Assembly (NCBI GenBank): GCA_902762615.1
Contig: CACWOX010000006.1
Location: forward strand, 1-64,000
Source of the DNA: an uncultured Ruminococcus sp.
GTDB taxonomy: Bacteria; Bacillota; Clostridia; Oscillospirales; Acutalibacteraceae
Reading direction: 5' to 3'
DNA: 64,000 nucleotides
How positions within the stretch are numbered: the stretch's first letter is position 1; each line of letters opens with the position of its first letter. Below, in pieces: positions 1-64,000 of the stretch. The position numbers and the translations under genes are program-made. Under the pieces are notes generated by a model, which ran no database searches, was not told the origin of the DNA, and saw only the letters and a list, made by a program, of their open reading frames with translations.

Positions 1-91
1 AAGTGGACTGTGGAATATATGCTGACCACCGCTCCTTATCTCCATCTTCCTATTCTATTTCTTCGAGTTTATCGTGTCAACTTTTATTGTA

Positions 92-379
92 CTACATCAC
101 ATCTTCCGCATCGCGCTCCGGATTTTTCGGCTTGTAGAAATCCAGACTGCTCTCACATGCCACCGCGCGGCATTCGGGGCAGTAATAAAGATTGTTCATC
201 GCGTCGATACAGCCGTTCGGATATTCCTCAAACAGCTGAGCAAGCCGCGGACCGTGTTCGCCCCGCTTTGCCTCCCCGGTCTTTTCCCGCAGCACCTCAT
301 AGTACATTATGCCGCAGCCCATAAATAAATTGCGCGAATATCCGCATTTTGGGCAGACCAGTGTATAACCCATTCCCAT
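92..379 (-). CDS. Small zinc-ribbon-like hypothetical protein
   Basis: A 95-residue protein I do not recognise. It has two Cys pairs, CPKC near residue 9 and CPEC near residue 68, spaced like the two knuckles of a zinc ribbon, plus extra Cys residues (MGCG, ACESS). There is no signal peptide or membrane segment, so it is probably cytosolic. The ATG start at 379 follows an AGGGGAG ribosome site at good distance. It is transcribed divergently from yigZ. Metal binding is inferred from the cysteines only. The remaining sequence gives no clue to a substrate, and a protein-interaction or nucleic-acid role is equally possible. Confidence 0.6.
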   Translation of the reverse strand: MGMGYTLVCPKCGYSRNLFMGCGIMYYEVLREKTGEAKRGEHGPRLAQLFEEYPNGCIDAMNNLYYCPECRAVACESSLDFYKPKNPERDAEDVM

Positions 380-449
380 TGCAGTTTCTCCCCTTTTTTC
401 TTTTAGAATACCATACTTTCACAATAAAATCAACACTTTGGTTATTGGA

Positions 450-478
450 TTGACACTTAAATTCATTTGTGTTAAAAT
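450..478 (+). promoter_or_regulatory. Sigma-A-type promoter for yigZ
   Basis: TTGACA at 450-455 and TAAAAT at 473-478 with a 17-bp spacer, about 45 bp upstream of the yigZ start. Confidence 0.65.
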
Positions 479-522
479 AATAGCATAATGATTACAATGG
501 AAGGAGCTGCTTCATAACACAC

Positions 523-1152
523 ATGACCCAATATAAAACACTTCAGGCTGCCGCTCAGGACGAATTTACCGAGAAGCGCTCCCGCTTTATCGGGTACGCC
601 CGTCCCGTCACCTCCGAACAGGAGGCGCTCGACTTTATCGCCGAAATCAAATCAAAGCATTGGGACGCAAAACACAACGTCTACGCCTATTGCCTGCGTG
701 AAGGGAATATCTGCCGCTATTCCGACGACGGTGAACCCTCCGGAACAGCCGGAATGCCTGTGCTGGGCGTGATTCAGAAATCGGGTCTCACCGACTGCGC
801 GGTGGTCGTCACGCGGTATTTCGGCGGCATTCTGCTCGGCGGCGGCGGACTCGTCCGGGCTTACAGCCATGGCGCCTCCATCGGCATTGCCGCCGCAGGA
901 ATCGTCACTATGCGAATGTGCCTGATCTGCCGCCTCAGCTGCGATTACAACCAGTACGGCAGACTCGCCGCCCTTATTCCCGAATGCGGAGGAAGCGTCA
1001 GCGAAACGTCATTCGGCGAGTGTGTGGAAATCTCATTTATTATGTCGCGAGAGGACCTTGCCCGCTTTGAGCCAAAGCTCGCAGACGCAACCGGCGGCAG
1101 CGTCAGGGCGGATATAGCAGGGGAGCAGTTCTTTGCGGTCAATGAGGACTGA
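523..1152 (+). CDS. yigZ: YigZ/IMPACT family protein
   Basis: A 209-residue protein of the UPF0029/IMPACT family. Family members regulate or bind translation-related proteins in eukaryotes, while bacterial YigZ remains poorly defined. The N-terminal domain carries the family signature: KSKHWDAKHNVYAYCLR, then the DDGEPSGTAGMPVL loop, then VVVTRYFGGILLGGGGLVRAY. The C-terminal part is the small DUF1949-like ferredoxin-fold domain. Length fits the family (about 205-215). The best Shine-Dalgarno (GGAAGGAG at 499-506) lies 16 nt before the ATG, which is longer than usual, and no better in-frame start is seen. It is a single gene with its own promoter. Confidence 0.88.
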   Translation: MTQYKTLQAAAQDEFTEKRSRFIGYARPVTSEQEALDFIAEIKSKHWDAKHNVYAYCLREGNICRYSDDGEPSGTAGMPVLGVIQKSGLTDCAVVVTRYFGGILLGGGGLVRAYSHGASIGIAAAGIVTMRMCLICRLSCDYNQYGRLAALIPECGGSVSETSFGECVEISFIMSREDLARFEPKLADATGGSVRADIAGEQFFAVNED

Positions 1153-1249
1153 CTTTGCCTGTATTCCAAAAAATGCTTCGGCGTAATAAATGCCGGTTTA
1201 TTATGGCGGAAATTTATATTTGATGATGAATGAAAAGGAGTTGTTTCTT

Positions 1250-1612
1250 TTGAAGAAAATCAGTTGTATATTGATTACCTTTCTTTTTGTATTGACCCTT
1301 GTCTCTTGCGGAAGCGTCAATAAATCCAAAATCGTCGGCACCTATGAGCTTTCCAAAGCGGAGGGCGTCGGGATCAGTCTCACGCAGGAACAAATAGACT
1401 CGATGAAGGCGATCGGCTTGACGGCTACCCTTGAAATCAAGGACGACAACACCGCTGTGATGGATATTTTCGGTGAAAAGCTCGACTTCACCTACGACCT
1501 CAGAAAAATGGTCTTCACCTATGAGGACAAGGACGAAAAATTCACTTTTGACGGCGAAAAAATCGCATTCAACAACGAAGGCAGAGCGCTGGAATTTACC
1601 AAAATCAAATAA
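1250..1612 (+). CDS. Small secreted lipoprotein
   Basis: A 120-residue predicted lipoprotein of unknown function. I chose the TTG start at 1250 because AAAAGGAG lies 10 nt upstream and it places a classic signal peptide at the N-terminus (KK, hydrophobic core, lipobox LVSC with Cys near residue 20). The mature part (GTYELSKAEG near residue 30, then LEIKDDNTAVMDIFGEKLDFTYDL) resembles the small beta-rich domain of lipocalin-like or DUF4923-type Clostridia lipoproteins. That resemblance is weak. It ends just before a strong terminator, so it is monocistronic or the last gene after yigZ. It is expected on the outer face of the membrane. Confidence 0.75.
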   Translation: MKKISCILITFLFVLTLVSCGSVNKSKIVGTYELSKAEGVGISLTQEQIDSMKAIGLTATLEIKDDNTAVMDIFGEKLDFTYDLRKMVFTYEDKDEKFTFDGEKIAFNNEGRALEFTKIK

Positions 1613-1616
1613 GAAA

Positions 1617-1660
1617 TTCCCCCGAGGCGTTTCCGGCAAAACAATTCGGGGGCTTTTGTT
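1617..1660 (+). terminator. Rho-independent terminator
   Basis: CCCCCGA (1619-1625) pairs with TCGGGGG (1646-1652), followed by CTTTTGTT. It ends the transcript of the 1250-1612 lipoprotein gene. Confidence 0.75.
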
Positions 1661-1680
1661 AATCTACGACATATTTATTC

Positions 1681-1709
1681 TTGACAAAACTAATCTATTT
1701 TGTTAAAAT
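1681..1709 (+). promoter_or_regulatory. Sigma-A-type promoter for tandem lipoproteins
   Basis: TTGACA (1681-1686), 17-bp spacer, TAAAAT (1704-1709), about 45 bp before the ATG at 1755. Confidence 0.65.
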
Positions 1710-1754
1710 GAATGCAGGTGATTTTTGATCTTTTGTTGAGAGGAAGCGCTGGTT

Positions 1755-2237
1755 ATGAAAAAATTTAGAATGAAGGCATTTTGTCTGTTGGCGGCAATCG
1801 CTCTGACCGCATCCTTGCTGGCGGGCTGCAAAAAAAGCAAGGAACCTGTTTCGACCGTGGATTTTGAAGTTGCCGCTACTCAAAAGGGCTATATCGTGCA
1901 GGACGGCACGGATTTTTTTGAGGATTACGATTATATCAAGCTGGTTACCCTTGCCGCGCCGCAGGACAAGGCTTTTCAGCTGGAATTTTATGAGCTGAAT
2001 GACGACGCTACCGCAAAATCTTTCTATGACAGCAACAAAAGCAACTTCGTTATGATGAAGGGCGATGACAGCGCTGAAACCAGCGATTCCGGCAAGAATT
2101 ACGACGTCTACAAGCTGGAAATGTACGGCAAATTCATGATGATAGAGCGCGTGGACAATACGGTTATTTATGTCAATTCCACCGACAGTTCCAACAAATC
2201 TGTCATCGAAGCCTTTTTGACCGAGATTAAATATTAA
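1755..2237 (+). CDS. Lipoprotein, paralogue 1 of a tandem pair
   Basis: A 160-residue lipoprotein with a signal peptide and lipobox LLAGC (Cys near residue 25), followed by a charged linker. The mature domain (KGYIVQD, QLEFYELNDDATAKSFYDSN, SGKNYDVYKLEMYGKFMMIERVDNTVIYV) aligns along its length with the next gene, so the two are products of tandem duplication. I do not recognise a named family. The compact alpha/beta pattern and conserved C-terminus (IEAFLTEIKY) suggest a small ligand-binding or sensor domain outside the membrane. AGAGGAAGCG upstream is an adequate ribosome site. The two genes are 48 bp apart and probably share one transcript. Confidence 0.78.
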   Translation: MKKFRMKAFCLLAAIALTASLLAGCKKSKEPVSTVDFEVAATQKGYIVQDGTDFFEDYDYIKLVTLAAPQDKAFQLEFYELNDDATAKSFYDSNKSNFVMMKGDDSAETSDSGKNYDVYKLEMYGKFMMIERVDNTVIYVNSTDSSNKSVIEAFLTEIKY

Positions 2238-2285
2238 TGGCTGCGTGTTTTATTGATTCACTTTTTTAAGAGGGTATTTATCCAT

Positions 2286-2762
2286 ATGAGAAAAATTTCG
2301 AGATTGACTGCCGTTATTCTGATGGCAGCAGTAATTGCCGCATTATTTGCGTCTTGTTCCAAGAAACCATCCGACAGCGCTGCTTTCAAAAAGCTTGCCG
2401 AGTCCAAGGGTTATGAAGTCAGTGACATTACCGCTCAGTATGTCAACGCGCCCCAGATCAAGGAGGCAATCATTACCGCGCCTAAGGACAGGGAATTTCA
2501 GATTGAATTCTATACCATCACCGATCCGGAAAACGCAAAAAAGCTCTATCAGGCGCAGAATGAAGCCATTAACGGCTATGCCGGCTCGGAAGGCAATAGC
2601 AATGTTTCCAACGGCAAGAATTATGCCAAGAGAACGGTCGTCACCAATGACGGTCATTTCGTCATGGTGTCATATGTCGAAAATACGGTGGTGTATGTGC
2701 CGCCTACCGACAAGAAACACAAGGATACTATAGAAAAGTTTTTGGATGAATTCAAATATTGA
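2286..2762 (+). CDS. Lipoprotein, paralogue 2 of a tandem pair
   Basis: A 158-residue lipoprotein starting at the ATG at 2286, preceded by AAGAGGG. An in-frame TTG 33 bp upstream gives no benefit. The signal peptide ends in lipobox LFASC. The mature region repeats the pattern of the preceding protein: KGYEVSD, QIEFYTITDPENAKKLYQAQN, NGKNYAKRTVVTNDGHFVMV, and the C-terminal IEKFLDEFKY. Identity to its neighbour is moderate, so the duplication is not recent. Function is unknown; membrane-anchored and extracellular by inference. The transcript ends at the hairpin 2771-2810. Confidence 0.78.
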   Translation: MRKISRLTAVILMAAVIAALFASCSKKPSDSAAFKKLAESKGYEVSDITAQYVNAPQIKEAIITAPKDREFQIEFYTITDPENAKKLYQAQNEAINGYAGSEGNSNVSNGKNYAKRTVVTNDGHFVMVSYVENTVVYVPPTDKKHKDTIEKFLDEFKY

Positions 2763-2770
2763 TTCATAAT

Positions 2771-2810
2771 TACCGCGGCTTTGTTTCGGCATTGCCGCGG
2801 TTTTTTTATT
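2771..2810 (+). terminator. Rho-independent terminator
   Basis: ACCGCGGC (2772-2779) pairs with GCCGCGGT (2794-2801), followed by a run of seven T. It closes the tandem lipoprotein transcript. Confidence 0.85.
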
Positions 2811-3291
2811 GCCACGCTCTTACCCCTTCGATATGCAGAAAACGCGATTGGAAATAGTAGTAAGAGGAAAGCGGTCGGTCAAGCGCGTCAAAGGTGTGTG
2901 CGCAGACGAGGATTTCCGGCTGGGTTGCCGTAATCATCAGCGTGTGATAGAACACTCCGTTTTCGCCGCCCAGCTGTATGACATCGCCGGGTTCAGCCTT
3001 TTCCTCCGGTACCTCCGAAGCAAAGGGTCCGACCGATTTGTTTTGGGTCAGAAAATTATAAAAATACTGCACGCCCGTCCACGAGGCAGTTCTTTGGGAA
3101 GATGAGATATAATACCACCCGAAAACAGGCGTGTAATTCATGATCCCGCTGCCGGCATATACGCATTGCGATATGAAATTGGTGCAGTCGCCCCCTATTC
3201 CCTCAAAATCATAATATTTCGGATTTCTTCCAAGCGCCCATCTTTGCGCGTATTGTGCCGCTGACGCTCTGTCGTATTTTTTTATGACCAT
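2806..3291 (-). CDS. Amidase domain (Amidase_6) protein
   Basis: A 161-residue protein matching the putative amidase domain PF12671 over nearly its whole length. It begins with YDRASAAQYAQRWALGRNPKYYDFEGIGGDCTNFISQCVYAGSG, where the Cys of GGDCTNFISQ is the expected nucleophile, and later has the PGDVIQLGG...YHTLMIT stretch that supplies the His, as in NlpC/P60-type cysteine peptidases. I chose the ATG at 3291 because AAAGGAG lies 8 nt upstream. No signal peptide is visible, which is odd for a cell-wall amidase: either it is cytosolic, exported otherwise, or acts after lysis. The gene is isolated and divergent from the cotH locus. Confidence 0.82.
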   Translation of the reverse strand: MVIKKYDRASAAQYAQRWALGRNPKYYDFEGIGGDCTNFISQCVYAGSGIMNYTPVFGWYYISSSQRTASWTGVQYFYNFLTQNKSVGPFASEVPEEKAEPGDVIQLGGENGVFYHTLMITATQPEILVCAHTFDALDRPLSSYYYFQSRFLHIEGVRAWQ

Positions 3292-3427
3292 CTGCCATAC
3301 TCCTTTCAATTGAAGCTTCCATCTCATAATATGCGGCACTGACAGATCAATTGAAAAAACAGCGAATCCCTGTTGGAATACGTGATAAAGTCAATGATGG
3401 AATTCCCGGCGGAAATTGCCTTTTATA

Positions 3428-3456
3428 TTGACTTTTATAGAAAAGTTATCTATAAT
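3428..3456 (+). promoter_or_regulatory. Promoter of the CotH/VTC locus
   Basis: TTGACT (3428-3433), 17-bp spacer, TATAAT (3451-3456), 38 bp before the cotH start. All five following genes run the same way with overlaps or short gaps, so this may drive the whole locus. Confidence 0.65.
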
Positions 3457-3493
3457 TATAGTTGAATTATTAAAAATATTTAAGTGAAGTGAT

Positions 3494-6049
3494 GTGTACA
3501 TGCTATTTATTGCGGCAATTGTATGCCTTGCGGCGGTTTTCGCGGCAGTCTCTGCCATCAGCATTTTGATCGCTGATCTCCCCTATTGCCCCAATGATAA
3601 GAAAAAAGCCGTCCTGATCAAAACGGCGGTCTGGGCTTCGTGCCTGCTCTGCAACGCCGCGGCTCTGTACCTTGTGCATTTGATTTTCCGCGGCAACGGC
3701 GATATTATCAGGACGCTCAGGCTGACGGTGGAACGAAAGCTGAGTTATCAGTCCACCGAATACATCTACGGTTCGCTGCTGATTTGGATTCCCATTGCTG
3801 TCTCTGCCGGATTGGCAGTAAGATCCATCGTGCTTTCGCGTCTGGGCGAGGACAAGCCCTTTATCCCGCCGCAGACCCGTCGCTCGAAAAAGCTGCTCAT
3901 GGTCTTTGACGTCAGTCTGCTCGGAATTGCACTGATATCCTCCATCGCATTCTGCGCAGGCGGAGTACGTCACCTGAAGCTCACCGAGGTCTGCGATTCC
4001 AAGGTCGGCAGAGTCTCTGACGGCGGCTACATCGAGCTGCTCAATGAGGGAAGTTTCCCCTGCCGCACCGGAGGGCTTTATCTGAGCAACAGCGAGGAAA
4101 ATCTCAAAAAATACGCCCTTCCCGACAGCGTGGCAGGAGCCGGTGAGCTTCTGCTCATTCCGCTGGAAAACGACGTCTTTTCTCTGAGCAAATCGGGCGG
4201 CACTGTCGTGATACTCTCGGACGGCGGAGGGAGAATCATTGACAAGGTTGCGGTGGACAAGCAGCGCGACGGCATTTATTCCTACTGCCGCGTCGGAGCC
4301 ACCGGAAACTGGGAATACATGCACCCCACGCCGGGTGAAGCCAACGCCGCTTCCGCGGCTATCATACAAAATCCGGCATTCTCGGCGGCTGCCGGCTATT
4401 ACAGCGATCCCTTCGATCTGACCGTAACTGCCGGAGAAGGCGCCGAAATCCATTACACCACCGACGGCAGCACCCCGACCGCCGACTCTCCCGTCTACAA
4501 AAAGCCCATTCGTGTGACCGACAGGAGCAATGAGCCGAACAAACGGCGCTCATTGCAGAGGATCGTCTATGACTGGAAGAATTATCAGCCCGACACGACT
4601 CCTGTGAAAAAGGCGTTTGTGGTCAGAGCCGTCGCGATTGATTCCCAGGGCGCCATGAGCGAGGAGGTCTCGGCTTCCTATTTTATCGGAGAGAAATTCG
4701 ACAGTGACACGGCGGTGCTGTCCCTTGTCGCAGACGATGAGGCTCTCTTCGGCGAGGACGGCTTTTATATGACCGGCAAGACATACGACGAATGGTATCT
4801 TGCGGGCGGCACGGGCGACCAGCCTACCGCCAACTTCGACGTAAAGGGAACCGAATGCGGCGTTGCGGTCGAGTATTTCGCCAACGGCAAAAAGCTCACC
4901 TTCGCCCAGAGCGGCGGACTGAGAATTCAGGGCGGTTCCACACGCTGGCTGCCGCTCAAGCGCTTTTCGGTGTTCTCACGGAAGGAATACAGCGGACGCA
5001 GCACCTTTCCGGTGGAAATCTTCAAGGGAAAAGCCACCCATTCGGTGATGCTGCGAAGCGGGCTGGAAAACGCGCTGTGCATGTACACCGTACCCGACAG
5101 AGACGTCGCCGTGCTGCAAAGCGTCCCTGTGACGGTGTATCTCAACGGCGAATACTGGTACGACACCTTCATGCAGGAAAAGTACAACAACACCTACTTC
5201 CGTCAGACCTTCGGGGTGGACAATGTGGAGTTCCTGAAGGTCGGCATTACCGACGAAATCAAGTATTTCATTGACCATCACGACCTCTCGCAGGAGGCGG
5301 ATTACAAACGCTTTGATGAGATCATCGACATTCAGAGCTACATCGACTATATCTGCTCCAATGTCTACCTCGGCAACACCGACTACAACGAATACGCCAA
5401 TACCGCGATGTGGCGCACCGTTACCAAGGAAAACGATTCCTACGGCGACGGACGCTGGCGATGGGCTTTTTATGACATGGATCTTCAAACCGCGGGCTGC
5501 CGCTTCAATTACGGTCTGACCGATATCACCGACGCGCAGCTCGATACCTTCAACATCGTCTGCGACTGGGATCCGCCCGTCAATCAGCGCATTATTTACT
5601 CCGCGCTGAAGACAAATCCCGAATTTTGCAGGCAGTTCGTGCTCTCCATGATGGATATGATCAACAACGACTTCACCGAGCAGCGCATGTCCGACCTGCT
5701 GGCGCGATACGGCGAGGACATCAGCTGGCACGAATACTTCTTCCGCGACCGCCCCGACAATATGATCGAATTCACGGCAAAGGAATTCGGGCTGAAAAAC
5801 AGCACCGAAGAGCTGACCGTTACCGCCAACGACCCCACTGCCGGAAGCGTGAAGGTCAACACATCGGTGATCGACCTCGGCGAAGGCAGCTGGACCGGAA
5901 GATACTTCCGCGAATATCCCATAACCGTCACGGCTCTTCCCAATCCCGGCTTCCGATTCAAGGGCTGGTCTGACGGTACGACCGACGCGACGATTGAAAT
6001 TAACTTAAACGGAGGTGTTACAGCAAATGCGATTTTTGAAAAAGAATAA
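3494..6049 (+). CDS. Membrane-anchored CotH kinase family protein
   Basis: An 851-residue multidomain protein. Hydrophobic segments in the first 160 residues (about 3-25, 38-60, 95-115, 137-158) make a membrane anchor. Next come a lamin-tail-like beta domain (about 165-285, ESYIELLNEGSFPC type), a chitobiase C-terminal-type module (NPAFSAAAGYYSDPFDLTV; YTTDGSTPT), the CotH domain (about 440-760), and an InlB-like C-terminal repeat (FRFKGWSDGTTDATIEI). CotH proteins are atypical protein kinases. The metal-binding signature is seen as FYDMDLQTAG near residue 661 and the NTDYNEYANTAMWR loop near 630. The start is GTG 3494, or ATG 3500. It overlaps the next gene by 23 bp, implying coupled translation. 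The target is unknown; neighbours suggest an envelope role. Confidence 0.87.
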   Translation: MYMLFIAAIVCLAAVFAAVSAISILIADLPYCPNDKKKAVLIKTAVWASCLLCNAAALYLVHLIFRGNGDIIRTLRLTVERKLSYQSTEYIYGSLLIWIPIAVSAGLAVRSIVLSRLGEDKPFIPPQTRRSKKLLMVFDVSLLGIALISSIAFCAGGVRHLKLTEVCDSKVGRVSDGGYIELLNEGSFPCRTGGLYLSNSEENLKKYALPDSVAGAGELLLIPLENDVFSLSKSGGTVVILSDGGGRIIDKVAVDKQRDGIYSYCRVGATGNWEYMHPTPGEANAASAAIIQNPAFSAAAGYYSDPFDLTVTAGEGAEIHYTTDGSTPTADSPVYKKPIRVTDRSNEPNKRRSLQRIVYDWKNYQPDTTPVKKAFVVRAVAIDSQGAMSEEVSASYFIGEKFDSDTAVLSLVADDEALFGEDGFYMTGKTYDEWYLAGGTGDQPTANFDVKGTECGVAVEYFANGKKLTFAQSGGLRIQGGSTRWLPLKRFSVFSRKEYSGRSTFPVEIFKGKATHSVMLRSGLENALCMYTVPDRDVAVLQSVPVTVYLNGEYWYDTFMQEKYNNTYFRQTFGVDNVEFLKVGITDEIKYFIDHHDLSQEADYKRFDEIIDIQSYIDYICSNVYLGNTDYNEYANTAMWRTVTKENDSYGDGRWRWAFYDMDLQTAGCRFNYGLTDITDAQLDTFNIVCDWDPPVNQRIIYSALKTNPEFCRQFVLSMMDMINNDFTEQRMSDLLARYGEDISWHEYFFRDRPDNMIEFTAKEFGLKNSTEELTVTANDPTAGSVKVNTSVIDLGEGSWTGRYFREYPITVTALPNPGFRFKGWSDGTTDATIEINLNGGVTANAIFEKE

Positions 6050-6887
6050 GGCGGCAGCGCTTCTTGCGGCAATGGTATTTCTGACAGGCTGCCTCTCGGG
6101 CTGCTCCTTTTTACCCGAGGAATCAGACGCCGAAAGCGGCGGAACTTCCGTTAAGCCGGTCATCGAAATGACGCGCGAGGATCTTCGCACTTCGTCCGAC
6201 AACGCAAAGGCAATCAACCTCGGCACAGTCGGTGAGGAGCTGCTGATTACCGACGCGGGCGATTACCGTCTGAGCGGAGAGCTGAAAGGCTCCGTCACCA
6301 TTCAAGCCGAAGAGCAGATTGTGCATCTGTTCCTCGGCGGCGTGAATATCAAATCGGTCACGGCTCCCGCTATCAATGTGGAATCCGCCGGCAAAGTGAT
6401 CATTACCGCCGAACCCGGCAGCGAGAACAGCCTCGCCGACGGCAGCAAGTACATCAGCGATCTGCCCGACGGGTGTATATTCAGTATGTGCGACGTCACC
6501 CTCAACGGCAGCGGCAGCCTTTCCGTTTCGGGCTATTACAAGGACGCGATACACACGAAGGATTTCCTCAAGATCACCGGAGTGACCCTCTTCGCCCGGG
6601 CTAAGGACGACGGTCTTCACGGCAACGACGGCATTCTGATCAACGGCGCCGACGTCTCGGTGGAAGCCGAGAAAAACGGCATTCGCACCACCAAATCAGG
6701 CAAGGTTCGCAAGGGCAACATTGAAATCACCGACTCGAAGCTCTCGGTGATCGCCGGAGAGCATGCCCTGAATGCTTCGCGCAGCATTTATATGGCGTCC
6801 AGCAAGGCGTTTTTGAAGGGGGTCATGTCCAACAGCAAGGCGGAGCATGATATTTACATCGAGGAAGGTTGTCTGACCAATGGATAA
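6027..6887 (+). CDS. Cthe_2159-type carbohydrate-binding lipoprotein
   Basis: A 286-residue lipoprotein. The start at 6027 has GGAGGTG 8 nt upstream, inside the cotH gene. The signal peptide carries the lipobox LSGC. The mature protein matches the Cthe_2159 family (PF14262), a beta-helix fold known to bind cellulose and pectin-like acidic polysaccharide with bound calcium. The family pattern is seen as INLGTVGEELLITDAGDYRLSG, IHLFLGGVNIKS, GSKYISDLPDGCIFSMCDVTLNGSGSLSV, KDDGLHGNDGILINGADVSV and EKNGIRTTKSG. It is shorter than many members and ends soon after the helix. It overlaps both neighbours, placing it in a fixed operon with CotH and VTC genes. Confidence 0.85.
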   Translation: MRFLKKNKAAALLAAMVFLTGCLSGCSFLPEESDAESGGTSVKPVIEMTREDLRTSSDNAKAINLGTVGEELLITDAGDYRLSGELKGSVTIQAEEQIVHLFLGGVNIKSVTAPAINVESAGKVIITAEPGSENSLADGSKYISDLPDGCIFSMCDVTLNGSGSLSVSGYYKDAIHTKDFLKITGVTLFARAKDDGLHGNDGILINGADVSVEAEKNGIRTTKSGKVRKGNIEITDSKLSVIAGEHALNASRSIYMASSKAFLKGVMSNSKAEHDIYIEEGCLTNG

Positions 6888-7572
6888 ATACAGACACGAA
6901 TACAAATATTACATTGATTCGGGACAGCGCCGGATTCTTCTGATGAAGGCGAAGGCTTTGATGCGCCGCGACTCCAACGCCGGAAATGACGGCTGCTACG
7001 TCATTCGCAGCCTGTATTTTGACGACGCAGACAACACCTGCTTCTATCAGAATGAAGCCGGCTGCGACCCGCGTGCAAAATACCGCATTCGCTTCTACAA
7101 CGAGGACACTTCCTTCATCCGGCTTGAAAAAAAGAGCAAGCGCCGCGGCATGACACTGAAACACTCCTGCCGGCTGACGCGGGAGGAAGCCGGCATTCTC
7201 GCTTCCGGCAGCTTTCCCGCTGTTAACGCCGAAATGCCGGAACAAAAGCGCTTGCTCCTTGCCCAGATGCAGCTTCACGGACTCAAGCCAAAGGTGATCG
7301 TGACATACAGCCGTATTCCCTTTATTTATCCCGCGGGAAACGTGCGTATCACATTTGACTCAGACATCACCTCTTCGGACGAAACAGACAGATTTTTGTC
7401 CTGCGATTACCGTCAGCGTCCGGTGCTCCCCATTGGCAGGAGCATTCTGGAAGTCAAGTGGGACGAACTGCTGCCGCTTCACATCAAGGGCATGATGCAG
7501 CTCAACACCTTACAGTGGAGCACATTCTCAAAATATTACACATGCAGGCTTATCAATTTAGGAGGTTTTTAA
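6880..7572 (+). CDS. Polyphosphate polymerase (VTC) domain protein
   Basis: A 230-residue protein that is essentially a bare VTC catalytic domain (PF09359), the tunnel-shaped fold that makes polyphosphate from ATP in yeast Vtc4. Basic tunnel residues are visible: RHEYKYYI at the N-terminus, SLYFDD, YRIRFYN (two Arg), IRLEKKSKRR, VRITFDSDI, ILEVKWDE (acidic metal ligand) and a terminal FSKYYTC Lys. No SPX or membrane domain is present, so any membrane coupling would come from the DUF4956 protein encoded 6 bp downstream. It overlaps the previous gene by 8 bp. Activity is inferred; a triphosphatase/CYTH-type activity is the main alternative. Confidence 0.87.
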   Translation: MDKYRHEYKYYIDSGQRRILLMKAKALMRRDSNAGNDGCYVIRSLYFDDADNTCFYQNEAGCDPRAKYRIRFYNEDTSFIRLEKKSKRRGMTLKHSCRLTREEAGILASGSFPAVNAEMPEQKRLLLAQMQLHGLKPKVIVTYSRIPFIYPAGNVRITFDSDITSSDETDRFLSCDYRQRPVLPIGRSILEVKWDELLPLHIKGMMQLNTLQWSTFSKYYTCRLINLGGF

Positions 7573-7578
7573 AAAGCT

Positions 7579-8250
7579 ATGGGACTTATTGAACTGCTCA
7601 AAAAAGCATTTATGGAAGGCTACGCAACAAGCAGCATTACAATCGGCACGGTTCTTATGTGCATCGGCTGCACAATGGCTATCGCTATCTACATCTATTT
7701 CATCTACAAGCTGGTGAACCGCAATTCCTTCTACAACAAGGGATTCAACATTTCGCTGGTGATCATCGCTGTGATTACCGCCTCCATTATCCTCACGATT
7801 CAGTCCAACATCGTCGTTTCGCTCGGTATGGTGGGCGCTCTCTCCATCGTGCGATTCCGCACCGCCATCAAGGATCCGATGGATCTCGCATTCCTCTTCT
7901 GGTCCATCAGCGCCGGCATTATCTGCGGCGCGGGATTTGCCGGAATTGCCGTCGTCGCGTCGCTCTTTGTGACGGTGCTGATCGTCCTCTTCTCGGCTTC
8001 CTTCAAGGAGGCAAGCACGCTGGTGCTGGTGGTTAACGCCGATTCCCACAAGCATGAGGACGAGATTATGAAGGTCGTCAAAGAATTCTGCCGCTACAGC
8101 AAAACCCGCGCGAGAAATGTCTCCAAATCGGGCATGAACATCGCCATAGAAGTCAAGACCTCCAAGCAGTCCGAGCTGATTGACAGGCTGATGAAGCTCG
8201 ATTTTGTCACAGACGCTTCTCTGGTCGAAAACGACAGCGATATTTTTTAA
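7579..8250 (+). CDS. DUF4956 membrane protein
   Basis: A 223-residue membrane protein with about four hydrophobic segments in the first 140 residues (FKAFMEGYATSSITI..., FNISLVIIAVITASIILTI, and IISAGIICGAGFAGIAVVASLF-like region) and a soluble C-terminal domain of about 85 residues. The motif GALSIVRFRTAIKDPMDLAFLFW between segments is the hallmark of DUF4956. The family nearly always travels with VTC-domain genes. The GGAGG site lies at the very end of the VTC gene, so translation is coupled. The likely role is a membrane partner or channel for the polymer made by the VTC protein; this is inference, as no function is established. Confidence 0.87.
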   Translation: MGLIELLKKAFMEGYATSSITIGTVLMCIGCTMAIAIYIYFIYKLVNRNSFYNKGFNISLVIIAVITASIILTIQSNIVVSLGMVGALSIVRFRTAIKDPMDLAFLFWSISAGIICGAGFAGIAVVASLFVTVLIVLFSASFKEASTLVLVVNADSHKHEDEIMKVVKEFCRYSKTRARNVSKSGMNIAIEVKTSKQSELIDRLMKLDFVTDASLVENDSDIF

Positions 8251-8277
8251 TTGATTTTTCAAAGGAGACATAATTTA

Positions 8278-9741
8278 ATGAAAGCGAAAACCACTATGAA
8301 AAAAATTCTATGCGGGGCGGTTGCTCTGGCTGCGGCGGTTTCTCTCTCCGCCTGTGTCATGGCGGCAGACCAACCAAAGGACTTCACTTTACGTACTTCA
8401 AGTGCTTCAGCTGCTGCGGAATACGTCGTGGCAAACGCGCCTGCCGTATCCAGCCGAAAGGTTATCATCAAAGCCAGCCCCGCAAAAATCCGCTCGGGTC
8501 CGGGCAAAACATATTCCGTTATCGCAAAAACCTCAAAGGGCAAGTCGTTCACCTATCTCGGCTCCAAAAAGGACAAAAAAGGAAATGTCTGGTACAAAAT
8601 TCAGTACACCTCCTCAAAGACCGGCTGGATCATCTCTTTGCTCGGCAGGCTGACAAATCCGGCAGCGACTGCCAAAACGACTGCCAAGACAACCGCCGCT
8701 ACGACCACAACAACGACGACTACAGCCACCAACGCAACATCTGCCGCAGAGTCCTCGTCACCTGTCACATCCACTACCACGAGACAGAACGTTGGTGTTT
8801 CTTCAGTCGCCTCCACCACTGCCACCGCAACCTCTGCGTCAAAAACAACCGCAACTACCACTGCGGCGGCAAAGACCAAGAATATCATTATCTCCGGCAA
8901 TCCGGTCAACATCCGTTCGGGCGCGGGAAAAAACTATGCCAAGATCGGCTCCACCTCCAAGGGCAAGAAATTCAAGCTGCTCGACACCAAGAAGGATTCC
9001 TCCGGCACGGTCTGGTACAAGATTCAGTATACCTCTTCCCAAACCGGCTGGGTGATGGGTACTCTCGCCTACATCGAAGGGCAGGCTCCCAAATCCACCA
9101 CCAAAAAGAGCAGCGGCAAGGTCGCCTATCTCACCTTTGACGACGGTCCATCCGTAAACACCATGAAGATTCTCGATATTCTGGACAGGTACAATGTCAA
9201 GGCGACCTTCTTTGTCATCTACCACGGCGGCATGACCAAGCAGTACAAAGCCATTGTCAGCCGCGGTCATACATTGGCGCTTCACAGCTACACGCACGAT
9301 TACAGCAAAATCTACAAGAGCGAGAAGGCTTATTTCGCCGACCTGAAAAAGATTCACGACTATGTGGAGGACGTAACGGGCGTTGACAGCAGAATTATCC
9401 GCTTCCCCGGCGGCTCCAGCAACACCGTCAGCAACAAGTACAACAAGGGCATTATGAAAACCCTCAAAAAGAGCGTTGCCAAAAAGGGCTATTATTACCA
9501 TGACTGGAATGTGGACAGCACCGACGCCGCCGGACGCAACCGCAAGGCTTCCCTTCTGCTCAAAAATGTCAAATCCGGCACAGGCAAAAAGAAGGTCATC
9601 AACGTGCTCATGCACGACACAGGCAAGAGCAAGATGACGACCGTTGAGGCGCTTCCCTCTATCATCGAATACCTTAAAAAACAGGGCTATTCCTTTGAAG
9701 CCATCACCGAGGATTCCACCCTCATTCAGCACGGCAGATAA
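8278..9741 (+). CDS. Secreted SH3b-polysaccharide deacetylase
   Basis: A 487-residue exported enzyme. The start at 8278 follows AAAGGAG by 10 nt. It has a signal peptide of about 30 residues (hydrophobic core ending near CVMAADQ), an SH3b domain (SPAKIRSGPGKTYSVIAKTS...WYKIQYTSSKTGWI), a Thr/Ala/Ser-rich linker of about 75 residues, a second near-identical SH3b, and a C-terminal NodB deacetylase domain. Catalytic motifs are complete: TFDDGPS (near 286), HSYTH, RFPGGSSN, DWNVDS and VLMHD. It probably deacetylates peptidoglycan N-acetylglucosamine or a related wall glycan, with the SH3b domains binding the wall. It is the last gene of the CotH/VTC locus, 27 bp after DUF4956. Confidence 0.9.
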   Translation: MKAKTTMKKILCGAVALAAAVSLSACVMAADQPKDFTLRTSSASAAAEYVVANAPAVSSRKVIIKASPAKIRSGPGKTYSVIAKTSKGKSFTYLGSKKDKKGNVWYKIQYTSSKTGWIISLLGRLTNPAATAKTTAKTTAATTTTTTTTATNATSAAESSSPVTSTTTRQNVGVSSVASTTATATSASKTTATTTAAAKTKNIIISGNPVNIRSGAGKNYAKIGSTSKGKKFKLLDTKKDSSGTVWYKIQYTSSQTGWVMGTLAYIEGQAPKSTTKKSSGKVAYLTFDDGPSVNTMKILDILDRYNVKATFFVIYHGGMTKQYKAIVSRGHTLALHSYTHDYSKIYKSEKAYFADLKKIHDYVEDVTGVDSRIIRFPGGSSNTVSNKYNKGIMKTLKKSVAKKGYYYHDWNVDSTDAAGRNRKASLLLKNVKSGTGKKKVINVLMHDTGKSKMTTVEALPSIIEYLKKQGYSFEAITEDSTLIQHGR

Positions 9742-9780
9742 GCTAAGCACTTTAACATTCCCTGAAAAGGCTCTGAAAAA

Positions 9781-9828
9781 CCCGCACATCACCGATCGTT
9801 TGGATACGGAATGTGCGGGTCTTTTTTT
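9781..9828 (+). terminator. Bidirectional terminator
   Basis: CCCGCACAT (9781-9789) pairs with ATGTGCGGG (9811-9819), followed by TCTTTTTTT. T residues also follow on the minus side, so it can serve the convergent lipoprotein gene at 9847. Confidence 0.85.
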
Positions 9829-9846
9829 GTCGTGACAGTGTGGAAA

Positions 9847-10713
9847 TTAACCGTCTATTTCATCGTTATTGCCTATCGTTTCGGCTGTCCTCTGTATGTA
9901 TTCATCGTCGGCGCTCACAACCGTGCCTTCGGTAAGCTCGCCGTTAAAGCTGGCGGTCAGGAAGAAATTGACCGCATCGCCGCCTGTCTCCTGCACATAT
10001 TCATAGTCATACCAGCCCAGCGTCATGGAGCCGTCCTCGGAGTTGAAATCCACTATCTCCACATCGGCGGTGTGGCAGTACATCAGCTCGGCATAATCCG
10101 GCAGCAGGGTTATCACGTCGCGTATGCGGAAGGTCTGGCAGAGATCGTCGGAGTAGAGGATATAGGACTTCATCGCCGGCTCGGAACACATGATGATATA
10201 GACACGGTTGCCGGATAACTTGATTTCCTTGGGATAAGCCGAGTCATAATAGGCTCCGTCGCGTATCTTCCACTTCTTGCCCTTGTCCGATGTGTATTCC
10301 AGATAAAATCCGTGGTGGCTCATTCCCGAAAACGCCGGATCGCTCACCAGAAACACGCCGGTACCGCTGGATTTGTCAAATACGCTCATGCCGTTTTCCT
10401 TGACAAATTCATTGCGGGCGGACTTGGCAACCTTGACCTTCTTGCCCTCAAAGAACTTTTGCGCCTGCGCCTTTTCGTACTCAAAGCCGTCGTCCTTTTG
10501 GAATTCCGCGCTGACCTCCTGCTCAAATTCCACCGGCTCGTCGCTGGTGTAATACCACGGGTCGCTGAGCACCTGCTCCAGCGTCGCAGCCGCGTCGTCG
10601 TCATCGGAATCCTCCTCGGCATCTCCGCATGCGCTCATGGCGGAAAGCGGCAGCATCACCGCCACCAAGGCTGCCAAAAGCCGTAAAACAGACCTCTTTT
10701 TAATACCTTGCAT
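9847..10713 (-). CDS. Lipoprotein with Asp-box-like motifs
   Basis: A 288-residue predicted lipoprotein of unknown function. The start at 10713 follows AAGGAGG by about 9 nt. The signal peptide ends in AMSAC (lipobox) and is followed by a very acidic stretch (EEDSDDDD) as a tether. The mature domain contains YTSDKGKKWKIRDG and YSDDLCQTFRI, which fit the Asp-box (S-x-D-x-G-x-x-W) found in sialidase/BNR beta-propellers. There are too few repeats here for a full propeller. No catalytic residues can be assigned. The gene stands alone between convergent and divergent neighbours. Confidence 0.72.
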   Translation of the reverse strand: MQGIKKRSVLRLLAALVAVMLPLSAMSACGDAEEDSDDDDAAATLEQVLSDPWYYTSDEPVEFEQEVSAEFQKDDGFEYEKAQAQKFFEGKKVKVAKSARNEFVKENGMSVFDKSSGTGVFLVSDPAFSGMSHHGFYLEYTSDKGKKWKIRDGAYYDSAYPKEIKLSGNRVYIIMCSEPAMKSYILYSDDLCQTFRIRDVITLLPDYAELMYCHTADVEIVDFNSEDGSMTLGWYDYEYVQETGGDAVNFFLTASFNGELTEGTVVSADDEYIQRTAETIGNNDEIDG

Positions 10714-10828
10714 AACAAATGCCTCCTTTTTCGAGTTCTTATATGATTATTGTATATCAAAAAAGCAGCTTATTCATGGATTTTTTGTTAATATTTGCTG
10801 TGGATATTTTGGACAGGACTTCCGGCTA

Positions 10829-10857
10829 TTGACTTTGTTTGCAATTTGAATTATAAT
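10829..10857 (+). promoter_or_regulatory. Sigma-A-type promoter
   Basis: TTGACT (10829-10834), 17-bp spacer, TATAAT (10852-10857), 78 bp before the Ldh_2 gene. Confidence 0.65.
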
Positions 10858-10935
10858 GAGTATGTACAAATATTGGCTTGAAAAAATATTTATTTTTATA
10901 GCTTTTAATCAATTTTTTAATAGGAGGTTGTTTTT

Positions 10936-12045
10936 ATGGAAACAAGACCTTATGTTTCGTGGGAGCTTATCGGCAAATTTATGACCGATGTGTTTGTCGC
11001 CTACGGCGTTCCCGAGGAGGACGCGAAAATCTGCACCGACGTGCTGCTGGAATCCGACCGCAGAGGTATTGAAAGCCACGGCTGCAACCGCTTCAAGCCC
11101 ATTTACCTCGACCGCATTAAAAACGGTACCCTTCTGCCTGTCACCAAAACCGACATCGTGAAGGAAACGCCTACCACCGTCGTAATGGACGCCAACAACG
11201 GCATGGGCATGGTGGCAAGCTATCGCATGATGAATATGCTCATCGAAAAAGCCAAAATCTACGGCATGGCCGGCGGCACCATTTTTAATTCCACCCACTA
11301 CGGCATCGCGGGCTATTGGACGAGTATGGCGGAAAAGGCAGGCATGATCGGCATTACCGGAACCAACGCGCGTCCCTCGGTCGCTCCGACCTTCGGCGTG
11401 GAGCCTATGATGGGTACCAACCCTATGACATTCAGCCTGCCCACCGACGAGGAATTTCCCTTCAATTTCGACTGCGCCACCTCCATTGTCCAGAACGGCA
11501 AGCTGGAATATTATCAGCGTTCCGGCAGGCAGGCGCCCGAAGGTCTGGTCGTCACTGAGGACGGCGGCACTTTGACCGACCCCGGCGATATCCTGAAAAA
11601 AATGCGCGCCGGAAAGTGTGCGCTGCTTCCCCTCGGCGGCATGGGTGAAGCAACGGGCGGTTACAAGGGCTACGGCTTTACCGCCATTGTCGAAATTCTC
11701 TCCGCCGCTCTCGCAGGCGGTCCCTTCATGAAAGACCTCACCGGCAAGAATCCCGACGGCAGCAACAGGATGTTCCGGCTCGGGCATTTCTTCTTTGTTA
11801 TCAACCCCGAATTCTTTATGGGTCTTGATACCTTCCGTCATACCGCCGGAGAAATCTGCCGCGAGCTTCGCACGGCTGAAAAAGCCCCCGGCGCCGAGCG
11901 CATCTACACTGCCGGAGAAAAAGAGTATCTCGCCTGGCAGGAGCGCAAGGACAAGGGCGTTCCGGTCGGTGAGGCGATTCAGAAGGAATTCATAGCGCTG
12001 CGCGATGAGTGCGGTCTGGATTACAAATTCCCGTTTGAAAAGTAA
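10936..12045 (+). CDS. Ldh family (malate/L-lactate-type) oxidoreductase
   Basis: A 369-residue NAD(P)-dependent oxidoreductase of the Ldh_2 family (PF02615), which includes archaeal-type malate dehydrogenase, ureidoglycolate dehydrogenase and 2,3-diketogulonate reductase. Typical features: N-terminal helical part with ESDRRGIESHGCNR (catalytic His in SHG), then DANNGMGMV, then STHYGIAGYWTSMA, then GTNARPSVAPTFGVEPMMGTNP in the nucleotide-binding region, and GGMGEATGGYKGYG near the C-terminus. Length is normal (about 340-370). A strong AGGAGGT lies before the ATG. The substrate cannot be read from sequence; a 2-keto acid of the malate/lactate class is most likely. The next gene starts 4 bp after its stop. 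Confidence 0.87.
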   Translation: METRPYVSWELIGKFMTDVFVAYGVPEEDAKICTDVLLESDRRGIESHGCNRFKPIYLDRIKNGTLLPVTKTDIVKETPTTVVMDANNGMGMVASYRMMNMLIEKAKIYGMAGGTIFNSTHYGIAGYWTSMAEKAGMIGITGTNARPSVAPTFGVEPMMGTNPMTFSLPTDEEFPFNFDCATSIVQNGKLEYYQRSGRQAPEGLVVTEDGGTLTDPGDILKKMRAGKCALLPLGGMGEATGGYKGYGFTAIVEILSAALAGGPFMKDLTGKNPDGSNRMFRLGHFFFVINPEFFMGLDTFRHTAGEICRELRTAEKAPGAERIYTAGEKEYLAWQERKDKGVPVGEAIQKEFIALRDECGLDYKFPFEK

Positions 12046-12049
12046 CCGT

Positions 12050-13141
12050 ATGAGAATATTGCACTGTGCCGACATTCATCTCGATTCGGCTATGACCGCC
12101 CGCTTTGACCTTGCCAACGCAAGGCAGCGGCGCGGCGAAATCCTGCGCACATTTGAAAAAATGACCGAATACGCCGCACAGGAAGGCGTTGACGCCGTTC
12201 TCATTGCGGGTGATATGTTCGACACGCCAAACACCAGAGAATTGACCAGAAACACCGTTCTCCACTGCATCCAATCCCACCCCGGCATCGCCTTCTTTTA
12301 TCTCAAGGGCAATCACGATGACAACAATTTTATCAGCGAGCTTGACGAGATTCCGCGCAACCTCATGCTCTTCGGAGAGGACTGGAACTGCTACGAATGC
12401 GGCGGCGTCGCTATTTACGGCGCGGAATTAAAGGGCAGCGCAGGCGCGGATTTTTACGGCGGATTGCAGCCCGACCCGAACAAAATCAACATCGTTATGC
12501 TGCACGGTTTTTTAACCGGATGGACGAGCTGTGACGGACATCCCATTGACATCAATGCCCTTCGCGGCAAAAATATTGATTATCTCGCGCTGGGACACAT
12601 TCATTCCTACAGCAGCGGAAGGCTGGACGACAGAGGCGTCTTCTGCTATCCCGGCTGCCTGGAAGGGCGTGGATTTGACGAATGCGGGCAGCACGGCTTT
12701 GTCATCATCGACGTTGACGAAAAGACCCGCCGTCTCTCTCACCGATTTGTTCCCTTTGCGGGACGGAATATTTACTCCGTGAACGTCGACGTGACGGGCT
12801 GCCTGTCCACCAGTGAAATGACAGGGAAGGTCGCCCGGGCGCTTGCCGACGCCGGCTGCGACAGTGCTTCCCTTGTCAGGGCGGTGCTTGTCGGCGAGCT
12901 TGACGCGGAGTGCGAAAAGGATATCTCTTATATTTCGGCTGCCTTTGCCGAGAGGTTTTTCTTCTTCCGGGCAGTGGACGAAACACGGCTTACCGTCAGC
13001 ACGGACGACTATTTGCTCGACCAATCGCTAAAGGGGGAGTTTGTCAGAACCGTGTTGGGCGACGAAACCCTTTCCGACGAGGACAAGGCAGTCATCGTCA
13101 GATACGGCTTGCAGGCTCTTGCCGGAGAGGAGGCGGAATGA
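12050..13141 (+). CDS. YhaO/SbcD-like metallophosphoesterase
   Basis: A 363-residue exonuclease-type calcineurin-like phosphoesterase. All signature blocks of the SbcD/Mre11 class are present: ILHCADIHLDS, VLIAGDMFDTP, FYLKGNHDD, VMLHG and LALGHIHSY. It lacks the capping length of true SbcD and is paired with a YhaN-like ATPase, so it corresponds to B. subtilis YhaO. By family it should supply the nuclease subunit of an SMC-like complex acting on DNA ends or blocked DNA. The start at 12050 is chosen at the conserved MRILHCAD; the ribosome site is poor and translation probably re-initiates from the gene ending at 12045. Confidence 0.86.
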   Translation: MRILHCADIHLDSAMTARFDLANARQRRGEILRTFEKMTEYAAQEGVDAVLIAGDMFDTPNTRELTRNTVLHCIQSHPGIAFFYLKGNHDDNNFISELDEIPRNLMLFGEDWNCYECGGVAIYGAELKGSAGADFYGGLQPDPNKINIVMLHGFLTGWTSCDGHPIDINALRGKNIDYLALGHIHSYSSGRLDDRGVFCYPGCLEGRGFDECGQHGFVIIDVDEKTRRLSHRFVPFAGRNIYSVNVDVTGCLSTSEMTGKVARALADAGCDSASLVRAVLVGELDAECEKDISYISAAFAERFFFFRAVDETRLTVSTDDYLLDQSLKGEFVRTVLGDETLSDEDKAVIVRYGLQALAGEEAE

Positions 13142-13144
13142 ACT

Positions 13145-15781
13145 ATGCGGCTCCTGAACTGCCACATCGAAAATTTCGGAAAGCTGCATGATTTCGACCT
13201 CGCCTTCACCGACGGGCTGAACGTGATTTGCAGGGAAAACGGCTGGGGAAAAAGCACCCTTGCCGCCTTCCTCAAGGCGATGCTCTACGGACTTGACGGG
13301 GACAAAAAGCGCGATATTGACCAAAACGAGCGCAGAAAATTCAAGCCATGGCAAGGCGGCATATTCGGCGGACGGCTGGATTTTGAAGCCGGAGACAAGC
13401 AGTATTCTGTCACCCGCCTGTTCGGCGACACACCTGCCAAGGATTCCTTTGAGCTGCGTGACCGCAAAACCAACCTGATTTCGGGCGATTATTCCGAACG
13501 GCTGGGAGAGGAGCTTTTCAGGCTCAACAGCGCTTCGTTTTACCGCAGCATCTTCATCGGGCAGAGCGACTGTTCCACGGCTCCGACCGACGATATTCAC
13601 GCAAAAATCGGGAACCTTGCCGACAATACGGGCGATTTGAACAGCTTTGAAGCGGCAGACAGCCGACTCGCAAAGCAAATCAGCCGCATTAGCCCCAAGC
13701 TGCGCACAGGCTCGCTCCACAGGCTGTCGGAGGAGATCGCGTCTCTTCGGCGCAGGGTTGCCGACGGCAGCGGTCTGACCGAAAGCATTGCCGCATGTGA
13801 AAACGACATCGCCGAGAATGAGAGACAAAAGCGTTCTTTGACGGAGAACAGGCGCAGGCTCGAGGAGGAACAGCTTCGGGCGATACGGCTGCAAAAGCTG
13901 AGCGCCAAACGAGGCGAATGGGAACGGCTGAAAAAGACCTGCGGCGATTTGCAATCCTCTCTTGACGCGGCGAAAGGACGGTTTCCCGCCGAAATTCCCG
14001 ACGAACTGGCGGTCAAACGGGCGCTCCACGCCGCTGTCGAGTGCAAAAGCGCTCAAAGCCTGATGATTTCCTATGAATTAAGCGCAGAGGAAGAAGGACG
14101 GCTATCCGCATTCGGCGCGGTATTTGCAAAGGAGCCGCCTTCCGACGCCCAGTTCAACCGGCATTTAAGCGAGGAACAGAATCTTCGCCGGATAAGAGAA
14201 AAATACGAAAGGCTCCGGCTCAGTCAGGACGAGTGCGACAGGCTGGAACAATTGACCGCCGCGTTCGCTTACGATACGATCTCTCCCTCAGAGCTTGCTT
14301 CCCAATGGGTCGAGCGGTCGAACAGGAAAAACTCCTTAACCTCGAAGCAGGCTGCCTGCGCCGCTGTCACGGCTTCTTGGATGAACACACGGGCAGCTGC
14401 CAAAAGGAAGGCGTTTATTCTGATGACCTTAGGCGCGGGACTGCTGCTGACCGGCGTTGGATTGTGCGGCGCGCTGTCGGTTCTCTGGGGCGCTGTTATG
14501 TCGGCGGCAGGCGGAATTCTTCTGACAGTCGGCATCATCTCGGCATTGGCGGAGAAAAAACGCGACCCAAGCAGGAACATTCCCGACGAACTGCGACAGC
14601 TCCAAAATGAAATCGAGAGCGACAGGCAGTTCATTGCATCTGCTGACAGGGTAACGCAGCAGTACCTCTCCGCGCACGGCATGGAATTCAACGAGTCATA
14701 TGTCACATGGCAGCTGCAAGAGCTTTGCGGCGACAAACGCGATCTCGACGAGCTTTGCAAAAAATCCGAAATCGCGGAGCAATACAGGCGTGAGAACGGC
14801 GCTGACGCTTTGTGGGAAAGCATCGGCGGCTTTCTGAGAAAATACCGCATTCAACCCGACGAAGGCAGGCTCTCCGATCAGCTTCACAATCTCAAGGAAT
14901 ATGCTTCGGAATATGCGTCGCTCTCACGCAAAAAGGCACAATTCGACGAGGCAAGAAGTCAGTATGATGCAAGGCTGAAAAATATAAAGGATTTCCTTGT
15001 GTCGTACGGCTTTGATCAGCCCGACGACATGCAGTCTGCTCTGGAAAGTATGCGGGACGGCGTTTCGGAATACAACCGGCTTTTTGCGGAACATGCGGCG
15101 GCTTGCGGGCAGCTTGCTGAATTCGAGCAGGAATGCGACCCCTCCGAACTTGCTTCTGTCGACGCGCAGTCGCTGCCCTCGCTGGAGGCTCTCAGCGTGG
15201 AAATCAGCGAGTGCGGGGAGGCGCTCGAAAGGCTCGGAGATTCCGTCAACTTACTGAAACAGAAGCGCGACGAGCTTTATAAAAAATTGAGTCAGTGGGA
15301 AAGCGACAAATGCGCATTGCAGGAGAAAATCCAGCAACAGACTGCCGACACGCTCGCATTTGAACGGCTGGTGAAGGCAAGGGAGCTTCTTCGCACCGCC
15401 AAGGAGAACATGACTGCCAGATACGTTGACCCGATTTACAGCGGATTCAGGCGTTATCACGAAATGCTTTCATGTCTGCCGTCGGACAATTACCGTATGG
15501 ACGCGAATATTGAAGTGACGGTGGATGAATGCGGGCGGCAGAGGGAGATCAAAGCGCTCAGCGCGGGTTTCCGCGACCTCTCCGGCATTTGTCTGAGACT
15601 CGCGCTGACAGACGCTATGTTCCGTGAGGAAAAACCTGCGCTCATTATGGACGATCCCTTCATCAACCTTGACGACGGCAGGACAGAGGCTTCAAAAAAA
15701 TGGCTTGCTGCCGTCGCTGAGCGCTATCAGATCATCTACTTCACATGCAGCTCTTCCAGAGAGATCAGGCTTGCCGACTGA
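13145..15781 (+). CDS. YhaN/SbcC-like ATPase with central membrane hairpin
   Basis: An 878-residue AAA ATPase. The N-terminal half-site has NFGKLHDFDLAF and the Walker A loop ENGWGKSTLAAF. Two long coiled coils follow (about 180-400 and 480-720), separated by a hydrophobic pair (about 420-462, FILMTLGAGLLLTGVGLCGA then MSAAGGILLTVGIIS). The C-terminal half has the signature LSAGFRDLSGICLRLALTDA and Walker B PALIMDDPFINLDDGR. This is the arrangement of B. subtilis YhaN, including the membrane hairpin where SbcC has its zinc hook. It starts 3 bp after yhaO behind GAGGAGG, so the two form one complex and operon. The proposed role is membrane-associated DNA-end processing or repair. Confidence 0.85.
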   Translation: MRLLNCHIENFGKLHDFDLAFTDGLNVICRENGWGKSTLAAFLKAMLYGLDGDKKRDIDQNERRKFKPWQGGIFGGRLDFEAGDKQYSVTRLFGDTPAKDSFELRDRKTNLISGDYSERLGEELFRLNSASFYRSIFIGQSDCSTAPTDDIHAKIGNLADNTGDLNSFEAADSRLAKQISRISPKLRTGSLHRLSEEIASLRRRVADGSGLTESIAACENDIAENERQKRSLTENRRRLEEEQLRAIRLQKLSAKRGEWERLKKTCGDLQSSLDAAKGRFPAEIPDELAVKRALHAAVECKSAQSLMISYELSAEEEGRLSAFGAVFAKEPPSDAQFNRHLSEEQNLRRIREKYERLRLSQDECDRLEQLTAAFAYDTISPSELASQWVERSNRKNSLTSKQAACAAVTASWMNTRAAAKRKAFILMTLGAGLLLTGVGLCGALSVLWGAVMSAAGGILLTVGIISALAEKKRDPSRNIPDELRQLQNEIESDRQFIASADRVTQQYLSAHGMEFNESYVTWQLQELCGDKRDLDELCKKSEIAEQYRRENGADALWESIGGFLRKYRIQPDEGRLSDQLHNLKEYASEYASLSRKKAQFDEARSQYDARLKNIKDFLVSYGFDQPDDMQSALESMRDGVSEYNRLFAEHAAACGQLAEFEQECDPSELASVDAQSLPSLEALSVEISECGEALERLGDSVNLLKQKRDELYKKLSQWESDKCALQEKIQQQTADTLAFERLVKARELLRTAKENMTARYVDPIYSGFRRYHEMLSCLPSDNYRMDANIEVTVDECGRQREIKALSAGFRDLSGICLRLALTDAMFREEKPALIMDDPFINLDDGRTEASKKWLAAVAERYQIIYFTCSSSREIRLAD

Positions 15782-15861
15782 TTATAAATCCCGGCGCATC
15801 GGGATTGAAAGCATTGGTTTTCTCTGTTTTCTTTTTTTCATTATTTACTTTTAAACAACAA

Positions 15862-15906
15862 AACAGGCGGCGCTTCATTGCGAAGGCTCCGCCTGTTGCT
15901 TTTTTT
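15862..15906 (+). terminator. Bidirectional terminator
   Basis: AACAGGCGG (15862-15870) pairs with CCGCCTGTT (15889-15897), followed by GCTTTTTTTC on the plus side and TTTGTTG on the minus side. It separates the convergent yhaN and DHHW genes. Confidence 0.8.
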
Positions 15907-15919
15907 CTTCTGTCCCCGT

Positions 15920-17182
15920 CTATCCCGCATGATCCGCTGCGACGCTTTCGCCTGCCGGAAGGCGTATGTCGATCGCGTCAACCATCGAATTGTCCTCGAG
16001 GAAGGTATTCAGATTGTACAGAAACAGTATGTGCGTGAAGCTGTTGTCCTGCACAACCGAGGTCAGATCGTCGTTGAGATATCGCGGGTCGATGACGACG
16101 ATCTTTGAGAAATACGGCGCGAGCATGGGTATCACGCAGTTGGCATAGGAATCCTTGATCAGCAGCAGGGTCTTCTTTCTGGCGGCTTCTGAAGTAATCA
16201 CGATCTTGCCGTAATTGCCGCCCATGAACACCTCATAGGCATTGCTGCCCTTCAGCTTATCCGAGAAAAAGAAGCTCGTGCGCTTGATCTGCTCCGCTTC
16301 GTACTCAATCACATAATTTCCCGAAAAATCCTTAGGATAGCATATTTCCACCGTGTCGCTTATGTAATGCAGCCCCGACGACGAGGCAAGCGTTCCCTGA
16401 AAGCGGTCGGTCACCGTCATGAATTGGTAATCCACAGCCGACGCATCGAGCGAGAAATCTGCGGCGATTGCCCGGAACACCTCATATGCCGAACGGGTCG
16501 TCCAGTGATGGTCGGTGCGGTAATACTTCTGGTGAGCGGACGGCTTTGTCATCACGGAGGTGCAGTCTGTCCAGATTAATTTGCCCTCGCCGCCCGCGAG
16601 CATTCCCCTGATTTTGTCCAGACATTCGCTCTGGTCGTAAAAGGGTGCGCCATAGGGCAGCTTGTCCGCAAGCACATAGGTCGAATTCGGCACGAGCGCC
16701 ACGGCGCATTTGGCGTCGCTTTGCAGAGAACAAAATTTTAAAATCGCGTCGGTCTTGGCTCGGATATCCTCCTCATCTGCCTCTGACTGTTCGTCAAAAA
16801 GATAGGAGTCGCTTCCGAGATATACGCCGTTGATCTTCTGCCTGCCTGTGAGCATATCGAGATAGGTCTTCTCCCCTACCAGCTCGTCGCGGTGGGGAAA
16901 CTGATCGGTCATGTAGGTTTCCAGATCTCGCATGTAGCTGCCGTCTGTAAAGGTCTGCCACGTCAATGACGGCAGCTGACGCAGCATGCGGTTTTCACTG
17001 TCGGATTTTTCGCGGTCAGGCGTTTTGATGCCCAGCCACGCAACGCCCGTTACAAAGGCGAAAAACAACAGACAGAACACAAGACAATAGGCGGAATACA
17101 GCTTACTGCCGCCCTCTTTACGGCTCTTGGCAGGTGTTGGCTGCGCGCTTTTACGCGGGTGATTGGTGTCATTGGTTGGCAT
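15920..17182 (-). CDS. DHHW family protein (AlgX/AlgJ-like acetylation partner)
   Basis: A 420-residue type II membrane protein: a basic cytoplasmic tail of about 27 residues, one membrane helix (about 28-50, AYCLVFCLLFFAFVTGVAWLG), and an external domain of about 370 residues. The domain bears the DHHW family motif RTDHHWTTRSAYE and the SGNH-like block LLIKDSYANCVIPML. By analogy with AlgJ/AlgX and PatB, it should transfer acetyl groups delivered by the neighbouring MBOAT to an extracellular or wall polysaccharide. It is the last gene of the four-gene leftward operon, 35 bp after the MBOAT gene. The Shine-Dalgarno is weak, so coupling is likely. Confidence 0.83.
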   Translation of the reverse strand: MPTNDTNHPRKSAQPTPAKSRKEGGSKLYSAYCLVFCLLFFAFVTGVAWLGIKTPDREKSDSENRMLRQLPSLTWQTFTDGSYMRDLETYMTDQFPHRDELVGEKTYLDMLTGRQKINGVYLGSDSYLFDEQSEADEEDIRAKTDAILKFCSLQSDAKCAVALVPNSTYVLADKLPYGAPFYDQSECLDKIRGMLAGGEGKLIWTDCTSVMTKPSAHQKYYRTDHHWTTRSAYEVFRAIAADFSLDASAVDYQFMTVTDRFQGTLASSSGLHYISDTVEICYPKDFSGNYVIEYEAEQIKRTSFFFSDKLKGSNAYEVFMGGNYGKIVITSEAARKKTLLLIKDSYANCVIPMLAPYFSKIVVIDPRYLNDDLTSVVQDNSFTHILFLYNLNTFLEDNSMVDAIDIRLPAGESVAADHAG

Positions 17183-17217
17183 ACGTTAAGTCACTGTCTT
17201 TCTTACATCATTAATCA

Positions 17218-18639
17218 TTAAAATCGGAAATACAGAAATGGATTATAGGTGTCGCTCACAAGGCATATCACACACAGCGCCATGATCGCTCCGTAAAGGC
17301 AGACGCTGCACGCCGTGGCGAGATACCGATTGCGAGGCTTGGGTACCCTGGCGTAGCCGCCGAACCCGCTCAGGCTCATCAGCATGAGCGGGAAGCCGCA
17401 GTTTCTGAAATAATAGACGCACTGCGGGTCGGCTGCCGCATTCCCGTTCACGAGGAACATGGAACCCAGAAGGTCAAAGGCGCTGCCTATGCTGTCGCTC
17501 GAGAAAAATACCCAGCCCACTGTGACGATGATCATTGTCGTGATGTGCCTGATCCACACGGGAATTTTGGGTACTATGCCCGCCAGCGGGTATTTTTCCA
17601 GAATCAGCAGCAGCCCGTAAAAGGCTCCCCACGCGACGAAATTCCACGCCGCGCCGTGCCAGAGTCCCGTCAGGCTCCACACAATGGCAAGGTTGAGAAT
17701 CGTGCGTGCCGTTCCCCTCCGGCTGCCTCCCAGCGGAATATACACGTAATCTCTGAACCATCCGCTGAGCGAGATGTGCCACCGCTTCCAGAAATCCTTG
17801 ATGCTGACCGCCGTGTAGGGGAAGTTGAAATTCTGCATGAATTCAAAGCCGAACATTCTTCCCAGACCGATCGCCATGTCGGAATATCCGCCGAAGTCAA
17901 AATAGATCTGCATGGTGTAGCATACCGCCGCAAGCCACGCGCTCGCGGCACTCAGTCCCTCCGAACCGCCCGCAAGGATTTCGGTGTGCATGGCGCCTAT
18001 GGTATTGGCAAAGATCACCTTCTTGCCGAGTCCCCGTATAAAGACAATCACTCCGTCAAGAAATTTCTCGGGAGTGTGCTTCCTGCCGAAAAGCTGTTTT
18101 TCGATATCCGCATACTGCACGATCGGTCCCGCTATCAGCTGGGGAAACATGGCAATGTACATCGCAAAGGAAACGATATTCCTCTGCGCTTTCACCTTTC
18201 CTCTGTACACGTCGATGACATAGGAAAGTATCTGGAATGTGTAAAACGATATTCCCACCGGCAGTGAAACATTCAACAGAGGTATATCCACCGAGGGAAT
18301 ATGATTGATATTTCCGATAATGAAGTTGCTGTATTTGAAGAAGCCGAGCAGCAGCAGATCAAATATCACCGCCGCTGTGACAATCCGCTTTCGGGCTTTT
18401 GGATGATCCGAACTGCGCTCAATGTCAAGTCCTACATTGAAATTGAAGCCTATGCTCAGCAGCATAAGGATGATGTAGACCGGCTCACCCCATGCGTAAA
18501 AAATCAGACTTGCCCCGCACAGCACCAGATTTCTGCGATGCTCCTCCAGCCTGCGGTTCCAGAAGCAAAGCGGCAGAAAATACAGCAACAGCACCGCCGG
18601 CAAAAACGCAAATAAAAATACTGCACTGCTGAAAACCAT
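17218..18639 (-). CDS. MBOAT family O-acyltransferase (AlgI/DltB-like)
   Basis: A 473-residue polytopic membrane protein with about 11 hydrophobic segments. It matches the AlgI-type MBOAT family: N-terminal MVFSSAVFLFAFLPAVLLLYF, AWGEPVYIILMLLSIGFNF, FPQLIAGPIVQYADI, YFDFGGYSDMAIGLGRMFGFEFMQNFNFPY, KRWHISLSGWFRDYVYIPLGGSR, and SLTGLWHGAAWNFVAWGAFYG with the conserved active-site His of WHG. I chose the start at 18639, where the family begins and GGAAGG lies upstream, rather than a GTG/ATG further out. It should carry acetyl across the membrane for the DHHW and GDSL partners. DltB is the alternative, but no dltA/dltC are present. Confidence 0.88.
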   Translation of the reverse strand: MVFSSAVFLFAFLPAVLLLYFLPLCFWNRRLEEHRRNLVLCGASLIFYAWGEPVYIILMLLSIGFNFNVGLDIERSSDHPKARKRIVTAAVIFDLLLLGFFKYSNFIIGNINHIPSVDIPLLNVSLPVGISFYTFQILSYVIDVYRGKVKAQRNIVSFAMYIAMFPQLIAGPIVQYADIEKQLFGRKHTPEKFLDGVIVFIRGLGKKVIFANTIGAMHTEILAGGSEGLSAASAWLAAVCYTMQIYFDFGGYSDMAIGLGRMFGFEFMQNFNFPYTAVSIKDFWKRWHISLSGWFRDYVYIPLGGSRRGTARTILNLAIVWSLTGLWHGAAWNFVAWGAFYGLLLILEKYPLAGIVPKIPVWIRHITTMIIVTVGWVFFSSDSIGSAFDLLGSMFLVNGNAAADPQCVYYFRNCGFPLMLMSLSGFGGYARVPKPRNRYLATACSVCLYGAIMALCVICLVSDTYNPFLYFRF

Positions 18640-18667
18640 TTTGTTTTTATCCTTCCGATTGTTATGA

Positions 18668-19138
18668 TTAAAGCGCTTCTTTGAATGTTTCGAGCACCTT
18701 GTCGGGATGCGAACAGACCGCAAAAAGCACAAATCCCTGTGAGCTTTCCAGCACGTAGCTGCCCAGCAGCGCTTCCTCCTCCGGCGCGTATCCGTTAAAC
18801 AGCACGATCTTGTCCTCTATGCGCTTCTTTAAAACCTCCGTCAGCTCCTGCGACTGCGATTCGTCCTTCAGACGGACCAGCAGAAGTTCCCTGACGTCCA
18901 TGACCGAATCGGCTGAATAATATACGACGCCGTCGTAATCTCCCGCTGAGAGCAGAAAGGTCTTTTTGAATTCGCCGCCGCTTCTGAGCGTGAGTCCCTC
19001 TGTGTCGAAGCTCTCTGTGAGCTGCGCGGCGATTTCCTCCGCCGTTTTATCGCTGACAGGCGCTTGCCGCGTCACAAAGAACACAAATGCCATTGTAAGC
19101 ACAGCGCACAGAATTGCCATGAACCTCGGCATGTTCAT
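18668..19138 (-). CDS. DUF4358 membrane-anchored protein
   Basis: A 156-residue protein with one N-terminal membrane helix (FMAILCAVLTMAFVFFV) and an external domain of the DUF4358 family (YDGVVYYSADSVMDVRELLLVRLKD, FNGYAPEEEALLGSYVLE, GFVLFAVCSHPDKVLETFKEAL). The family is common beside MBOAT/DHHW genes in Clostridia, and no biochemical role is established. Its ATG overlaps the stop of the upstream GDSL gene by 4 bp (ATGA), and the MBOAT gene starts 28 bp later. The context says it is an accessory part of the same acyl-transfer complex on the outer membrane face. Confidence 0.82.
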   Translation of the reverse strand: MNMPRFMAILCAVLTMAFVFFVTRQAPVSDKTAEEIAAQLTESFDTEGLTLRSGGEFKKTFLLSAGDYDGVVYYSADSVMDVRELLLVRLKDESQSQELTEVLKKRIEDKIVLFNGYAPEEEALLGSYVLESSQGFVLFAVCSHPDKVLETFKEAL

Positions 19139-19911
19139 TTGTATATCCTCATTTCTCTGATAATATGCTTTCCCCAGTACTTGGTGTAGAAGTCGCGCTC
19201 CATGTGTATCCCGTCCCCTTTGGCATATTCCCTGCACTGCTCCTCCAAAGACGAATTGTCCAGATATTCTATGTTCAGCTCGCTGCACATCTGCTTGAGA
19301 CATTCATTGAATTGATCCACAACGGTAAACCGCTTGTCTCGCGCTATGGACGTATTAACCGGAAACAAAAGGCTCACGATGATTCTTGTCTTGGGACAGC
19401 TTTCCCTGATCTGCTCTATCAGCTTGCGGTAATTGTCCGCAAACTGCTGATCTCTGCCTTTCTTGGAGGAAATGGCGTTGATCCCGTAGTGCAGTATCAG
19501 AATCTTAGGCTTTACCCTCTGAATCATGGGCAGGTTTTCCCTGAGATCCTTGAGATTCGCGCTGACCTTTGCCATCAGGTGATTGCCGTTGACAAGCCCG
19601 TAGACGCTCAACTCCGCCATAAGCGAATCTCCGCACACGTAGACGTCTGATAATACCTCGCGGTAGGTCAGCTTGCCCTTCTCTATCTTCTTGATGGTAT
19701 TTTCTATCCGTTGAGTGATATTTTTCTCGGTCAGCTCTCTTTCATAGGCGGCGTTTGCGTTGTCAATGTGCTGCTGCGCGTCGTCCACACGGCAGCTTTC
19801 CCACAACGCAAGCGTCTCGGCGGCATGAAGGGTATCTGTAGCGGACACTGTCTCCGACGAGGTCATACCGTTCAGGCGAAATAAATGATAGACGGGCCAT
19901 TCCAGCAGCAT
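19135..19911 (-). CDS. SGNH/GDSL hydrolase-type acetyltransferase/esterase
   Basis: A 258-residue SGNH-fold protein from the first ordinary start at 19911: VCGDSLMAEL (nucleophile block), ILHYGINAISS (block III), and GDGIHMERDFYTKYWGKHI with the Asp-x-x-His pair near the C-terminus. The open frame extends upstream for 14 codons from 19953 to a stop at 19965, and this extension encodes TKRSIALSLILTL, completing a signal anchor that the 19911 start would truncate. No ATG, GTG or TTG exists there, but TAAGGGGG at 19965-19958 sits just before an ATT codon, so a non-canonical start (272 residues) is likely. First gene of the acetylation operon. Confidence 0.8.
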   Translation of the reverse strand: MLLEWPVYHLFRLNGMTSSETVSATDTLHAAETLALWESCRVDDAQQHIDNANAAYERELTEKNITQRIENTIKKIEKGKLTYREVLSDVYVCGDSLMAELSVYGLVNGNHLMAKVSANLKDLRENLPMIQRVKPKILILHYGINAISSKKGRDQQFADNYRKLIEQIRESCPKTRIIVSLLFPVNTSIARDKRFTVVDQFNECLKQMCSELNIEYLDNSSLEEQCREYAKGDGIHMERDFYTKYWGKHIIREMRIYK

Positions 19912-20030
19912 GAGAGTCAGTATCAGCGACAGCGCTATGCTTCTTTTCGTAATGATTCCCCCTTAACTGTTTCCGGCAGCCGATTGCGGCTGCACAAAGC
20001 AAAAAACACAAAACAAAAAGCACAGATTTA

Positions 20031-20059
20031 ATAGTATCATAATAACCGAATAAAGTCAA
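20031..20059 (-). promoter_or_regulatory. Promoter of the O-acetylation operon
   Basis: On the minus strand: TTGACT (20059-20054), 17-bp spacer, TACTAT (20036-20031), about 80 bp before the GDSL gene. Confidence 0.55.
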
Positions 20060-20205
20060 TTGCCTTGCCGCTGTTTTAACAATTATGTCAAGATGTCAGG
20101 CGGCTGTCTGACGGTTCTCATTTGCCCAATATTTAGTTATCCGGCATTTATTATAAAAATCTATAAAATTAATACTAAATTTAAATATTCCACTGCCGCA
20201 AGGTC

Positions 20206-20234
20206 TTGATATTTTGTCAAAAATGGAGTAAAAT
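20206..20234 (+). promoter_or_regulatory. Promoter upstream of 9-bp repeat array
   Basis: TTGATA (20206-20211), 17-bp spacer, TAAAAT (20229-20234). The predicted transcript would begin near 20241 and carry the repeat array in its leader. Confidence 0.5.
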
Positions 20235-20270
20235 AAAAAATCAGATATATGATTGTTGTTTTTGCAAGCT

Positions 20271-20333
20271 GTTAAACGTGTTAAACGTGTTAAACGTGTT
20301 AAACATGTTAAACATGTTAAACATGATAAACGA
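20271..20333 (+). repeat. 9-bp tandem repeat, seven units
   Basis: Seven direct units of 9 bp: three GTTAAACGT, three GTTAAACAT and a diverged GATAAACGA. They lie in the predicted 5' leader of the gene at 20360. A 9-bp unit keeps any reading frame; one frame reads (V/M)-L-N repeatedly and stays open to a TAA at 20380-20382, overlapping the downstream start. Confidence 0.9.
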
Positions 20334-20359
20334 TTACTTTTTTCTTTGGAGTGGTAAAT

Positions 20360-20875
20360 TTGTCCGAACCGATCAATATTAACAAGGAATACGGAAGGCT
20401 TTCGGAGCTTTTTTTCGCTGTGTGGAACGTCTCGCCGCCTGTCAATTATATCTGGGTGGATTTTGAGAACCGGCAGGTGATGTGCGGTCAGCATGACGAG
20501 ATTTGCGACCTCGCCGGCGAAAGAAGAAACCTGAAGGCACAGGGCGGCAAATTTGTCGAGCTGATCTCTTACGACGAAAACGGCGAGGCTATCAGGAATT
20601 TCGACAACTTCTCCTTTGAAGAGGAAATCCCCTTTCTCAAGGCTAACCGCGCCGACCTTCTCAAATTCCTTGCCGTTCTGCAAAAAATCGACATTCTCAG
20701 CTGGCGCAACAGCTTCCCATCTCAGCGCGAAGGCATCAGCTGGCGAGTCGATATTTATTCCGAAAACGGCAGCGAAAAGCACTCCTCCGGACAAGCCCGC
20801 TTTCCGACGGAATGGGCTGAATTCGGCAAGTCCATCAGCGCACTCGTTCAGTCGGTGCAATCCGACAACAGATAA
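20360..20875 (+). CDS. Hypothetical cytosolic protein
   Basis: A 171-residue protein without signal peptide or membrane segment, and no family that I recognise. TTG at 20360 is chosen because GGAG (20348-20351) is 8 nt upstream; a GTG at 20351 overlaps that site. The sequence is rich in aromatic and acidic residues (LSELFFAVWNVSPPVNYIWVDFENRQVMCG; FEEEIPFLKANRADLLKFL; GISWRVDIYSENGSEKHSSG). The alternating pattern suggests a mixed alpha/beta domain. It is followed after 29 bp by an L,D-transpeptidase gene and is likely co-transcribed, so an envelope-related regulatory role is conceivable but not shown. Confidence 0.7.
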   Translation: MSEPININKEYGRLSELFFAVWNVSPPVNYIWVDFENRQVMCGQHDEICDLAGERRNLKAQGGKFVELISYDENGEAIRNFDNFSFEEEIPFLKANRADLLKFLAVLQKIDILSWRNSFPSQREGISWRVDIYSENGSEKHSSGQARFPTEWAEFGKSISALVQSVQSDNR

Positions 20876-20904
20876 ATTCCCCGTTTGCAGGGAGGAATGT
20901 AACA

Positions 20905-21927
20905 ATGCCAGACAATAGAATTTCCGAAAACGACGCCTTTGATCTGCTCAACAGTGAGTTCTCCAACTTTGCGCTGGAGAAGGAAAACGCAAGAAACCTC
21001 GAGGCGCTCAGAAAAAGAAACGGACAGCAGCAGCCGCAAAAAGCCCCGGCGGTTGTAGATGAAGAGGATATTGACGAGGACGATGAGGACGACTCCGGCG
21101 GTCGCGGATGTGTCGGCACTTTTTTCCGCATACTGATTATTCTGCTGCTTGCCGGCGCTGTCGCGTGGATCATCTTTATGCCGCAGGGCAGTCTCGGTGA
21201 GCTGTGGGACAAATTCTCCCCCAATCTCAGCGCCGCTTATTCTTGGGCTGCCGGACTTCTGGGCGGTGAGAAAAGCAGTGCGCCGTCACAATCCTCCGAC
21301 AAAGACGACGGCAAGGACGACAGCCACAATGCCGGCGCCACTACCGCCGCTTCGTCCGAAAGTACCGCACAGACCACCGCTGCGCCGGTTTCGTCAGAGA
21401 ACGGTGGCGCCGTTGAGAGCACCGACACGGACAATTCGTCCTACAGTATAACGGTTTACCGCCCGAGCCAGATCGTCATTGTGTACGACTCCGCCGGAAA
21501 TCCCGTCAAGGTGTTCTCTTGCTCCTCGGGGAAAGCCGCCACCCCCACTAAGCTGGGCGATTACGCCATACGCGCCAAATATCGCTGGCGATTCATGGTC
21601 GGCAACTGCTACACCCAGTATGCCTCCTCTTTCAGCAGCGGCTATCTCTTCCACTCTATCCCCTACAACAAAAAGAATGCCGGCACGATGTCCAACGCTT
21701 CCTATGACAAGCTCGGCAATCCCGCTTCCTCCGGCTGCATCAGGCTTTGCTTCCGCGACACCAAGTGGATTTACGACAACTGCCCCATAGGCACAAAGGT
21801 CAGGGTGGTGGACGAAAATGCGCCCGCCGGCTCGGTTCCGGAGATTATTCCCGAACGTATCAAGGATTCGGCTCACAACGGCTGGGATCCCACCGACGAT
21901 TCCCCCGACAGCCCCTACAATCAATAA
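20905..21927 (+). CDS. Membrane-anchored L,D-transpeptidase (YkuD)
   Basis: A 340-residue type II membrane protein: cytoplasmic N-terminus of about 70 residues with an acidic patch (DEEDIDEDDEDD), one membrane helix (about 72-92, FFRILIILLLAGAVAWIIFM), a Ser/Thr/Ala-rich spacer of about 75 residues, and a C-terminal YkuD catalytic domain. The catalytic signature is present as LFHSIPY (His) followed by PASSGCIRLCFRD with Cys near residue 278. These enzymes form 3-3 peptidoglycan cross-links or attach proteins to the wall. The GGGAGG ribosome site is 10 nt before the ATG. The long low-complexity linker would let the domain reach the wall. Confidence 0.88.
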   Translation: MPDNRISENDAFDLLNSEFSNFALEKENARNLEALRKRNGQQQPQKAPAVVDEEDIDEDDEDDSGGRGCVGTFFRILIILLLAGAVAWIIFMPQGSLGELWDKFSPNLSAAYSWAAGLLGGEKSSAPSQSSDKDDGKDDSHNAGATTAASSESTAQTTAAPVSSENGGAVESTDTDNSSYSITVYRPSQIVIVYDSAGNPVKVFSCSSGKAATPTKLGDYAIRAKYRWRFMVGNCYTQYASSFSSGYLFHSIPYNKKNAGTMSNASYDKLGNPASSGCIRLCFRDTKWIYDNCPIGTKVRVVDENAPAGSVPEIIPERIKDSAHNGWDPTDDSPDSPYNQ

Positions 21928-22000
21928 TTCCCATGCATAATTTACCCCTTTCGGACAGAAAATGTATTTGCAGTACTGTGCCCGAAGGTGTGTGGTGATC

Positions 22001-22783
22001 ATGTCGGTTTTGGAATTGATCGGAATAATTAAATTATCCTATCGTCAGGCAGAGGGTCGGCGCATGAAACACGCTGTTCTCTGCCTGAAAACTATTTTGT
22101 CGCTTGCCGCGTTCGGCACATTCTCTTTGATCTGTCTGCGTGAAAGCGGCAGCAGCATCCATATTCCTCTCGCTGTCTGCGCCGCTGCGACGGCTCTCAT
22201 CTCGGTCTGTTTCAGAGGCATGATCAGGCGTGAAGCCTATCTGCTGTCGGTCGGGTTCCTTCATACCGGCGGGGACGGACGGTTTCAGGCGCCCGATATT
22301 CTCTCCCTGCTGTCGGCAGAGCTTGTCTGTCTGGCGGCAAAATGGACGGTCAGTGCGGTTATGCTGAGTCCCGCCTGCGTCTGTCTGCGGTTCGGGATAA
22401 GGTATTACTCCCTCAGTGCCGACAGGAGGGGATTCATGCTGTTGCTGGCGGCGGCGCTGCTGCTGGCGGCGGGTGGATTGATCTTCGCTGCCGTCACAAG
22501 GACGCGGATGTGCTGCGCGGAATATTTGTGGATGAGCAGGGAATGCGGCGGCATGCTCTCTGCCATCGACTGCTCGTGGGAACTGACTTCGGACAGCTGC
22601 GGCGAGCTGCTGCGGCTGAAATGCCTCTCGCTGTTCTGCGGTATGTCGATCGCTTCGCTCTGCGAAATGAATTTCTCAAAGCGGCTGATGAAACTCAATC
22701 GCTCCCGACTGGAACGGGGGATTTATATGGAAATCATCAGCGACTCACGCGGTCAGCAGCACATCGAGCTTGCGGCGGATTGA
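22001..22783 (+). CDS. Hypothetical polytopic membrane protein
   Basis: A 260-residue membrane protein that I do not recognise. Hydrophobic segments: about 30-50 (CLKTILSLAAFGTFSLICL), 55-72 (IPLAVCAAATALISVCF), 100-125 (LSLLSAELVCLAAKWTVSAVML) and 145-168 (GFMLLLAAALLLAAGGLIFAAV). It is rich in Cys (more than ten), mostly in or near the membrane. The C-terminal 85 residues are soluble. GAAGGTG lies 10 nt before the ATG at 22001. It sits between the L,D-transpeptidase and nrdG genes with short gaps, but there is no functional link to either. Confidence 0.65.
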   Translation: MSVLELIGIIKLSYRQAEGRRMKHAVLCLKTILSLAAFGTFSLICLRESGSSIHIPLAVCAAATALISVCFRGMIRREAYLLSVGFLHTGGDGRFQAPDILSLLSAELVCLAAKWTVSAVMLSPACVCLRFGIRYYSLSADRRGFMLLLAAALLLAAGGLIFAAVTRTRMCCAEYLWMSRECGGMLSAIDCSWELTSDSCGELLRLKCLSLFCGMSIASLCEMNFSKRLMKLNRSRLERGIYMEIISDSRGQQHIELAAD

Positions 22784-22823
22784 TTTGTTCTCTTTTTACC
22801 AACGCATTTACAGAAAGGATTTG

Positions 22824-23339
22824 ATGAAAATGGCAAAGCTGCGAATCGCCGGAATCGTTCCCGAATCGGTGGTGGACGGTCCCGGCTTCCGATACACGGT
22901 TTTTACCCAGGGGTGCAGGCACAACTGCAAGGGCTGCCACAACCCGCAGACGCACGACTTTGGCGGCGGATACACTGCCGACACCGACGACCTTTTTGCC
23001 GAGATGATGGAGGATCCGCTTATCAGGGGTATGACCTTTTCGGGCGGCGACCCCTTCGAGCAGCCGGCGCCGCTTGCCGAGCTTGCCGCCAAAGCGCACG
23101 CTGCCGGAAAGGACATAATGGTTTACACCGGATATACATTTGAACAGCTCGCCGAAAAAGCCAAGTCCGACCCTGCCACCGACGCGCTGCTCCGTCAGAC
23201 CGATATATTGATCGACGGCCCGTTTATTCTGGAGCGGCTCAACTATGAACTGAAATTCCGCGGCTCCGACAACCAGAGGGTCATTGATGTGCCGCGTTCG
23301 CTCAGCGAGGGAACGATTGTCACATTTGAATTTGAATGA
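22824..23339 (+). CDS. nrdG: Anaerobic ribonucleotide reductase activating protein
   Basis: A 171-residue radical-SAM activase. The CxxxCxxC cluster motif is seen as TQGCRHNCKGCHNPQTHDFGGG, followed by GMTFSGGDPFEQ (SAM-binding GGE-like block), MVYTGYTFEQL and DILIDGPFI. It installs the glycyl radical on the class III reductase NrdD under anaerobic conditions. Two starts are possible, 22824 and 22830; AGAAAGGA is 4 or 10 nt away, and the proteins differ by two residues. No nrdD is present nearby, whereas the pair is usually adjacent, so the partner must lie outside the window. Confidence 0.9.
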   Translation: MKMAKLRIAGIVPESVVDGPGFRYTVFTQGCRHNCKGCHNPQTHDFGGGYTADTDDLFAEMMEDPLIRGMTFSGGDPFEQPAPLAELAAKAHAAGKDIMVYTGYTFEQLAEKAKSDPATDALLRQTDILIDGPFILERLNYELKFRGSDNQRVIDVPRSLSEGTIVTFEFE

Positions 23340-23376
23340 GTTTTGCGCGGAAGATGATGATTTTGCTGAATTCACC

Positions 23377-23405
23377 TTGACGTTTTTCCCTATAAATGCT
23401 ATAAT
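23377..23405 (+). promoter_or_regulatory. Sigma-A-type promoter
   Basis: TTGACG (23377-23382), 17-bp spacer, TATAAT (23400-23405), 25 bp before the PD-(D/E)XK gene at 23430. Confidence 0.65.
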
Positions 23406-23429
23406 GATGATGGAAAGGATGTGATCCCA

Positions 23430-24374
23430 ATGGCAGAAACCGGCGCGGTTAACCGAGAGTACAAAGACAGGCTTTTTAAATTTATCTTCGGCAATCCCGA
23501 CAAAAAAGAGTGGACATTGAGTCTGTATAACGCGATGAACGGCTCCCACTACACAAACCCCGATGATATCAGCCTGAATACCATTGAGGACGCCGTTTAC
23601 ATGGGCATGAAAAACGACGTTTCATTCCTGATTGCGGATACATTCAATCTGTACGAGCATCAGTCCAGCTTTAATCCGAACATGCCTATGCGCTTTCTGA
23701 TTTACGCGGGTATGCTGTACGACAAGTACACCGAGACAAGTGAGGATTATTACAAATACAGCCTTATTCAGCAAAAAGCGCCCACGCCCAAGTGCGTTTG
23801 CTTCTACAACGGAACCAGAGAAACCGGAGATCGGGTCATACTGAGCCTGTCGGACGCATTTGATTCCAATGTGACGCCCGACATCGAGGTAAAAGTCACC
23901 ATGATCAATATTAATTACGGGCACAATGTCGATCTTTTGAATGCCTGCAAGCCGCTGGGCGATTATTCATTTTTTGTGCATGAAGCACGCGCGAACAAAA
24001 AATCATTGGGATCACTGGAAAAAGCCATTGACGCCGCAATTGCTGTGCTGCCCGATGATTCTTTGATCAAGCCATTCCTTGTTGCCAACAGAGCGGAGGT
24101 AAAGAGTATGTTTATTACAGAATACGACGAAGAAAAAGCCATTGCCCAGCAGAGAGCCGAAGCAAGGGCTGAGGGCATAGAAGAGGGCATCGAAAAAGGC
24201 ATAGAAAAAGGCATAGAAAAAGGCATAGAAAAAGGCATAGAAAAAGGCAGATTGCTTATGCTTGTCAAGCTGGTAAAGAACGGCTTGCTGACTATATCGC
24301 AGGCAGCCGAAAGCATTGACATGACCGTTCCCGAATTTGAAGCCAAAATGGAAACAATTACACTGACGGCATGA
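23430..24374 (+). CDS. Rpn/PD-(D/E)XK nuclease family transposase-like protein
   Basis: A 314-residue protein of the PD-(D/E)XK family transposase/Rpn recombination-promoting nuclease group. The N-terminal part has the family opening YKDRLFKFIFGNPDKKEW, then AVYMGMKNDVSFLIADTFNLYEHQSSFNPNMPMR, which contains the catalytic D...ExQ (NDVSF, YEHQS) of the nuclease core, then RFLIYAGMLYDKY. The C-terminus holds six tandem EGIEKG-type hexapeptides before a terminal helix. ATG 23430 has AAAGGA 10 nt upstream. It has its own promoter and no terminal inverted repeats nearby, so it behaves like a resident gene rather than an insertion sequence. Members promote RecA-independent DNA exchange in E. coli. 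Confidence 0.82.
   Translation: MAETGAVNREYKDRLFKFIFGNPDKKEWTLSLYNAMNGSHYTNPDDISLNTIEDAVYMGMKNDVSFLIADTFNLYEHQSSFNPNMPMRFLIYAGMLYDKYTETSEDYYKYSLIQQKAPTPKCVCFYNGTRETGDRVILSLSDAFDSNVTPDIEVKVTMININYGHNVDLLNACKPLGDYSFFVHEARANKKSLGSLEKAIDAAIAVLPDDSLIKPFLVANRAEVKSMFITEYDEEKAIAQQRAEARAEGIEEGIEKGIEKGIEKGIEKGIEKGRLLMLVKLVKNGLLTISQAAESIDMTVPEFEAKMETITLTA
24174..24245 (+). repeat. 12-bp coding tandem repeat (EGIEKG region)
   Basis: Six units of 12 bp (consensus GGCATAGAAAAA; the first two units diverged), encoding G-I-E-K steps inside the PD-(D/E)XK protein. The last four units are identical, which is typical of slippage-prone arrays. Confidence 0.9.
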
Positions 24375-24396
24375 CTCCAATCAACTGAATAATTCA

Positions 24397-24454
24397 AAGT
24401 ACTCCCGCAAATGATATGTGTGAAAACATCATTTGAAGGGAGTGCTTTTTTATT
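24397..24454 (+). terminator. Hairpin with T-tract overlapping next gene's ribosome site
   Basis: AAGTACTCCC (24397-24406) pairs with GGGAGTGCTT (24438-24447), and CAAATGAT (24408-24415) with ATCATTTG (24428-24435), followed by TTTTTTATT. It can terminate the upstream transcript. The 3' arm contains AAGGGAG, the ribosome site for the ATG at 24455. Confidence 0.75.
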
Positions 24455-24943
24455 ATGGAATACACCGAAAGAAACCAAGCCGCAGAGGGCATGGAAAACG
24501 TCGAAAACAAAAAACACGACGACACCGAAAAGCTGCTGCGTGAGTGCAATGCCGGCATTAAAATGGGGGTCAGCTCAATTGACGAGGTTCTCCCCTCGGT
24601 TCATGACAGCCATCTCAAGGGCATTTTGGAAAAAAGCCGCCGCGAACACGCAGATCTCGGAGACGATACGCACGGGCTGCTGCTCAAATACGACTGCGAC
24701 ACAAAGGAACCTCACCCCGTCGCCAAAAGCATGTCGTGGATCAAAACCAACGTAAAGCTCATGGTGGATCCCAGTGACAAAACGGTCGCCGATCTCATGA
24801 CCGACGGCTGCAATATGGGCATTAAGTCCATCAACGGCTATCTCAACGAGTACACCCTCGCGGACTCCAGAGCACAGAAAATCGCAGGAAAACTCATCGA
24901 CATCGAACAGCGCATGGTTGACGCATTGGCAGAATATGTTTGA
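24455..24943 (+). CDS. Helical-bundle hypothetical protein
   Basis: A 162-residue cytosolic protein, almost entirely helical by pattern, resembling the ferritin-like/DUF2383-type helical bundles of Clostridia. I could not assign a firm family. Two repeated halves can be seen: GIKMGVSSIDEVLPSVHDSHLKGIL and CNMGIKSINGYLNEYTLADSRAQKIA, each MG(V/I)xSI-type followed by an amphipathic helix, with SMSWIKTNVKLMVDPSDKTVADLMTDG between. No metal-ligand set is obvious, though His and Glu are plentiful (REHADLGDDTHG). Its ribosome site lies inside the preceding hairpin, so expression may depend on that structure. Confidence 0.72.
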   Translation: MEYTERNQAAEGMENVENKKHDDTEKLLRECNAGIKMGVSSIDEVLPSVHDSHLKGILEKSRREHADLGDDTHGLLLKYDCDTKEPHPVAKSMSWIKTNVKLMVDPSDKTVADLMTDGCNMGIKSINGYLNEYTLADSRAQKIAGKLIDIEQRMVDALAEYV

Positions 24944-24995
24944 GTTTATTCAGAAAAGCATAATGATAGATTAACAGATTATTCACACTTTCCTC

Positions 24996-25024
24996 TTGAC
25001 AATCGCGCTTGGAAGTGGTAAATT
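24996..25024 (+). promoter_or_regulatory. Heat-shock operon promoter
   Basis: TTGACA (24996-25001), 17-bp spacer, TAAATT (25019-25024), immediately upstream of the CIRCE operator. Confidence 0.75.
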
Positions 25025-25035
25025 ATTATCATAAA

Positions 25036-25062
25036 TTAGCACTCGGACATTGAGAGTGCTAA
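25036..25062 (+). promoter_or_regulatory. CIRCE operator (HrcA binding site)
   Basis: Perfect consensus TTAGCACTC-N9-GAGTGCTAA, 49 bp before the hrcA start and over the predicted transcription start. HrcA binds here to repress the hrcA-grpE-dnaK-dnaJ operon, with GroEL-dependent feedback in other Firmicutes. Confidence 0.97.
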
Positions 25063-25110
25063 TTTACATAAATCAAAAAGGGCATTTCCCTTTAAGGACG
25101 GTCTGATTAA

Positions 25111-26157
25111 ATGGAGCCACGGGCAAGAAAACTCAAAATATTGGCTTCGATAATCGAAAGTTACGTTCTCACAGGCGAGCCTATCGCCAGCAAGGCGCTG
25201 GCAGAGGCAATGCAGAATTCCGTTTCGTCCGCCACCATTCGCAACGATATGGCGGAGCTTGTGGCAAGCGGCTATCTTGAACAGCCTCACACCTCCTCCG
25301 GCAGAATTCCTTCCCAGCGAGGCTACAGGCTTTATATCGATCATCTGATGATGGGCAGTCACGAGCTTCCGCTCGAATTGCAGGGCGAAATCGACCGCAG
25401 GCTGGCGGCGTTCAGCTACGACCCGAACAAGTTTCTGGAAGTCACCGCTTCGCTGATTGCCGAACAGACAGGTCTGCTTGCCGTGGTCACCAATCCCACC
25501 GACCAGCACCCTCAGGTCACTAACGTCGAGCTGATGCTCATTGGCGCACATTCGGCAATGCTGCTCATTATGATCTCCCCCGCTATCCTCAAAACAAGAG
25601 TTTGCAGGCTCAAAGCCGATCTTTCCCCGGAGCTTGTCGAAAGGCTGCGCGGCATATTGCGCGAGCGGCTTGTGGATCTTCCCGCCGAGAGCATGAATGA
25701 TCAGTTCGTCACCGAGACTGCCGTGATGTACGGCGCACTCTGGGAGCTGCTGAATCCTCTCTTCACGGCGGCGAAGGAATGCATTGAGGAATCGGGCGAT
25801 ATGCAGGTGATCATGGAAGGGCAGTCGAGTATGCTGGCGCGCGGTGTGTTCGCCGAATGGCAGTTGGCGGGCATCATGGATTTCATGGAGAAGCGCGGCG
25901 CTATCGCGGATCTGCTCGGCGAGGGAAACGGATTCGCCAACAGCGGCAGAACATGCATTCTCATCGGCAACGAGTCCCACCGACCCGAGCTTGAGGGAAC
26001 CGGAATGATTACCGAGCGCTATTACGGAGGCGGTCAGACAGCCGGCTGGATCGGCGTGGTCGGTCCTACCCGCATGAATTACGCTAAGCTTATCCCCTAC
26101 ATCGACTATTTCGCGGGTGCAGTGGGAAATATGCTCAGAGAAGTTTTAGGCGACTGA
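25111..26157 (+). CDS. hrcA: Heat-inducible transcription repressor HrcA
   Basis: A 348-residue repressor of normal length. The N-terminal winged helix is clear (ARKLKILASIIESYVLTGEPIASKALAEAM, then VSSATIRNDMAELVASGYLEQPHTSSGRIPSQRGYRLYID), followed by the GAF-like dimer and inserted domains, and the C-terminal block TGMITERYYGGGQTAGWIGVVGPTRMNYAKLIPYIDYFA. It represses its own operon through the CIRCE site 49 bp upstream. The gene leads the classic operon hrcA-grpE-dnaK-dnaJ. The spacing to grpE is long (131 bp) because repeat arrays occupy the gap. Confidence 0.96.
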   Translation: MEPRARKLKILASIIESYVLTGEPIASKALAEAMQNSVSSATIRNDMAELVASGYLEQPHTSSGRIPSQRGYRLYIDHLMMGSHELPLELQGEIDRRLAAFSYDPNKFLEVTASLIAEQTGLLAVVTNPTDQHPQVTNVELMLIGAHSAMLLIMISPAILKTRVCRLKADLSPELVERLRGILRERLVDLPAESMNDQFVTETAVMYGALWELLNPLFTAAKECIEESGDMQVIMEGQSSMLARGVFAEWQLAGIMDFMEKRGAIADLLGEGNGFANSGRTCILIGNESHRPELEGTGMITERYYGGGQTAGWIGVVGPTRMNYAKLIPYIDYFAGAVGNMLREVLGD

Positions 26158-26169
26158 AGCTCTCGCTAT

Positions 26170-26263
26170 GTGAATAACAAATAGTGAATAATGTCGGAAG
26201 CGCGGCAGCGCTTGGAATAAGGAATGAAGTTATCAACTTCACACTTCACACTTCACATTTCAC
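26170..26263 (+). repeat. Heptamer arrays and hairpin, hrcA-grpE spacer
   Basis: Two 7-bp arrays: GTGAATA-type (26170-26190) and ACTTCAC x3 plus ATTTCAC (26236-26263). Between them lies ATGTCGGAAG followed by a GCGC-rich hairpin (26199-26213). The same modules recur at 28896, 42750 and 43130. Confidence 0.8.
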
Positions 26264-26288
26264 ACTAAATAGAAAGGAGCTGCTGATC

Positions 26289-26891
26289 TTGTTCAACAGT
26301 AAGAAAAAGGCAGAAGAACCCGCAGCGGAGGAAGTGAAAAAGACCTCCGAGGCAACGCAGGAAGAGACAACTAAGGCAGAAACAACAGAAACTGCCGAAA
26401 AGGAAACGGCAGACGTTCCCGCCCTCCAAAAGGCGCTCGAATCCGCTCAGGCGGAGGTTGAGAAAATCAAGGGCGAGCTTGCTCAGATGAGCGACGTAAA
26501 GCTCAGACTCGCCGCGGAGTACGACAACTTCCGCAAGCGTTCACAGCGCGAAAAGGAAGCCATCTATTCCGACGCGACCGCTTCTACCGTGACCGCTCTG
26601 CTGCCGATTATCGACAATGTGGAGCGTGCTCTGGCAGTCGAAAACGCTTCCGCGGAGGATATGCGCAAGGGCGTTGAGATGATCAATACACAGGCGCTGC
26701 AGGTCTTTGAAAAGCTGGGCGTTACCTCCTTCGGCGCGGTCGGAGAGACATTCGACCCCAATATACATCACTGTGTCGGCACCGTCGACACGGAAGAAGT
26801 GGAGTCGGGCGCTATCGTTCTCGTGCTCCAGAAGGGCTACAAGCTGGGCGACAAGGTAATCCGCCCCGCCATGGTGCAGGTCGCAAACTGA
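26289..26891 (+). CDS. grpE: Nucleotide exchange factor GrpE
   Basis: A 200-residue co-chaperone that releases ADP from DnaK. TTG at 26289 is chosen: AAAGGAG (26273-26279) is 9 nt upstream. The N-terminus is a low-complexity Glu/Lys/Thr tail of about 55 residues, then a long coiled coil (LQKALESAQAEVEKIKGELAQ), RLAAEYDNFRKRSQREKE with the family signature, LLPIIDNVERAL, and the beta domain FDPNIHHCVGTVDTEEVESGAIVLVLQKGYKLGDKVIRPAMVQVAN. Second gene of the CIRCE-controlled operon. Confidence 0.95.
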   Translation: MFNSKKKAEEPAAEEVKKTSEATQEETTKAETTETAEKETADVPALQKALESAQAEVEKIKGELAQMSDVKLRLAAEYDNFRKRSQREKEAIYSDATASTVTALLPIIDNVERALAVENASAEDMRKGVEMINTQALQVFEKLGVTSFGAVGETFDPNIHHCVGTVDTEEVESGAIVLVLQKGYKLGDKVIRPAMVQVAN

Positions 26892-26948
26892 CGGATCGCT
26901 CGGGGCGGTCATTCCGGATGAACCGCTCAGGCAATCCGTTTGACATAT

Positions 26949-26975
26949 ATTTTTATCATTTTTATCATTTTTATC
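26949..26975 (+). repeat. 9-bp tandem repeat, three units
   Basis: Three perfect ATTTTTATC units in the grpE-dnaK spacer; no obvious regulatory role. Confidence 0.8.
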
Positions 26976-27043
26976 ATTTCGCAATCAAACATTATTGATT
27001 TAACCTTTTTTCAAAAGGGAATACTTTCAGGAGGAATTTTATT

Positions 27044-28870
27044 ATGGCAAAGACAATAGGTATTGACTTAGGTACAACCAATTCATGTGTAGCAGTTATC
27101 GAAGGCGGCGAAGCCGTCGTTATCCCCAACAGCGAAGGCGCAAGAACCACCCCTTCCGTCGTCGGCTTCAGCAAGACCGGCGAGAGAATGGTCGGTACTG
27201 TCGCTAAGCGTCAGGCTATCACCAATCCCGACAGAACCATCTCTTCCATCAAGAGAGAAATGGGCACCAGCCACACCGTCTCCATCGACGGCAAGAAGTA
27301 CACCCCTCAGGAAATCTCCGCTATGATTCTCCAGAAGCTCAAGGCGGACGCGGAAGCATACCTCGGCGAGAAGGTCACAAGCGCCGTCATCACCGTTCCT
27401 GCCTACTTCACCGACTCCCAGCGTCAGGCAACCAAGGACGCCGGCAAGATCGCAGGTCTGGACGTCAAGAGAATCATCAACGAGCCGACTGCCGCCGCTC
27501 TTTCCTACGGCATTGACAAGGAAACCGATCAGAAGGTCATGGTCTACGACCTCGGCGGCGGTACATTCGACGTCTCCATCATCGAGATGGGCGACGGCGT
27601 GCAGGAAGTTCTCGCAACAGCCGGCAACAACCGTCTGGGCGGCGACGACTTCGACGCGAGAATCATCAACTGGATCTGCGAACAGTTCCGCAAGTCCGAC
27701 GGAATCGACCTTTCCAGAGACAAGATGGCTATGCAGAGACTCAAGGAAGCCGCGGAAAAGGCTAAGATCGAGCTTTCCGGCATGACCACCGCGCAGATCA
27801 ACCTCCCCTTCATCACCTCCGATTCCACCGGTCCTAAGCACCTCGACCTTACTCTCACCAGAGCTATGTTCAACGAACTGACCGCTGACCTCGTCGACAA
27901 GACAATGGGTCCGGTTCGTCAGGCACTCTCTGACAGCGGACTTTCCGTCGGTCAGATCGACAAGGTCCTCATGGTCGGCGGTTCCTCCAGAATTCCCGCC
28001 GTGCAGGAAGCTGTCAAGAAGATCATCGGCAAAGAGCCTTTCAAGGGCATCAATCCCGATGAATGCGTTGCTCTCGGCGCAGCCATTCAGGGCGGCGTTC
28101 TCGGCGGCGAGGTCGAAGGTCTGCTGCTGCTCGACGTCACTCCCCTTTCGCTCGGTATCGAGACAATGGGTGAGGTCTGCACCAAGATCATCGAGAGAAA
28201 CACAACCATTCCGACCAAGAAGTCACAGGTGTTTACCACCGCTGCCGACAACCAGACCTCCGTTGAAGTCAAGGTTCTGCAGGGCGAGCGCGAATTCTCC
28301 AGAGATAACAAGCTGCTCGGCGTGTTCCACCTCGACGGCATTGCTCCCGCACGCAGAGGCATTCCTCAGATCGAAGTCACCTTCGACATCGACGCAAACG
28401 GTATCGTGAACGTATCCGCAAGAGACAAGGGTACCGGCAAGGAGCAGCACATCACTATCACTTCCTCCACCTCCATGGATAAGGCTGACATCGAGAGAGC
28501 CGTCAAGGACGCGGAGAAGTACGCTGCCGAGGACGCAAAGCGCAGAGAGGAAGTCGATATCCGCAACAATGCAGACCAGGTCGTTTATCAGACCGAAAAG
28601 CTGCTTGACGAGGTGGGCGACAAGGTTGACAACGGCACCAAGGACGCTGTCCGCGCAAAGGTCAACGATCTCCGTTCCATCAAGGACACAGGCTCGGCAA
28701 GCGAAGTCAAGGCTAAGACCGATGAAGTACAGCAGGAGCTTTACAAGCTCAGCGAGCAGCTCTACAAGGACGCTGGCGCACAGGGCGGCGCTCCTCAGGG
28801 CGGCGCTTATGACGCAAACTTTGAGGATGGCAACACCAACGGCGGCTACAACGACGTTGACAACAACTAA
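27044..28870 (+). CDS. dnaK: Chaperone protein DnaK (Hsp70)
   Basis: A 608-residue Hsp70. The ATPase domain shows [18 protein letters not shown], the [13 protein letters not shown] block, [13 protein letters not shown] and [11 protein letters not shown], followed by the linker [17 protein letters not shown] and the substrate-binding beta domain ([24 protein letters not shown]). The helical lid is followed by a Gly/Asn-rich tail ending DVDNN instead of the usual EEVD-like ending. It lacks the 24-residue insert of Gram-negative DnaK, as expected in Firmicutes. AGGAGG lies 8 nt before the ATG. Works with GrpE and DnaJ encoded on either side. Confidence 0.98.
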
Positions 28871-29022
28871 GAGCGAGCAGCAGAGCTGCTCTAAAAGAAT
28901 AGAGAATAAAGAATAGAGAATAGATAATAGTGATCGGAGCGCTTCGCGCTGAAAATATTAATGTTATTTCTGTGCGGAGCGTTCCTTGTTAATCCCACTA
29001 GCCACTAACTACTGACCACTTA
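28871..29022 (+). repeat. Hairpins and heptamer arrays, dnaK-dnaJ spacer
   Basis: The 177-bp spacer holds an AGAGC...GCTCT hairpin (28881-28892 area), an AGAATAG 7-bp array of five units (28896-28930), a CGGAGCGC-TTC-GCGCT hairpin (28934-28950), and a second 7-bp array CCACTAR/CTACTGA/CCACTTA (28995-29022). It is transcribed within the heat-shock operon. Confidence 0.8.
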
Positions 29023-29047
29023 ACTTGCGTCGAAAGGACGAATTGCT

Positions 29048-30178
29048 TTGGCAGATACAAAAAGAGATTATTATGAGGTTCTCGGACTGCAAAAGGGAGC
29101 TTCGGAAGATGAAATAAAAAAAGCATACCGCCAGATGGCAAAGAAATACCACCCCGATCTCAACCCCGGCGACAAAGCCGCTGAGGAAAAATTCAAGGAG
29201 GTCGGTGAGGCTTACGAGGTTCTTTCCGACAGCGAAAAACGTGCCAGATACGACCAGTTCGGTCACGCCGGCGTTGACCCGAACTTCGGCGCGGGCGGTC
29301 CCGGCGGCGCTTACAATGTCGATTTCGGCGATCTGGGCGATATATTCAGCAGCTTCTTCGGAGGCGGCTTCGGAGGCGGCGCTCGTTCCAACCCCAACGC
29401 TCCCCGACGCGGCGCGGATATCCGTCAGTCCATCATGCTCTCCTTTGAGGAAGCCGCCAAGGGCTGCCGCAAGGAGGTCAGCTACAAGCGCGTCGAGACA
29501 TGCAGCGATTGCGGCGGCACGGGCGCGGCTCCCGGCACCTCGCCCAAGTCCTGCCCCGACTGCGGCGGCACGGGCTTTGTTCGCGTCAATCAGCGCACTC
29601 CCTTCGGCGTGATCCAGTCGCAGCACTCCTGCGAGAAGTGCCGCGGCACAGGCAAGATCATCGAGCATCGCTGCAACAAGTGCAGCGGTATGGGCAAGGT
29701 GCGCGTGGTCAGCTCCAAGACGGTGGAATTCCCCGCGGGTATCGACGAGGAACAGCAGGTGCGCGTTTCCGGCGCCGGCGATCAGGGCAGCAACGGCGGC
29801 TCCTCCGGTGATCTCTTCGTGGAAGTGGGCATCCGTCCCCATCCCGTCTTTGAACGCCGCGGCTACGACGTACACATGGAACAGCCTATTACATACGGGC
29901 AGGCGGTTCTGGGCGACGAAATCGACGTACCCACGCTCGACGGCAATGTAAAGATCAAGGTTCCCGCAGGCACGCAGCCGGGCGACATCAACCGCATGCA
30001 GGGTCGCGGCATACAGCGGCTCAATGCCCGCAGCAAGGGCGATCAGTATGTGCATTTCACCGTTTCGGTGCCTAAGAGCGTCACCAGCGAGGAGCGCGAG
30101 CTGATTCTCCAGCTGGAAAAGAGCATGGGCGGCGACGCTGCCAAGCTCGGCAAGAAAAAGAAGGGCAAGCTCTTCTGA
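29048..30178 (+). CDS. dnaJ: Chaperone protein DnaJ
   Basis: A 376-residue type I J-protein. TTG start at 29048 with GAAAGGA 9 nt upstream. The J domain includes [15 protein letters not shown] (HPD motif), then a Gly/Phe region ([31 protein letters not shown]), then four zinc-finger repeats [24 protein letters not shown] and CNKCSGMG, and the C-terminal substrate-binding domains. Stimulates DnaK ATPase and delivers substrates. Last gene of the CIRCE operon, followed by a strong hairpin. Confidence 0.97.
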
Positions 30179-30203
30179 GTATTTTTTAATCATCTAAATA
30201 AAT

Positions 30204-30262
30204 ACACCGTCAGGGTGGGCATTCCTTTTGAGAAGGTGCCTCTCCCCTGCCGGTGTTTTTTA
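30204..30262 (+). terminator. Terminator of the heat-shock operon
   Basis: A long interrupted stem: ACACCG (30204-30209) with CGGTGT (30251-30256), CAGGG with CCCTG inside, followed by TTTTTTATT. Confidence 0.85.
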
Positions 30263-30280
30263 TTGTATTTGATTTGTTAT

Positions 30281-31564
30281 TTACTTCTCCGCGCCGGTGA
30301 CGGTGACGCCGCGCAGGAGAGTCAGAGCGGGTATCTTCATGCTGTCGTACTGCGCGCTCTTTTCGCTCATGAGCATATTGCCCACAAAGTCGTTCATAGA
30401 GCCGGAGATCGAGCCGCCCGAGACGGGAATTGTCTTGTCGCCGTCGTGCAGGTAGGCAAGGCGTATCTCGCCGAAGATGTCGCCCGTCATGGAATCCACC
30501 TGAAAATCGGAGAATTCCACGACCTCCAGATATTTGCCCGCGCGAAGTTCCGCTTCGCTGCGGCTGCCGCCCGTGACCTCAATATTGGTCGGGGCAAAGG
30601 AATCCGTGAGTCCGAGATAGCAGGCGAACATTCTGCCGCCGACAAACTGCTTTGCCACGCCGTCCTCAATGAGCGTGGTGTCGCGTATCACGGCGCCTTC
30701 GCCGTCAAAGGCGTGGTTCTCGGAGGAATTTGCCAGCTCGCGCAGCGCCTTGACGGTGACCTTATCGCCGTTAAATGCGCCGCAGATCGGCTTGTCTATC
30801 TCATAATCGCTCATTTTGCGATAGATCATCGCCGCTCCCATGCGGTCAACAAAATATTGGTATATCTCGCACGCGTCCGAACCCGAAAAGAGCACGTCGC
30901 ATTTGCCGTTGACAGGCGTCGGCTCGGTGAGCAGGCGGTCTTTGCCGTAGCCCATGGTCTTTATCAGGTCGCGTCCCAGTCCTGCCGCGTCGCAGGTGCC
31001 GCTCTTATAGTTGCGGTAAAGCTCTATCTCGTGACCGTCGCGGCGTGCGTTGACGACAACCTCTATCATGCTCGAAGGATAATGCTCCGTCTCGTCGATG
31101 CCGGTTGATGTGATCAGCCGGTGGGACACGTCCGACACGAATATTTCATAGCTGTTTACGTCCTCCCCCTCGGTTTCGGGAAGCTCTGACATGGCGCGGA
31201 TAAAATCGGCTGAAATGTCCGCAATATCCGAAGCCTTGCCCTCAGTCGCTTTTACTTCCGACGGCGGCGTCAGCGTGAAGGGGCGGTTTTTAACCAGCGT
31301 TGCGCGGTAGGCAAGGTCGCTGACCAGCTTCTCGATTTCCTGCTCGGTGGCGGTGGGGGCAATCTCTTCCGAGGCAAATCCGATGGACTGACCGTCGTCC
31401 GTCATCTGATAGACCTTGACATTGATATGCTCCACATTCCTTACGCGGTGCTGGTCCAGCTCGTGGCGTATGAAGTAGAATTCCCAGCCGTTGGTTTTTT
31501 CGTCGTTTATCTCCCAGCCGTAAACGCCGGCGTTATTCAGAATTTTTACAATGCTGTCGGTCAT
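30281..31564 (-). CDS. TldE/PmbA-type metalloprotease partner
   Basis: A 427-residue protein of the TldD/TldE (PmbA) family, second subunit of the heterodimeric zinc protease. It lacks the HExxxH motif found in its neighbour, as expected for TldE. Family blocks seen: FASEEIAPTATEQEIEKLV, YPSSMIEVVVNARRDG, FDGEGAVIRDTTLIEDGVAKQFVGGRMFACYLG, and DSMTGDIFGEIRLAYLHDG. In E. coli and archaea the pair degrades unfolded peptides and matures RiPPs such as microcin B17; no RiPP precursor is seen here. Its ATG overlaps the tldD stop by 1 bp (TAATG). Confidence 0.88.
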   Translation of the reverse strand: MTDSIVKILNNAGVYGWEINDEKTNGWEFYFIRHELDQHRVRNVEHINVKVYQMTDDGQSIGFASEEIAPTATEQEIEKLVSDLAYRATLVKNRPFTLTPPSEVKATEGKASDIADISADFIRAMSELPETEGEDVNSYEIFVSDVSHRLITSTGIDETEHYPSSMIEVVVNARRDGHEIELYRNYKSGTCDAAGLGRDLIKTMGYGKDRLLTEPTPVNGKCDVLFSGSDACEIYQYFVDRMGAAMIYRKMSDYEIDKPICGAFNGDKVTVKALRELANSSENHAFDGEGAVIRDTTLIEDGVAKQFVGGRMFACYLGLTDSFAPTNIEVTGGSRSEAELRAGKYLEVVEFSDFQVDSMTGDIFGEIRLAYLHDGDKTIPVSGGSISGSMNDFVGNMLMSEKSAQYDSMKIPALTLLRGVTVTGAEK

Positions 31565-32997
31565 TATCCCAGCCTCGCTTTCGTTTTAAGATAGGGACCG
31601 CCGTCGGCAACCTTCACCCATTCCTTATAGCCCTTGCCGCAGCCGCCCGAGCCGAATACCTCGCGGTGGGGCGAGAGCATGCTGATGCCTCCCAGCAGGT
31701 CGGGAACGTAGCCGGTCATGATGATCGGCGCGACTACCTTGCCGGTGAACCTGCCGTCCTTTATCTCGCGACCCATTTTGATGATGCACTGAATGCCCCA
31801 GTGCTTGGGGTCCTCCATGCCGCTCTCCATGCCTTCGAGCAGGTAGCCGTGCTTGATGGAGGCGATCATGTCCTCCAGGCTGTCCTCGCCCGAATCGAAC
31901 ATGGTGTTGGTCATGCGGGTGTAGACCTTGTGCTCGAAGTTTTCGCGCTTGCCGTTGCCTGTGGGAGCAACGCCCAGTCTGAGGGCGCTCAGCGCGTCGC
32001 AGATGCCTGTTTTGAGAATGCCGCGGTCGATTTCGATGACGTCTCCGGCAAGCGTGCCTTCATCGTCAAAGGCGTAGGAGGTGACGTCCTCGGCGCAGAG
32101 TGCGCCTTCGTGCATGGTGCATTTGTCGCTGCCCACACGCTTGCCGATGTATTCGGCCCCGAGAGCGCGGTTTTTGACGAACATATCCATCTCCACGCCG
32201 TGACCGAAGGCTTCGTGCGCAATCAGACCCGTGACTTCGGGCGACGCGATGATCTCATACTCGCCGGGTTCAATGCGCTCCGCGTCGAGCAGCTCCGCCG
32301 CCGTCTGCGCCGCTTTGTCAATTTTGCCTTCCAACCGATCGAAAAGCTCGGGGCCGCAGAGTCCCGAAACGCTCTCATAGGCTGCCTGCGTGTTGCCCTC
32401 GCGGTTGACGATCATGAAGATCGCGCCCTCGCTGTAGACGTAGCTCTGGCAAAGGTCGCGCTGCGCTGTGAGGAACATCTTGCAGATGTGGGTGGACTGC
32501 GCCGACACAATACATTCAATCGCGTGCTCATTGAGCGTCATTCCGCGGTCGGATATTTCGCCCAGCTTCTCCACCAGCGCCTTGACGTCGGCGGTTTCGG
32601 GAAGCTGCTGCGTCTCCTTCTCGACAAAAAGCGTCTGCTTGTCGTCGGGAAGAACCGGCGTGTTATAGGACTTTACCCCCGCCAGTCTGAGCATGACAAG
32701 CTGCGCTTCCAACGCGCCGCGAAGTTCATTTGCCATCTTTTCGGGCGATGCGGGGTCAAAGCGGTTGAAGGCGTATTCGGCATACTGTCCGTTTTGGCAC
32801 ACGCGCACGACAATGCCGCGCTCGGTGGTCATGGTTTCCCCCGAAACGCTGCGGGAACGCTGGGATATTCGCACCGCAAGCCCGTGCGAATCGGTGGCAA
32901 GGACGCTGACATAATCGTAGTCCTGCCCGAGCAGGCTGATCATCTCTTTCAGCCCGGGCTTGATGCTTTGCAGATATTCTGAAAATGGTGCTTTCAT
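31564..32997 (-). CDS. tldD: TldD-type zinc metalloprotease
   Basis: A 477-residue catalytic subunit of the TldD/E protease. The zinc-binding HExxxH is present in VTGLIAHEAFGHGVEMDMFVKN, with the downstream Cys/Asn-rich C-terminal block HREVFGSGGCGKGYKEWVKVADGGPYLKTKARLG. The N-terminal half forms the substrate channel (YVSVLATDSHGLAVRISQRS). Length fits the family. AAGGAGAACC precedes the ATG. The two genes overlap and form a simple operon with its own promoter. The physiological substrate is unknown. Confidence 0.9.
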   Translation of the reverse strand: MKAPFSEYLQSIKPGLKEMISLLGQDYDYVSVLATDSHGLAVRISQRSRSVSGETMTTERGIVVRVCQNGQYAEYAFNRFDPASPEKMANELRGALEAQLVMLRLAGVKSYNTPVLPDDKQTLFVEKETQQLPETADVKALVEKLGEISDRGMTLNEHAIECIVSAQSTHICKMFLTAQRDLCQSYVYSEGAIFMIVNREGNTQAAYESVSGLCGPELFDRLEGKIDKAAQTAAELLDAERIEPGEYEIIASPEVTGLIAHEAFGHGVEMDMFVKNRALGAEYIGKRVGSDKCTMHEGALCAEDVTSYAFDDEGTLAGDVIEIDRGILKTGICDALSALRLGVAPTGNGKRENFEHKVYTRMTNTMFDSGEDSLEDMIASIKHGYLLEGMESGMEDPKHWGIQCIIKMGREIKDGRFTGKVVAPIIMTGYVPDLLGGISMLSPHREVFGSGGCGKGYKEWVKVADGGPYLKTKARLG

Positions 32998-33068
32998 TTG
33001 GTTCTCCTTCCTGCAAAGTTTTTTTGCTTTTTTCCAAAAAAAACCTTTGTTTGATATTGGTTAGGAAT

Positions 33069-33097
33069 ATTTTACTATGTTTTCATATAAATGTCAA
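33069..33097 (-). promoter_or_regulatory. Promoter of tldD-tldE
   Basis: On the minus strand: TTGACA (33097-33092), 17-bp spacer, TAAAAT (33074-33069), about 70 bp before tldD. Confidence 0.7.
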
Positions 33098-33143
33098 TGC
33101 CCTGCATGTTAACAACAGGGAAATCAATCATGGAGCATCACAA

Positions 33144-33178
33144 AAAGGGCTTTACATCCCCTCCGCGTAAAGCCCTTT
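33144..33178 (-). terminator. Terminator of the ABC transporter operon
   Basis: AAAGGGCTTTAC (33144-33155) pairs perfectly with GTAAAGCCCTTT (33167-33178); on the minus strand it is followed by TTTTTGTG, 20 bp after the permease stop. Confidence 0.8.
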
Positions 33179-33199
33179 CTGATTTTGATTGACAAGCCG

Positions 33200-34078
33200 C
33201 TATTTGACGTCCCTCTTGGTGATCAGGTACGACCCGGCGACGTTGTATATCACGATGAAAATGACCGAAAGCACGATGGCGTGCGCTATATTCCCGCCGT
33301 TTGCCGCCGTTTCGGTGTCGCTGATGGTGAAGGAGCTGTGATAAAGCGAGGGCAGGAAGCTCGAAATGTCCACCTCGGTGTGCAAAAGCCGACTCAGCCT
33401 GCCTTCCAGAAGCGAAAGAATGCCGCTGACAAGATTGGTCGACGCAAGCAGGATATAGACAATCGCCGTCACCTTGCCCACCGTCAGTTCGGTGAGGAAT
33501 GCCGACAGCAGACCGATGGCGTTCAGCAGGAGAAATTCACCGAGCAGGAACACAAAATACAGACCCATGTGTCCGAAGGTGAACCCTTTGACATAAATCG
33601 CCGCCGTCAGCATTGCCGCCGCCGACGCGGCTATCAGGAACACTGCCGAAATCGCAGCCACACAAACCGTCTTGGATATCTGGAAGTAATACCTGTACTT
33701 CACGCAGCCGAGGACGTTCTTGCTGTAGCCGTCCTTATAGAACGCATGCACAAATGACGCGGTGTATATCACAACAAACAGAATGCACAGTCCGCTTACG
33801 ATTGACGCGCAGAAGCTGACAGGGTTGGGCTTTGGCGCAGAAACAGTATCGCTTGCGGAAACCGTAACGTCCGCGTAGAGGTCTCCCTCCGAAACCGCGA
33901 AACCTTCTGAGACGTCCCCGGCTGAAACCGTCATGTCGGGAATATCCGCCGTTAGATTCATCAGCGCGCCTAAACCCAGAACAAATAAAGCAACCAATCC
34001 GGCGCAGATCGCCAACGCTATGTACAGACCCTTGGATCGAAAGAGCCTGTTGATTTCCATTTGAATGACGTTGAGCAT
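33200..34078 (-). CDS. ABC-2 type transporter permease
   Basis: A 292-residue integral membrane protein with six hydrophobic segments: one near the N-terminus (LYIALAICAGLVALFVLGLGALM), then an external loop of about 60 residues rich in Ser/Val/Asp (AGDVSEGFAVSEGDLYADVTVSASD), then five closely packed segments. The start at 34078 follows AAGGGGG and fits the usual N-terminus MLNVIQMEINRLFRSKG. It pairs with the ATPase encoded 13 bp upstream. The layout resembles BcrAB/NatAB-type exporters of peptide antibiotics or ions. The substrate is not predictable, and no sensor/regulator pair is adjacent. Confidence 0.83.
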   Translation of the reverse strand: MLNVIQMEINRLFRSKGLYIALAICAGLVALFVLGLGALMNLTADIPDMTVSAGDVSEGFAVSEGDLYADVTVSASDTVSAPKPNPVSFCASIVSGLCILFVVIYTASFVHAFYKDGYSKNVLGCVKYRYYFQISKTVCVAAISAVFLIAASAAAMLTAAIYVKGFTFGHMGLYFVFLLGEFLLLNAIGLLSAFLTELTVGKVTAIVYILLASTNLVSGILSLLEGRLSRLLHTEVDISSFLPSLYHSSFTISDTETAANGGNIAHAIVLSVIFIVIYNVAGSYLITKRDVK

Positions 34079-34091
34079 ACTCTTTTCCCCC

Positions 34092-35000
34092 TTACGCTTT
34101 GCTGATAAGACTGATGAAATAATCCTCAAGGCTCTGGCTGCGTTTGGAGAGAGACTCCACTTCAACCCCGCTTGTGACAAGCGCCTTGTTGATCGCAGCG
34201 CTCTTTTCTATGCAGCCGTTGACGAACACCGTGTGTTCATTGACGACCGTGTAGCAGCAGCCAAAGCCCTTCAGCACACCGGCAGCTTTCTCGGCGCTGT
34301 CGGCGACGATTTCAAGCCTTGCCGTGCATTTTTGAAGCAGTTCATCATGACTGAGCTGCTCGATGAGCCTGCCGTTATGAATGATGCCGTAATGGGTGGC
34401 TAATTTGGAAAGCTCTTCAAGAATATGGCTGGAAATCAGTATCGTGATATTCTGTTCGGTATTGATGCGGTGAATGATGTCGCGCACCTCGATGATGCCC
34501 TGCGGGTCCAATCCGTTGATGGGTTCGTCGAGAATCAGCATCTCCGGCTCCCCTATCGTCGCCATGGCTATGCCCAGCCGCTGCTTCATGCCGAGTGAGA
34601 AATTGCCGACGGTCTTGTCCCCTGCATTCTGCAGACCTGCCATGGCGAGCTTGCCGTCTATGTAATCCTTGGAGTACACCCCGCGGCAGAGCGCTTTGAG
34701 CCGGCAGTTTTCAAAGGCGGTCATGTTTTTGTAGATACCCGGCTCCTCAATCAGCGAGCCGATTTTTTCATAGACATTGTGAATCGTGCCGTCGGATAAA
34801 CGACAGCCCATCAGTTCGATGTCGCCCGACGTGGGAGCCGCAAGACCTCCTGCCATTTTGAGAAATGTCGTTTTGCCCGCGCCGTTGCGTCCGATCAGCC
34901 CGTAGATTGAACCGCGCTCGATGCTTACCGATACGCCGTCAACTGCCTTTTGCTGCTTGTATTGCTTTGTCAGCAGCATGGTTTTGAGTATGGTTTCCAT
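34092..35000 (-). CDS. ABC transporter ATP-binding protein (BcrA-type)
   Basis: A 302-residue ATPase. Walker A LIGRNGAGKTTFLK, signature NFSLGMKQRLGIAMA, Walker B MLILDEPINGLDPQG and switch His ILISSHILEEL are all intact. The C-terminal 80 residues form a BcrA/NatA-like accessory domain ending KRSQSLEDYFISLISKA. It drives the permease encoded just downstream (minus strand). Such pairs commonly confer resistance to lantibiotics or bacitracin, but here that is only a family-level suggestion. Confidence 0.9.
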   Translation of the reverse strand: METILKTMLLTKQYKQQKAVDGVSVSIERGSIYGLIGRNGAGKTTFLKMAGGLAAPTSGDIELMGCRLSDGTIHNVYEKIGSLIEEPGIYKNMTAFENCRLKALCRGVYSKDYIDGKLAMAGLQNAGDKTVGNFSLGMKQRLGIAMATIGEPEMLILDEPINGLDPQGIIEVRDIIHRINTEQNITILISSHILEELSKLATHYGIIHNGRLIEQLSHDELLQKCTARLEIVADSAEKAAGVLKGFGCCYTVVNEHTVFVNGCIEKSAAINKALVTSGVEVESLSKRSQSLEDYFISLISKA

Positions 35001-35097
35001 CTCCGATCACCCTCTATTTGAATTTTCTTTGATTATATCATGAACATTTTATTTCATAGCAAAGAATCCATGAATTTTTTTTTAATTCACAGGCTGC

Positions 35098-35126
35098 TTG
35101 ACACAGATTCTGGTTTATGATATCAT
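35098..35126 (+). promoter_or_regulatory. Sigma-A-type promoter
   Basis: TTGACA (35098-35103), 17-bp spacer, TATCAT (35121-35126), 36 bp before the ATG at 35163. Confidence 0.65.
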
Positions 35127-35162
35127 GATGGCAGTCATTTTTCAAGAAAGGCTGGTGCAACA

Positions 35163-35678
35163 ATGGGTTCCAACCGCAAAATCAAAACCATCGTGGACAT
35201 GATGTTCGACGATATTCCCTATTCGGAAGGCGTGGAAGAGGCGCAGGCTAAAATTGAAGCCGCGCTCAATGCCGAATTCGACAAGCTGTCCGATGGCAGA
35301 CACGAGGACGAGGCGCTCGAAGAGCTTTTAGGCAGCTACGGCAGGCTCTCGCAGATGGCGCAGCTTGCCGGATATCCCGCCGACAGTGCGGCTCAGTGGC
35401 GCAGTGAGGGCGAGGCGGTCGATATCCGTCCCCTTAAAAAGGAGCTTTGGAAGCAGCGGAGGCGTGTGTACATATCCGCGGCATTCTGCGTGTTTGCGCT
35501 TTTGCAGCTGATGTGGGTGATTTACAATCTCACTGTCAATCCCCTCTACTCTCTCGCCAATGCCCTTTACGCGGCGATTGATCTGCTGATTGCCTTTTTC
35601 CCGTTCAGAAATTATCTCAGAACAGAAAAAGCCGCCTCCGACAGCAAGTACGACACTGAGGCTTACCAATATCTGTGA
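35163..35678 (+). CDS. N-terminal part of a TGA-split membrane protein
   Basis: A 171-codon frame with a cytosolic N-terminal domain of about 100 residues (helical, resembling the permease-prefix/DUF1700-like domain) and two membrane segments (VYISAAFCVFALLQLMWVIY; LYSLANALYAAIDLLIAFF). It ends at a single TGA (35676-35678). The same reading frame then continues without a further stop to 37256, straight into a membrane helix and a metallophosphoesterase domain. The first 54 codons after the TGA contain no ATG, GTG or TTG, so the downstream helix has no ordinary start of its own. A nonsense mutation, read-through, or two separate proteins are the options. Confidence 0.65.
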   Translation: MGSNRKIKTIVDMMFDDIPYSEGVEEAQAKIEAALNAEFDKLSDGRHEDEALEELLGSYGRLSQMAQLAGYPADSAAQWRSEGEAVDIRPLKKELWKQRRRVYISAAFCVFALLQLMWVIYNLTVNPLYSLANALYAAIDLLIAFFPFRNYLRTEKAASDSKYDTEAYQYL

Positions 35679-35840
35679 AGCCTGAGCGACAAATATGCCA
35701 AGCGGCTGCTCAACAGCATCGCTCTGTTATTTGTCATTCTGTTCGTTTTCGTCGCGTCGGAGCTGAGCTTTTTCTTCTTCGGCAACTCCAAGGCGGCGGA
35801 GCTTTCCGAAAACTTCCTCAATAACGGCGCATTTGTCGAA

Positions 35841-37256
35841 TTGCCTGTTTTTCTGCTGCTGAAAAATAGTCTCTGCTGTCTCATCTTCCAGAAACGCATC
35901 AAAATGCCTGACAGGCAATTGTTCACAAAACATATCATCGGCATGACGGCATTCTCGGCGGTGTATTGGCTGGGCGTTACCGCGCTGACTGTGATCATGA
36001 GCGGCTCCATCAGCTATCCTGCCAATGTGTTTCTTATGGCGGGCGTTATATTCGGGCTGCTGATTCTGATTTATAATTTCACACTCAGAAAAACCGTCAC
36101 CTATCGCAACGTCGTATTCAATATTCCGAGAATCGCGGCATTTACTGCCGTCTCGGTGTTCATTTCGGGCTTCGGCATCATGCAGCGTGACACCTGGTAC
36201 ACCCAGAGCTACATCAATTCCGTGCCGGTCGTGGAGCACAACACTCACCAAATCGAATACAACGACGATACGGGCATTTACACCATTACCTCCTCCACCG
36301 AGGATTTCAAGATACTGCACCTCACCGATATTCACATCGGCGGCAGCATTTACTCCTACAGCAAGGACCTGAAGGCTTTGAAGGCATGCTATGCCGAGAT
36401 CGAGCACACGCACCCCGATCTGGTGATCGTCACGGGCGATATGAGCTTCCCGCTCGGCATTATGTCGCTCTCGCTCAACAACACCGCGCCTGTCGGTCAG
36501 TTCGCGGCATTCATGCGCAACACGGGCATTCCGTGGGCGTTCACCTACGGCAATCACGACACCGAAATGCTCGCCTCCGCCGGAAAGCAGGAGCTCAACG
36601 ACGTTTACAAGTCGCTCTCCTTCAAGACCTCCGGCAACCTGCTGTATCCCTACAAACAGCCCGACGTGACAGGCAGAAACAATCAGCTCATCGAGCTTAG
36701 AAACGCCGACGGCAGCCTGAACACCGGTCTCTTTATGATCGACTCCAACGCCTATACCGGCGAGGGCATCAATGTGTACGACTACATTCACGACGATCAG
36801 GTGGACTGGTACGCCGGTGAAGTCAGGCGCATGGAAGCCGAAGCCGGACACACCGTCAATTCCTTCTGCTTCTTCCACATTCCGCTGCAGGAATACCTCA
36901 CCGCTACCAAGCTCTACATGGAGGGCAGCGACGAAGTCAAGCATTTCTTCGGGGAAAATCCCGGCGATCACGGCGGCATTACCAACGACACCGTCTGCTG
37001 CTCCGATTATCCCAGCAAGCTCTTCGATACCGCTCTGGAACTGGGCAGCACGACGGGCTTCTTCTGCGGACACGACCACTACAACAACGCCTCCCTCGAA
37101 TACAAGGGCATTCGCCTAACCTACGGCATGAGCATTGACTACCTCGCCATGCCCGGCATTGAGAGGGAAACCAAACAGCGCGGCGCGGAGCTTATCACCA
37201 TTCATGCCGACAGCTCGTGGGATGTAGAGCAGATCCCCCTCACCTCGATCACGTAA
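35841..37256 (+). CDS. Membrane metallophosphoesterase (C-terminal part of split frame)
   Basis: A calcineurin-like phosphoesterase of 471 residues from the first ordinary in-frame start (TTG 35841, without a good ribosome site; ATG 35904 also possible). The open frame actually begins right after the TGA at 35676-35678 and encodes one more helix (LLNSIALLFVILFVFVASELSFFFF). Three further membrane segments follow, then the external enzyme domain with all metal motifs: ILHLTDIHIGG, VIVTGDMSF, TYGNHDTE, FCFFHIPLQE and FFCGHDHYNN. The domain is intact, so activity is plausible if the protein is made. The substrate is unknown (nucleotide, lipid or wall phosphoester). Confidence 0.75.
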   Translation: MPVFLLLKNSLCCLIFQKRIKMPDRQLFTKHIIGMTAFSAVYWLGVTALTVIMSGSISYPANVFLMAGVIFGLLILIYNFTLRKTVTYRNVVFNIPRIAAFTAVSVFISGFGIMQRDTWYTQSYINSVPVVEHNTHQIEYNDDTGIYTITSSTEDFKILHLTDIHIGGSIYSYSKDLKALKACYAEIEHTHPDLVIVTGDMSFPLGIMSLSLNNTAPVGQFAAFMRNTGIPWAFTYGNHDTEMLASAGKQELNDVYKSLSFKTSGNLLYPYKQPDVTGRNNQLIELRNADGSLNTGLFMIDSNAYTGEGINVYDYIHDDQVDWYAGEVRRMEAEAGHTVNSFCFFHIPLQEYLTATKLYMEGSDEVKHFFGENPGDHGGITNDTVCCSDYPSKLFDTALELGSTTGFFCGHDHYNNASLEYKGIRLTYGMSIDYLAMPGIERETKQRGAELITIHADSSWDVEQIPLTSIT

Positions 37257-37260
37257 TAAT

Positions 37261-37427
37261 GTGAAGTGTGAAGTGTGAAGTGTGAAATGTGAAAATTAAT
37301 TAAACAAGCGCGGTCGTGATTAAGAAGGTCACAAACCGCGCTTGTTTTTAAGTTTTATTTCATAACGTGTCTAAAGTCAAGAAATGGAATGTAGATTTAA
37401 AAAACTTCACACTTCACATTTCACACT
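37261..37427. repeat. Inverted ACTTCAC heptamer arrays flanking a terminator
   Basis: GTGAAGT x3, GTGAAAT, GTGAAAA (37261-37295) on one side and ACTTCAC x2, ATTTCAC (37404-37424) on the other, the reverse complement of the first. They flank the terminator 37303-37350 in a convergent intergenic region. Confidence 0.85.
37303..37350 (+). terminator. Terminator between metallophosphoesterase and metY
   Basis: AACAAGCGCGGT (37303-37314) pairs with ACCGCGCTTGTT (37335-37346), then TTTAAG. The 3' arm with its TCACAA prefix recurs in the terminator at 58557. Confidence 0.8.
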
Positions 37428-38827
37428 CATTTGCTCACGGCGTTGAAGCCTTTTTCGAGGTCGGCGATGATGTCGTCGATGTGCTCGGTGCCAATGGAAA
37501 GGCGGATGGTGTTGGGCTTGATGCCCTGATCGAGCAGCTCTTCCGCGGAAAGCTGCGAGTGTGTGGTGGTCGCCGGATGAATGACCAGCGACTTTACGTC
37601 CGCCACATTCGCCAGCAGCGAGAAAATCTCGAGGCTGTCGATGAATTTGTGGGCTTCCGCCTGTCCGCCCTTGATGTCAAAGGTGAAGATCGAGCCGCCG
37701 CCGTTCGGGAAGTATCTCCTGTAAAGATCGTTCTGCGGATGATCGGGCAGCGAGGGGTGATTGACCTTCTCGACCTGCGGGTGATTGACGAGGTACTCCA
37801 CCACCTTGGCAGTGTTCTCCGCGTGGCGCTCCAGTCTGAGCGAGAGCGTCTCTACGCCCTGCAGCAGCAGGAACGCGTTGAAGGGAGAGATGGCAGCGCC
37901 GGTGTCTCTGAGCAGAATGGCACGGATATATGTCACAAATGCGGCGGGACCTACCGCGTCCACAAACGATACGCCGTGATAGCTGGGATTCGGGTCGGCA
38001 ATCGGCTTATACTTGCCGGACGCCTTCCAGTCGAACTTGCCGGAATCCACGATCACGCCGCCGAGCGTGGTGCCGTGACCGCCGATGAATTTGGTCGCCG
38101 AATGAACCACTATGTCGGCTCCGTGCTCGATGGGTCGGATGAGATAGGGCGTGCCGAAGGTATTGTCAATGACCACCGGAATGCCGTGCTTATGGGCGAT
38201 TTGAGCGATGGCGTCGATATCCGGAATGTCGCTGTTCGGGTTGCCGAGCGTCTCGAGATAGACTGCCTTCGTCTTGCTGTCGATCGCCTTCTCCACTTCC
38301 TTGAGGTTGTGAATGTCAACGAAATGCGTCGTCACGCCGAACTGCGGCAGTGTGTGCGCCAGCAGGTTATAGCTGCCGCCGTAAATGGTCTTTTGCGCGA
38401 CGATGTTCTCCCCTGCCTGTGCGAGCGCTTCAACGGTGTAGGTGATGGCTGCCGCGCCCGAGGCAAGTGCCAGAGCCGCCACGCCCCCTTCGAGCGCCGC
38501 GATTCTCTTTTCCAGCACGTCCTGTGTGGAATTGGTCAGTCTGCCGTAGATATTGCCCGCGTCAGCCAAGCCGAAGCGTGCCGCCGCGTGTGCGGAATTT
38601 TTGAATACGTAAGAGGTGGTCTGGTAGATCGGCACGGCTCTTGCGTCGCTTGCCGGATCGGGCTGTTCCTGACCAACATGAAGCTGCAATGTCTCAAATC
38701 TGTAGCCGCCTGCTTGCGCTGCCTTAGGCTGCTCCGCTTCCGGTGCCGATGCGGCTGCCGCCTGCTGTGCCTGTGTTTCCTGTGCCTTTGTATTTTCTTC
38801 CTTATTTTTCTTGCCGAATATTCCCAT
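37427..38827 (-). CDS. metY: O-acetylhomoserine aminocarboxypropyltransferase (sulfhydrylase)
   Basis: A 466-residue PLP enzyme of the Cys/Met metabolism family, making homocysteine from O-acetylhomoserine and sulfide (or cysteine from O-acetylserine). Family blocks: HVGQEQPDPASDARAVPIYQTTSYVF, NIYGRLTNSTQDVLEKRIAALEGG, VYLETLGNPNSDIPDI, VVIDNTFGTPYLIRP, and HSATKFIGGHGTTLGGVIVD with the PLP Lys. Unusually, about 42 extra N-terminal residues (MGIFGKKNKEEN, then an Ala/Gln/Glu-rich stretch) precede the normal start. The AAAGGAG before 38827 and the lack of an internal start make the extension real. A leader of about 220 nt carries a structured domain (38846-38960). Confidence 0.92.
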   Translation of the reverse strand: MGIFGKKNKEENTKAQETQAQQAAAASAPEAEQPKAAQAGGYRFETLQLHVGQEQPDPASDARAVPIYQTTSYVFKNSAHAAARFGLADAGNIYGRLTNSTQDVLEKRIAALEGGVAALALASGAAAITYTVEALAQAGENIVAQKTIYGGSYNLLAHTLPQFGVTTHFVDIHNLKEVEKAIDSKTKAVYLETLGNPNSDIPDIDAIAQIAHKHGIPVVIDNTFGTPYLIRPIEHGADIVVHSATKFIGGHGTTLGGVIVDSGKFDWKASGKYKPIADPNPSYHGVSFVDAVGPAAFVTYIRAILLRDTGAAISPFNAFLLLQGVETLSLRLERHAENTAKVVEYLVNHPQVEKVNHPSLPDHPQNDLYRRYFPNGGGSIFTFDIKGGQAEAHKFIDSLEIFSLLANVADVKSLVIHPATTTHSQLSAEELLDQGIKPNTIRLSIGTEHIDDIIADLEKGFNAVSK

Positions 38828-38845
38828 GATGTATTTCTCCTTTAA

Positions 38846-38960
38846 TAATGTGATTATTTTTATTTGTTAATACTATCTCTTTCAGAACAAAATAATCACA
38901 TTCGCCCGAACCGGAAGTTAATCCGGACGAGGTTTATTAAATGCTGCGTCATTGGCGAAT
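38846..38960 (-). promoter_or_regulatory. Structured 5' leader of metY (riboswitch-like)
   Basis: Read on the minus strand, ATTCGCC (38960-38954) pairs with GGCGAAT (38906-38900), enclosing a CCGGA/TCCGG hairpin (38926-38911) and a GACG/CGTC pairing: a three-way junction of about 61 nt. Its 3' edge (38902-38900) is shared with a perfect 14-bp stem, AATGTGATTATTTT (38902-38889) with AAAATAATCACATT (38860-38847), ending just before the ribosome site. It does not fit the SAM-I, SAM-II or T-box consensus. Binding of a ligand is inference. Confidence 0.5.
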
Positions 38961-39055
38961 CATTCCTATCGTCATTTTGTAAGCCGTCTGTATGGAGGAT
39001 AACAGAAGGTTAAATAACCTATATAACATATTTTGTCGGTAGGTTTTATGGGTAT

Positions 39056-39084
39056 ATATTATCACTTGAAAGCCATTTTGTCAA
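39056..39084 (-). promoter_or_regulatory. Promoter of metY
   Basis: On the minus strand: TTGACA (39084-39079), 17-bp spacer, TAATAT (39061-39056) with TG two bases upstream. An AGGTTA-TT-TAACCT inverted repeat lies downstream at 39020-39007, and ACCTAC at about 39045-39040, possible operator sites. Confidence 0.6.
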
Positions 39085-39183
39085 GTATTATTTTTAAGCA
39101 ATTTAAAGTCTATTAATTTGATATATTTTATGCGTATTACTATTGGCATTTTTTAATGAAATTTTACAAAAGAATGAAAAAAG

Positions 39184-39227
39184 CAAAAAAACGCTGCCCG
39201 TCTCGGCATAGATGCCTTGACGGACAA
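39184..39227 (-). terminator. Terminator of the TMEM43-like gene
   Basis: On the minus strand TGTCCGTC (39226-39219) pairs with GACGGGCA (39202-39195), with an inner GGCAT/ATGCC pair, followed by seven T. Confidence 0.75.
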
Positions 39228-39268
39228 CGAGCATGATTATAATTGAAAAAATGACAGACTTTTGCGTT

Positions 39269-40363
39269 TTATGCCGCCTGCGGCGCCTTTGCGTCCTGCT
39301 TCTTCTTGAGCATGAAGAACAGCGCGCCTATTCCGGCGCAAACCGCCAGCAGACAAATGCTGAGCAGCGGACGGAAACGGAACCACGCGATGATGATGAC
39401 CAGCAGCGACTGCACCAGCGACAGCAGGAACACCATAAGTGCGAACATGGAGTTGACCACATTGCCCAGTATCGGAATGTAGTTCAGCAGCTTGGTAAGC
39501 GGGTTGATGAAGGACATGTAGCCAATGAATATCAGCAGTGCTCCAACGAGTCTGAATATCCACTTCATGAGCTTATCCTGATTGCGCATATCCTCGATCA
39601 TTTCCGCGGAGGTTTTGGTTCCCTCCGTGACCCAGTTGACCTTCTTGCCGACGCCGGACGTCCAGCTGACAAAGGTGGTGCCTGACACCTGCGCGATCAG
39701 ACTGACTTCCTTCCAGTCGTTGTACTTCCAGCTGATTCTGACGTCGCCGATCTGGGGGCTGTCAAGATTGGCGGAACTGGTTACGTAGTTGCCCACTACA
39801 TTGTAGTTTTCGGGGACCTTTTTCACTTCCGACGCGGGAATGTTCTTTTCGGCATCCATCTTTTCAATCTGTGCGCTGCTCAGATGATATTTGCCCAGAA
39901 TGACATTTTCCGCAAAGAACGATTCGCTTTCATATGCCGCCGACGTGGGGTTGTCGTGTCCTGACTGATGGAAGTCGCTCGAATCAATCAGACCTTCGTG
40001 CCACACCTTATCGTAGGAATAGGTGGTATCGCCGTCGTCGTCCGTATCGGAATCTTCTTCCCACTGGTAGATTTCCACCACGCGGGTGAGAACAGCCGTG
40101 TGCTTCTCTGTTCCGAATGTCGTATCCGAGAGGGACACGTCCTCGACGGTGAATTTGCCGCCGACTGCCACAAGCTGACCTGCGAATTCTGCGGGATTGT
40201 CATCGGGGGTGATCTCCACGACTGTCTTTTCGATTTCGTCGGTGGTCTTGATGTTGCGGACGTTGTTGCCCTCATTCCACCACAGCAGCACCGTGCCGAT
40301 GATGACCATGAGCAGTCCGACCAGCACGCCTGCAAACAGACCGCCTTTTTTCTTGTCCTGCAT
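39269..40363 (-). CDS. TMEM43 (LUMA) family membrane protein
   Basis: A 364-residue protein of the TMEM43 family (PF07787), known mainly from eukaryotic inner nuclear membrane LUMA and scattered bacteria. One helix near the N-terminus (GGLFAGVLVGLLMVIIGTVLLWWNEG) is followed by the typical large external domain of about 230 residues (VAVGGKFTVEDVSLSDTTFG; YQWEEDSDTDDDGDTTYSYDKVWHEGLIDSSDFHQSGHDNP; VRISWKYNDWKEVSLIAQVSG). Three C-terminal helices follow (WIFRLVGALLIFIGYMSFI; YIPILGNVVNSMFALMVFLLSLVQSLLVIIIAW; LLSICLLAVCAGIGALFFML). The bacterial function is unknown. It lies between metY and cysK but shows no sulfur link. Its acidic DTDDDGDTT loop could bind metal. Confidence 0.84.
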   Translation of the reverse strand: MQDKKKGGLFAGVLVGLLMVIIGTVLLWWNEGNNVRNIKTTDEIEKTVVEITPDDNPAEFAGQLVAVGGKFTVEDVSLSDTTFGTEKHTAVLTRVVEIYQWEEDSDTDDDGDTTYSYDKVWHEGLIDSSDFHQSGHDNPTSAAYESESFFAENVILGKYHLSSAQIEKMDAEKNIPASEVKKVPENYNVVGNYVTSSANLDSPQIGDVRISWKYNDWKEVSLIAQVSGTTFVSWTSGVGKKVNWVTEGTKTSAEMIEDMRNQDKLMKWIFRLVGALLIFIGYMSFINPLTKLLNYIPILGNVVNSMFALMVFLLSLVQSLLVIIIAWFRFRPLLSICLLAVCAGIGALFFMLKKKQDAKAPQAA

Positions 40364-40629
40364 AAAATAACCTGCCTTTCCGCGGATTCATTGCGCCATC
40401 CGCGATCAAATTTCAACTATAATTATAACATATTCCGACAGAAATTCAATAGTTTTTTATGCATTTGCACATTTAATTATTCCTGCTGATTGCCATATGA
40501 AAAAAGACGGCAAAAAATCCGCCCCGTGGCAATTTTTAAAAAACGGAGCGGATTTCCTGATGTTATTCTTATTTTTCGGGAGGTTTATTTTGGGTTATGG
40601 GTTACATTTAAAATAATTTGTTTTTAAAA

Positions 40630-41559
40630 TCAGTCGGCAAACATGGGGGTGGAAAGATAGCGTTCGCCTGTGTCGGGCAGCAGTGCAACGATGATCTTGC
40701 CCTTGTTCTCGGGGCGCTTGGCAAGCTGGGTCGCGGCGTAAACAGCAGCGCCGGAGGATATGCCCACCAGCACGCCTTCCGTGCGGGCAAGCGCCTTGCC
40801 TGTGGCAAACGCGTCCTCGTTCTCTACGGCAATGATCTCGTCGTAAATGCCCGTGTTGAGCGTGTCGGGAACAAAGCCCGCGCCGATGCCCTGAATCTTG
40901 TGGGGACCGGGTGTTCCCTTCGACAGCACGGGGGAACCTGCCGGCTCGACGGCGACCACCTTGACATTGGGATTCTGGCTCTTGAGGTATTCGCCTACGC
41001 CCGAAACGGTGCCGCCTGTGCCAACGCCCGCTACAAATATGTCCACCTTGCCGTCGGTGTCGTTCCAGATTTCGGGTCCTGTGGTTTCAATGTGTGCCTT
41101 GGGGTTGGCAGGATTGACAAACTGCCCGGGAATGAAGCTGCCTTCGATTTCGTCCGCCAGCTCCTGCGCCTTGGCTATGGCGCCCTTCATGCCCTTTGCG
41201 CCCTCGGTCAGCACAAGCTCCGCGCCGTATGCTTTGAGCAGGTTGCGGCGCTCGATGCTCATGGTTTCCGGCATGGTGAGTATGATTCTGTAGCCCCTTG
41301 AAGCTGCCACTGCCGCAAGTCCTATGCCTGTGTTGCCGCTGGTCGGCTCGATGATGACAGCGCCGGGTTTGAGAAGCCCCTTTGCCTCTGCGTCGTCAAT
41401 CATTGCCTTGGCAATTCTGTCCTTGACGCTGCCTGCGGGGTTGAAATATTCCAGCTTTGCGTAAATGTCGGCGCCCAGTTCGTTATTGGCAATGTAATTG
41501 GTAAGTCTGAGAAGCGGTGTACCGCCGATGAGATCTGTGATTCTGTCATACGTTTTCAT
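40630..41559 (-). CDS. cysK: Cysteine synthase A (O-acetylserine sulfhydrylase)
   Basis: A 309-residue PLP enzyme making cysteine from O-acetylserine and sulfide. The PLP-Lys motif is seen as [16 protein letters not shown], the substrate loop as [12 protein letters not shown], the phosphate-binding loop as [15 protein letters not shown], and the C-terminal [11 protein letters not shown]. Length is standard. AAGGAG lies before the ATG at 41559. A perfect palindrome sits over the transcription start (41597-41613), consistent with repression by an Rrf2/CymR-type cysteine regulator. Confidence 0.96.
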
Positions 41560-41596
41560 AATGATTTTTCTCCTTCAAGTTTTATTAACCTATAAA

Positions 41597-41613
41597 CCTA
41601 TAAGTTTTATAGG
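41597..41613 (-). promoter_or_regulatory. Palindromic operator at cysK (CymR/Rrf2-like)
   Basis: Perfect inverted repeat CCTATAA-GTT-TTATAGG, directly downstream of the cysK -10 box, followed by a further half-site CCTATAAA (41589-41596 region). The position suits a repressor. The CymR-type assignment is inference from gene context. Confidence 0.6.
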
Positions 41614-41614
41614 G

Positions 41615-41643
41615 ATTATATCATCAATTTATGCTCTTGTCAA
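41615..41643 (-). promoter_or_regulatory. Promoter of cysK
   Basis: On the minus strand: TTGACA (41643-41638), 17-bp spacer, TATAAT (41620-41615). Both boxes are perfect consensus. Confidence 0.85.
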
Positions 41644-41696
41644 GAGGTTTGTTCAATTTTTTTTATTTTTTATTATTTCGTAATCTTCCTCACGGG

Positions 41697-41725
41697 TTGA
41701 CACGAGGTAATATTGATCATATAAT
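41697..41725 (+). promoter_or_regulatory. Promoter of the 41775-tcdA operon
   Basis: TTGACA (41697-41702), 17-bp spacer, TATAAT (41720-41725). Both boxes are perfect consensus, and it is divergent from the cysK promoter. Confidence 0.85.
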
Positions 41726-41774
41726 TAGAGTGAACCTTCTATCTTCAACCTAAATTTACAGGGAGCAATGACAA

Positions 41775-42002
41775 ATGGTTATTTTGAGTATTTCTGAGGT
41801 AAGTGAGCTGAAACGCATGCTGAAGGAAAAATTCCGCATGGAGCTGCATCTGCACGACGGCTGCGGCGGACAGTATTTTTTCTTTGACGTGGTTCCCTCC
41901 GAGGCGCTGACACGCGCCCTTGACAAGCATCTGAGCAAGAAGCGGCTCTGCGCCGTTTTTGACGAGGACGGCATGCGCTTTACCGTCGAAAGGAGATTGT
42001 AA
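41775..42002 (+). CDS. Small conserved hypothetical protein
   Basis: A 75-residue cytosolic protein that I recognise only as a small Clostridia type. It contains MLKEKFRMELHLHDGCGGQYFFFD, in which HLHDGCGGQ (two His, one Asp, one Cys) looks like a metal or active site, then a short helix and MRFTVERRL. AGGGAGC precedes the ATG by about 9 nt. It starts the two-gene transcript with tcdA (7 bp apart), so a tRNA or sulfur-carrier link is possible but unproved. Confidence 0.75.
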   Translation: MVILSISEVSELKRMLKEKFRMELHLHDGCGGQYFFFDVVPSEALTRALDKHLSKKRLCAVFDEDGMRFTVERRL

Positions 42003-42009
42003 GCCGGCT

Positions 42010-42768
42010 ATGAATGAACAGTTTGCAAGAACGCGGCTTCTGCTCGGCGACGAGGCTATGGAAAGACTTGCCGCCGCGAGAGTCGCCGTTTTCGGCGTCG
42101 GCGGCGTTGGCGGATATGCCGTGGAAGCGCTGGCGCGTTCGGGAATCGGCACGCTCGACCTCATCGACAGCGACACGGTCGCGCTCTCCAATCTCAACCG
42201 CCAGATCATCGCCACACATTCCACCGTCGGCATGTACAAGGTCGATGCCGCTGCCGCACGCATCCGGGACATTAATCCCGACGCGGCGGTGAACACCTTC
42301 CCGGTCTTTTACACGCCCGAAACGCAGCATTTATTTGACTTTACACAATACGATTACGTCATCGACGCTATCGACACCGTGACCGGCAAAATTGCCCTTG
42401 TGATGAACGCGCAGGCTGCCGGAACGCCCATTATCTGCTCGATGGGGGCAGGGAACAAGCTCGACCCCACGGCATTTGAAGTGGCGGATATTTACAAGAC
42501 CTCGGTCTGTCCTCTGGCGAGAGTCATGCGAAGAGAACTGAAAAAACGCGGCGTAAGGCATCTCAAGGTGGTCTATTCCAAGGAGGAACCCATCGCGCCG
42601 CTCGATTCAGGCGAGGAGCTGCCCGAGGGTCGGCGGCAGATTCCCGGCAGCACCGCATTTGTCCCCTCTGTGGCGGGATTGATCATCGCGGGAGAAGTCA
42701 TAAAAGATCTCGGAAAGGCGCAGAAACGCTCACATGCGTTCGCTCAAATAATAGAGAATAAAGAATAG
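42010..42768 (+). CDS. tcdA: tRNA threonylcarbamoyladenosine dehydratase
   Basis: A 252-residue ThiF/MoeB-like E1 enzyme. It cyclises t6A37 to ct6A in ANN-decoding tRNAs using ATP. The nucleotide site is seen as VAVFGVGGVGGYAVEALARSGIGTLDLIDSDTVALSNLNRQIIA, then DYVIDAIDTVTGKIAL, then ICSMGAGNKLDPTAF and SVCPLARVMRRELKKRG. The ATG at 42010 is 7 bp after the small upstream gene, with AAAGGAG inside that gene. The last codons (from about 42721) lie inside a dispersed inverted repeat, so the tail HAFAQIIENKE is partly repeat-derived. Confidence 0.9.
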   Translation: MNEQFARTRLLLGDEAMERLAAARVAVFGVGGVGGYAVEALARSGIGTLDLIDSDTVALSNLNRQIIATHSTVGMYKVDAAAARIRDINPDAAVNTFPVFYTPETQHLFDFTQYDYVIDAIDTVTGKIALVMNAQAAGTPIICSMGAGNKLDPTAFEVADIYKTSVCPLARVMRRELKKRGVRHLKVVYSKEEPIAPLDSGEELPEGRRQIPGSTAFVPSVAGLIIAGEVIKDLGKAQKRSHAFAQIIENKE

Positions 42769-42825
42769 ATAATAATGAATAATGTCGGAAGGGCTGTCGC
42801 CCTTTGAAAAAAATAAATGAAAAAG

Positions 42826-42866
42826 AAAAACTTCCGTCAGGCTAAACCATGCGGAAGTTTTTTCTC
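42826..42866 (+). terminator. Terminator of tcdA operon
   Basis: AAACTTCCG (42828-42836) pairs with CGGAAGTTT (42852-42860), followed by TTT. Confidence 0.75.
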
Positions 42867-43115
42867 CACTCGGAGCAAGGTATATCTTGATATGACACTA
42901 TGCTTGTATTCGCCCAAGCCCGTTTTAGATCTAAGCGCATCTCGCTCGGTCGGCTTTAAAAAGCCTCCCTCGTGAGGGTGCTGCCCTCACCGCTCCCGCA
43001 AGGGCGCTGTCCTTGACCTGCCAAAGGAGCCTTGCCCCTTTGGAATCCCACGCTCGCCTGGAAAAAAAACGCTCGTTAGTTATGGCGCTTCGCGCTTTCT
43101 TTTTTCATTTTTAGT
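42857..43115 (+). repeat. GC-hairpin dispersed repeat, copy A
   Basis: Begins GTTTTTTCTCCACTCGG, then CGCCCAAGCCCGTTT, CTCGGTCGGCTTTAAAAAGC, a series of small hairpins (CCCTCGTGAGGG, AAGGGCGCTGTCCTT), and ends GGCGCTTCGCGCTTTCTTTTTT. Shares these blocks with copies B (45156) and C (61976). No gene is seen in it. Confidence 0.75.
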
Positions 43116-43190
43116 TTTACAATCACCTAACATTATTCATTATTATCTATTCTATTTTCTTTATTCTTTGAGCGAGCGAACGCGAGCGTT

Positions 43191-44048
43191 TCAGTATCTG
43201 TTTTCGCCGTAGGGCGCGTTGGGATTGTAGGGAAGGCTGCGTATCGCGTCCTCACGCTCCAGATAGTAGTTGTATATTATGTTGGACAGTCTCGCCCGCA
43301 TGCGCTGGCTGACAAGTATGCCCTCCGGCGTGAAGTCGGGATTGGAATGGAATATCGCCAAAAAATAATCGACGTATCGCAGGTAAAATATGCCCGCCTC
43401 GTGACACACCGTTTCCCGATCACTGACAAGCCGTCCGGTGTAAATATCGTCGCAGATGTACCGCGTGAAGCCGCTGTGATTCCTGTGCCGCAGAAAAAGC
43501 CTTCCGGCGTACTCGCACAGCGGTCGTGTGAGGATTGTGTTGCGGAAGATCCCTTCAAAGAAGGTCATGGTATCCTGCGCTGTGGTGACATTCAGCCGAA
43601 TGTCATCCTGCACTTTGGTCTGTCCCAAACGGCACTCCACTCGGGTATTCACCAGACCGAAGCGCCGGCAGCATTCGTTGATGTAAGGCAGCCCCAGTAT
43701 CTCAATCAGCACATTCGCCGCGGTGTCCTCATTGGCGACAATCATCCACGAGAGCAGCTCGTCTATCGAATAGGACATCTGCCCCCGCTCGAACGCGACG
43801 CTGTCGTAATTGATCCAGAGATTCGGCACGATCACGCATTTTTCAAAGGTCATCGCGCCCTCCGCAATGCGGGTCAAGGCGGCTAAGAGTATCGGGATTT
43901 TCGCCATGTTGCCCGACGGCACCACATAGTCCGGCGCAAACTGAAAGGGAATGCTCCCTGTGTCAAAATCCTTGTATATCACCGAAACAATGCCGTTTGC
44001 GGCGTGTATTTCGTCAAGCATGATTCTCGCAAGCTGTTGATGATCCAT
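43191..44048 (-). CDS. Degenerate class A beta-lactamase-fold protein
   Basis: A 285-residue protein with the serine hydrolase/class A beta-lactamase fold, but with all three catalytic motifs altered. The SxxK position reads N47-M-A-K50 (VVPSGNMAKIPILLAAL); SDN reads N106-E-D108 (MIVANEDTAANVLIEILG); KTG reads E217-A-G219 (VCHEAGIFY). The scaffold around them is well kept. No signal peptide is present, so it is probably cytosolic. It is likely a binding or regulatory pseudoenzyme and not a resistance enzyme. It lies 15 bp after the S66 carboxypeptidase gene, so a role in muropeptide handling is a reasonable guess. Confidence 0.8.
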   Translation of the reverse strand: MDHQQLARIMLDEIHAANGIVSVIYKDFDTGSIPFQFAPDYVVPSGNMAKIPILLAALTRIAEGAMTFEKCVIVPNLWINYDSVAFERGQMSYSIDELLSWMIVANEDTAANVLIEILGLPYINECCRRFGLVNTRVECRLGQTKVQDDIRLNVTTAQDTMTFFEGIFRNTILTRPLCEYAGRLFLRHRNHSGFTRYICDDIYTGRLVSDRETVCHEAGIFYLRYVDYFLAIFHSNPDFTPEGILVSQRMRARLSNIIYNYYLEREDAIRSLPYNPNAPYGENRY

Positions 44049-44063
44049 TATTTATCATTCACC

Positions 44064-44984
44064 TTACTTTATGATGATCCGGCAGTCCTCCGGAGCGGAA
44101 GTGATTTCAGCATTCATTCCCAGCGGCAGGGCGGTTGACGGCACGCTATGCCCGCATTGCAGTCCCGCGATCACCGGAATGTTCATTTCCCCGAACGCCC
44201 TTAAAAATACCTCTCTGAGCGAGAAATCCGACGGCTCGGCGCAGTCCTTCCATGTGCCGAGAAGGATGCCGCGACACCCGCTGAGAATGCCGCTGTCCCT
44301 GAGGTGGAGTATGGCGCGATCAATGGCATAGGCGTATTCGCCCACGTCCTCCAAAAAGAGGATTTTTCCGCGACAGTCAAGCTGATAGGGCGTTCCGGCG
44401 GTGGAGGCGACGATGGTGAGATTGCCCCCCGTGAGCAACCCTTCGGCATGCCCTTCACACAGACATTCCAGCGCGGCGCCCGCGTTCCTCTCTGTGTGGG
44501 AATTGCTGTATTCCGTGCGCCAGTTGCCTGTCAGCACATCCGCAAGGGCTTTGTGGGTGAATTCGTCCCCGGGGAAATTGGCTGCCGCCGGCATCGGCGC
44601 GTGAAATGTCACCATGCCGCAGCGCTGATTGAGCAGCGCGTGAAGCGCGGTCGCGTCGCTGAAGCCCGTGAACACCTTGGGATTCGATCCTATTATATCA
44701 TAATTCAGAAGACCGGCAAGCCTTGCGCTCCCGTAGCCTCCCCTAAGCACGATGACCGCGCGGATCTCCGGCTCGGCAAAGGCGCGGTTGAGGTCGGCGG
44801 CACGCAATTCGTCGCTTCCCGCTAAAAACCCGAGGCGGCTTTCGCAGGAGGGAAATATTTCGGGCAAATAGCCCAGACCTGCCACAAATTTGGCGGCGTA
44901 GGCAAGCCGCTCGGGCAGTATCGGTGAGCAGGGGGCGACAAGCGCGACCTTATCCCCCTGATGGATGGGCGCTGGCAGAATCAT
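44064..44984 (-). CDS. S66 family LD-carboxypeptidase
   Basis: A 306-residue serine peptidase of the LdcA/MccF family. The triad is seen as S109 in KVFTGFSDATALH, E212 in ILFLEDVGEYAYAID and H279 in AGLQCGHSVPS. Other family blocks: KVALVAPCSP, AVIVLRGGYGSARL and LLTGGNLTIVAS. LdcA trims the terminal D-Ala from recycled tetrapeptides; MccF cleaves microcin C-like nucleotide peptides. The lack of a signal peptide fits both. The pairing with a degenerate beta-lactamase-fold protein suggests murein recycling. Confidence 0.9.
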   Translation of the reverse strand: MILPAPIHQGDKVALVAPCSPILPERLAYAAKFVAGLGYLPEIFPSCESRLGFLAGSDELRAADLNRAFAEPEIRAVIVLRGGYGSARLAGLLNYDIIGSNPKVFTGFSDATALHALLNQRCGMVTFHAPMPAAANFPGDEFTHKALADVLTGNWRTEYSNSHTERNAGAALECLCEGHAEGLLTGGNLTIVASTAGTPYQLDCRGKILFLEDVGEYAYAIDRAILHLRDSGILSGCRGILLGTWKDCAEPSDFSLREVFLRAFGEMNIPVIAGLQCGHSVPSTALPLGMNAEITSAPEDCRIIIK

Positions 44985-45155
44985 GGCGTTTCATTCCGTT
45001 TCGTGTGTTTTTATTATTGAAATTATTATACCATATATTTACGGATTTGTATGAAGGAATATGAAAAAAACTTCTCCTTGCAGGTATTTTGTCTTAGCCC
45101 ATTGTAAAAGATGGAAATGAAGAAAATCCGGGGATTTGGCAATTTGAATACCTAC

Positions 45156-45400
45156 GTTTTTTCTCCACTCGGGGAAAGGGATAATCTTGCTATTGCGATG
45201 TTTCTGTTGCGCCCAAGCCCGTTTAAGTCGCAGCGCGTTGCAGCGAGGGGCGCTGCCCCTGTCTTTTCACATTTCATGTGAAAAGAGCTACCCCGCCAAG
45301 GCTCCGCCCTGGACCTGCCAGGAGGAACAAGTTCCCCCTGGACTCCCACGCTCACATTCGTTCGCTAGTTGGGCGCTTCGCGCTTTCTTTTTCTTTTTTT
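45156..45400 (+). repeat. GC-hairpin dispersed repeat, copy B
   Basis: The 487-bp gap between the S66 gene and metK has no gene. It holds this element: GTTTTTTCTCCACTCGG start, CGCCCAAGCCCGTTT, GGGGCGCTGCCCCT hairpin, CTTTTCACAT..ATGTGAAAAG hairpin, CTGGACCTGCCAGGAGG, and GGGCGCTTCGCGCTTTC end, then a T-rich tail. Confidence 0.75.
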
Positions 45401-45403
45401 ATC

Positions 45404-45446
45404 AAAGCCCATTCGCCGGAAAATGGACGACGAACGGGCTTTTTTG
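45404..45446 (+). terminator. Hairpin downstream of metK
   Basis: AAAGCCCATTCG (45404-45415) pairs with CGAACGGGCTTT (45431-45442) with one mismatch. The T-run is on the plus side. For metK (minus strand) the tail is only TTTGATA, so termination of metK here is less certain. Confidence 0.5.
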
Positions 45447-45471
45447 GTGCTTAGATTGTATACGGGGATAA

Positions 45472-46668
<1,197 letters not shown>

Positions 46669-46703
46669 TTTTTCTGCTCCTTTTTTTCGAGTGTAGTGTT
46701 TTT

Positions 46704-46768
46704 AAAGTGTGAAGTTTCTAAAAAGTGTGGAGTTTCTGAAAGTGTGGAGTTTCTGAAACTTCACACTC
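46704..46768. repeat. 17-bp repeats in the metK leader
   Basis: Three copies of about AAGTGTGGAGTTTCTGA (46704-46720, 46722-46739, 46740-46756), then an inverted AACTTCACACTC (46757-46768). The last copy plus the inverted unit form a stem of about 13 bp between the riboswitch terminator and the metK ribosome site. Confidence 0.75.
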
Positions 46769-46769
46769 T

Positions 46770-46805
46770 AAAAAATTCCCCGGTATCTGAGAGACACCGG
46801 GGAAA
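46770..46805 (-). terminator. Riboswitch-controlled terminator of metK
   Basis: On the minus strand TTCCCCGGTGTCTC pairs with the GATACCGGGGAA arm (46805-46777), followed by TTTTTT. It is the off-state platform of the SAM-I riboswitch. Confidence 0.85.
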
Positions 46806-46821
46806 TCCATTTTGCTTTTCG

Positions 46822-46934
46822 CCCCTCATCTCTCGGCTTTCGCCGCAGGAATTGGCACCTTGCCGATTGTGTAAATACATGGCAGGTTGCCGGACTTCAT
46901 CGGGCCTGAACCCTCCGTCGCTCTTGATAAGGTT
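46822..46934 (-). promoter_or_regulatory. SAM-I riboswitch (S-box)
   Basis: On the minus strand the aptamer begins CCTTATCAAGAG, then CGGAGGGTTCAGGCCCGATG, AGTCCGGCAACCTGCC, GGTGCCAATTCCTGC, and closes with GAGAGATGAGG, which pairs with the 5' CCTTATC to form P1. These are the conserved S-box blocks. It lies directly upstream of a terminator and metK. Confidence 0.96.
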
Positions 46935-46960
46935 TATATTTTGTTTTGTTGCTGTACTCT

Positions 46961-46988
46961 ATTATACAGATTTTACCGCGTATGTCAA
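46961..46988 (-). promoter_or_regulatory. Promoter of metK
   Basis: On the minus strand: TTGACA (46988-46983), 16-bp spacer, TATAAT (46966-46961), starting the transcript just before the riboswitch. Confidence 0.8.
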
Positions 46989-47017
46989 TAGTCAATCCGC
47001 ACAGACTGTCCGGACGG

Positions 47018-47953
47018 TTATTGAATAAATCCGTTGATAATGCGGTCCTCCGCTTCCTTTTCGGTGAGTCCCAGCGTCATCAGCTTCACAAGCTGTTCAC
47101 CCGCGATCTTGCCGATCGCCGCTTCGTGAATCAGCGACGCGTCGGTGGAATTGGCGCTGATCTTAGGCACGGCGCTGACCGACGCGGAATCCATGATGAT
47201 CGCGTCACATTCCGTATGCCCCGAGCATTTATTGTTGCCGTTGACGTTGGAAACGTAGAGCTGCTTGCTCTGCTCCCTCGCAACCGAACGCGAAATGACA
47301 TGCGTGCCGGAATCCTCGCCGTCGAGATCGACCTCAAAGCGTGTCTCCGCGTACTGCTCGCCGTCGGTCATGATTCTCTCGGTGATCTTTAAGACCGCCT
47401 TGTCGCCCAGCTTGCCCTTTGTGGTGCGGATGGTGTTGTCCACACCCTGTATCTGCACCGTGTCCATCTCCATATAGCCGCCCTCGGCAATTTCCACTAT
47501 CGTGGTGGGTTTCATGATGTTTTTGCCGCTCTCGGGCGCCGATTCGCCGTAGTGCTTCTCGCTGTAGAATACCTTGGAATTTTTGCCGATGTGGAAGGAA
47601 TGGATGCCGTCGTGGGCGCTGTCCTCGTGGCCGTGGTTGTGAATGCCGCAGCCTGCCACAATCTCAACGTCGCAGTTTTCACCGATGTAAAAATCGTTGT
47701 AAACCAGATCCTTGATGCCGCTCTGGGTGAGAATGACCGGAATGTGTATCTTCTCCCCCACTGTGCCGTCCTTCACACGGATATCTATGCCCGGCAGATC
47801 CTTCTTTGCCGTAATGGTGACATTGGCGCTCGAGCCTTTGGCATAGGGGCTGCCGTCCACCCGCAGGCTGAACGCGCCCGAGAGATTCTCCGCCATGACG
47901 CTGATTTTGCTCAGCATATCCAGCTTGTCGCTGCTGATGTTCAATCCGTTCAT
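47018..47953 (-). CDS. SufB/SmsB-type Fe-S scaffold protein
   Basis: A 311-residue SufB/SufD-family protein lacking the long N-terminal region of canonical SufB. The core beta-helix shows GIHNHGHEDSAHDGIHSFHIGKNSKVFYSEKHYG and CSGHTECDAIIMDSASVSAVPKISANSTDASLIHEAAIGKIAGEQLVKLMTLGLTEKEAEDRIINGF, with a candidate cluster Cys in CSGHTEC. It is paired only with a SufC-like ATPase and no sufD, sufS or sufU, which is the layout of the minimal SmsCB system described in anaerobes and archaea. Start at 47953 follows AAGGAGGG. It should assemble Fe-S clusters in the cytosol. Confidence 0.87.
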   Translation of the reverse strand: MNGLNISSDKLDMLSKISVMAENLSGAFSLRVDGSPYAKGSSANVTITAKKDLPGIDIRVKDGTVGEKIHIPVILTQSGIKDLVYNDFYIGENCDVEIVAGCGIHNHGHEDSAHDGIHSFHIGKNSKVFYSEKHYGESAPESGKNIMKPTTIVEIAEGGYMEMDTVQIQGVDNTIRTTKGKLGDKAVLKITERIMTDGEQYAETRFEVDLDGEDSGTHVISRSVAREQSKQLYVSNVNGNNKCSGHTECDAIIMDSASVSAVPKISANSTDASLIHEAAIGKIAGEQLVKLMTLGLTEKEAEDRIINGFIQ

Positions 47954-47957
47954 CTGA

Positions 47958-48668
47958 TCACACCCTCCTTGCACATTCGTATTTCAGTTCGCTGCTCATG
48001 AGCATGGGCATGATCTCGTCCTTGCTGCCGACAGCCGCTATCCTGCCCGCCGACAGCAGTATGATCTGCTCGGCAAAGGAAAGAATCCGCTCCTGATGAG
48101 AGATGATCATGATGCTGCCGTTTGTCTTTTCGTACATTCTCTCAAATACCTTGATGAGACTCTGGAAGCTCCACAGGTCAATGCCGGCTTCCGGCTCGTC
48201 GAATATGGTCAGCTTGGTCGAACGCGCGAACGCCGTGGCTATCTCGATACGCTTGAGTTCGCCGCCCGAGAGCGATTCGTTGATCTCGCGGTCGATATAG
48301 TCTCTGGCGCAGAGTCCTACCTCCGAAAGATACGCGCATGCCTCGTCGAGCGTCAGTTCACGCCCTGCCGCTATCGAAATGATGTCGCTCACCGTAATGC
48401 CCTTGAAACGCACGGGCTGCTGGAACGCAAAGCTCACGCCGTTTCGGGCACGCTCGGTGATGGTCATGCCCGTGATGTCGGTGCCGTCCAGAAGAATGCT
48501 GCCCTCGGTCGGAACGATGATGCCGGCTATGATCTTGGCAAGGGTGGACTTGCCGCTGCCGTTGGGTCCCGTGATGGCGACAAATTTTTTATCCACCGTC
48601 AGATTGATGTCGTCAAGTATCGTCTTGCCCTCCGGTGTGACGTAAGACAGATTTTTGATTTGAAGCAT
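47958..48668 (-). CDS. SufC/SmsC-type ATPase
   Basis: A 236-residue ABC-type ATPase, soluble, with Walker A ITGPNGSGKSTLAKII, signature ESLSGGELKRIEIATAFA, Walker B LTIFDEPEAGIDLWSF and switch His IIISHQERIL. The order GGELKR and the EAGID loop mark it as SufC rather than a transporter subunit. It powers the SufB-like protein encoded 4 bp downstream on the minus strand. It has its own promoter at 48705-48734. Confidence 0.9.
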   Translation of the reverse strand: MLQIKNLSYVTPEGKTILDDINLTVDKKFVAITGPNGSGKSTLAKIIAGIIVPTEGSILLDGTDITGMTITERARNGVSFAFQQPVRFKGITVSDIISIAAGRELTLDEACAYLSEVGLCARDYIDREINESLSGGELKRIEIATAFARSTKLTIFDEPEAGIDLWSFQSLIKVFERMYEKTNGSIMIISHQERILSFAEQIILLSAGRIAAVGSKDEIMPMLMSSELKYECARRV

Positions 48669-48704
48669 TAATTTGATCTTCCTTTTGTAAATACTTTAAT
48701 ATTC

Positions 48705-48734
48705 ATTATATCACACTCTAAGAATGGATTTCAA
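48705..48734 (-). promoter_or_regulatory. Promoter of smsCB
   Basis: On the minus strand: TTGAAA (48734-48729), 18-bp spacer, TATAAT (48710-48705). Confidence 0.6.
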
Positions 48735-48828
48735 TACCTTTTTAAAATTACTTCCGCCTTCTGTCTTCCCCTTTCTGCCCTCCTGCTTTTTGAAGATACG
48801 CGTTTTAAAAATATACACAAAAAATTTG

Positions 48829-48857
48829 TTGCTTTTATGCGGGTACTGTTATATAAT
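48829..48857 (+). promoter_or_regulatory. Promoter of NCS2 permease gene
   Basis: TTGCTT (48829-48834), 17-bp spacer, TATAAT (48852-48857), about 75 bp before the gene. No purine riboswitch motif is seen in this leader. Confidence 0.6.
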
Positions 48858-48933
48858 AACAATAGGTGACTGCTTTTTTAATTGTTTATCACTCAATACT
48901 CTTTGCTAAAGCCAAAAGGAAGGGATTTTATCT

Positions 48934-50304
48934 ATGAAAGTTTTTGACCTGCAGGGCAACAATACCAATTTTATCAGCGAAATGCTGGCAGGACTTACCT
49001 CGTTTGTCACGATAAGTTATCTGCTTGTGCAGTGTCCGGCAATGCTCGGCGGCGGCAGCGTCGCTGCATCTACGGTATATATCGGCATGTGTATTACCTG
49101 CTTTATTGGCTGCCTTGCTATGGGCTTGTGGGCTAAACAGCCGTTTATTGTGGGTCCCAGCGTCGGAATGTCCGCTTATGTCGCGGCAACGCTTATGACA
49201 GATATGAAATACGACTACTCTGAGGCGCTGGCGATCACTTTTCTGGCTGGCGTCATCTATATCGGTCTTTCGATGGCGGGCGTCGGCGGAATGATTTATT
49301 CCTCACTCTCGGGTAGCATGAAAAACGGCATTTCTGCCGGTCTCGGTCTTTACATAGCTATGATCGGTTTCAAAAACTCCGGCTTTTTGACCGGCGGCGA
49401 CTTGGGGAGCTGGAAAATTGCCGACCTCTCCTCCTGGAATCTCGCTTCCTTCACGGTTCTGGTGATGTTCGCCGGTCTGATTTTTATTGGCATATTCAAG
49501 AGATTGGGACTGCCCTTCCCCCCGCTGCTCGGTTTTATCGCCTCCGGCATACTCTATTACGGCGGCGGAAAGTTTTTGAAATTGGTCGATCTTTCCTCCC
49601 TTAAACCAAATTTCGGCGGCATCAACAGCAATTTCGGCAAGTGGTACACCGAGGGCTTTCTCAAAAATCTGACCTCCGGCATGTACGGTCTGTTTTCCGG
49701 TCTGAAGCCCGATCTGAAAATCATTCTCACGCTCGTCATCACTGTGCTGATCTGCGCCCTGTTCAATTCGACCGAATCGGTCGGCGTCGTCTATTCCATT
49801 GCCAAAAATCACGGCAGGCTCGACGATAACGGCAACTTCGGCGCTCTTAAAAATACGCTTGCTTCCAATGCGTCCGCTTCCACTTTGGGTACCCTTTTCG
49901 GCTTCCCGATGGTTTCGGTCGCTCCTGAATCCACCGCGGGCATCTGCGCTCAGGGTAAATCCGGGCTTACTTCCGTGACCGCCGGCGTGCTCTTCCTGCT
50001 CGCCGCCTTCTTTGCCCCCGTCGTTACATACATTCCTGCCGCGGTGACAGCATGCATTATGGTCTACATCGGCTTCACCATGCTCGGCGCCGTTAAGGAA
50101 ATCGACTGCGGCGACATCGGCGAAGGTATTCCGGCTCTGCTCACTATTATTTTGATTCCGCTGACCTCCTCCATTATCGACGGCATCGCTCTTGGGATCA
50201 TTCTGCATGTGGTCGTCAATATCTGCACACTGAAGCTCAAGGCCGTCAAGCCTATCGAATTGATCGTTGCCTTCCTGTTTGGACTGCAATATTTCTATCT
50301 GTGA
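48934..50304 (+). CDS. NCS2 family purine/nucleobase permease
   Basis: A 456-residue transporter with about 12 to 13 membrane helices, matching the AzgA/PbuG-like branch of NCS2 that imports adenine, guanine or hypoxanthine with protons. Family blocks: EMLAGLTSFVTISYLLVQCPAMLGGG, GPSVGMSAYVAATLM, NSTESVGVVYSIAKNHGRLDDNG (the FDT-x-GT region), and GTLFGFPMVSVAPESTAGICAQGKSGLTSVTAGVLFLLA. Length fits. AAGGAAGGG precedes the ATG. The exact base is not predictable. Ends at the terminator 50329-50377. Confidence 0.9.
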   Translation: MKVFDLQGNNTNFISEMLAGLTSFVTISYLLVQCPAMLGGGSVAASTVYIGMCITCFIGCLAMGLWAKQPFIVGPSVGMSAYVAATLMTDMKYDYSEALAITFLAGVIYIGLSMAGVGGMIYSSLSGSMKNGISAGLGLYIAMIGFKNSGFLTGGDLGSWKIADLSSWNLASFTVLVMFAGLIFIGIFKRLGLPFPPLLGFIASGILYYGGGKFLKLVDLSSLKPNFGGINSNFGKWYTEGFLKNLTSGMYGLFSGLKPDLKIILTLVITVLICALFNSTESVGVVYSIAKNHGRLDDNGNFGALKNTLASNASASTLGTLFGFPMVSVAPESTAGICAQGKSGLTSVTAGVLFLLAAFFAPVVTYIPAAVTACIMVYIGFTMLGAVKEIDCGDIGEGIPALLTIILIPLTSSIIDGIALGIILHVVVNICTLKLKAVKPIELIVAFLFGLQYFYL

Positions 50305-50328
50305 TATCTGGTGATATTTTGTATTTAC

Positions 50329-50377
50329 GCCGCTGTCCGGCTTGGCTCTTTGTCATTGCCCGACAGCGGCTTCTTTT
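50329..50377 (+). terminator. Rho-independent terminator
   Basis: GCCGCTGTC (50329-50337) pairs with GACAGCGGC (50362-50370), followed by TTCTTTTT. Confidence 0.8.
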
Positions 50378-50509
50378 TGCCTGCAAAAAGATTTCCTGAC
50401 TTTGTAAAAAAATTAACGAGTTGTTCTGGAATTTTGCTCTTGCATGTGTTATGATAATCATGTGACTTATTTTTTGTCCGCAATGATATTTACGGAGGTA
50501 TGATTTATC

Positions 50510-51886
50510 ATGCGTTTTCCCGTTTTGGCAAAAATATTGGCGCCTGTGCTTGCCGTGGCGTTCCTCTCCGGATGCAGCACGCAGTTCTTCAACGGCGACA
50601 GGCAGCTGATGCGTCCCCCTTACCCCGCGGGTGAGGAGCGAAATATTCAGGAGGAGCTGACCAAAAGTCTCGGCAGCTTTACCCTTAAATATCCCAAAAG
50701 CGGCAGCTATCGCTCCGCTATCGTCAGAACCGATCTGACAGGCGACGGCAAAAATGACGCGCTCGTCTTTTTCCGCCAGGACGAAACCAAGCCCATTTCG
50801 CTCGCGCTGCTCTCTCAGGACAACGGAAAGTGGCAGTTCGTCTCCAAAAAGGAGGGGGAAGGCGGCGAGATCGACCGCGTGCTTTTCGGCGACATCAACT
50901 GCGACGGTAAAAATGAAATTATCGTCGGCTGGACCATTTACAGCAGCGGACTGAATATTATTTCCGCCTACAGCCTGCAGGACAACGCCCTTACCGCTAT
51001 CGACGTCAAGGAATACTCCGAGTCAAAGGCTGCCAATATCTCGGTGGCTTACACCGACATGCAGCTCTACGATTTTGACAACGACGGTTCGGACGAGATC
51101 ATTGCTTCCTACCTCAATCTGTCAGAGGTGACCGCGACCGCCAAGCTCATAGAGTGCCACAGAGGGATCGACAACGCGTACACCATGAGCGTTACCGACA
51201 CCGCGCCGCTTGACGGACACGTGCTGTATTACGCCGACGCAAAGGTCGCCAAGCTCACCGACGACAAAATATACGGCGTGTCGCTCGATGGCTACAAGGA
51301 CAATTCCACCATGATTACGGAATATATCTATTGGAACAGCCAGAGCGGCGACCTGGAAACCCCCTTCTACAACGCCGATGAACAGGCTGTATTGGGTACC
51401 GTCCGCAATGTCAATGTCACCTCGCGCGATATTGATTCCGACGGCGTGATGGATATTCCCGTGACAGAATACCTGCCGGGGTATGATCACACATCAGAGG
51501 AACCGATGTACCTGACGCTGTGGTACAATGTCGATTTCGGCGCCAAGGGCTACACCTTCCTCAACAAAAAGAAGAACATCATCAATCTCTCGGAAGGCTA
51601 CAGCATTACGTGGCAGTCCGCCTGGGACAACAAAATCACCTGCCGTCTGGACGAGAAAAACCGCATACTCTATTTCTACAGGTACCAAAAAGACCGCTTC
51701 GCGTTCAGCGAGGAGCTTTTCCGCATAAAGGTATTCACTCAGACCGAATGGAAGAATGACAATCACGACCCGAAGTATGCCGTCATTCTCAACAGTACAC
51801 ATGAGACGGTCTGTGCTGCGCTGTTCTCCAGCGACCAGAATTTGGTGGATCAGAATACCGTTAAGTCCGCTTTTTCTTTGATTTGA
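50510..51886 (+). CDS. VCBS/FG-GAP-repeat lipoprotein next to a two-component system
   Basis: A 458-residue lipoprotein. The signal peptide ends in the lipobox FLSGC (Cys near residue 22). The mature part has four integrin-like FG-GAP/VCBS calcium-binding loops: RTDLTGDGKNDALVFF, GDINCDGKNEIIVGW, DFDNDGSDEIIASY and DIDSDGVMDIPVTE. These indicate a partial beta-propeller outside the membrane. The C-terminal 130 residues form a separate domain. GGAGG lies 9 nt before the ATG. It precedes the response regulator by 47 bp and the kinase follows, so it may act as an extracytoplasmic sensor or accessory for that system. That is inference from order. Confidence 0.78.
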   Translation: MRFPVLAKILAPVLAVAFLSGCSTQFFNGDRQLMRPPYPAGEERNIQEELTKSLGSFTLKYPKSGSYRSAIVRTDLTGDGKNDALVFFRQDETKPISLALLSQDNGKWQFVSKKEGEGGEIDRVLFGDINCDGKNEIIVGWTIYSSGLNIISAYSLQDNALTAIDVKEYSESKAANISVAYTDMQLYDFDNDGSDEIIASYLNLSEVTATAKLIECHRGIDNAYTMSVTDTAPLDGHVLYYADAKVAKLTDDKIYGVSLDGYKDNSTMITEYIYWNSQSGDLETPFYNADEQAVLGTVRNVNVTSRDIDSDGVMDIPVTEYLPGYDHTSEEPMYLTLWYNVDFGAKGYTFLNKKKNIINLSEGYSITWQSAWDNKITCRLDEKNRILYFYRYQKDRFAFSEELFRIKVFTQTEWKNDNHDPKYAVILNSTHETVCAALFSSDQNLVDQNTVKSAFSLI

Positions 51887-51933
51887 CATGATACTTTTTA
51901 TTTACAAACATTATTCTGAAGGGACGATTTATT

Positions 51934-52632
51934 ATGAAAAAAATACTTGTGGCTGAGGACGAGGACGCTATCAGAGAATTTGTGGTGATCAACCTCAAAC
52001 GCTCGGGATACGACGTTTACGACGTCAACAACGGAAGCGACGCTGTGGAGGCTTATGACAAGGCAAACGGCGATTTTGACATCGCGCTGCTTGACGTGAT
52101 GATGCCCGGAATGGACGGCATCTCGGTCTGCCGCGAGCTTCGCCGCCGCAACAGCAATTTAGGCATTATCATGCTCACCGCCAAATCGCAGGAGATGGAC
52201 AAGGTCAACGGTCTGATGAACGGCGCGGACGATTACATAACCAAGCCGTTCAGCCCAAGCGAGCTGATGGCGAGGGTGGACGCGCTTCATCGCCGCGTCA
52301 TTCTCAGCGAGAGCAACGACCGCTCCTTCCGCGAGGAGCTGCGCTCCGGCAGCTTCGTCCTCAATCTGCGCAACCGCACCCTCAGCAAGAACGGCGAACT
52401 CGTCGAGCTGACGCAGGTGGAATTTCAGATCATGGAGTATTTCTTCTCCAATCCCCGCACCGCTCTCAGCCGCGACGATATCCTGAAGCATGTATGGGGC
52501 GACGGCTTCTTCGGCGAGGAAAAAATTGTCGACGTCAATATCCGCCGTCTCCGCATGAAAATCGAGGAAAAACCCTCTTCCCCACGCCACATCGTCACCG
52601 TCTGGGGTCTCGGCTACAAGTGGGAAGCGTGA
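51934..52632 (+). CDS. OmpR/PhoB-family response regulator
   Basis: A 232-residue DNA-binding regulator. The receiver domain has the acidic pocket EDEDAI, the phospho-acceptor D54 in IALLDVMMPGMDGISVC, IIMLTAKSQ, and KPFSPSELMARV (conserved Lys). The C-terminal winged helix shows VELTQVEFQIMEYFFSNPRTALSRDDILKHVWGDGFFGEEKIVDVNIRRLRMKIEE and ends in WGLGYKWEA. It pairs with the histidine kinase 60 bp downstream. Target genes are unknown; the upstream lipoprotein gene is a candidate. The gap to the kinase gene holds a heptamer repeat. Confidence 0.93.
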   Translation: MKKILVAEDEDAIREFVVINLKRSGYDVYDVNNGSDAVEAYDKANGDFDIALLDVMMPGMDGISVCRELRRRNSNLGIIMLTAKSQEMDKVNGLMNGADDYITKPFSPSELMARVDALHRRVILSESNDRSFREELRSGSFVLNLRNRTLSKNGELVELTQVEFQIMEYFFSNPRTALSRDDILKHVWGDGFFGEEKIVDVNIRRLRMKIEEKPSSPRHIVTVWGLGYKWEA

Positions 52633-52636
52633 GCGC

Positions 52637-52676
52637 TCGCCGCAGCCGCGGCTCGCTAAGAGAATAGAGAATAGTG
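52637..52676 (+). repeat. Hairpin plus AGAATAG heptamers, regulator-kinase gap
   Basis: GAGC/GCTC-rich hairpin (52631-52656 area) followed by AAG and two AGAATAG units (52661-52674), then TGATAGG. Same module order as in the dnaK-dnaJ spacer. Confidence 0.7.
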
Positions 52677-52692
52677 ATAGGGGGAATGTCAA

Positions 52693-54354
52693 TTGCCTGA
52701 TATGTTAGACAATGCAAACAATACGAACAATTCCAACGGTTCCGACGAAAAAAGCGGCTTTTTCGATAACATAAAAAACTCCAAGCTCGGAGAAAAGACC
52801 GGCAAATTCTTTGAGGCGTTCGGCAGAATGATGAAACACCTCTTTCTGCCGTACAGGGAAATGATCAGGGGCAAGGGCATTACACGCCGGTGGCTCTTTA
52901 CCACCTTTTCGCTGCTCGGTACGATGCTGATTGCTATTTTCATTATTTCCGTGTCGCTGATCAACAGCTTCTATTACAACAACATTCAGCAGATCATCGA
53001 ACAGCGCACTTCGGTTATGTCGGAATATTTCGCCCAGACCGCCTTCAATTCCTATACCGCTATGAACGAAAACGACTACCGCCTCTCCGCGCAGTCCTTC
53101 GTCGAGGGATTTGCCGACAAGGACAAGATGGAATTGCAGTTCATCAACGGCAGGGGCAGCACCCTGGTCACCTCCACCGGCTTCGAGCCGCCTGCCGGTC
53201 AGCCAAAGCCGGACTATGACGCAGCCTGCAAAACCGGCGACCACGGCACCTGGAACGGCTACAACGAAAACAATGAGCATGTCTATGCCGTATCCTACAT
53301 TCTTGATCTGCCCAACTACAAGGGCTACAGAGCGATCCGCATGATCGTCTCGCTTGAGCCGACAGACGACGCCGTTCGCAGCAATATCATTCTGATTTTT
53401 GTGATCATGCTGGTCGTGCTGCTCTTTATCTCGCTGTCAAGCTCCTACTTTATCCGCTCCATTGTCAATCCCGTCAAGACGATCACCAACATCGCCGGAA
53501 ACATTGCCGGAGGCGATTTCTCCATACGCCTCGAAAAGCAGCACGACGACGAGATCGGCGACCTGATGGATTCCATTAACGCGATGGCTGCCGAGCTGGC
53601 ACTGAGCGAAAACGCAAAGAACGACTTTATTTCCTCCGTCTCCCACGAGCTTCGCACGCCGCTCACCGCCATCAAGGGCTGGAGCGAAACGGTGCTGATG
53701 TGCGGCACCGAGGACGAAGCTATGATCAAGCGCGGCATGGGTATCATTATCAAGGAAACCGAACGCCTGAGCGGTCTGGTGGAACAGCTTCTGGATTTCT
53801 CCCGCATGCAAAGCGGCAGAATGGTGATGAATTTCCAGATGCTCGACATCATCGCGGAGATCGATGACGTGGTATTCATGTTTGCCGAAAAGGCACGCAC
53901 AGAGGACAAACGCCTTACATTCTACGAGCCGGAACAGGCGATCCCCGTCATGGGCGACCGCGACAAGCTCAAACAGGTCATTATCATTGTCATCGACAAC
54001 GCCATGAAATACAGCGAATCCGGCGGCGAGATTTACGTTTACACCTCGGTGGAAAACGACATGCTCACCATCGGCGTGCGCGACCACGGCTGCGGCATTC
54101 CTGCCGATCAGCTGCCCAAGGTCAAGCAGAAATTCTACAAGGCGAACACCGCCAAGGGCGGCTTCGGCATCGGTCTTGCCGTGGCTGACGAAATTATCCG
54201 CAAGCACAACGGCGAATTTGTCATTGACAGCGTGGAAGGAGAAGGCACCAATGTCAGCATTATCCTTCCGGTTGCCAGACAGAACAGCATGATCGAAATT
54301 GCCTCCCCTGCCGACAAAAATTCAACAGAGAGCGAAGGTTCAGACAATGAGTAA
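52693..54354 (+). CDS. Sensor histidine kinase
   Basis: A 553-residue membrane kinase. TTG start at 52693, with AGGGGGA 7 nt upstream. A cytoplasmic N-terminal tail of about 70 residues, helix 1 (LFTTFSLLGTMLIAIFIISVSLI), an external sensor of about 140 residues (PAS/dCache-like, EQRTSVMSEYFAQTAFNSYTAMNEND), helix 2 (IILIFVIMLVVLLFISLSSSYFI), HAMP (SIVNPVKTITNIAGNIAGGDFSIRLE), HisKA with H318 in SSVSHELRTPLTAIKGW, and HATPase (IIIVIDNAMKYSESGGEI; VRDHGCGIP; GGFGIGLAVADEII). Partner of the OmpR-type regulator. The long N-terminal cytosolic tail is unusual. Overlaps the next gene by 8 bp. Confidence 0.93.
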   Translation: MPDMLDNANNTNNSNGSDEKSGFFDNIKNSKLGEKTGKFFEAFGRMMKHLFLPYREMIRGKGITRRWLFTTFSLLGTMLIAIFIISVSLINSFYYNNIQQIIEQRTSVMSEYFAQTAFNSYTAMNENDYRLSAQSFVEGFADKDKMELQFINGRGSTLVTSTGFEPPAGQPKPDYDAACKTGDHGTWNGYNENNEHVYAVSYILDLPNYKGYRAIRMIVSLEPTDDAVRSNIILIFVIMLVVLLFISLSSSYFIRSIVNPVKTITNIAGNIAGGDFSIRLEKQHDDEIGDLMDSINAMAAELALSENAKNDFISSVSHELRTPLTAIKGWSETVLMCGTEDEAMIKRGMGIIIKETERLSGLVEQLLDFSRMQSGRMVMNFQMLDIIAEIDDVVFMFAEKARTEDKRLTFYEPEQAIPVMGDRDKLKQVIIIVIDNAMKYSESGGEIYVYTSVENDMLTIGVRDHGCGIPADQLPKVKQKFYKANTAKGGFGIGLAVADEIIRKHNGEFVIDSVEGEGTNVSIILPVARQNSMIEIASPADKNSTESEGSDNE

Positions 54355-55309
54355 AGATAAAAAAACCAAGACAAAATACACCTCCATCGGCGGTCAGGCG
54401 CTGATCGAGGGCGTTATGATGCGGGGACCAAAGAACACCGCAATGGCTGTCCGTTCGCCCGACGGCTCCATTCAGGTGGAAAATGTGGACTGTCCCCTGC
54501 CCTCCGAACGCCCTTCGGTATTCAAAATTCCCCTTCTGCGCGGCATGTATTCCTTCTTTGACTCCATGCGCGTCGGCTCCAAAACGCTCATGCGTTCGGC
54601 GGAGCTTGCCGGAGAAGCCGACGAGGACGAGGAGCTTTCTCCCTTTGAGCAGAAGCTCAACGATATCTTCGGGGAAAAGCTCTTTGGAGCGCTGATGACG
54701 CTGGCGATGGTTTTAGGCATGGGACTTGCGATTCTTCTCTTTTTCGTGGTGCCGACCGCCTGCTACACCGGACTTGCCAAGCTCTTTCCCGTGCTGGAGG
54801 GCAATATCCTCTGGCGCTCGGTCTTTGAGGGCGTTTTCAAAATCGTGATCTTTGTGCTGTACATTTTCCTCTGCACCCGCATGAAGGATATGCACAGGGT
54901 ATTTGAGTATCACGGCGCTGAGCACAAGACGATTTTCTGCTACGAGGCAAAGCAGGAGCTTACGGTGGAAAATGTGCGCAAATTCAGGCGCTTTCATCCC
55001 CGCTGCGGCACCAGCTTCCTCATCGTCATGCTGATCATCGGCATTGTGGTGGGCTTCTGCATTCAGACCGACGTGATCTGGCTGCGCACCCTTATCAGAC
55101 TTGCCTGCCTGCCGCTGGTCATGGGCTTCGGCTATGAGATCATCCGCTTCTGCGGCAAGCACGACAATCTTCTCACCAAAATACTCTCCGCGCCCGGCAT
55201 GTGGATGCAGCATATCACCACCTTCGAGCCGAGCGATGATCAGATCGAATGCGCTATCGCAGCCATGAAGGCTGTCATTCCCGAAAACACTGAAGGAGAA
55301 ATCGTCTGA
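54347..55309 (+). CDS. DUF1385 (YqhQ-like) membrane protein
   Basis: A 320-residue membrane protein of the DUF1385 family. Signatures: YTSIGGQALIEGVMMRGPKNTAMAVR at the N-terminus, RVFEYHGAEHKTIFCYEAKQELTVENVRKFRRFHPRCGTSF in the middle, and ITTFEPSDDQIECAIAAMKAVI at the end, with about four helices between. The HGAEHK block may bind metal. Function is unknown; the family is almost always next to prmC/prfA in Firmicutes, as here, where it overlaps prmC by 1 bp. The ATG at 54347 lies inside the end of the kinase gene, so it is translationally coupled. Confidence 0.87.
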   Translation: MSKDKKTKTKYTSIGGQALIEGVMMRGPKNTAMAVRSPDGSIQVENVDCPLPSERPSVFKIPLLRGMYSFFDSMRVGSKTLMRSAELAGEADEDEELSPFEQKLNDIFGEKLFGALMTLAMVLGMGLAILLFFVVPTACYTGLAKLFPVLEGNILWRSVFEGVFKIVIFVLYIFLCTRMKDMHRVFEYHGAEHKTIFCYEAKQELTVENVRKFRRFHPRCGTSFLIVMLIIGIVVGFCIQTDVIWLRTLIRLACLPLVMGFGYEIIRFCGKHDNLLTKILSAPGMWMQHITTFEPSDDQIECAIAAMKAVIPENTEGEIV

Positions 55310-56166
55310 TGAACAACAGCTGCACCGTCAGGGAAGCATATGATCAGGGCAAAAATACGTTATCACGGGCAGGGCTGCAAAGTCCTGCCTTTGATGCGTT
55401 AATGCTCTTTGAAATGGCATTCGGCATCGGCGACCGCGCGTCCCTCGCCATTCACGGCGGCGAGACGGCAGACCCCGCTAAACTGGAATTCTTCGACGAG
55501 CTGATCATCCGGCGCACGCGCGAGCCGCTGCAATACATTCTCGGGCGCTGGGATTTTGACGACATGGCGCTGTGTGTGGGCGAGGGCGTTCTTGTGCCGC
55601 GTGAGGACACACTGACGCTTGTGGAAACGGCTTGCGACTGGCTGAAAGATAAGCCTTCGCCGCGCGTGCTGGATCTCTGCGCCGGCAGCGGCGCCGTCGG
55701 TCTGGCAATTGCCCGGAGGATTCCTTCCGCCGAGGTCACCTGCATTGAAAAATCGCCCGACGCGCTGCGCTATCTGCGGCGCAACATTGAACAATTCGGT
55801 CAGGGCAGAGTGCTTTGTCAGGAGGGGGACGTGCTGCTTCCGCCGGCGTTGCGTCAGCCATTCGACTGCCTTGTTTCCAACCCCCCCTACATTCCCGCGC
55901 GCGACATAGACGGGCTTGCGTGGGAAGTTCACTGTGAGCCGCGAATGGCTCTCGACGGCGGCAGCGACGGTCTGGATTTTTACAGGGCAATCTGTTCGCT
56001 CTGGAAGCCGCTTGTTCGGGACGAGGGCTTGATTGCCTTTGAGATAGGATACGACATCCGCGAAGGCGTTACGCAAATAATGGAGCAGAACGGCATAGTT
56101 CGGATTGGCGCAGCAAAGGACTTTAGCGGTATCGACAGGTGTGTTTTTGGTACAGCCGTTTCATAA
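55309..56166 (+). CDS. prmC: Release factor glutamine methyltransferase
   Basis: A 285-residue SAM-dependent N5-glutamine methyltransferase that modifies the GGQ motif of class I peptide release factors. The N-terminal helical domain (DALMLFEMAFGI; IIRRTREPLQYILGRWDFDDMAL) is followed by GVLVPREDTLTLVETACDWL, the SAM loop VLDLCAGSGAVGLAIARR and the catalytic NPPY in CLVSNPPYIPARDI. The usual companion prfA is not in the window. Its ATG overlaps the DUF1385 stop (TGATG). Confidence 0.93.
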   Translation: MNNSCTVREAYDQGKNTLSRAGLQSPAFDALMLFEMAFGIGDRASLAIHGGETADPAKLEFFDELIIRRTREPLQYILGRWDFDDMALCVGEGVLVPREDTLTLVETACDWLKDKPSPRVLDLCAGSGAVGLAIARRIPSAEVTCIEKSPDALRYLRRNIEQFGQGRVLCQEGDVLLPPALRQPFDCLVSNPPYIPARDIDGLAWEVHCEPRMALDGGSDGLDFYRAICSLWKPLVRDEGLIAFEIGYDIREGVTQIMEQNGIVRIGAAKDFSGIDRCVFGTAVS

Positions 56167-56181
56167 ATGCAAATTTTACTG

Positions 56182-56210
56182 TTGCATTTTTCGCAGAAAT
56201 GATATATAAT
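56182..56210 (+). promoter_or_regulatory. Promoter of recA-recX
   Basis: TTGCAT (56182-56187), 17-bp spacer, TATAAT (56205-56210), 35 bp before recA. I see no clear LexA box (GAACN4GTTC) here. Confidence 0.7.
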
Positions 56211-56244
56211 AGTGGCAGAATCAAAGCAAAGGATGGATTTCAAA

Positions 56245-57453
56245 ATGGCAGTAGATAAAAAAAAGGCGCTCGAAACGGCGCTCGCAAGCATAGAAAAGCA
56301 GTTCGGCAAGGGCGCCGTTATGAAGCTCGGGCAGAATTCCGCTCTCAACGTCGAGGCAATCTCCACAGGTTCGCTCGGTCTTGATCTCGCGCTCGGAATC
56401 GGCGGTCTGCCGAGGGGAAGAATTATCGAGATGTACGGTCCTGAATCCTCCGGCAAGACCACATTGGCGCTGCACTGCATTGCAGAAGCCCAGAAACAGG
56501 GCGGTATTGCCGCGTTCATCGACGTGGAGCACGCGCTTGACCCGGTCTACGCACAGGCACTTGGCGTGGACATCGACAATCTGCTGGTATCTCAGCCTGA
56601 CAACGGCGAACAGGCGCTTGAAATTACAGAAGAACTGGTGCGTTCCGGCGCGATCGACGTTATCGTGGTCGACTCGGTTGCCGCGCTCGTTCCCCGCGCC
56701 GAGGTGGAAGGCGACATGGGCAGCGCATTCGTCGGAATGCAGGCGCGTCTGATGAGTCAGGCGCTTCGCAAGCTGACCAGCGCTATCGGCAAGTCCAACT
56801 GCGTGGCTATCTTCATCAATCAGCTGCGCGAGAAGGTGGGCGTTGTCTACGGCAATCCCGAAGTCACTCCCGGCGGCCGTGCGCTCAAATTCTACAGCTC
56901 GGTGCGTATCGAAATCCGCAAGGGGGAGGCGCTCAAATCCGGCTCCGACGTGATCGGTAACCGCACAAAGGCTAAGGTCGTCAAAAATAAAATTGCACCT
57001 CCCTTCCGCACTGCCGAATTTGACATTATGTACGGCGAGGGAATCAGCCGCACGGGAGAGCTTCTTGACCTCGCGGTGGAGCTTGGCATTGTCAAAAAGG
57101 GCGGCGCGTGGTTCTCCTACGGCGAGACAAAGCTCGGACAGGGGCGCGACAATTCCAAAACTTACTTCGTTGAACACCCCGAAGTGGCGCAGGAAATTGA
57201 AGAAAAGGTTCGTGAAAACGCCGAAAAGCTGATCAACAAGCACAAGGCGGCTAAATCCGCAAAGAAATCCGAAGGCGAAGGCGAAAGCGAATCCACCGAA
57301 GCTGCCGAAACGCAGGAATTTGAGGTGCCGCCGGCAGAAGCACCTGCCGAGCCGGAGAGCAATATGATCGACGATATTCCCATTCCTGAGGAATTCATCG
57401 ACAATGTGAAGCCCTCCAAACGCAAGAAGAACATTGACATCTCGGTTGACTGA
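56245..57453 (+). CDS. recA: Recombinase RecA
   Basis: A 402-residue DNA strand-exchange protein. Start at 56245 (AAAGGATGG upstream; conserved [29 protein letters not shown]). The Walker A is GPESSGKTT (residues 65-73), then [18 protein letters not shown], the L1/L2 loops ([26 protein letters not shown]) and the C-terminal domain. It is longer than usual (about 345-360) owing to a C-terminal tail of about 60 residues that is acidic and Glu/Ser/Ala-rich, ending with a Lys/Arg patch. Acidic tails moderate DNA binding in E. coli RecA. Operon with recX. Confidence 0.98.
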
Positions 57454-57455
57454 TC

Positions 57456-58094
57456 ATGCTGATCACAGAGCTTAGACCCCAAAAGGGACATCTGGTGGGA
57501 CTGTATTCCGATGGAGAGCTTATTGTGTCGATTGACAGCGACATTGTCGCCGAAAAAGCTATCAAGCCGATGAGGGATTATCCTGTGGAGACATTGCAGG
57601 AGCTTCTCACCCAGTCGCAGCTCAGACGGGCAAAGGCAAGGGCGCTCTACCTGCTGGAATTCAGGGATTATTCCCGCCGTGATATGAAAACCCGTTTGAA
57701 AAGGGACGAGGAATTCGATGAAGATTCCGCCGAAGCCGCTGTGGAATATCTGACCGAAATCGGAGCGATCGACGATTCACGCTACGCGGAAAACATGATT
57801 CGCCACCTCATCAGCCAGAAGCATTACGGCAGGCGGCGGATCATGCAGGAGCTTGCGGGCAAGGGCATTGAACGCACCACGGCGGAAGAGGCGCTGGAAC
57901 CGTTCGACACCGACGAGCAAGCCGCCATTCTCGACCTGCTGCAAGGCAGATTCAGCCGCGACCTCGGCGACGAAAAGGGCATTCGGCGTACGGTTGCCAC
58001 CTTGCAGCGTTACGGCTACAGTACAGGCGATATTTACGACGCGCTAAGGACGTACGGTGACACTCTGCAGGAATCAAGAGACGAATGTGAATGA
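57456..58094 (+). CDS. recX: RecX regulatory protein
   Basis: A 212-residue inhibitor of RecA filament growth. The tandem three-helix repeats are seen: ALYLLEFRDYSRRDMKTRLKRDEEFDEDSAEAAVEYLTEIGAIDDSRYAENMIRHLISQKHYGRRRIMQELAGKGIERTTAEEAL. The N-terminal 55 residues (ITELRPQKGHLVGLYSDGELIVSID) are a small beta domain typical of Firmicutes RecX. It starts 2 bp after the recA stop and overlaps the next gene by 4 bp (ATGA). Confidence 0.94.
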   Translation: MLITELRPQKGHLVGLYSDGELIVSIDSDIVAEKAIKPMRDYPVETLQELLTQSQLRRAKARALYLLEFRDYSRRDMKTRLKRDEEFDEDSAEAAVEYLTEIGAIDDSRYAENMIRHLISQKHYGRRRIMQELAGKGIERTTAEEALEPFDTDEQAAILDLLQGRFSRDLGDEKGIRRTVATLQRYGYSTGDIYDALRTYGDTLQESRDECE

Positions 58095-58549
58095 GAGAGT
58101 ACAAAATCATTATAGGTGAGTCCATCGGTGATATTCGGCTGGGTATGACGAGCAGGGAGGCGCAAGCCCGCCTCGTGGAATACAAGGAAAACAATTACCA
58201 GCCCTATGGCGGTAGCCGGATGGTACACGAGAGCATCTCAGAGGATTTTATTGTATCTTACAACGAGCATGACAGAGTGGACTTCATCTGCTTTAACAAC
58301 TTCACAGAAGCGATGGTGACGCTCGACGACTTGCCGCTGAGTGAAATAGGCTGCTTTGAGCTTTTCACAAAAATACACGACCTTGATCCGGAAGCGGAAG
58401 TGGATTCGGAAGGATTTATCAGCAATGCGCTCGGATTTGGTGTGACATTTGTCACCGAATCATTGACCGATAGCAACGGACGAGAACATATTTGCGAGAT
58501 GTTTGACACGCTGCAGGTCGTGACAAAAGATTTCTGGAAAGAAAACTGA
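58091..58549 (+). CDS. Hypothetical protein in the recA-recX operon
   Basis: A 152-residue cytosolic protein that I do not recognise. It begins REYKIIIGESIGDIRLGMTSREAQARLVEYK, a pattern (beta strand, IRLGMT, helix) seen in small bacterial immunity/SMI1-like or uncharacterised domains, followed by alternating beta strands (ISEDFIVSYNEHDRVDFICFNN) and VTFVTESLTD. The start overlaps recX by 4 bp, so it is translated with the operon, but a recombination role is not indicated by the sequence. Followed by a strong terminator. Confidence 0.75.
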   Translation: MREYKIIIGESIGDIRLGMTSREAQARLVEYKENNYQPYGGSRMVHESISEDFIVSYNEHDRVDFICFNNFTEAMVTLDDLPLSEIGCFELFTKIHDLDPEAEVDSEGFISNALGFGVTFVTESLTDSNGREHICEMFDTLQVVTKDFWKEN

Positions 58550-58556
58550 ATAAAAA

Positions 58557-58600
58557 GGGCGCGGTTTGTAACTTGACGATCACAAACCGCGCTTTGTTTT
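58557..58600 (+). terminator. Terminator of the recA operon
   Basis: GCGCGGTTTGT (58559-58569) pairs with ACAAACCGCGC (58582-58592), followed by TTTGTTTT. The 3' arm resembles that of the terminator at 37303. Confidence 0.85.
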
Positions 58601-58653
58601 GCTTGAAATTAAAAATATAATGAGATGTTATATAATGCAGTTTCTACTGTAAA

Positions 58654-58698
58654 ACTCCACACTTCACACTTCACACTTCACACTCCACACTTCACACT
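58654..58698. repeat. ACTTCAC/ACTCCAC heptamer array
   Basis: Six 7-bp units ACTCCAC, ACTTCAC x3, ACTCCAC, ACTTCAC (58654-58695) between the recA-operon terminator and the 3' end of argJ; two further TTCACACTTT pieces follow to about 58722. The remaining spacer shows nothing else. Confidence 0.85.
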
Positions 58699-58739
58699 TT
58701 ATGAAGGCTTCACACTTTTTGAAGGGCTCCCCACTAATT

Positions 58740-59996
58740 TTAAGTTCTGTAGTCGCCGTTGATTCTGACGTAATCATAGGTGAGGTCGCAGCCCCATGCC
58801 TTGGCGTATGCGTCGCCCTGATGCAGGTCGATGTGGATGAAGATTTCGTCGGCGGAGAGAATCTCCTCGGCTTTTTCTTCGGAGAATTCTATGCCCGCGC
58901 CGTCACGGTAGACCTCGACCCGTCCGTATTCGGAGGACATAGCCACTTCCATCCTGTCTATGTCAAAATCCGCTTCGGCATAGCCGATGGCGCAGAAGAT
59001 TCTGCCGCAGTTCGCGTCCCTCCCGAACATCGCGCTTTTCACCAGCGGGGAGCGGATGACACTCCTCGCGACGGTAATCGCCGTGTCGAGATCAGGTGCG
59101 CCGGCGCAGGTACATTCGATCAGCTTGCTTGCGCCCTCGCCGTCCTTGGCAAGCATTCTGGTCAGATTCATCATGACATAATACAGCGCGGATTTGAAGT
59201 TTTCATAGTCCTCGCCCTCGGAAGTTACTTGGGGATTGCCTGCAAGACCGTTTGACATGAGCAGCACGCAGTCGTTGGTGGAGGTGTCACCGTCCACGCT
59301 CAGGCAGTTGTAGGTCACTTTCACCACGTCGGAAAGCGCCTTTTGCAACAGCGCAGAGCTGACTGCCGCGTCGGTGGTGATGAAATTCAGGGTGGTCGCC
59401 ATGTTGGGGTGAATCATGCCGCTGCCCTTCGCCATGCCGCCCATTTTGCAGGGCTTGCCGCCCAGCTCGAATGTCACAGCGATCTCCTTCATCACCGTGT
59501 CGGTGGTCATGATGGCGTTTGCCGCCTTTTGGTTGCCCTCATAGGAGAGTCCTGCCGCCAGCTCTTCGACGTGTTCGGCAATGGGCTCGATGGGAAGAAT
59601 CTGAGCAATTACGCCGGTGGAGGCGACGACGATTTCTTCCGGCGCGATTCCGAGAGCCTTTGCCGCAAGCTCACACATGGCTTCCGCCTTTTCCACACCG
59701 TCGGCGTTGCAGGTGTTGGCGTTCTTGCTGTTGGCGATGAAGCCGCGTGTTCTGCCGCCCATCGCGGCGAGGTGATTCTTGGTCACCAGAAGCGGCGCGC
59801 CCTTGACCTTGTTGGTGGTGTAGACCGCGGCGGCGTTGCACAGCACGTCGCTGACCACCAAACCGAGGTCGTTTTTATTTTTGTCCTTATTCAGACCGCA
59901 GTTGAGTCCGTTCGCCTTGAAGCCTTTTGCGGCGCAGACGCCGCCCTCCACCGTTTGGAACTCCTTCGGGATAATTCCGTTGATTGTGTTTGCCAT
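58740..59996 (-). CDS. argJ: Bifunctional ornithine acetyltransferase/N-acetylglutamate synthase
   Basis: A 418-residue autoprocessing enzyme of arginine synthesis. It transfers acetyl from N-acetylornithine to glutamate, and the bifunctional form also uses acetyl-CoA. The self-cleavage site is seen in AKGSGMIHPNMATTLNFITTDA, where the Thr following MAT becomes the nucleophile. Other blocks: VAAVYTTNKVKGAPLLVTK and SVDGDTSTNDCVLLMSNG. The C-terminus (DLTYDYVRINGDYRT) is complete. No other arg gene is in the window, which is unusual since argCJBD often cluster. It starts 6 bp after the M19 peptidase gene, so it rides in an operon from rnhB. Confidence 0.94.
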   Translation of the reverse strand: MANTINGIIPKEFQTVEGGVCAAKGFKANGLNCGLNKDKNKNDLGLVVSDVLCNAAAVYTTNKVKGAPLLVTKNHLAAMGGRTRGFIANSKNANTCNADGVEKAEAMCELAAKALGIAPEEIVVASTGVIAQILPIEPIAEHVEELAAGLSYEGNQKAANAIMTTDTVMKEIAVTFELGGKPCKMGGMAKGSGMIHPNMATTLNFITTDAAVSSALLQKALSDVVKVTYNCLSVDGDTSTNDCVLLMSNGLAGNPQVTSEGEDYENFKSALYYVMMNLTRMLAKDGEGASKLIECTCAGAPDLDTAITVARSVIRSPLVKSAMFGRDANCGRIFCAIGYAEADFDIDRMEVAMSSEYGRVEVYRDGAGIEFSEEKAEEILSADEIFIHIDLHQGDAYAKAWGCDLTYDYVRINGDYRT

Positions 59997-60002
59997 TTTT
60001 TC

Positions 60003-60953
60003 TCAATCCTCAAAAATATATTTCTTGAAATAATTCTCCGCGTTGCGTGAGAATATCTTTTTTACCAAATCCTCGCTGTAATTCAGCCTTAAAAAGTGCT
60101 CGTACAGCTCGCCCATAGATTCAATGCCGCTCATATCGGGCGGTATGTCGCAGCCGTCGAAATCGCTCCCCAGACAGAGGCAGTTTTCGCAGCCTAAGGA
60201 AAGCATGTATTCCGCGTGGCGCAGAATATCGGTCATATGCGCGTTTTCGTCCTCCCGCAGAAAGCCGACGTAGAAATTCAAGCCGATGACGCCGCCGCGG
60301 GAACTGATAATCGAGATCATATCGTCGGTGAGGTTGCGGGCGTTGCCGCACAGCTTGCGGGCGTTGGAATGGCTGGCGACAAAGGGAGCTTCGCTGATCT
60401 CGGCGACGTCGTAAAAGCCCGCGTCCGAGAGATGCGACACGTCCACCGCCATGTGCAGCCGGTTCATCTCGCGCACCGCATTCCTGCCGAAATCGGTGAG
60501 TCCTCTCCCCTTCTCCGCCCGAATGCCGTCGGCAAGCTCGTTGGAATCGTTCCATGTGAGGGTGATGAGCCGCACGCCGTCATTGTAAAGCGACTGCACC
60601 CGTTCGATTTTTCCGGCAAGAGCCGAGCCGCCTTCCACCGAAATAATCGCGCGGCATTTCGCGGCATTGTCGTGGAAGCCGTCTGAATCATTTGCAATGA
60701 CGAATTCCCGCGGAAATATCTTCGCCTGTCTGTGAAGATAATCGCGCACCCGTTCGTAATGCCTCTCGGCGGCTTCGCCCCGGTATTCGTCCGGCATGAA
60801 GATGGCAAACACCTGCCGCCAGTTGTTCAGATATCCGGCTCTTGCAAGCGAGATGTGACGCGCGCCCTTGTTGATATCCGCGCCGCCCAGCTTGGTGGCA
60901 CATTCAAAGGCGGTGTCACAGTGCAGGTCAAATAAATCCATTGTTTTGTTCAT
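60003..60953 (-). CDS. Membrane dipeptidase (peptidase M19)
   Basis: A 316-residue zinc dipeptidase. Ligands of the M19 barrel are visible: DLHCDTAFE (HxD), IISVEGGSAL (bridging Glu), MAVDVSHLSDAGFYDV (His), FVASHSNARKLCGNARNL (His) and LCLGSDFDGCD (Asp). No signal or lipidation site, so it is cytosolic. Family members cleave dipeptides, often with a C-terminal D-residue. The ATG at 60953 overlaps the rnhB stop by 1 bp (TGATG); a TTG 3 bp upstream is less likely. Middle gene of rnhB-M19-argJ. Confidence 0.9.
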   Translation of the reverse strand: MNKTMDLFDLHCDTAFECATKLGGADINKGARHISLARAGYLNNWRQVFAIFMPDEYRGEAAERHYERVRDYLHRQAKIFPREFVIANDSDGFHDNAAKCRAIISVEGGSALAGKIERVQSLYNDGVRLITLTWNDSNELADGIRAEKGRGLTDFGRNAVREMNRLHMAVDVSHLSDAGFYDVAEISEAPFVASHSNARKLCGNARNLTDDMISIISSRGGVIGLNFYVGFLREDENAHMTDILRHAEYMLSLGCENCLCLGSDFDGCDIPPDMSGIESMGELYEHFLRLNYSEDLVKKIFSRNAENYFKKYIFED

Positions 60954-61606
60954 CAACCTTTGTATTCGGGTATGCCCTCTATTTTTTTGAGAAAGCTCCT
61001 GCGATGCACAGGCGACGCGCCGTACTGTCTGAGCAGCTCTATGTGCAGCGCCGTGCCGTAGCCCTTATGCATGGCAAAGCAATACTGCGGGTACTGCCCG
61101 TCCACCTCCAGCATGAAGCGATCCCTGCTCACTTTTGCCAGAATGGACGCGCAGGCGATGCTCATGGAAAGCCCGTCGCCCTTGACGATGGTGCGGCAGG
61201 GTATGGAAATCTGCGGCGGCTGCCGGTTGCCGTCGATCAGGCAGATATCCGGCTTCCGCTTGAGTCCCGAAACTGCCTTGTACATGGCAAGATAGGTCGC
61301 CTGCAATATATTGATTTCGTCAATGGTTTTCTCGTCCACCGAAGCGATGCAATAATCCGCGGCTTCGGAGATGATCACGTCGAAAAGCGCCTCGCGCTTC
61401 TTTTCGCTGAGCTTCTTGGAATCGTTGGCACCCTCGATGATCTGCCCTTTATGCAGCACTACCGCTGCCGCGAAAACAGGTCCCGCAAGCGGTCCTCTGC
61501 CGGCTTCGTCCACGCCGCACACCACAAGGCTGCCGCCTTCCATCGCTTCGTTTTCATATTTGAGCCAGTCTATCGGCTCCTTTGGTTCTCTCAGTTTTTT
61601 TACCAA
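60953..61606 (-). CDS. rnhB: Ribonuclease HII
   Basis: A 217-residue RNase HII that nicks RNA in DNA:RNA hybrids, including single misinserted ribonucleotides. The catalytic acidic residues are in VCGVDEAGRGPLAGPVFAAAVVL (D-E), CLIDGNRQPP (D) and the SIACASILAKVSRDRFMLE block. It begins with TTG at 61606 with GGAG about 10 nt upstream. In this classic Firmicutes order rbgA should be directly upstream; here 551 bp of repeats are inserted in between. Confidence 0.94.
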   Translation of the reverse strand: MVKKLREPKEPIDWLKYENEAMEGGSLVVCGVDEAGRGPLAGPVFAAAVVLHKGQIIEGANDSKKLSEKKREALFDVIISEAADYCIASVDEKTIDEINILQATYLAMYKAVSGLKRKPDICLIDGNRQPPQISIPCRTIVKGDGLSMSIACASILAKVSRDRFMLEVDGQYPQYCFAMHKGYGTALHIELLRQYGASPVHRRSFLKKIEGIPEYKG

Positions 61607-61661
61607 AACTCAACACTCCGTTTGGTCTTTTGTGCATTCGCCTGTTCCCGTTGATATCTTT

Positions 61662-61987
61662 GGCGCATCGTGCCGCAGGTCGAGGTGCATTGCTCTTGTT
61701 TTGAATGCGTTTTATGAGTCCGCGCAAATCGCCTTCCGGCTCTTGCGCTGCTGCGTCGTGCGCTCGCTTCGCTCGCGCCTTGCCGCGTCGGTATTCGCCC
61801 GGGCGCGTTTGTTTATTTGGCGCGTCGTGCCGCAGGTCGAAGTGCATGGCTCTTGTTTTGAATGCATTTTATGAGTCCGCGCAAATCGCCTTCCGGCTCT
61901 TGCGCTGCTGCGTCATGCGCTCGCTTCGCTCGCGCCTTGCCGCGTCGGTATTCGCCCGGGCGTGTTTGTTTATTTGGCGCGTCGTGC
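61662..61987. repeat. 157-bp tandem duplication between rbgA and rnhB
   Basis: Two near-identical units of 157 bp (61662-61818 and 61819-61975) plus 12 bp of a third (61976-61987). Each contains GGCGCRTCGTGCCGCAGGTC, a CGCTCGCTTCGCTCGCG hairpin and CGGGCGYGTTTGTTTATTT. The units differ at only a few positions. Frames across it are open on both strands but do not keep phase from unit to unit (157 is not a multiple of 3), so I do not call genes. Confidence 0.9.
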
Positions 61988-62157
61988 TCGGTCGGCTTTA
62001 AAAAGCATCCCTCGTGGTGGCTCTGCCCCCACCACCCCGGCAAGGGCGCTGCTTTGGGAAAAAGACCCGGCAGGGAACCAGTCCCCTGCACCCCGCGCTC
62101 GCATTCGCTCGCTAATTGGCGCTGCGCGCTTGCTTTTTTCTTTTTTTTCTTATTTTT
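61976..62157 (+). repeat. GC-hairpin dispersed repeat, copy C
   Basis: Follows the 157-bp units directly. Contains CTCGGTCGGCTTTAAAAAGC and TCCCTCGTGG as in copy A, a CAAGGGCGCTGCTTTGG segment, CGCTCGCATTCGCTCGC, and ends GGCGCTGCGCGCTTGC with a T-rich tail abutting the rbgA stop codon. Confidence 0.75.
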
Positions 62158-63108
62158 TTATTCTTCCGGCAGTTCAAGGGTGATTCTGCCTAATTTGCCG
62201 CCGCGGTATTCGTCCATGATCATCACCGATACGCGCTCGTAATCTGTCTCGCCGCCCCGCATGATGATGCCCCGCTTCTTCGCAATCAGTTCCATGACCT
62301 CGATCGGCTGCATGCCCTCCACGCTCTCCAGCTTATACCGCTCACACAGCCGCTCCGGATAGTATCGGCTCATGTAACCCAACAAATCAAGACACAGCGT
62401 CTCGATATCCACTACCGCGTCCTTCACCGCGCCTGTAAAGGCAAGCTTGCGCCCGACCTCCGGATCGTCGAATTTCGGCCACAGCACCCCCGGCGTGTCC
62501 AGCAGCTCTATTCCGCCGCCGATCGTGAACCATTGGTTCCCACGCGTGACGCCCGGTCGGTCGGCTACCCTCGCCTTGCCGCCCTTCGCCATGCGGTTGA
62601 TGAAGGACGACTTACCCACATTCGGTATGCCTACCACCATCAGCCGAATGCTCCTGCCGCCCATGCCCTTTGCCTTCCACTGGGCAATCTTGTCGGACAG
62701 CAAGCTCCGCACCTCGTCCGCAAAGCGATTGAGTCCCTTACCCGTCTTGCAGTCGCAGGCGATTGCCTTTGCGCCGCGCCTCGCAAAATAGTCCATCCAG
62801 CGTGCAGTTGCCGCGCTGTCCGCAATATCTGCCTTGTTCAGCAGAACGATCCTCGGACGGTGCGAAGTGATCGCGTCAATCTCCGGGTTGCGGCTGCTCA
62901 TGGGAATGCGCGCGTCGATGATCTCCACCACGCCGTCCACCAGCTTGATACATTCCTCCATGCGGCGGCGTGTCTTGGTCATGTGACCGGGATACCAGTG
63001 GATATTCTGCGTGTTTTCAGAAAATTCCGCGTCCGAAACGCTTGGGGCAGAAGCTGTTTTCCGGGGTGTTTGATTGCCCCGTTTCCCCTGTGAGTCGAAT
63101 TCGCCCAT
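62158..63108 (-). CDS. rbgA: Ribosome biogenesis GTPase RbgA (YlqF)
   Basis: A 316-residue circularly permuted GTPase needed for late assembly of the 50S subunit. The permuted order is visible: G4 IVLLNKADIAD, G5-like ACDCKTG, then G1 VVGIPNVGKSSFINR, G2/TRGNQWF, G3 IELLDTPGVLWP. The HWYPGHMTKTRRRM block is at its usual place but preceded by about 35 extra residues (GEFDSQGKRGNQTPRKTASAP...), a longer N-terminus than normal. A C-terminal helical domain (RYYPERLCERYKL) follows. Its ATG overlaps the lepB stop by 1 bp. Confidence 0.94.
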   Translation of the reverse strand: MGEFDSQGKRGNQTPRKTASAPSVSDAEFSENTQNIHWYPGHMTKTRRRMEECIKLVDGVVEIIDARIPMSSRNPEIDAITSHRPRIVLLNKADIADSAATARWMDYFARRGAKAIACDCKTGKGLNRFADEVRSLLSDKIAQWKAKGMGGRSIRLMVVGIPNVGKSSFINRMAKGGKARVADRPGVTRGNQWFTIGGGIELLDTPGVLWPKFDDPEVGRKLAFTGAVKDAVVDIETLCLDLLGYMSRYYPERLCERYKLESVEGMQPIEVMELIAKKRGIIMRGGETDYERVSVMIMDEYRGGKLGRITLELPEE

Positions 63109-63677
63109 CAGTCCAGACCTCCGACTCTCTCAAAGGGGTAGATTCTGAATATCGCCTTGCCCATAATGTATTTTTCCTCCACCATGCCTAAACCGGGGTC
63201 GCGGCTGTCGAAGGAATCGTTGCGGTTGTCCCCCATGACGAAAACCTTTCCCTTGGGAATGGTCAGGGGATATTCATACGATTCGCCCGAGCGCTGGATA
63301 TCCTGATCTAAAATGTAGGGTTCGCTGATCTTTACGCCGTCAACCGTGACCTCGTCCTTCTCCGCGTCCACTGAAATGGTCTGCCCCTCTACCGCTATCA
63401 CTCGCTTGATGAGCGGCTCGTTGTCATGCGAATTGGGCTGCGTGATGACGACGATGTCGCCGTTTTGCGGTGTGTAAAAAAGGCTGTTGAGCACAATTCT
63501 GTCGCCTGAAGTCAGCGTGGGATTCATGGAAGGTCCCGATACGCTCACTACGCGGAAAAGAAATGTGAAAAGTATGACCACTATCGCAAGCGCAAAGGCG
63601 ACTGCCTCCAGCCATTCATAAATTTCCACCACAAATCTGCCGGGCTGATTTTCCTGATTGTTTGTTCTTTCGCTCAT
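63108..63677 (-). CDS. lepB: Signal peptidase I
   Basis: A 189-residue membrane peptidase removing signal peptides. One helix (about 23-44, EAVAFALAIVVILFTFLFRVV) then SVSGPSMNPTL with the nucleophile S50, PLIKRVIAVEG with the general base K91, and VFVMGDNRNDSFDSRDPG (box E). Single-helix topology is typical of Gram-positive SipS-like enzymes. GGAGG precedes the ATG at 63677. Gene order rplS-lepB-rbgA is the Firmicutes standard. A TATAAT (minus strand, about 63742-63737) upstream may start its own transcript after the rplS terminator. Confidence 0.95.
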   Translation of the reverse strand: MSERTNNQENQPGRFVVEIYEWLEAVAFALAIVVILFTFLFRVVSVSGPSMNPTLTSGDRIVLNSLFYTPQNGDIVVITQPNSHDNEPLIKRVIAVEGQTISVDAEKDEVTVDGVKISEPYILDQDIQRSGESYEYPLTIPKGKVFVMGDNRNDSFDSRDPGLGMVEEKYIMGKAIFRIYPFERVGGLD

Positions 63678-63794
63678 GTTGATCCTCCGTTGCTTTTTTA
63701 TTATTTGGATGAAAAATAAACATTTCTATTATTATAATACTTTTTCGGCTGTATGGGAAGATGATTTTGAAAAATATTTTATTTTTTTATAAAA

Positions 63795-63835
63795 AATAAA
63801 AGGGACACCGTCCAAAAACAAAACAGTATCCCTTT
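63795..63835 (-). terminator. Terminator after rplS
   Basis: On the minus strand AAAGGGA (63835-63829) pairs with TCCCTTT (63805-63799), followed by TATTTTTTA. Confidence 0.75.
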
Positions 63836-63878
63836 ATTTGAAGCCTTTTTGATGTAGGTAAGAAGTGTTTGTGTTAAA

Positions 63879-64000
63879 TTACTTCTTGATGAGCTCCTTG
63901 ACCTTGGCAGCCTTGCCGACGCGGTCACGCAGATAGTAGAGCTTGCTTCTTCTGATCTTACCGTGACGGACTACCTCGATGCGGTCAACTGCGGGAGCAT
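63879..64000 (-). CDS. rplS: 50S ribosomal protein L19, C-terminal end (partial)
   Basis: The window edge cuts this gene; only the last 40 codons are present. The reverse strand reads [20 protein letters not shown], then [19 protein letters not shown] and TAA at 63881-63879, which is the conserved L19 C-terminus (RRGKVRRAKLYYLR-type). L19 sits at the 30S-50S interface. It confirms the order rplS-lepB-rbgA-rnhB. Confidence 0.93.

Follow-up and report, generated by a model that had tools for sequence, protein, structure and literature searches.

A recent nonsense mutation has probably cut an accessory gene for a membrane metallophosphoesterase in an uncultured Ruminococcus sp. The break lies in what is here called the window, the whole stretch of 64,000 nucleotides that was analysed (positions 1 to 64,000 of contig CACWOX010000006.1). 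Translation of positions 35163-37259 gave a frame running from an ATG at 35163 to a TAA at 37254-37256, in which the TGA at 35676-35678, codon 172 of 697, was the sole internal stop. Neither a second stop nor a frameshift was found elsewhere in the 697 codons, and a TAA TAA tandem at 37254-37259 closes the split gene. The features of the locus are as follows.

35098..35126, + strand: putative promoter-like site 5' of the split gene, TTGACA-17-TATCAT, the second hexamer preceded by TG, 11/12 matches to the consensus
35163..35675, + strand: upstream part of 171 codons, a helical N-terminal region and the first predicted long (membrane) helices, from translation, homology and the model; no Pfam match
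35676..35678, + strand: in-frame TGA, from translation; a sense codon in 58/58 aligned relatives
35679..37256, + strand: downstream part ending in TAA, with a calcineurin-like metallophosphoesterase domain whose motifs are intact and with more predicted membrane helices, from PF00149, invariant columns and the model
37260..37294, + strand: TGTGAAG heptamer array directly 3' of the split gene, from a repeat scan
37404..37427, - strand: second array of the heptamer, inverted, where the neighbouring gene ends, from a repeat scan

Past the TGA, the 54 codons from 173 to 226 hold no start; the next in-frame one is a TTG at 35841 (codon 227), and the earliest in-frame ATG lies at 35904. Among the 14 starts listed within ~240 codons past the TGA, the preceding match to AGGAGG reached 4/6 at most. 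An initial annotation, which had described a frame from 35163 interrupted by this single TGA, 54 following codons free of ATG, GTG or TTG, and no ribosome site near the later starts, was thus borne out on all three points. In the organism, ribosomes would start at ATG 35163 and halt at codon 172, yielding a 171-residue protein devoid of the catalytic domain, and since the catalytic part lacks a good separate start, it would be made at most in traces through ordinary leaky decoding of UGA. The stop is presumably real in the organism and the phosphoesterase effectively lost. The case means little in itself and serves rather as a caution for annotation, since automatic gene calling would yield two proteins, one of 171 aa and one of ~471 aa from the poor TTG start, in place of a single broken or mis-read gene.

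The downstream half matched PF00149 with an E value of 3.5e-10 and 41.1 bits against a cut-off of 21.5, and holds all of the metal-binding motifs of that type, which we take to be D-x-H, GD, GNH(D/E), H and GHxH. The corresponding residues D389/H391, D426, N464/H465, H572 and H637/H639 were invariant across the 36 rows of the alignment. For the upstream half, searches returned nothing in Pfam and nothing convincing in NCBIfam, so that the label of a 'sensor-like domain' given to it previously finds no Pfam family match to support it; this half presumably resembles domains of the HAAS/DUF1700 type. As searched here, the gene family has no name in Pfam or NCBIfam beyond PF00149. The predicted model of the read-through protein had a mean pLDDT of 85.5 and placed codon 172 within a single long helix of residues 165-206. 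As this helix spans the TGA, it does not begin after it, contrary to the initial annotation, which had a membrane helix encoded downstream of the stop. With Foldseek, the nearest solved folds were Mre11 and SMPDL3A-type phosphoesterases, although these matches were weak (query TM 0.21-0.28 among the top 14), and a sequence search of the PDB found no chain matching at E 0.01. The split gene is like the calcineurin-like phosphoesterases of PF00149 in its profile match and nearest structural neighbours, but adds a large membrane N-terminal part and resembles the solved structures only weakly.

Relatives of the split gene were collected by scanning a species-genome collection with the downstream half, which left 80 loci, 58 of which were aligned; the other 22 were omitted as partial matches, at contig edges or visibly broken. 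In every one of the 58 aligned relatives the column of the TGA holds a sense codon, with Arg in 36, Cys in six, Glu in five, Lys in three, Gln and Thr in two each, and Leu, Asp, Phe and Ile in one each, so that apart from the predominance of Arg the column is variable. Homology to this set resumes within five residues past the TGA and continues to the C-terminus, and the N half shows homology to the N-terminal parts of the same relatives. Judged by this homology, the split frame is not a chance open frame. In 45 of the 58 (among them L081, which has no recognisable N half) the frame runs unbroken from stop to stop for 680 codons or more. The remaining 13 had shorter frames: a TAG interrupts one (L062), and in several others the N-terminal part is shorter. 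The distant members L104, L107 and L109 start close to the enzyme domain. The fused homologues of ~700 residues that the initial annotation had proposed to look for therefore exist in many relatives, and the arrangement that it had named as contradicting a single gene, two separate conserved genes, occurs in none of the 58. Two separate genes were accordingly rejected as an account of the locus, since the homology runs on through the stop, as does the predicted helix.

The nearest known counterpart is the intact membrane metallophosphoesterase of Ruminococcus flavefaciens and relatives (L034-L056 and others), which has an identical architecture from end to end and whose closest full-length aligned members are 76-77% identical to the split gene. 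It differs in being uncut, with no stop at the TGA column. No literature was found for the combination of Ruminococcus flavefaciens and metallophosphoesterase, and scanning viral contigs turned up no relative.

Presence of the gene in the genus is sporadic. We searched 18 genomes, that of the window and 17 congeners. An intact copy was found in none of the 17 congeners and 16 of them, 76-98% complete, were without any match, while the other (G009) carries only a C-terminal remnant of 76 residues in a different neighbourhood. In four congeners (G005, G007, G013 and G015) the neighbouring genes for MetB and an ABC ATPase lie ~200-420 bases apart with the gene absent, an empty locus that fits either a gain in the lineage of the window or a loss in the others. 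On these comparisons the phosphoesterase gene is dispensable in the genus, and accessory, and a young break would be tolerated because of this dispensability.

Breakage has also occurred repeatedly in relatives, at least ten of the 80 fetched loci being broken copies, some of which may be assembly faults. In Lachnospiraceae bacterium MD308 (L062, about 5440-7557) a single, independent in-frame TAG lies ~20 codons upstream of the site of the window TGA, and in four further loci (L041, L060, L083 and L113) the gene is broken by a frameshift or a deletion. Only the C-terminal ~264 residues are left in four Ruminococcus-type genomes (L095, L096, L097 and L102), which have a common breakpoint at residue 262 of the downstream half with identical sequence immediately upstream of it; as the breakpoint is shared, these probably go back to one event, and L102 has an additional frameshift. 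A second copy of the gene in R. flavefaciens FD-1 (L110) is truncated at residue 21 of the downstream half. Unrelated-looking sequence precedes this cut copy upstream of position 6001 of that locus, possibly an artefact of assembly or cloning.

The coding sequence on both sides of the TGA has been kept much as in intact relatives. In comparisons with intact relatives, the window had a median pN/pS of 0.305 for the N half (20 relatives) and 0.189 for the C half (21 relatives); among the relatives themselves, using only pairs with pS >0.3, the medians were 0.338 (190 pairs computed) and 0.192 (210 pairs computed), respectively. Many per-sequence C-half medians of close relatives (0.09-0.17) are below the 0.19 of the window and synonymous sites are near saturation, so that these figures would neither rule in nor rule out a mild relaxation of constraint in the window and would exclude only a long-standing loss. 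Since 220 of the 6264 possible single changes in the gene create a stop and no extra stop is present, our own arithmetic, which considers stops only, puts the unconstrained time roughly below ~0.04 neutral changes per site. Taken together, the lack of any other lesion, the intact motifs and the relative-like pN/pS indicate that the stop is either young or an error. Of the signs by which nonsense pseudogenes are recognised, the gene shows one, a stop in frame at a codon that is sense in orthologues. The others, relaxed constraint and further lesions, were not seen, in keeping with a break that is very young or with an error. As nothing else has decayed, a nonsense stop here would be young, probably within-species in scale. 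According to PMC7918605, in-frame stops occur widely in bacteria and for the most part do not last long, their time scale being that of population polymorphism. The stops treated there by Belinky et al. (2021) are likewise single, with conserved gene sequence on both sides, but that set required stops common to at least two species, whereas the window stop was seen in one genome only.

The initial annotation had left nonsense mutation, sequence error, read-through and reassignment of UGA side by side while leaning against reassignment, and this list is supported here, with nonsense mutation favoured and reassignment unlikely. Against the favoured reading, conservation without another lesion is equally expected from a sequence error or from functional read-through, and these come after a young nonsense mutation in that order. 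If the TGA were a base-call or assembly artefact, the gene of the organism would be intact, which the draft state of the genome (83 contigs), the lack of any other lesion and a conservation like that of intact relatives would all allow. There is no direct evidence of such an error, however, and errors of substitution in assembled contigs are rarer than indel errors. A real lesion is moreover plausible because breakage of the gene, including the TAG of Lachnospiraceae bacterium MD308, is common in relatives, and we consider an error unlikely. Somewhat less likely still is a tolerated or even useful leaky read-through, by which a near-cognate tRNA would read the UGA at a few percent and supply a little full-length phosphoesterase. 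The column tolerates many residues, and the base following the TGA is A and not the U that PMC5289835 associates with strong termination. Read-through of UGA in a reporter in Bacillus subtilis is given as 6% in a work cited in PMC7918605. A hairpin of -18.2 kcal/mol is predicted 12 bases after the start of the TGA, but its z of -1.75 is unremarkable and only 1 of 25 relatives folds as stably, with the shape not kept; a conserved stimulatory hairpin is therefore unsupported. A stop shared at the same column, by which programmed read-through would be recognised, was found in 0 of the 58 relatives, and as the independent stop of Lachnospiraceae bacterium MD308 is a TAG, the two have no common UGA signal. 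Were full-length protein detected, tolerated UGA read-through could be tested on a native gene of a gut Clostridia relative. Decidedly improbable, in our estimate, is an extension of this idea in which the family would repeatedly acquire stops between its membrane N-terminal part and its enzyme, such as the TGA of the window and the TAG ~20 codons upstream in Lachnospiraceae bacterium MD308. Each stop would then serve as a reversible dimmer: a little full-length phosphoesterase would still be made by leaky decoding until a later mutation removed the stop, and the gene would thereby switch between high and low expression across strains.

To selenocysteine insertion or reassignment of UGA in this genome we give hardly any weight. 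Cysteine opposite a UGA is the usual pattern at selenocysteine sites and occurs at this column in 6 of the 58 relatives, but Arg dominates (36 of 58). Neither SelB (best 174 bits against a cut-off of 242) nor tRNA-Sec (cut-off 47 bits) was found above cut-off in the assembly, which is 95.9% complete, and selenocysteine is unlikely on these grounds. The tRNA-Sec candidates fall on genes of ordinary tRNAs (Ser, Gly, Tyr, Leu and His), and the best of them, on a tRNA-Ser gene, scores 44.8 bits. As to a SECIS element after the UGA, the predicted hairpin is matched in stability by 1 of 25 relatives, and they do not retain its shape. Reassignment (code 4) is countered by the presence of RF2 (prfB, 531 bits against a cut-off of 370), by the lack of a UCA anticodon among the 41 of 42 tRNA matches that ARAGORN identified, and by the DnaJ, MetB and CysK genes of the window, which end in TGA and uphold the earlier argument from TGA stops elsewhere in the window. 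We also scanned 464 kb of the genome (the window and 20 stretches of 20 kb) for same-frame pairs split by a stop and obtained 106 loosely defined cases, of which many are probably shadow frames. Four of these combine a start-free run of 50 codons or more with 300 or more open codons on the downstream side, their stops being TAA, TGA, TAA and the TGA of the split gene, and on this count there appears to be no clear excess of TGA among split frames.

Several minor observations were made alongside. A tRNA-Trp was absent among the 42 tRNA matches in the 95.9% complete assembly, probably an assembly gap; the anticodon stem of this tRNA is the device reported in PMC13092985. One MetB match, in the congener G012 (L225), was returned with one internal TGA. 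On contig 42 of the same genome as the window, a membrane-type protein of 256 residues (L213, 1906-2676) resembles the N half (23% identity, E 6.8e-5) and is without the enzyme; it had no Pfam match above cut-off. Tandem arrays of the TGTGAAG heptamer occur at four places in the 64 kb window (26237-26264, 37260-37294, 37404-37427 and 58655-58696), against one in the other 400 kb sampled, and the inverted pair at 37260-37294 and 37404-37427 flanks a terminator-like region after the split gene.
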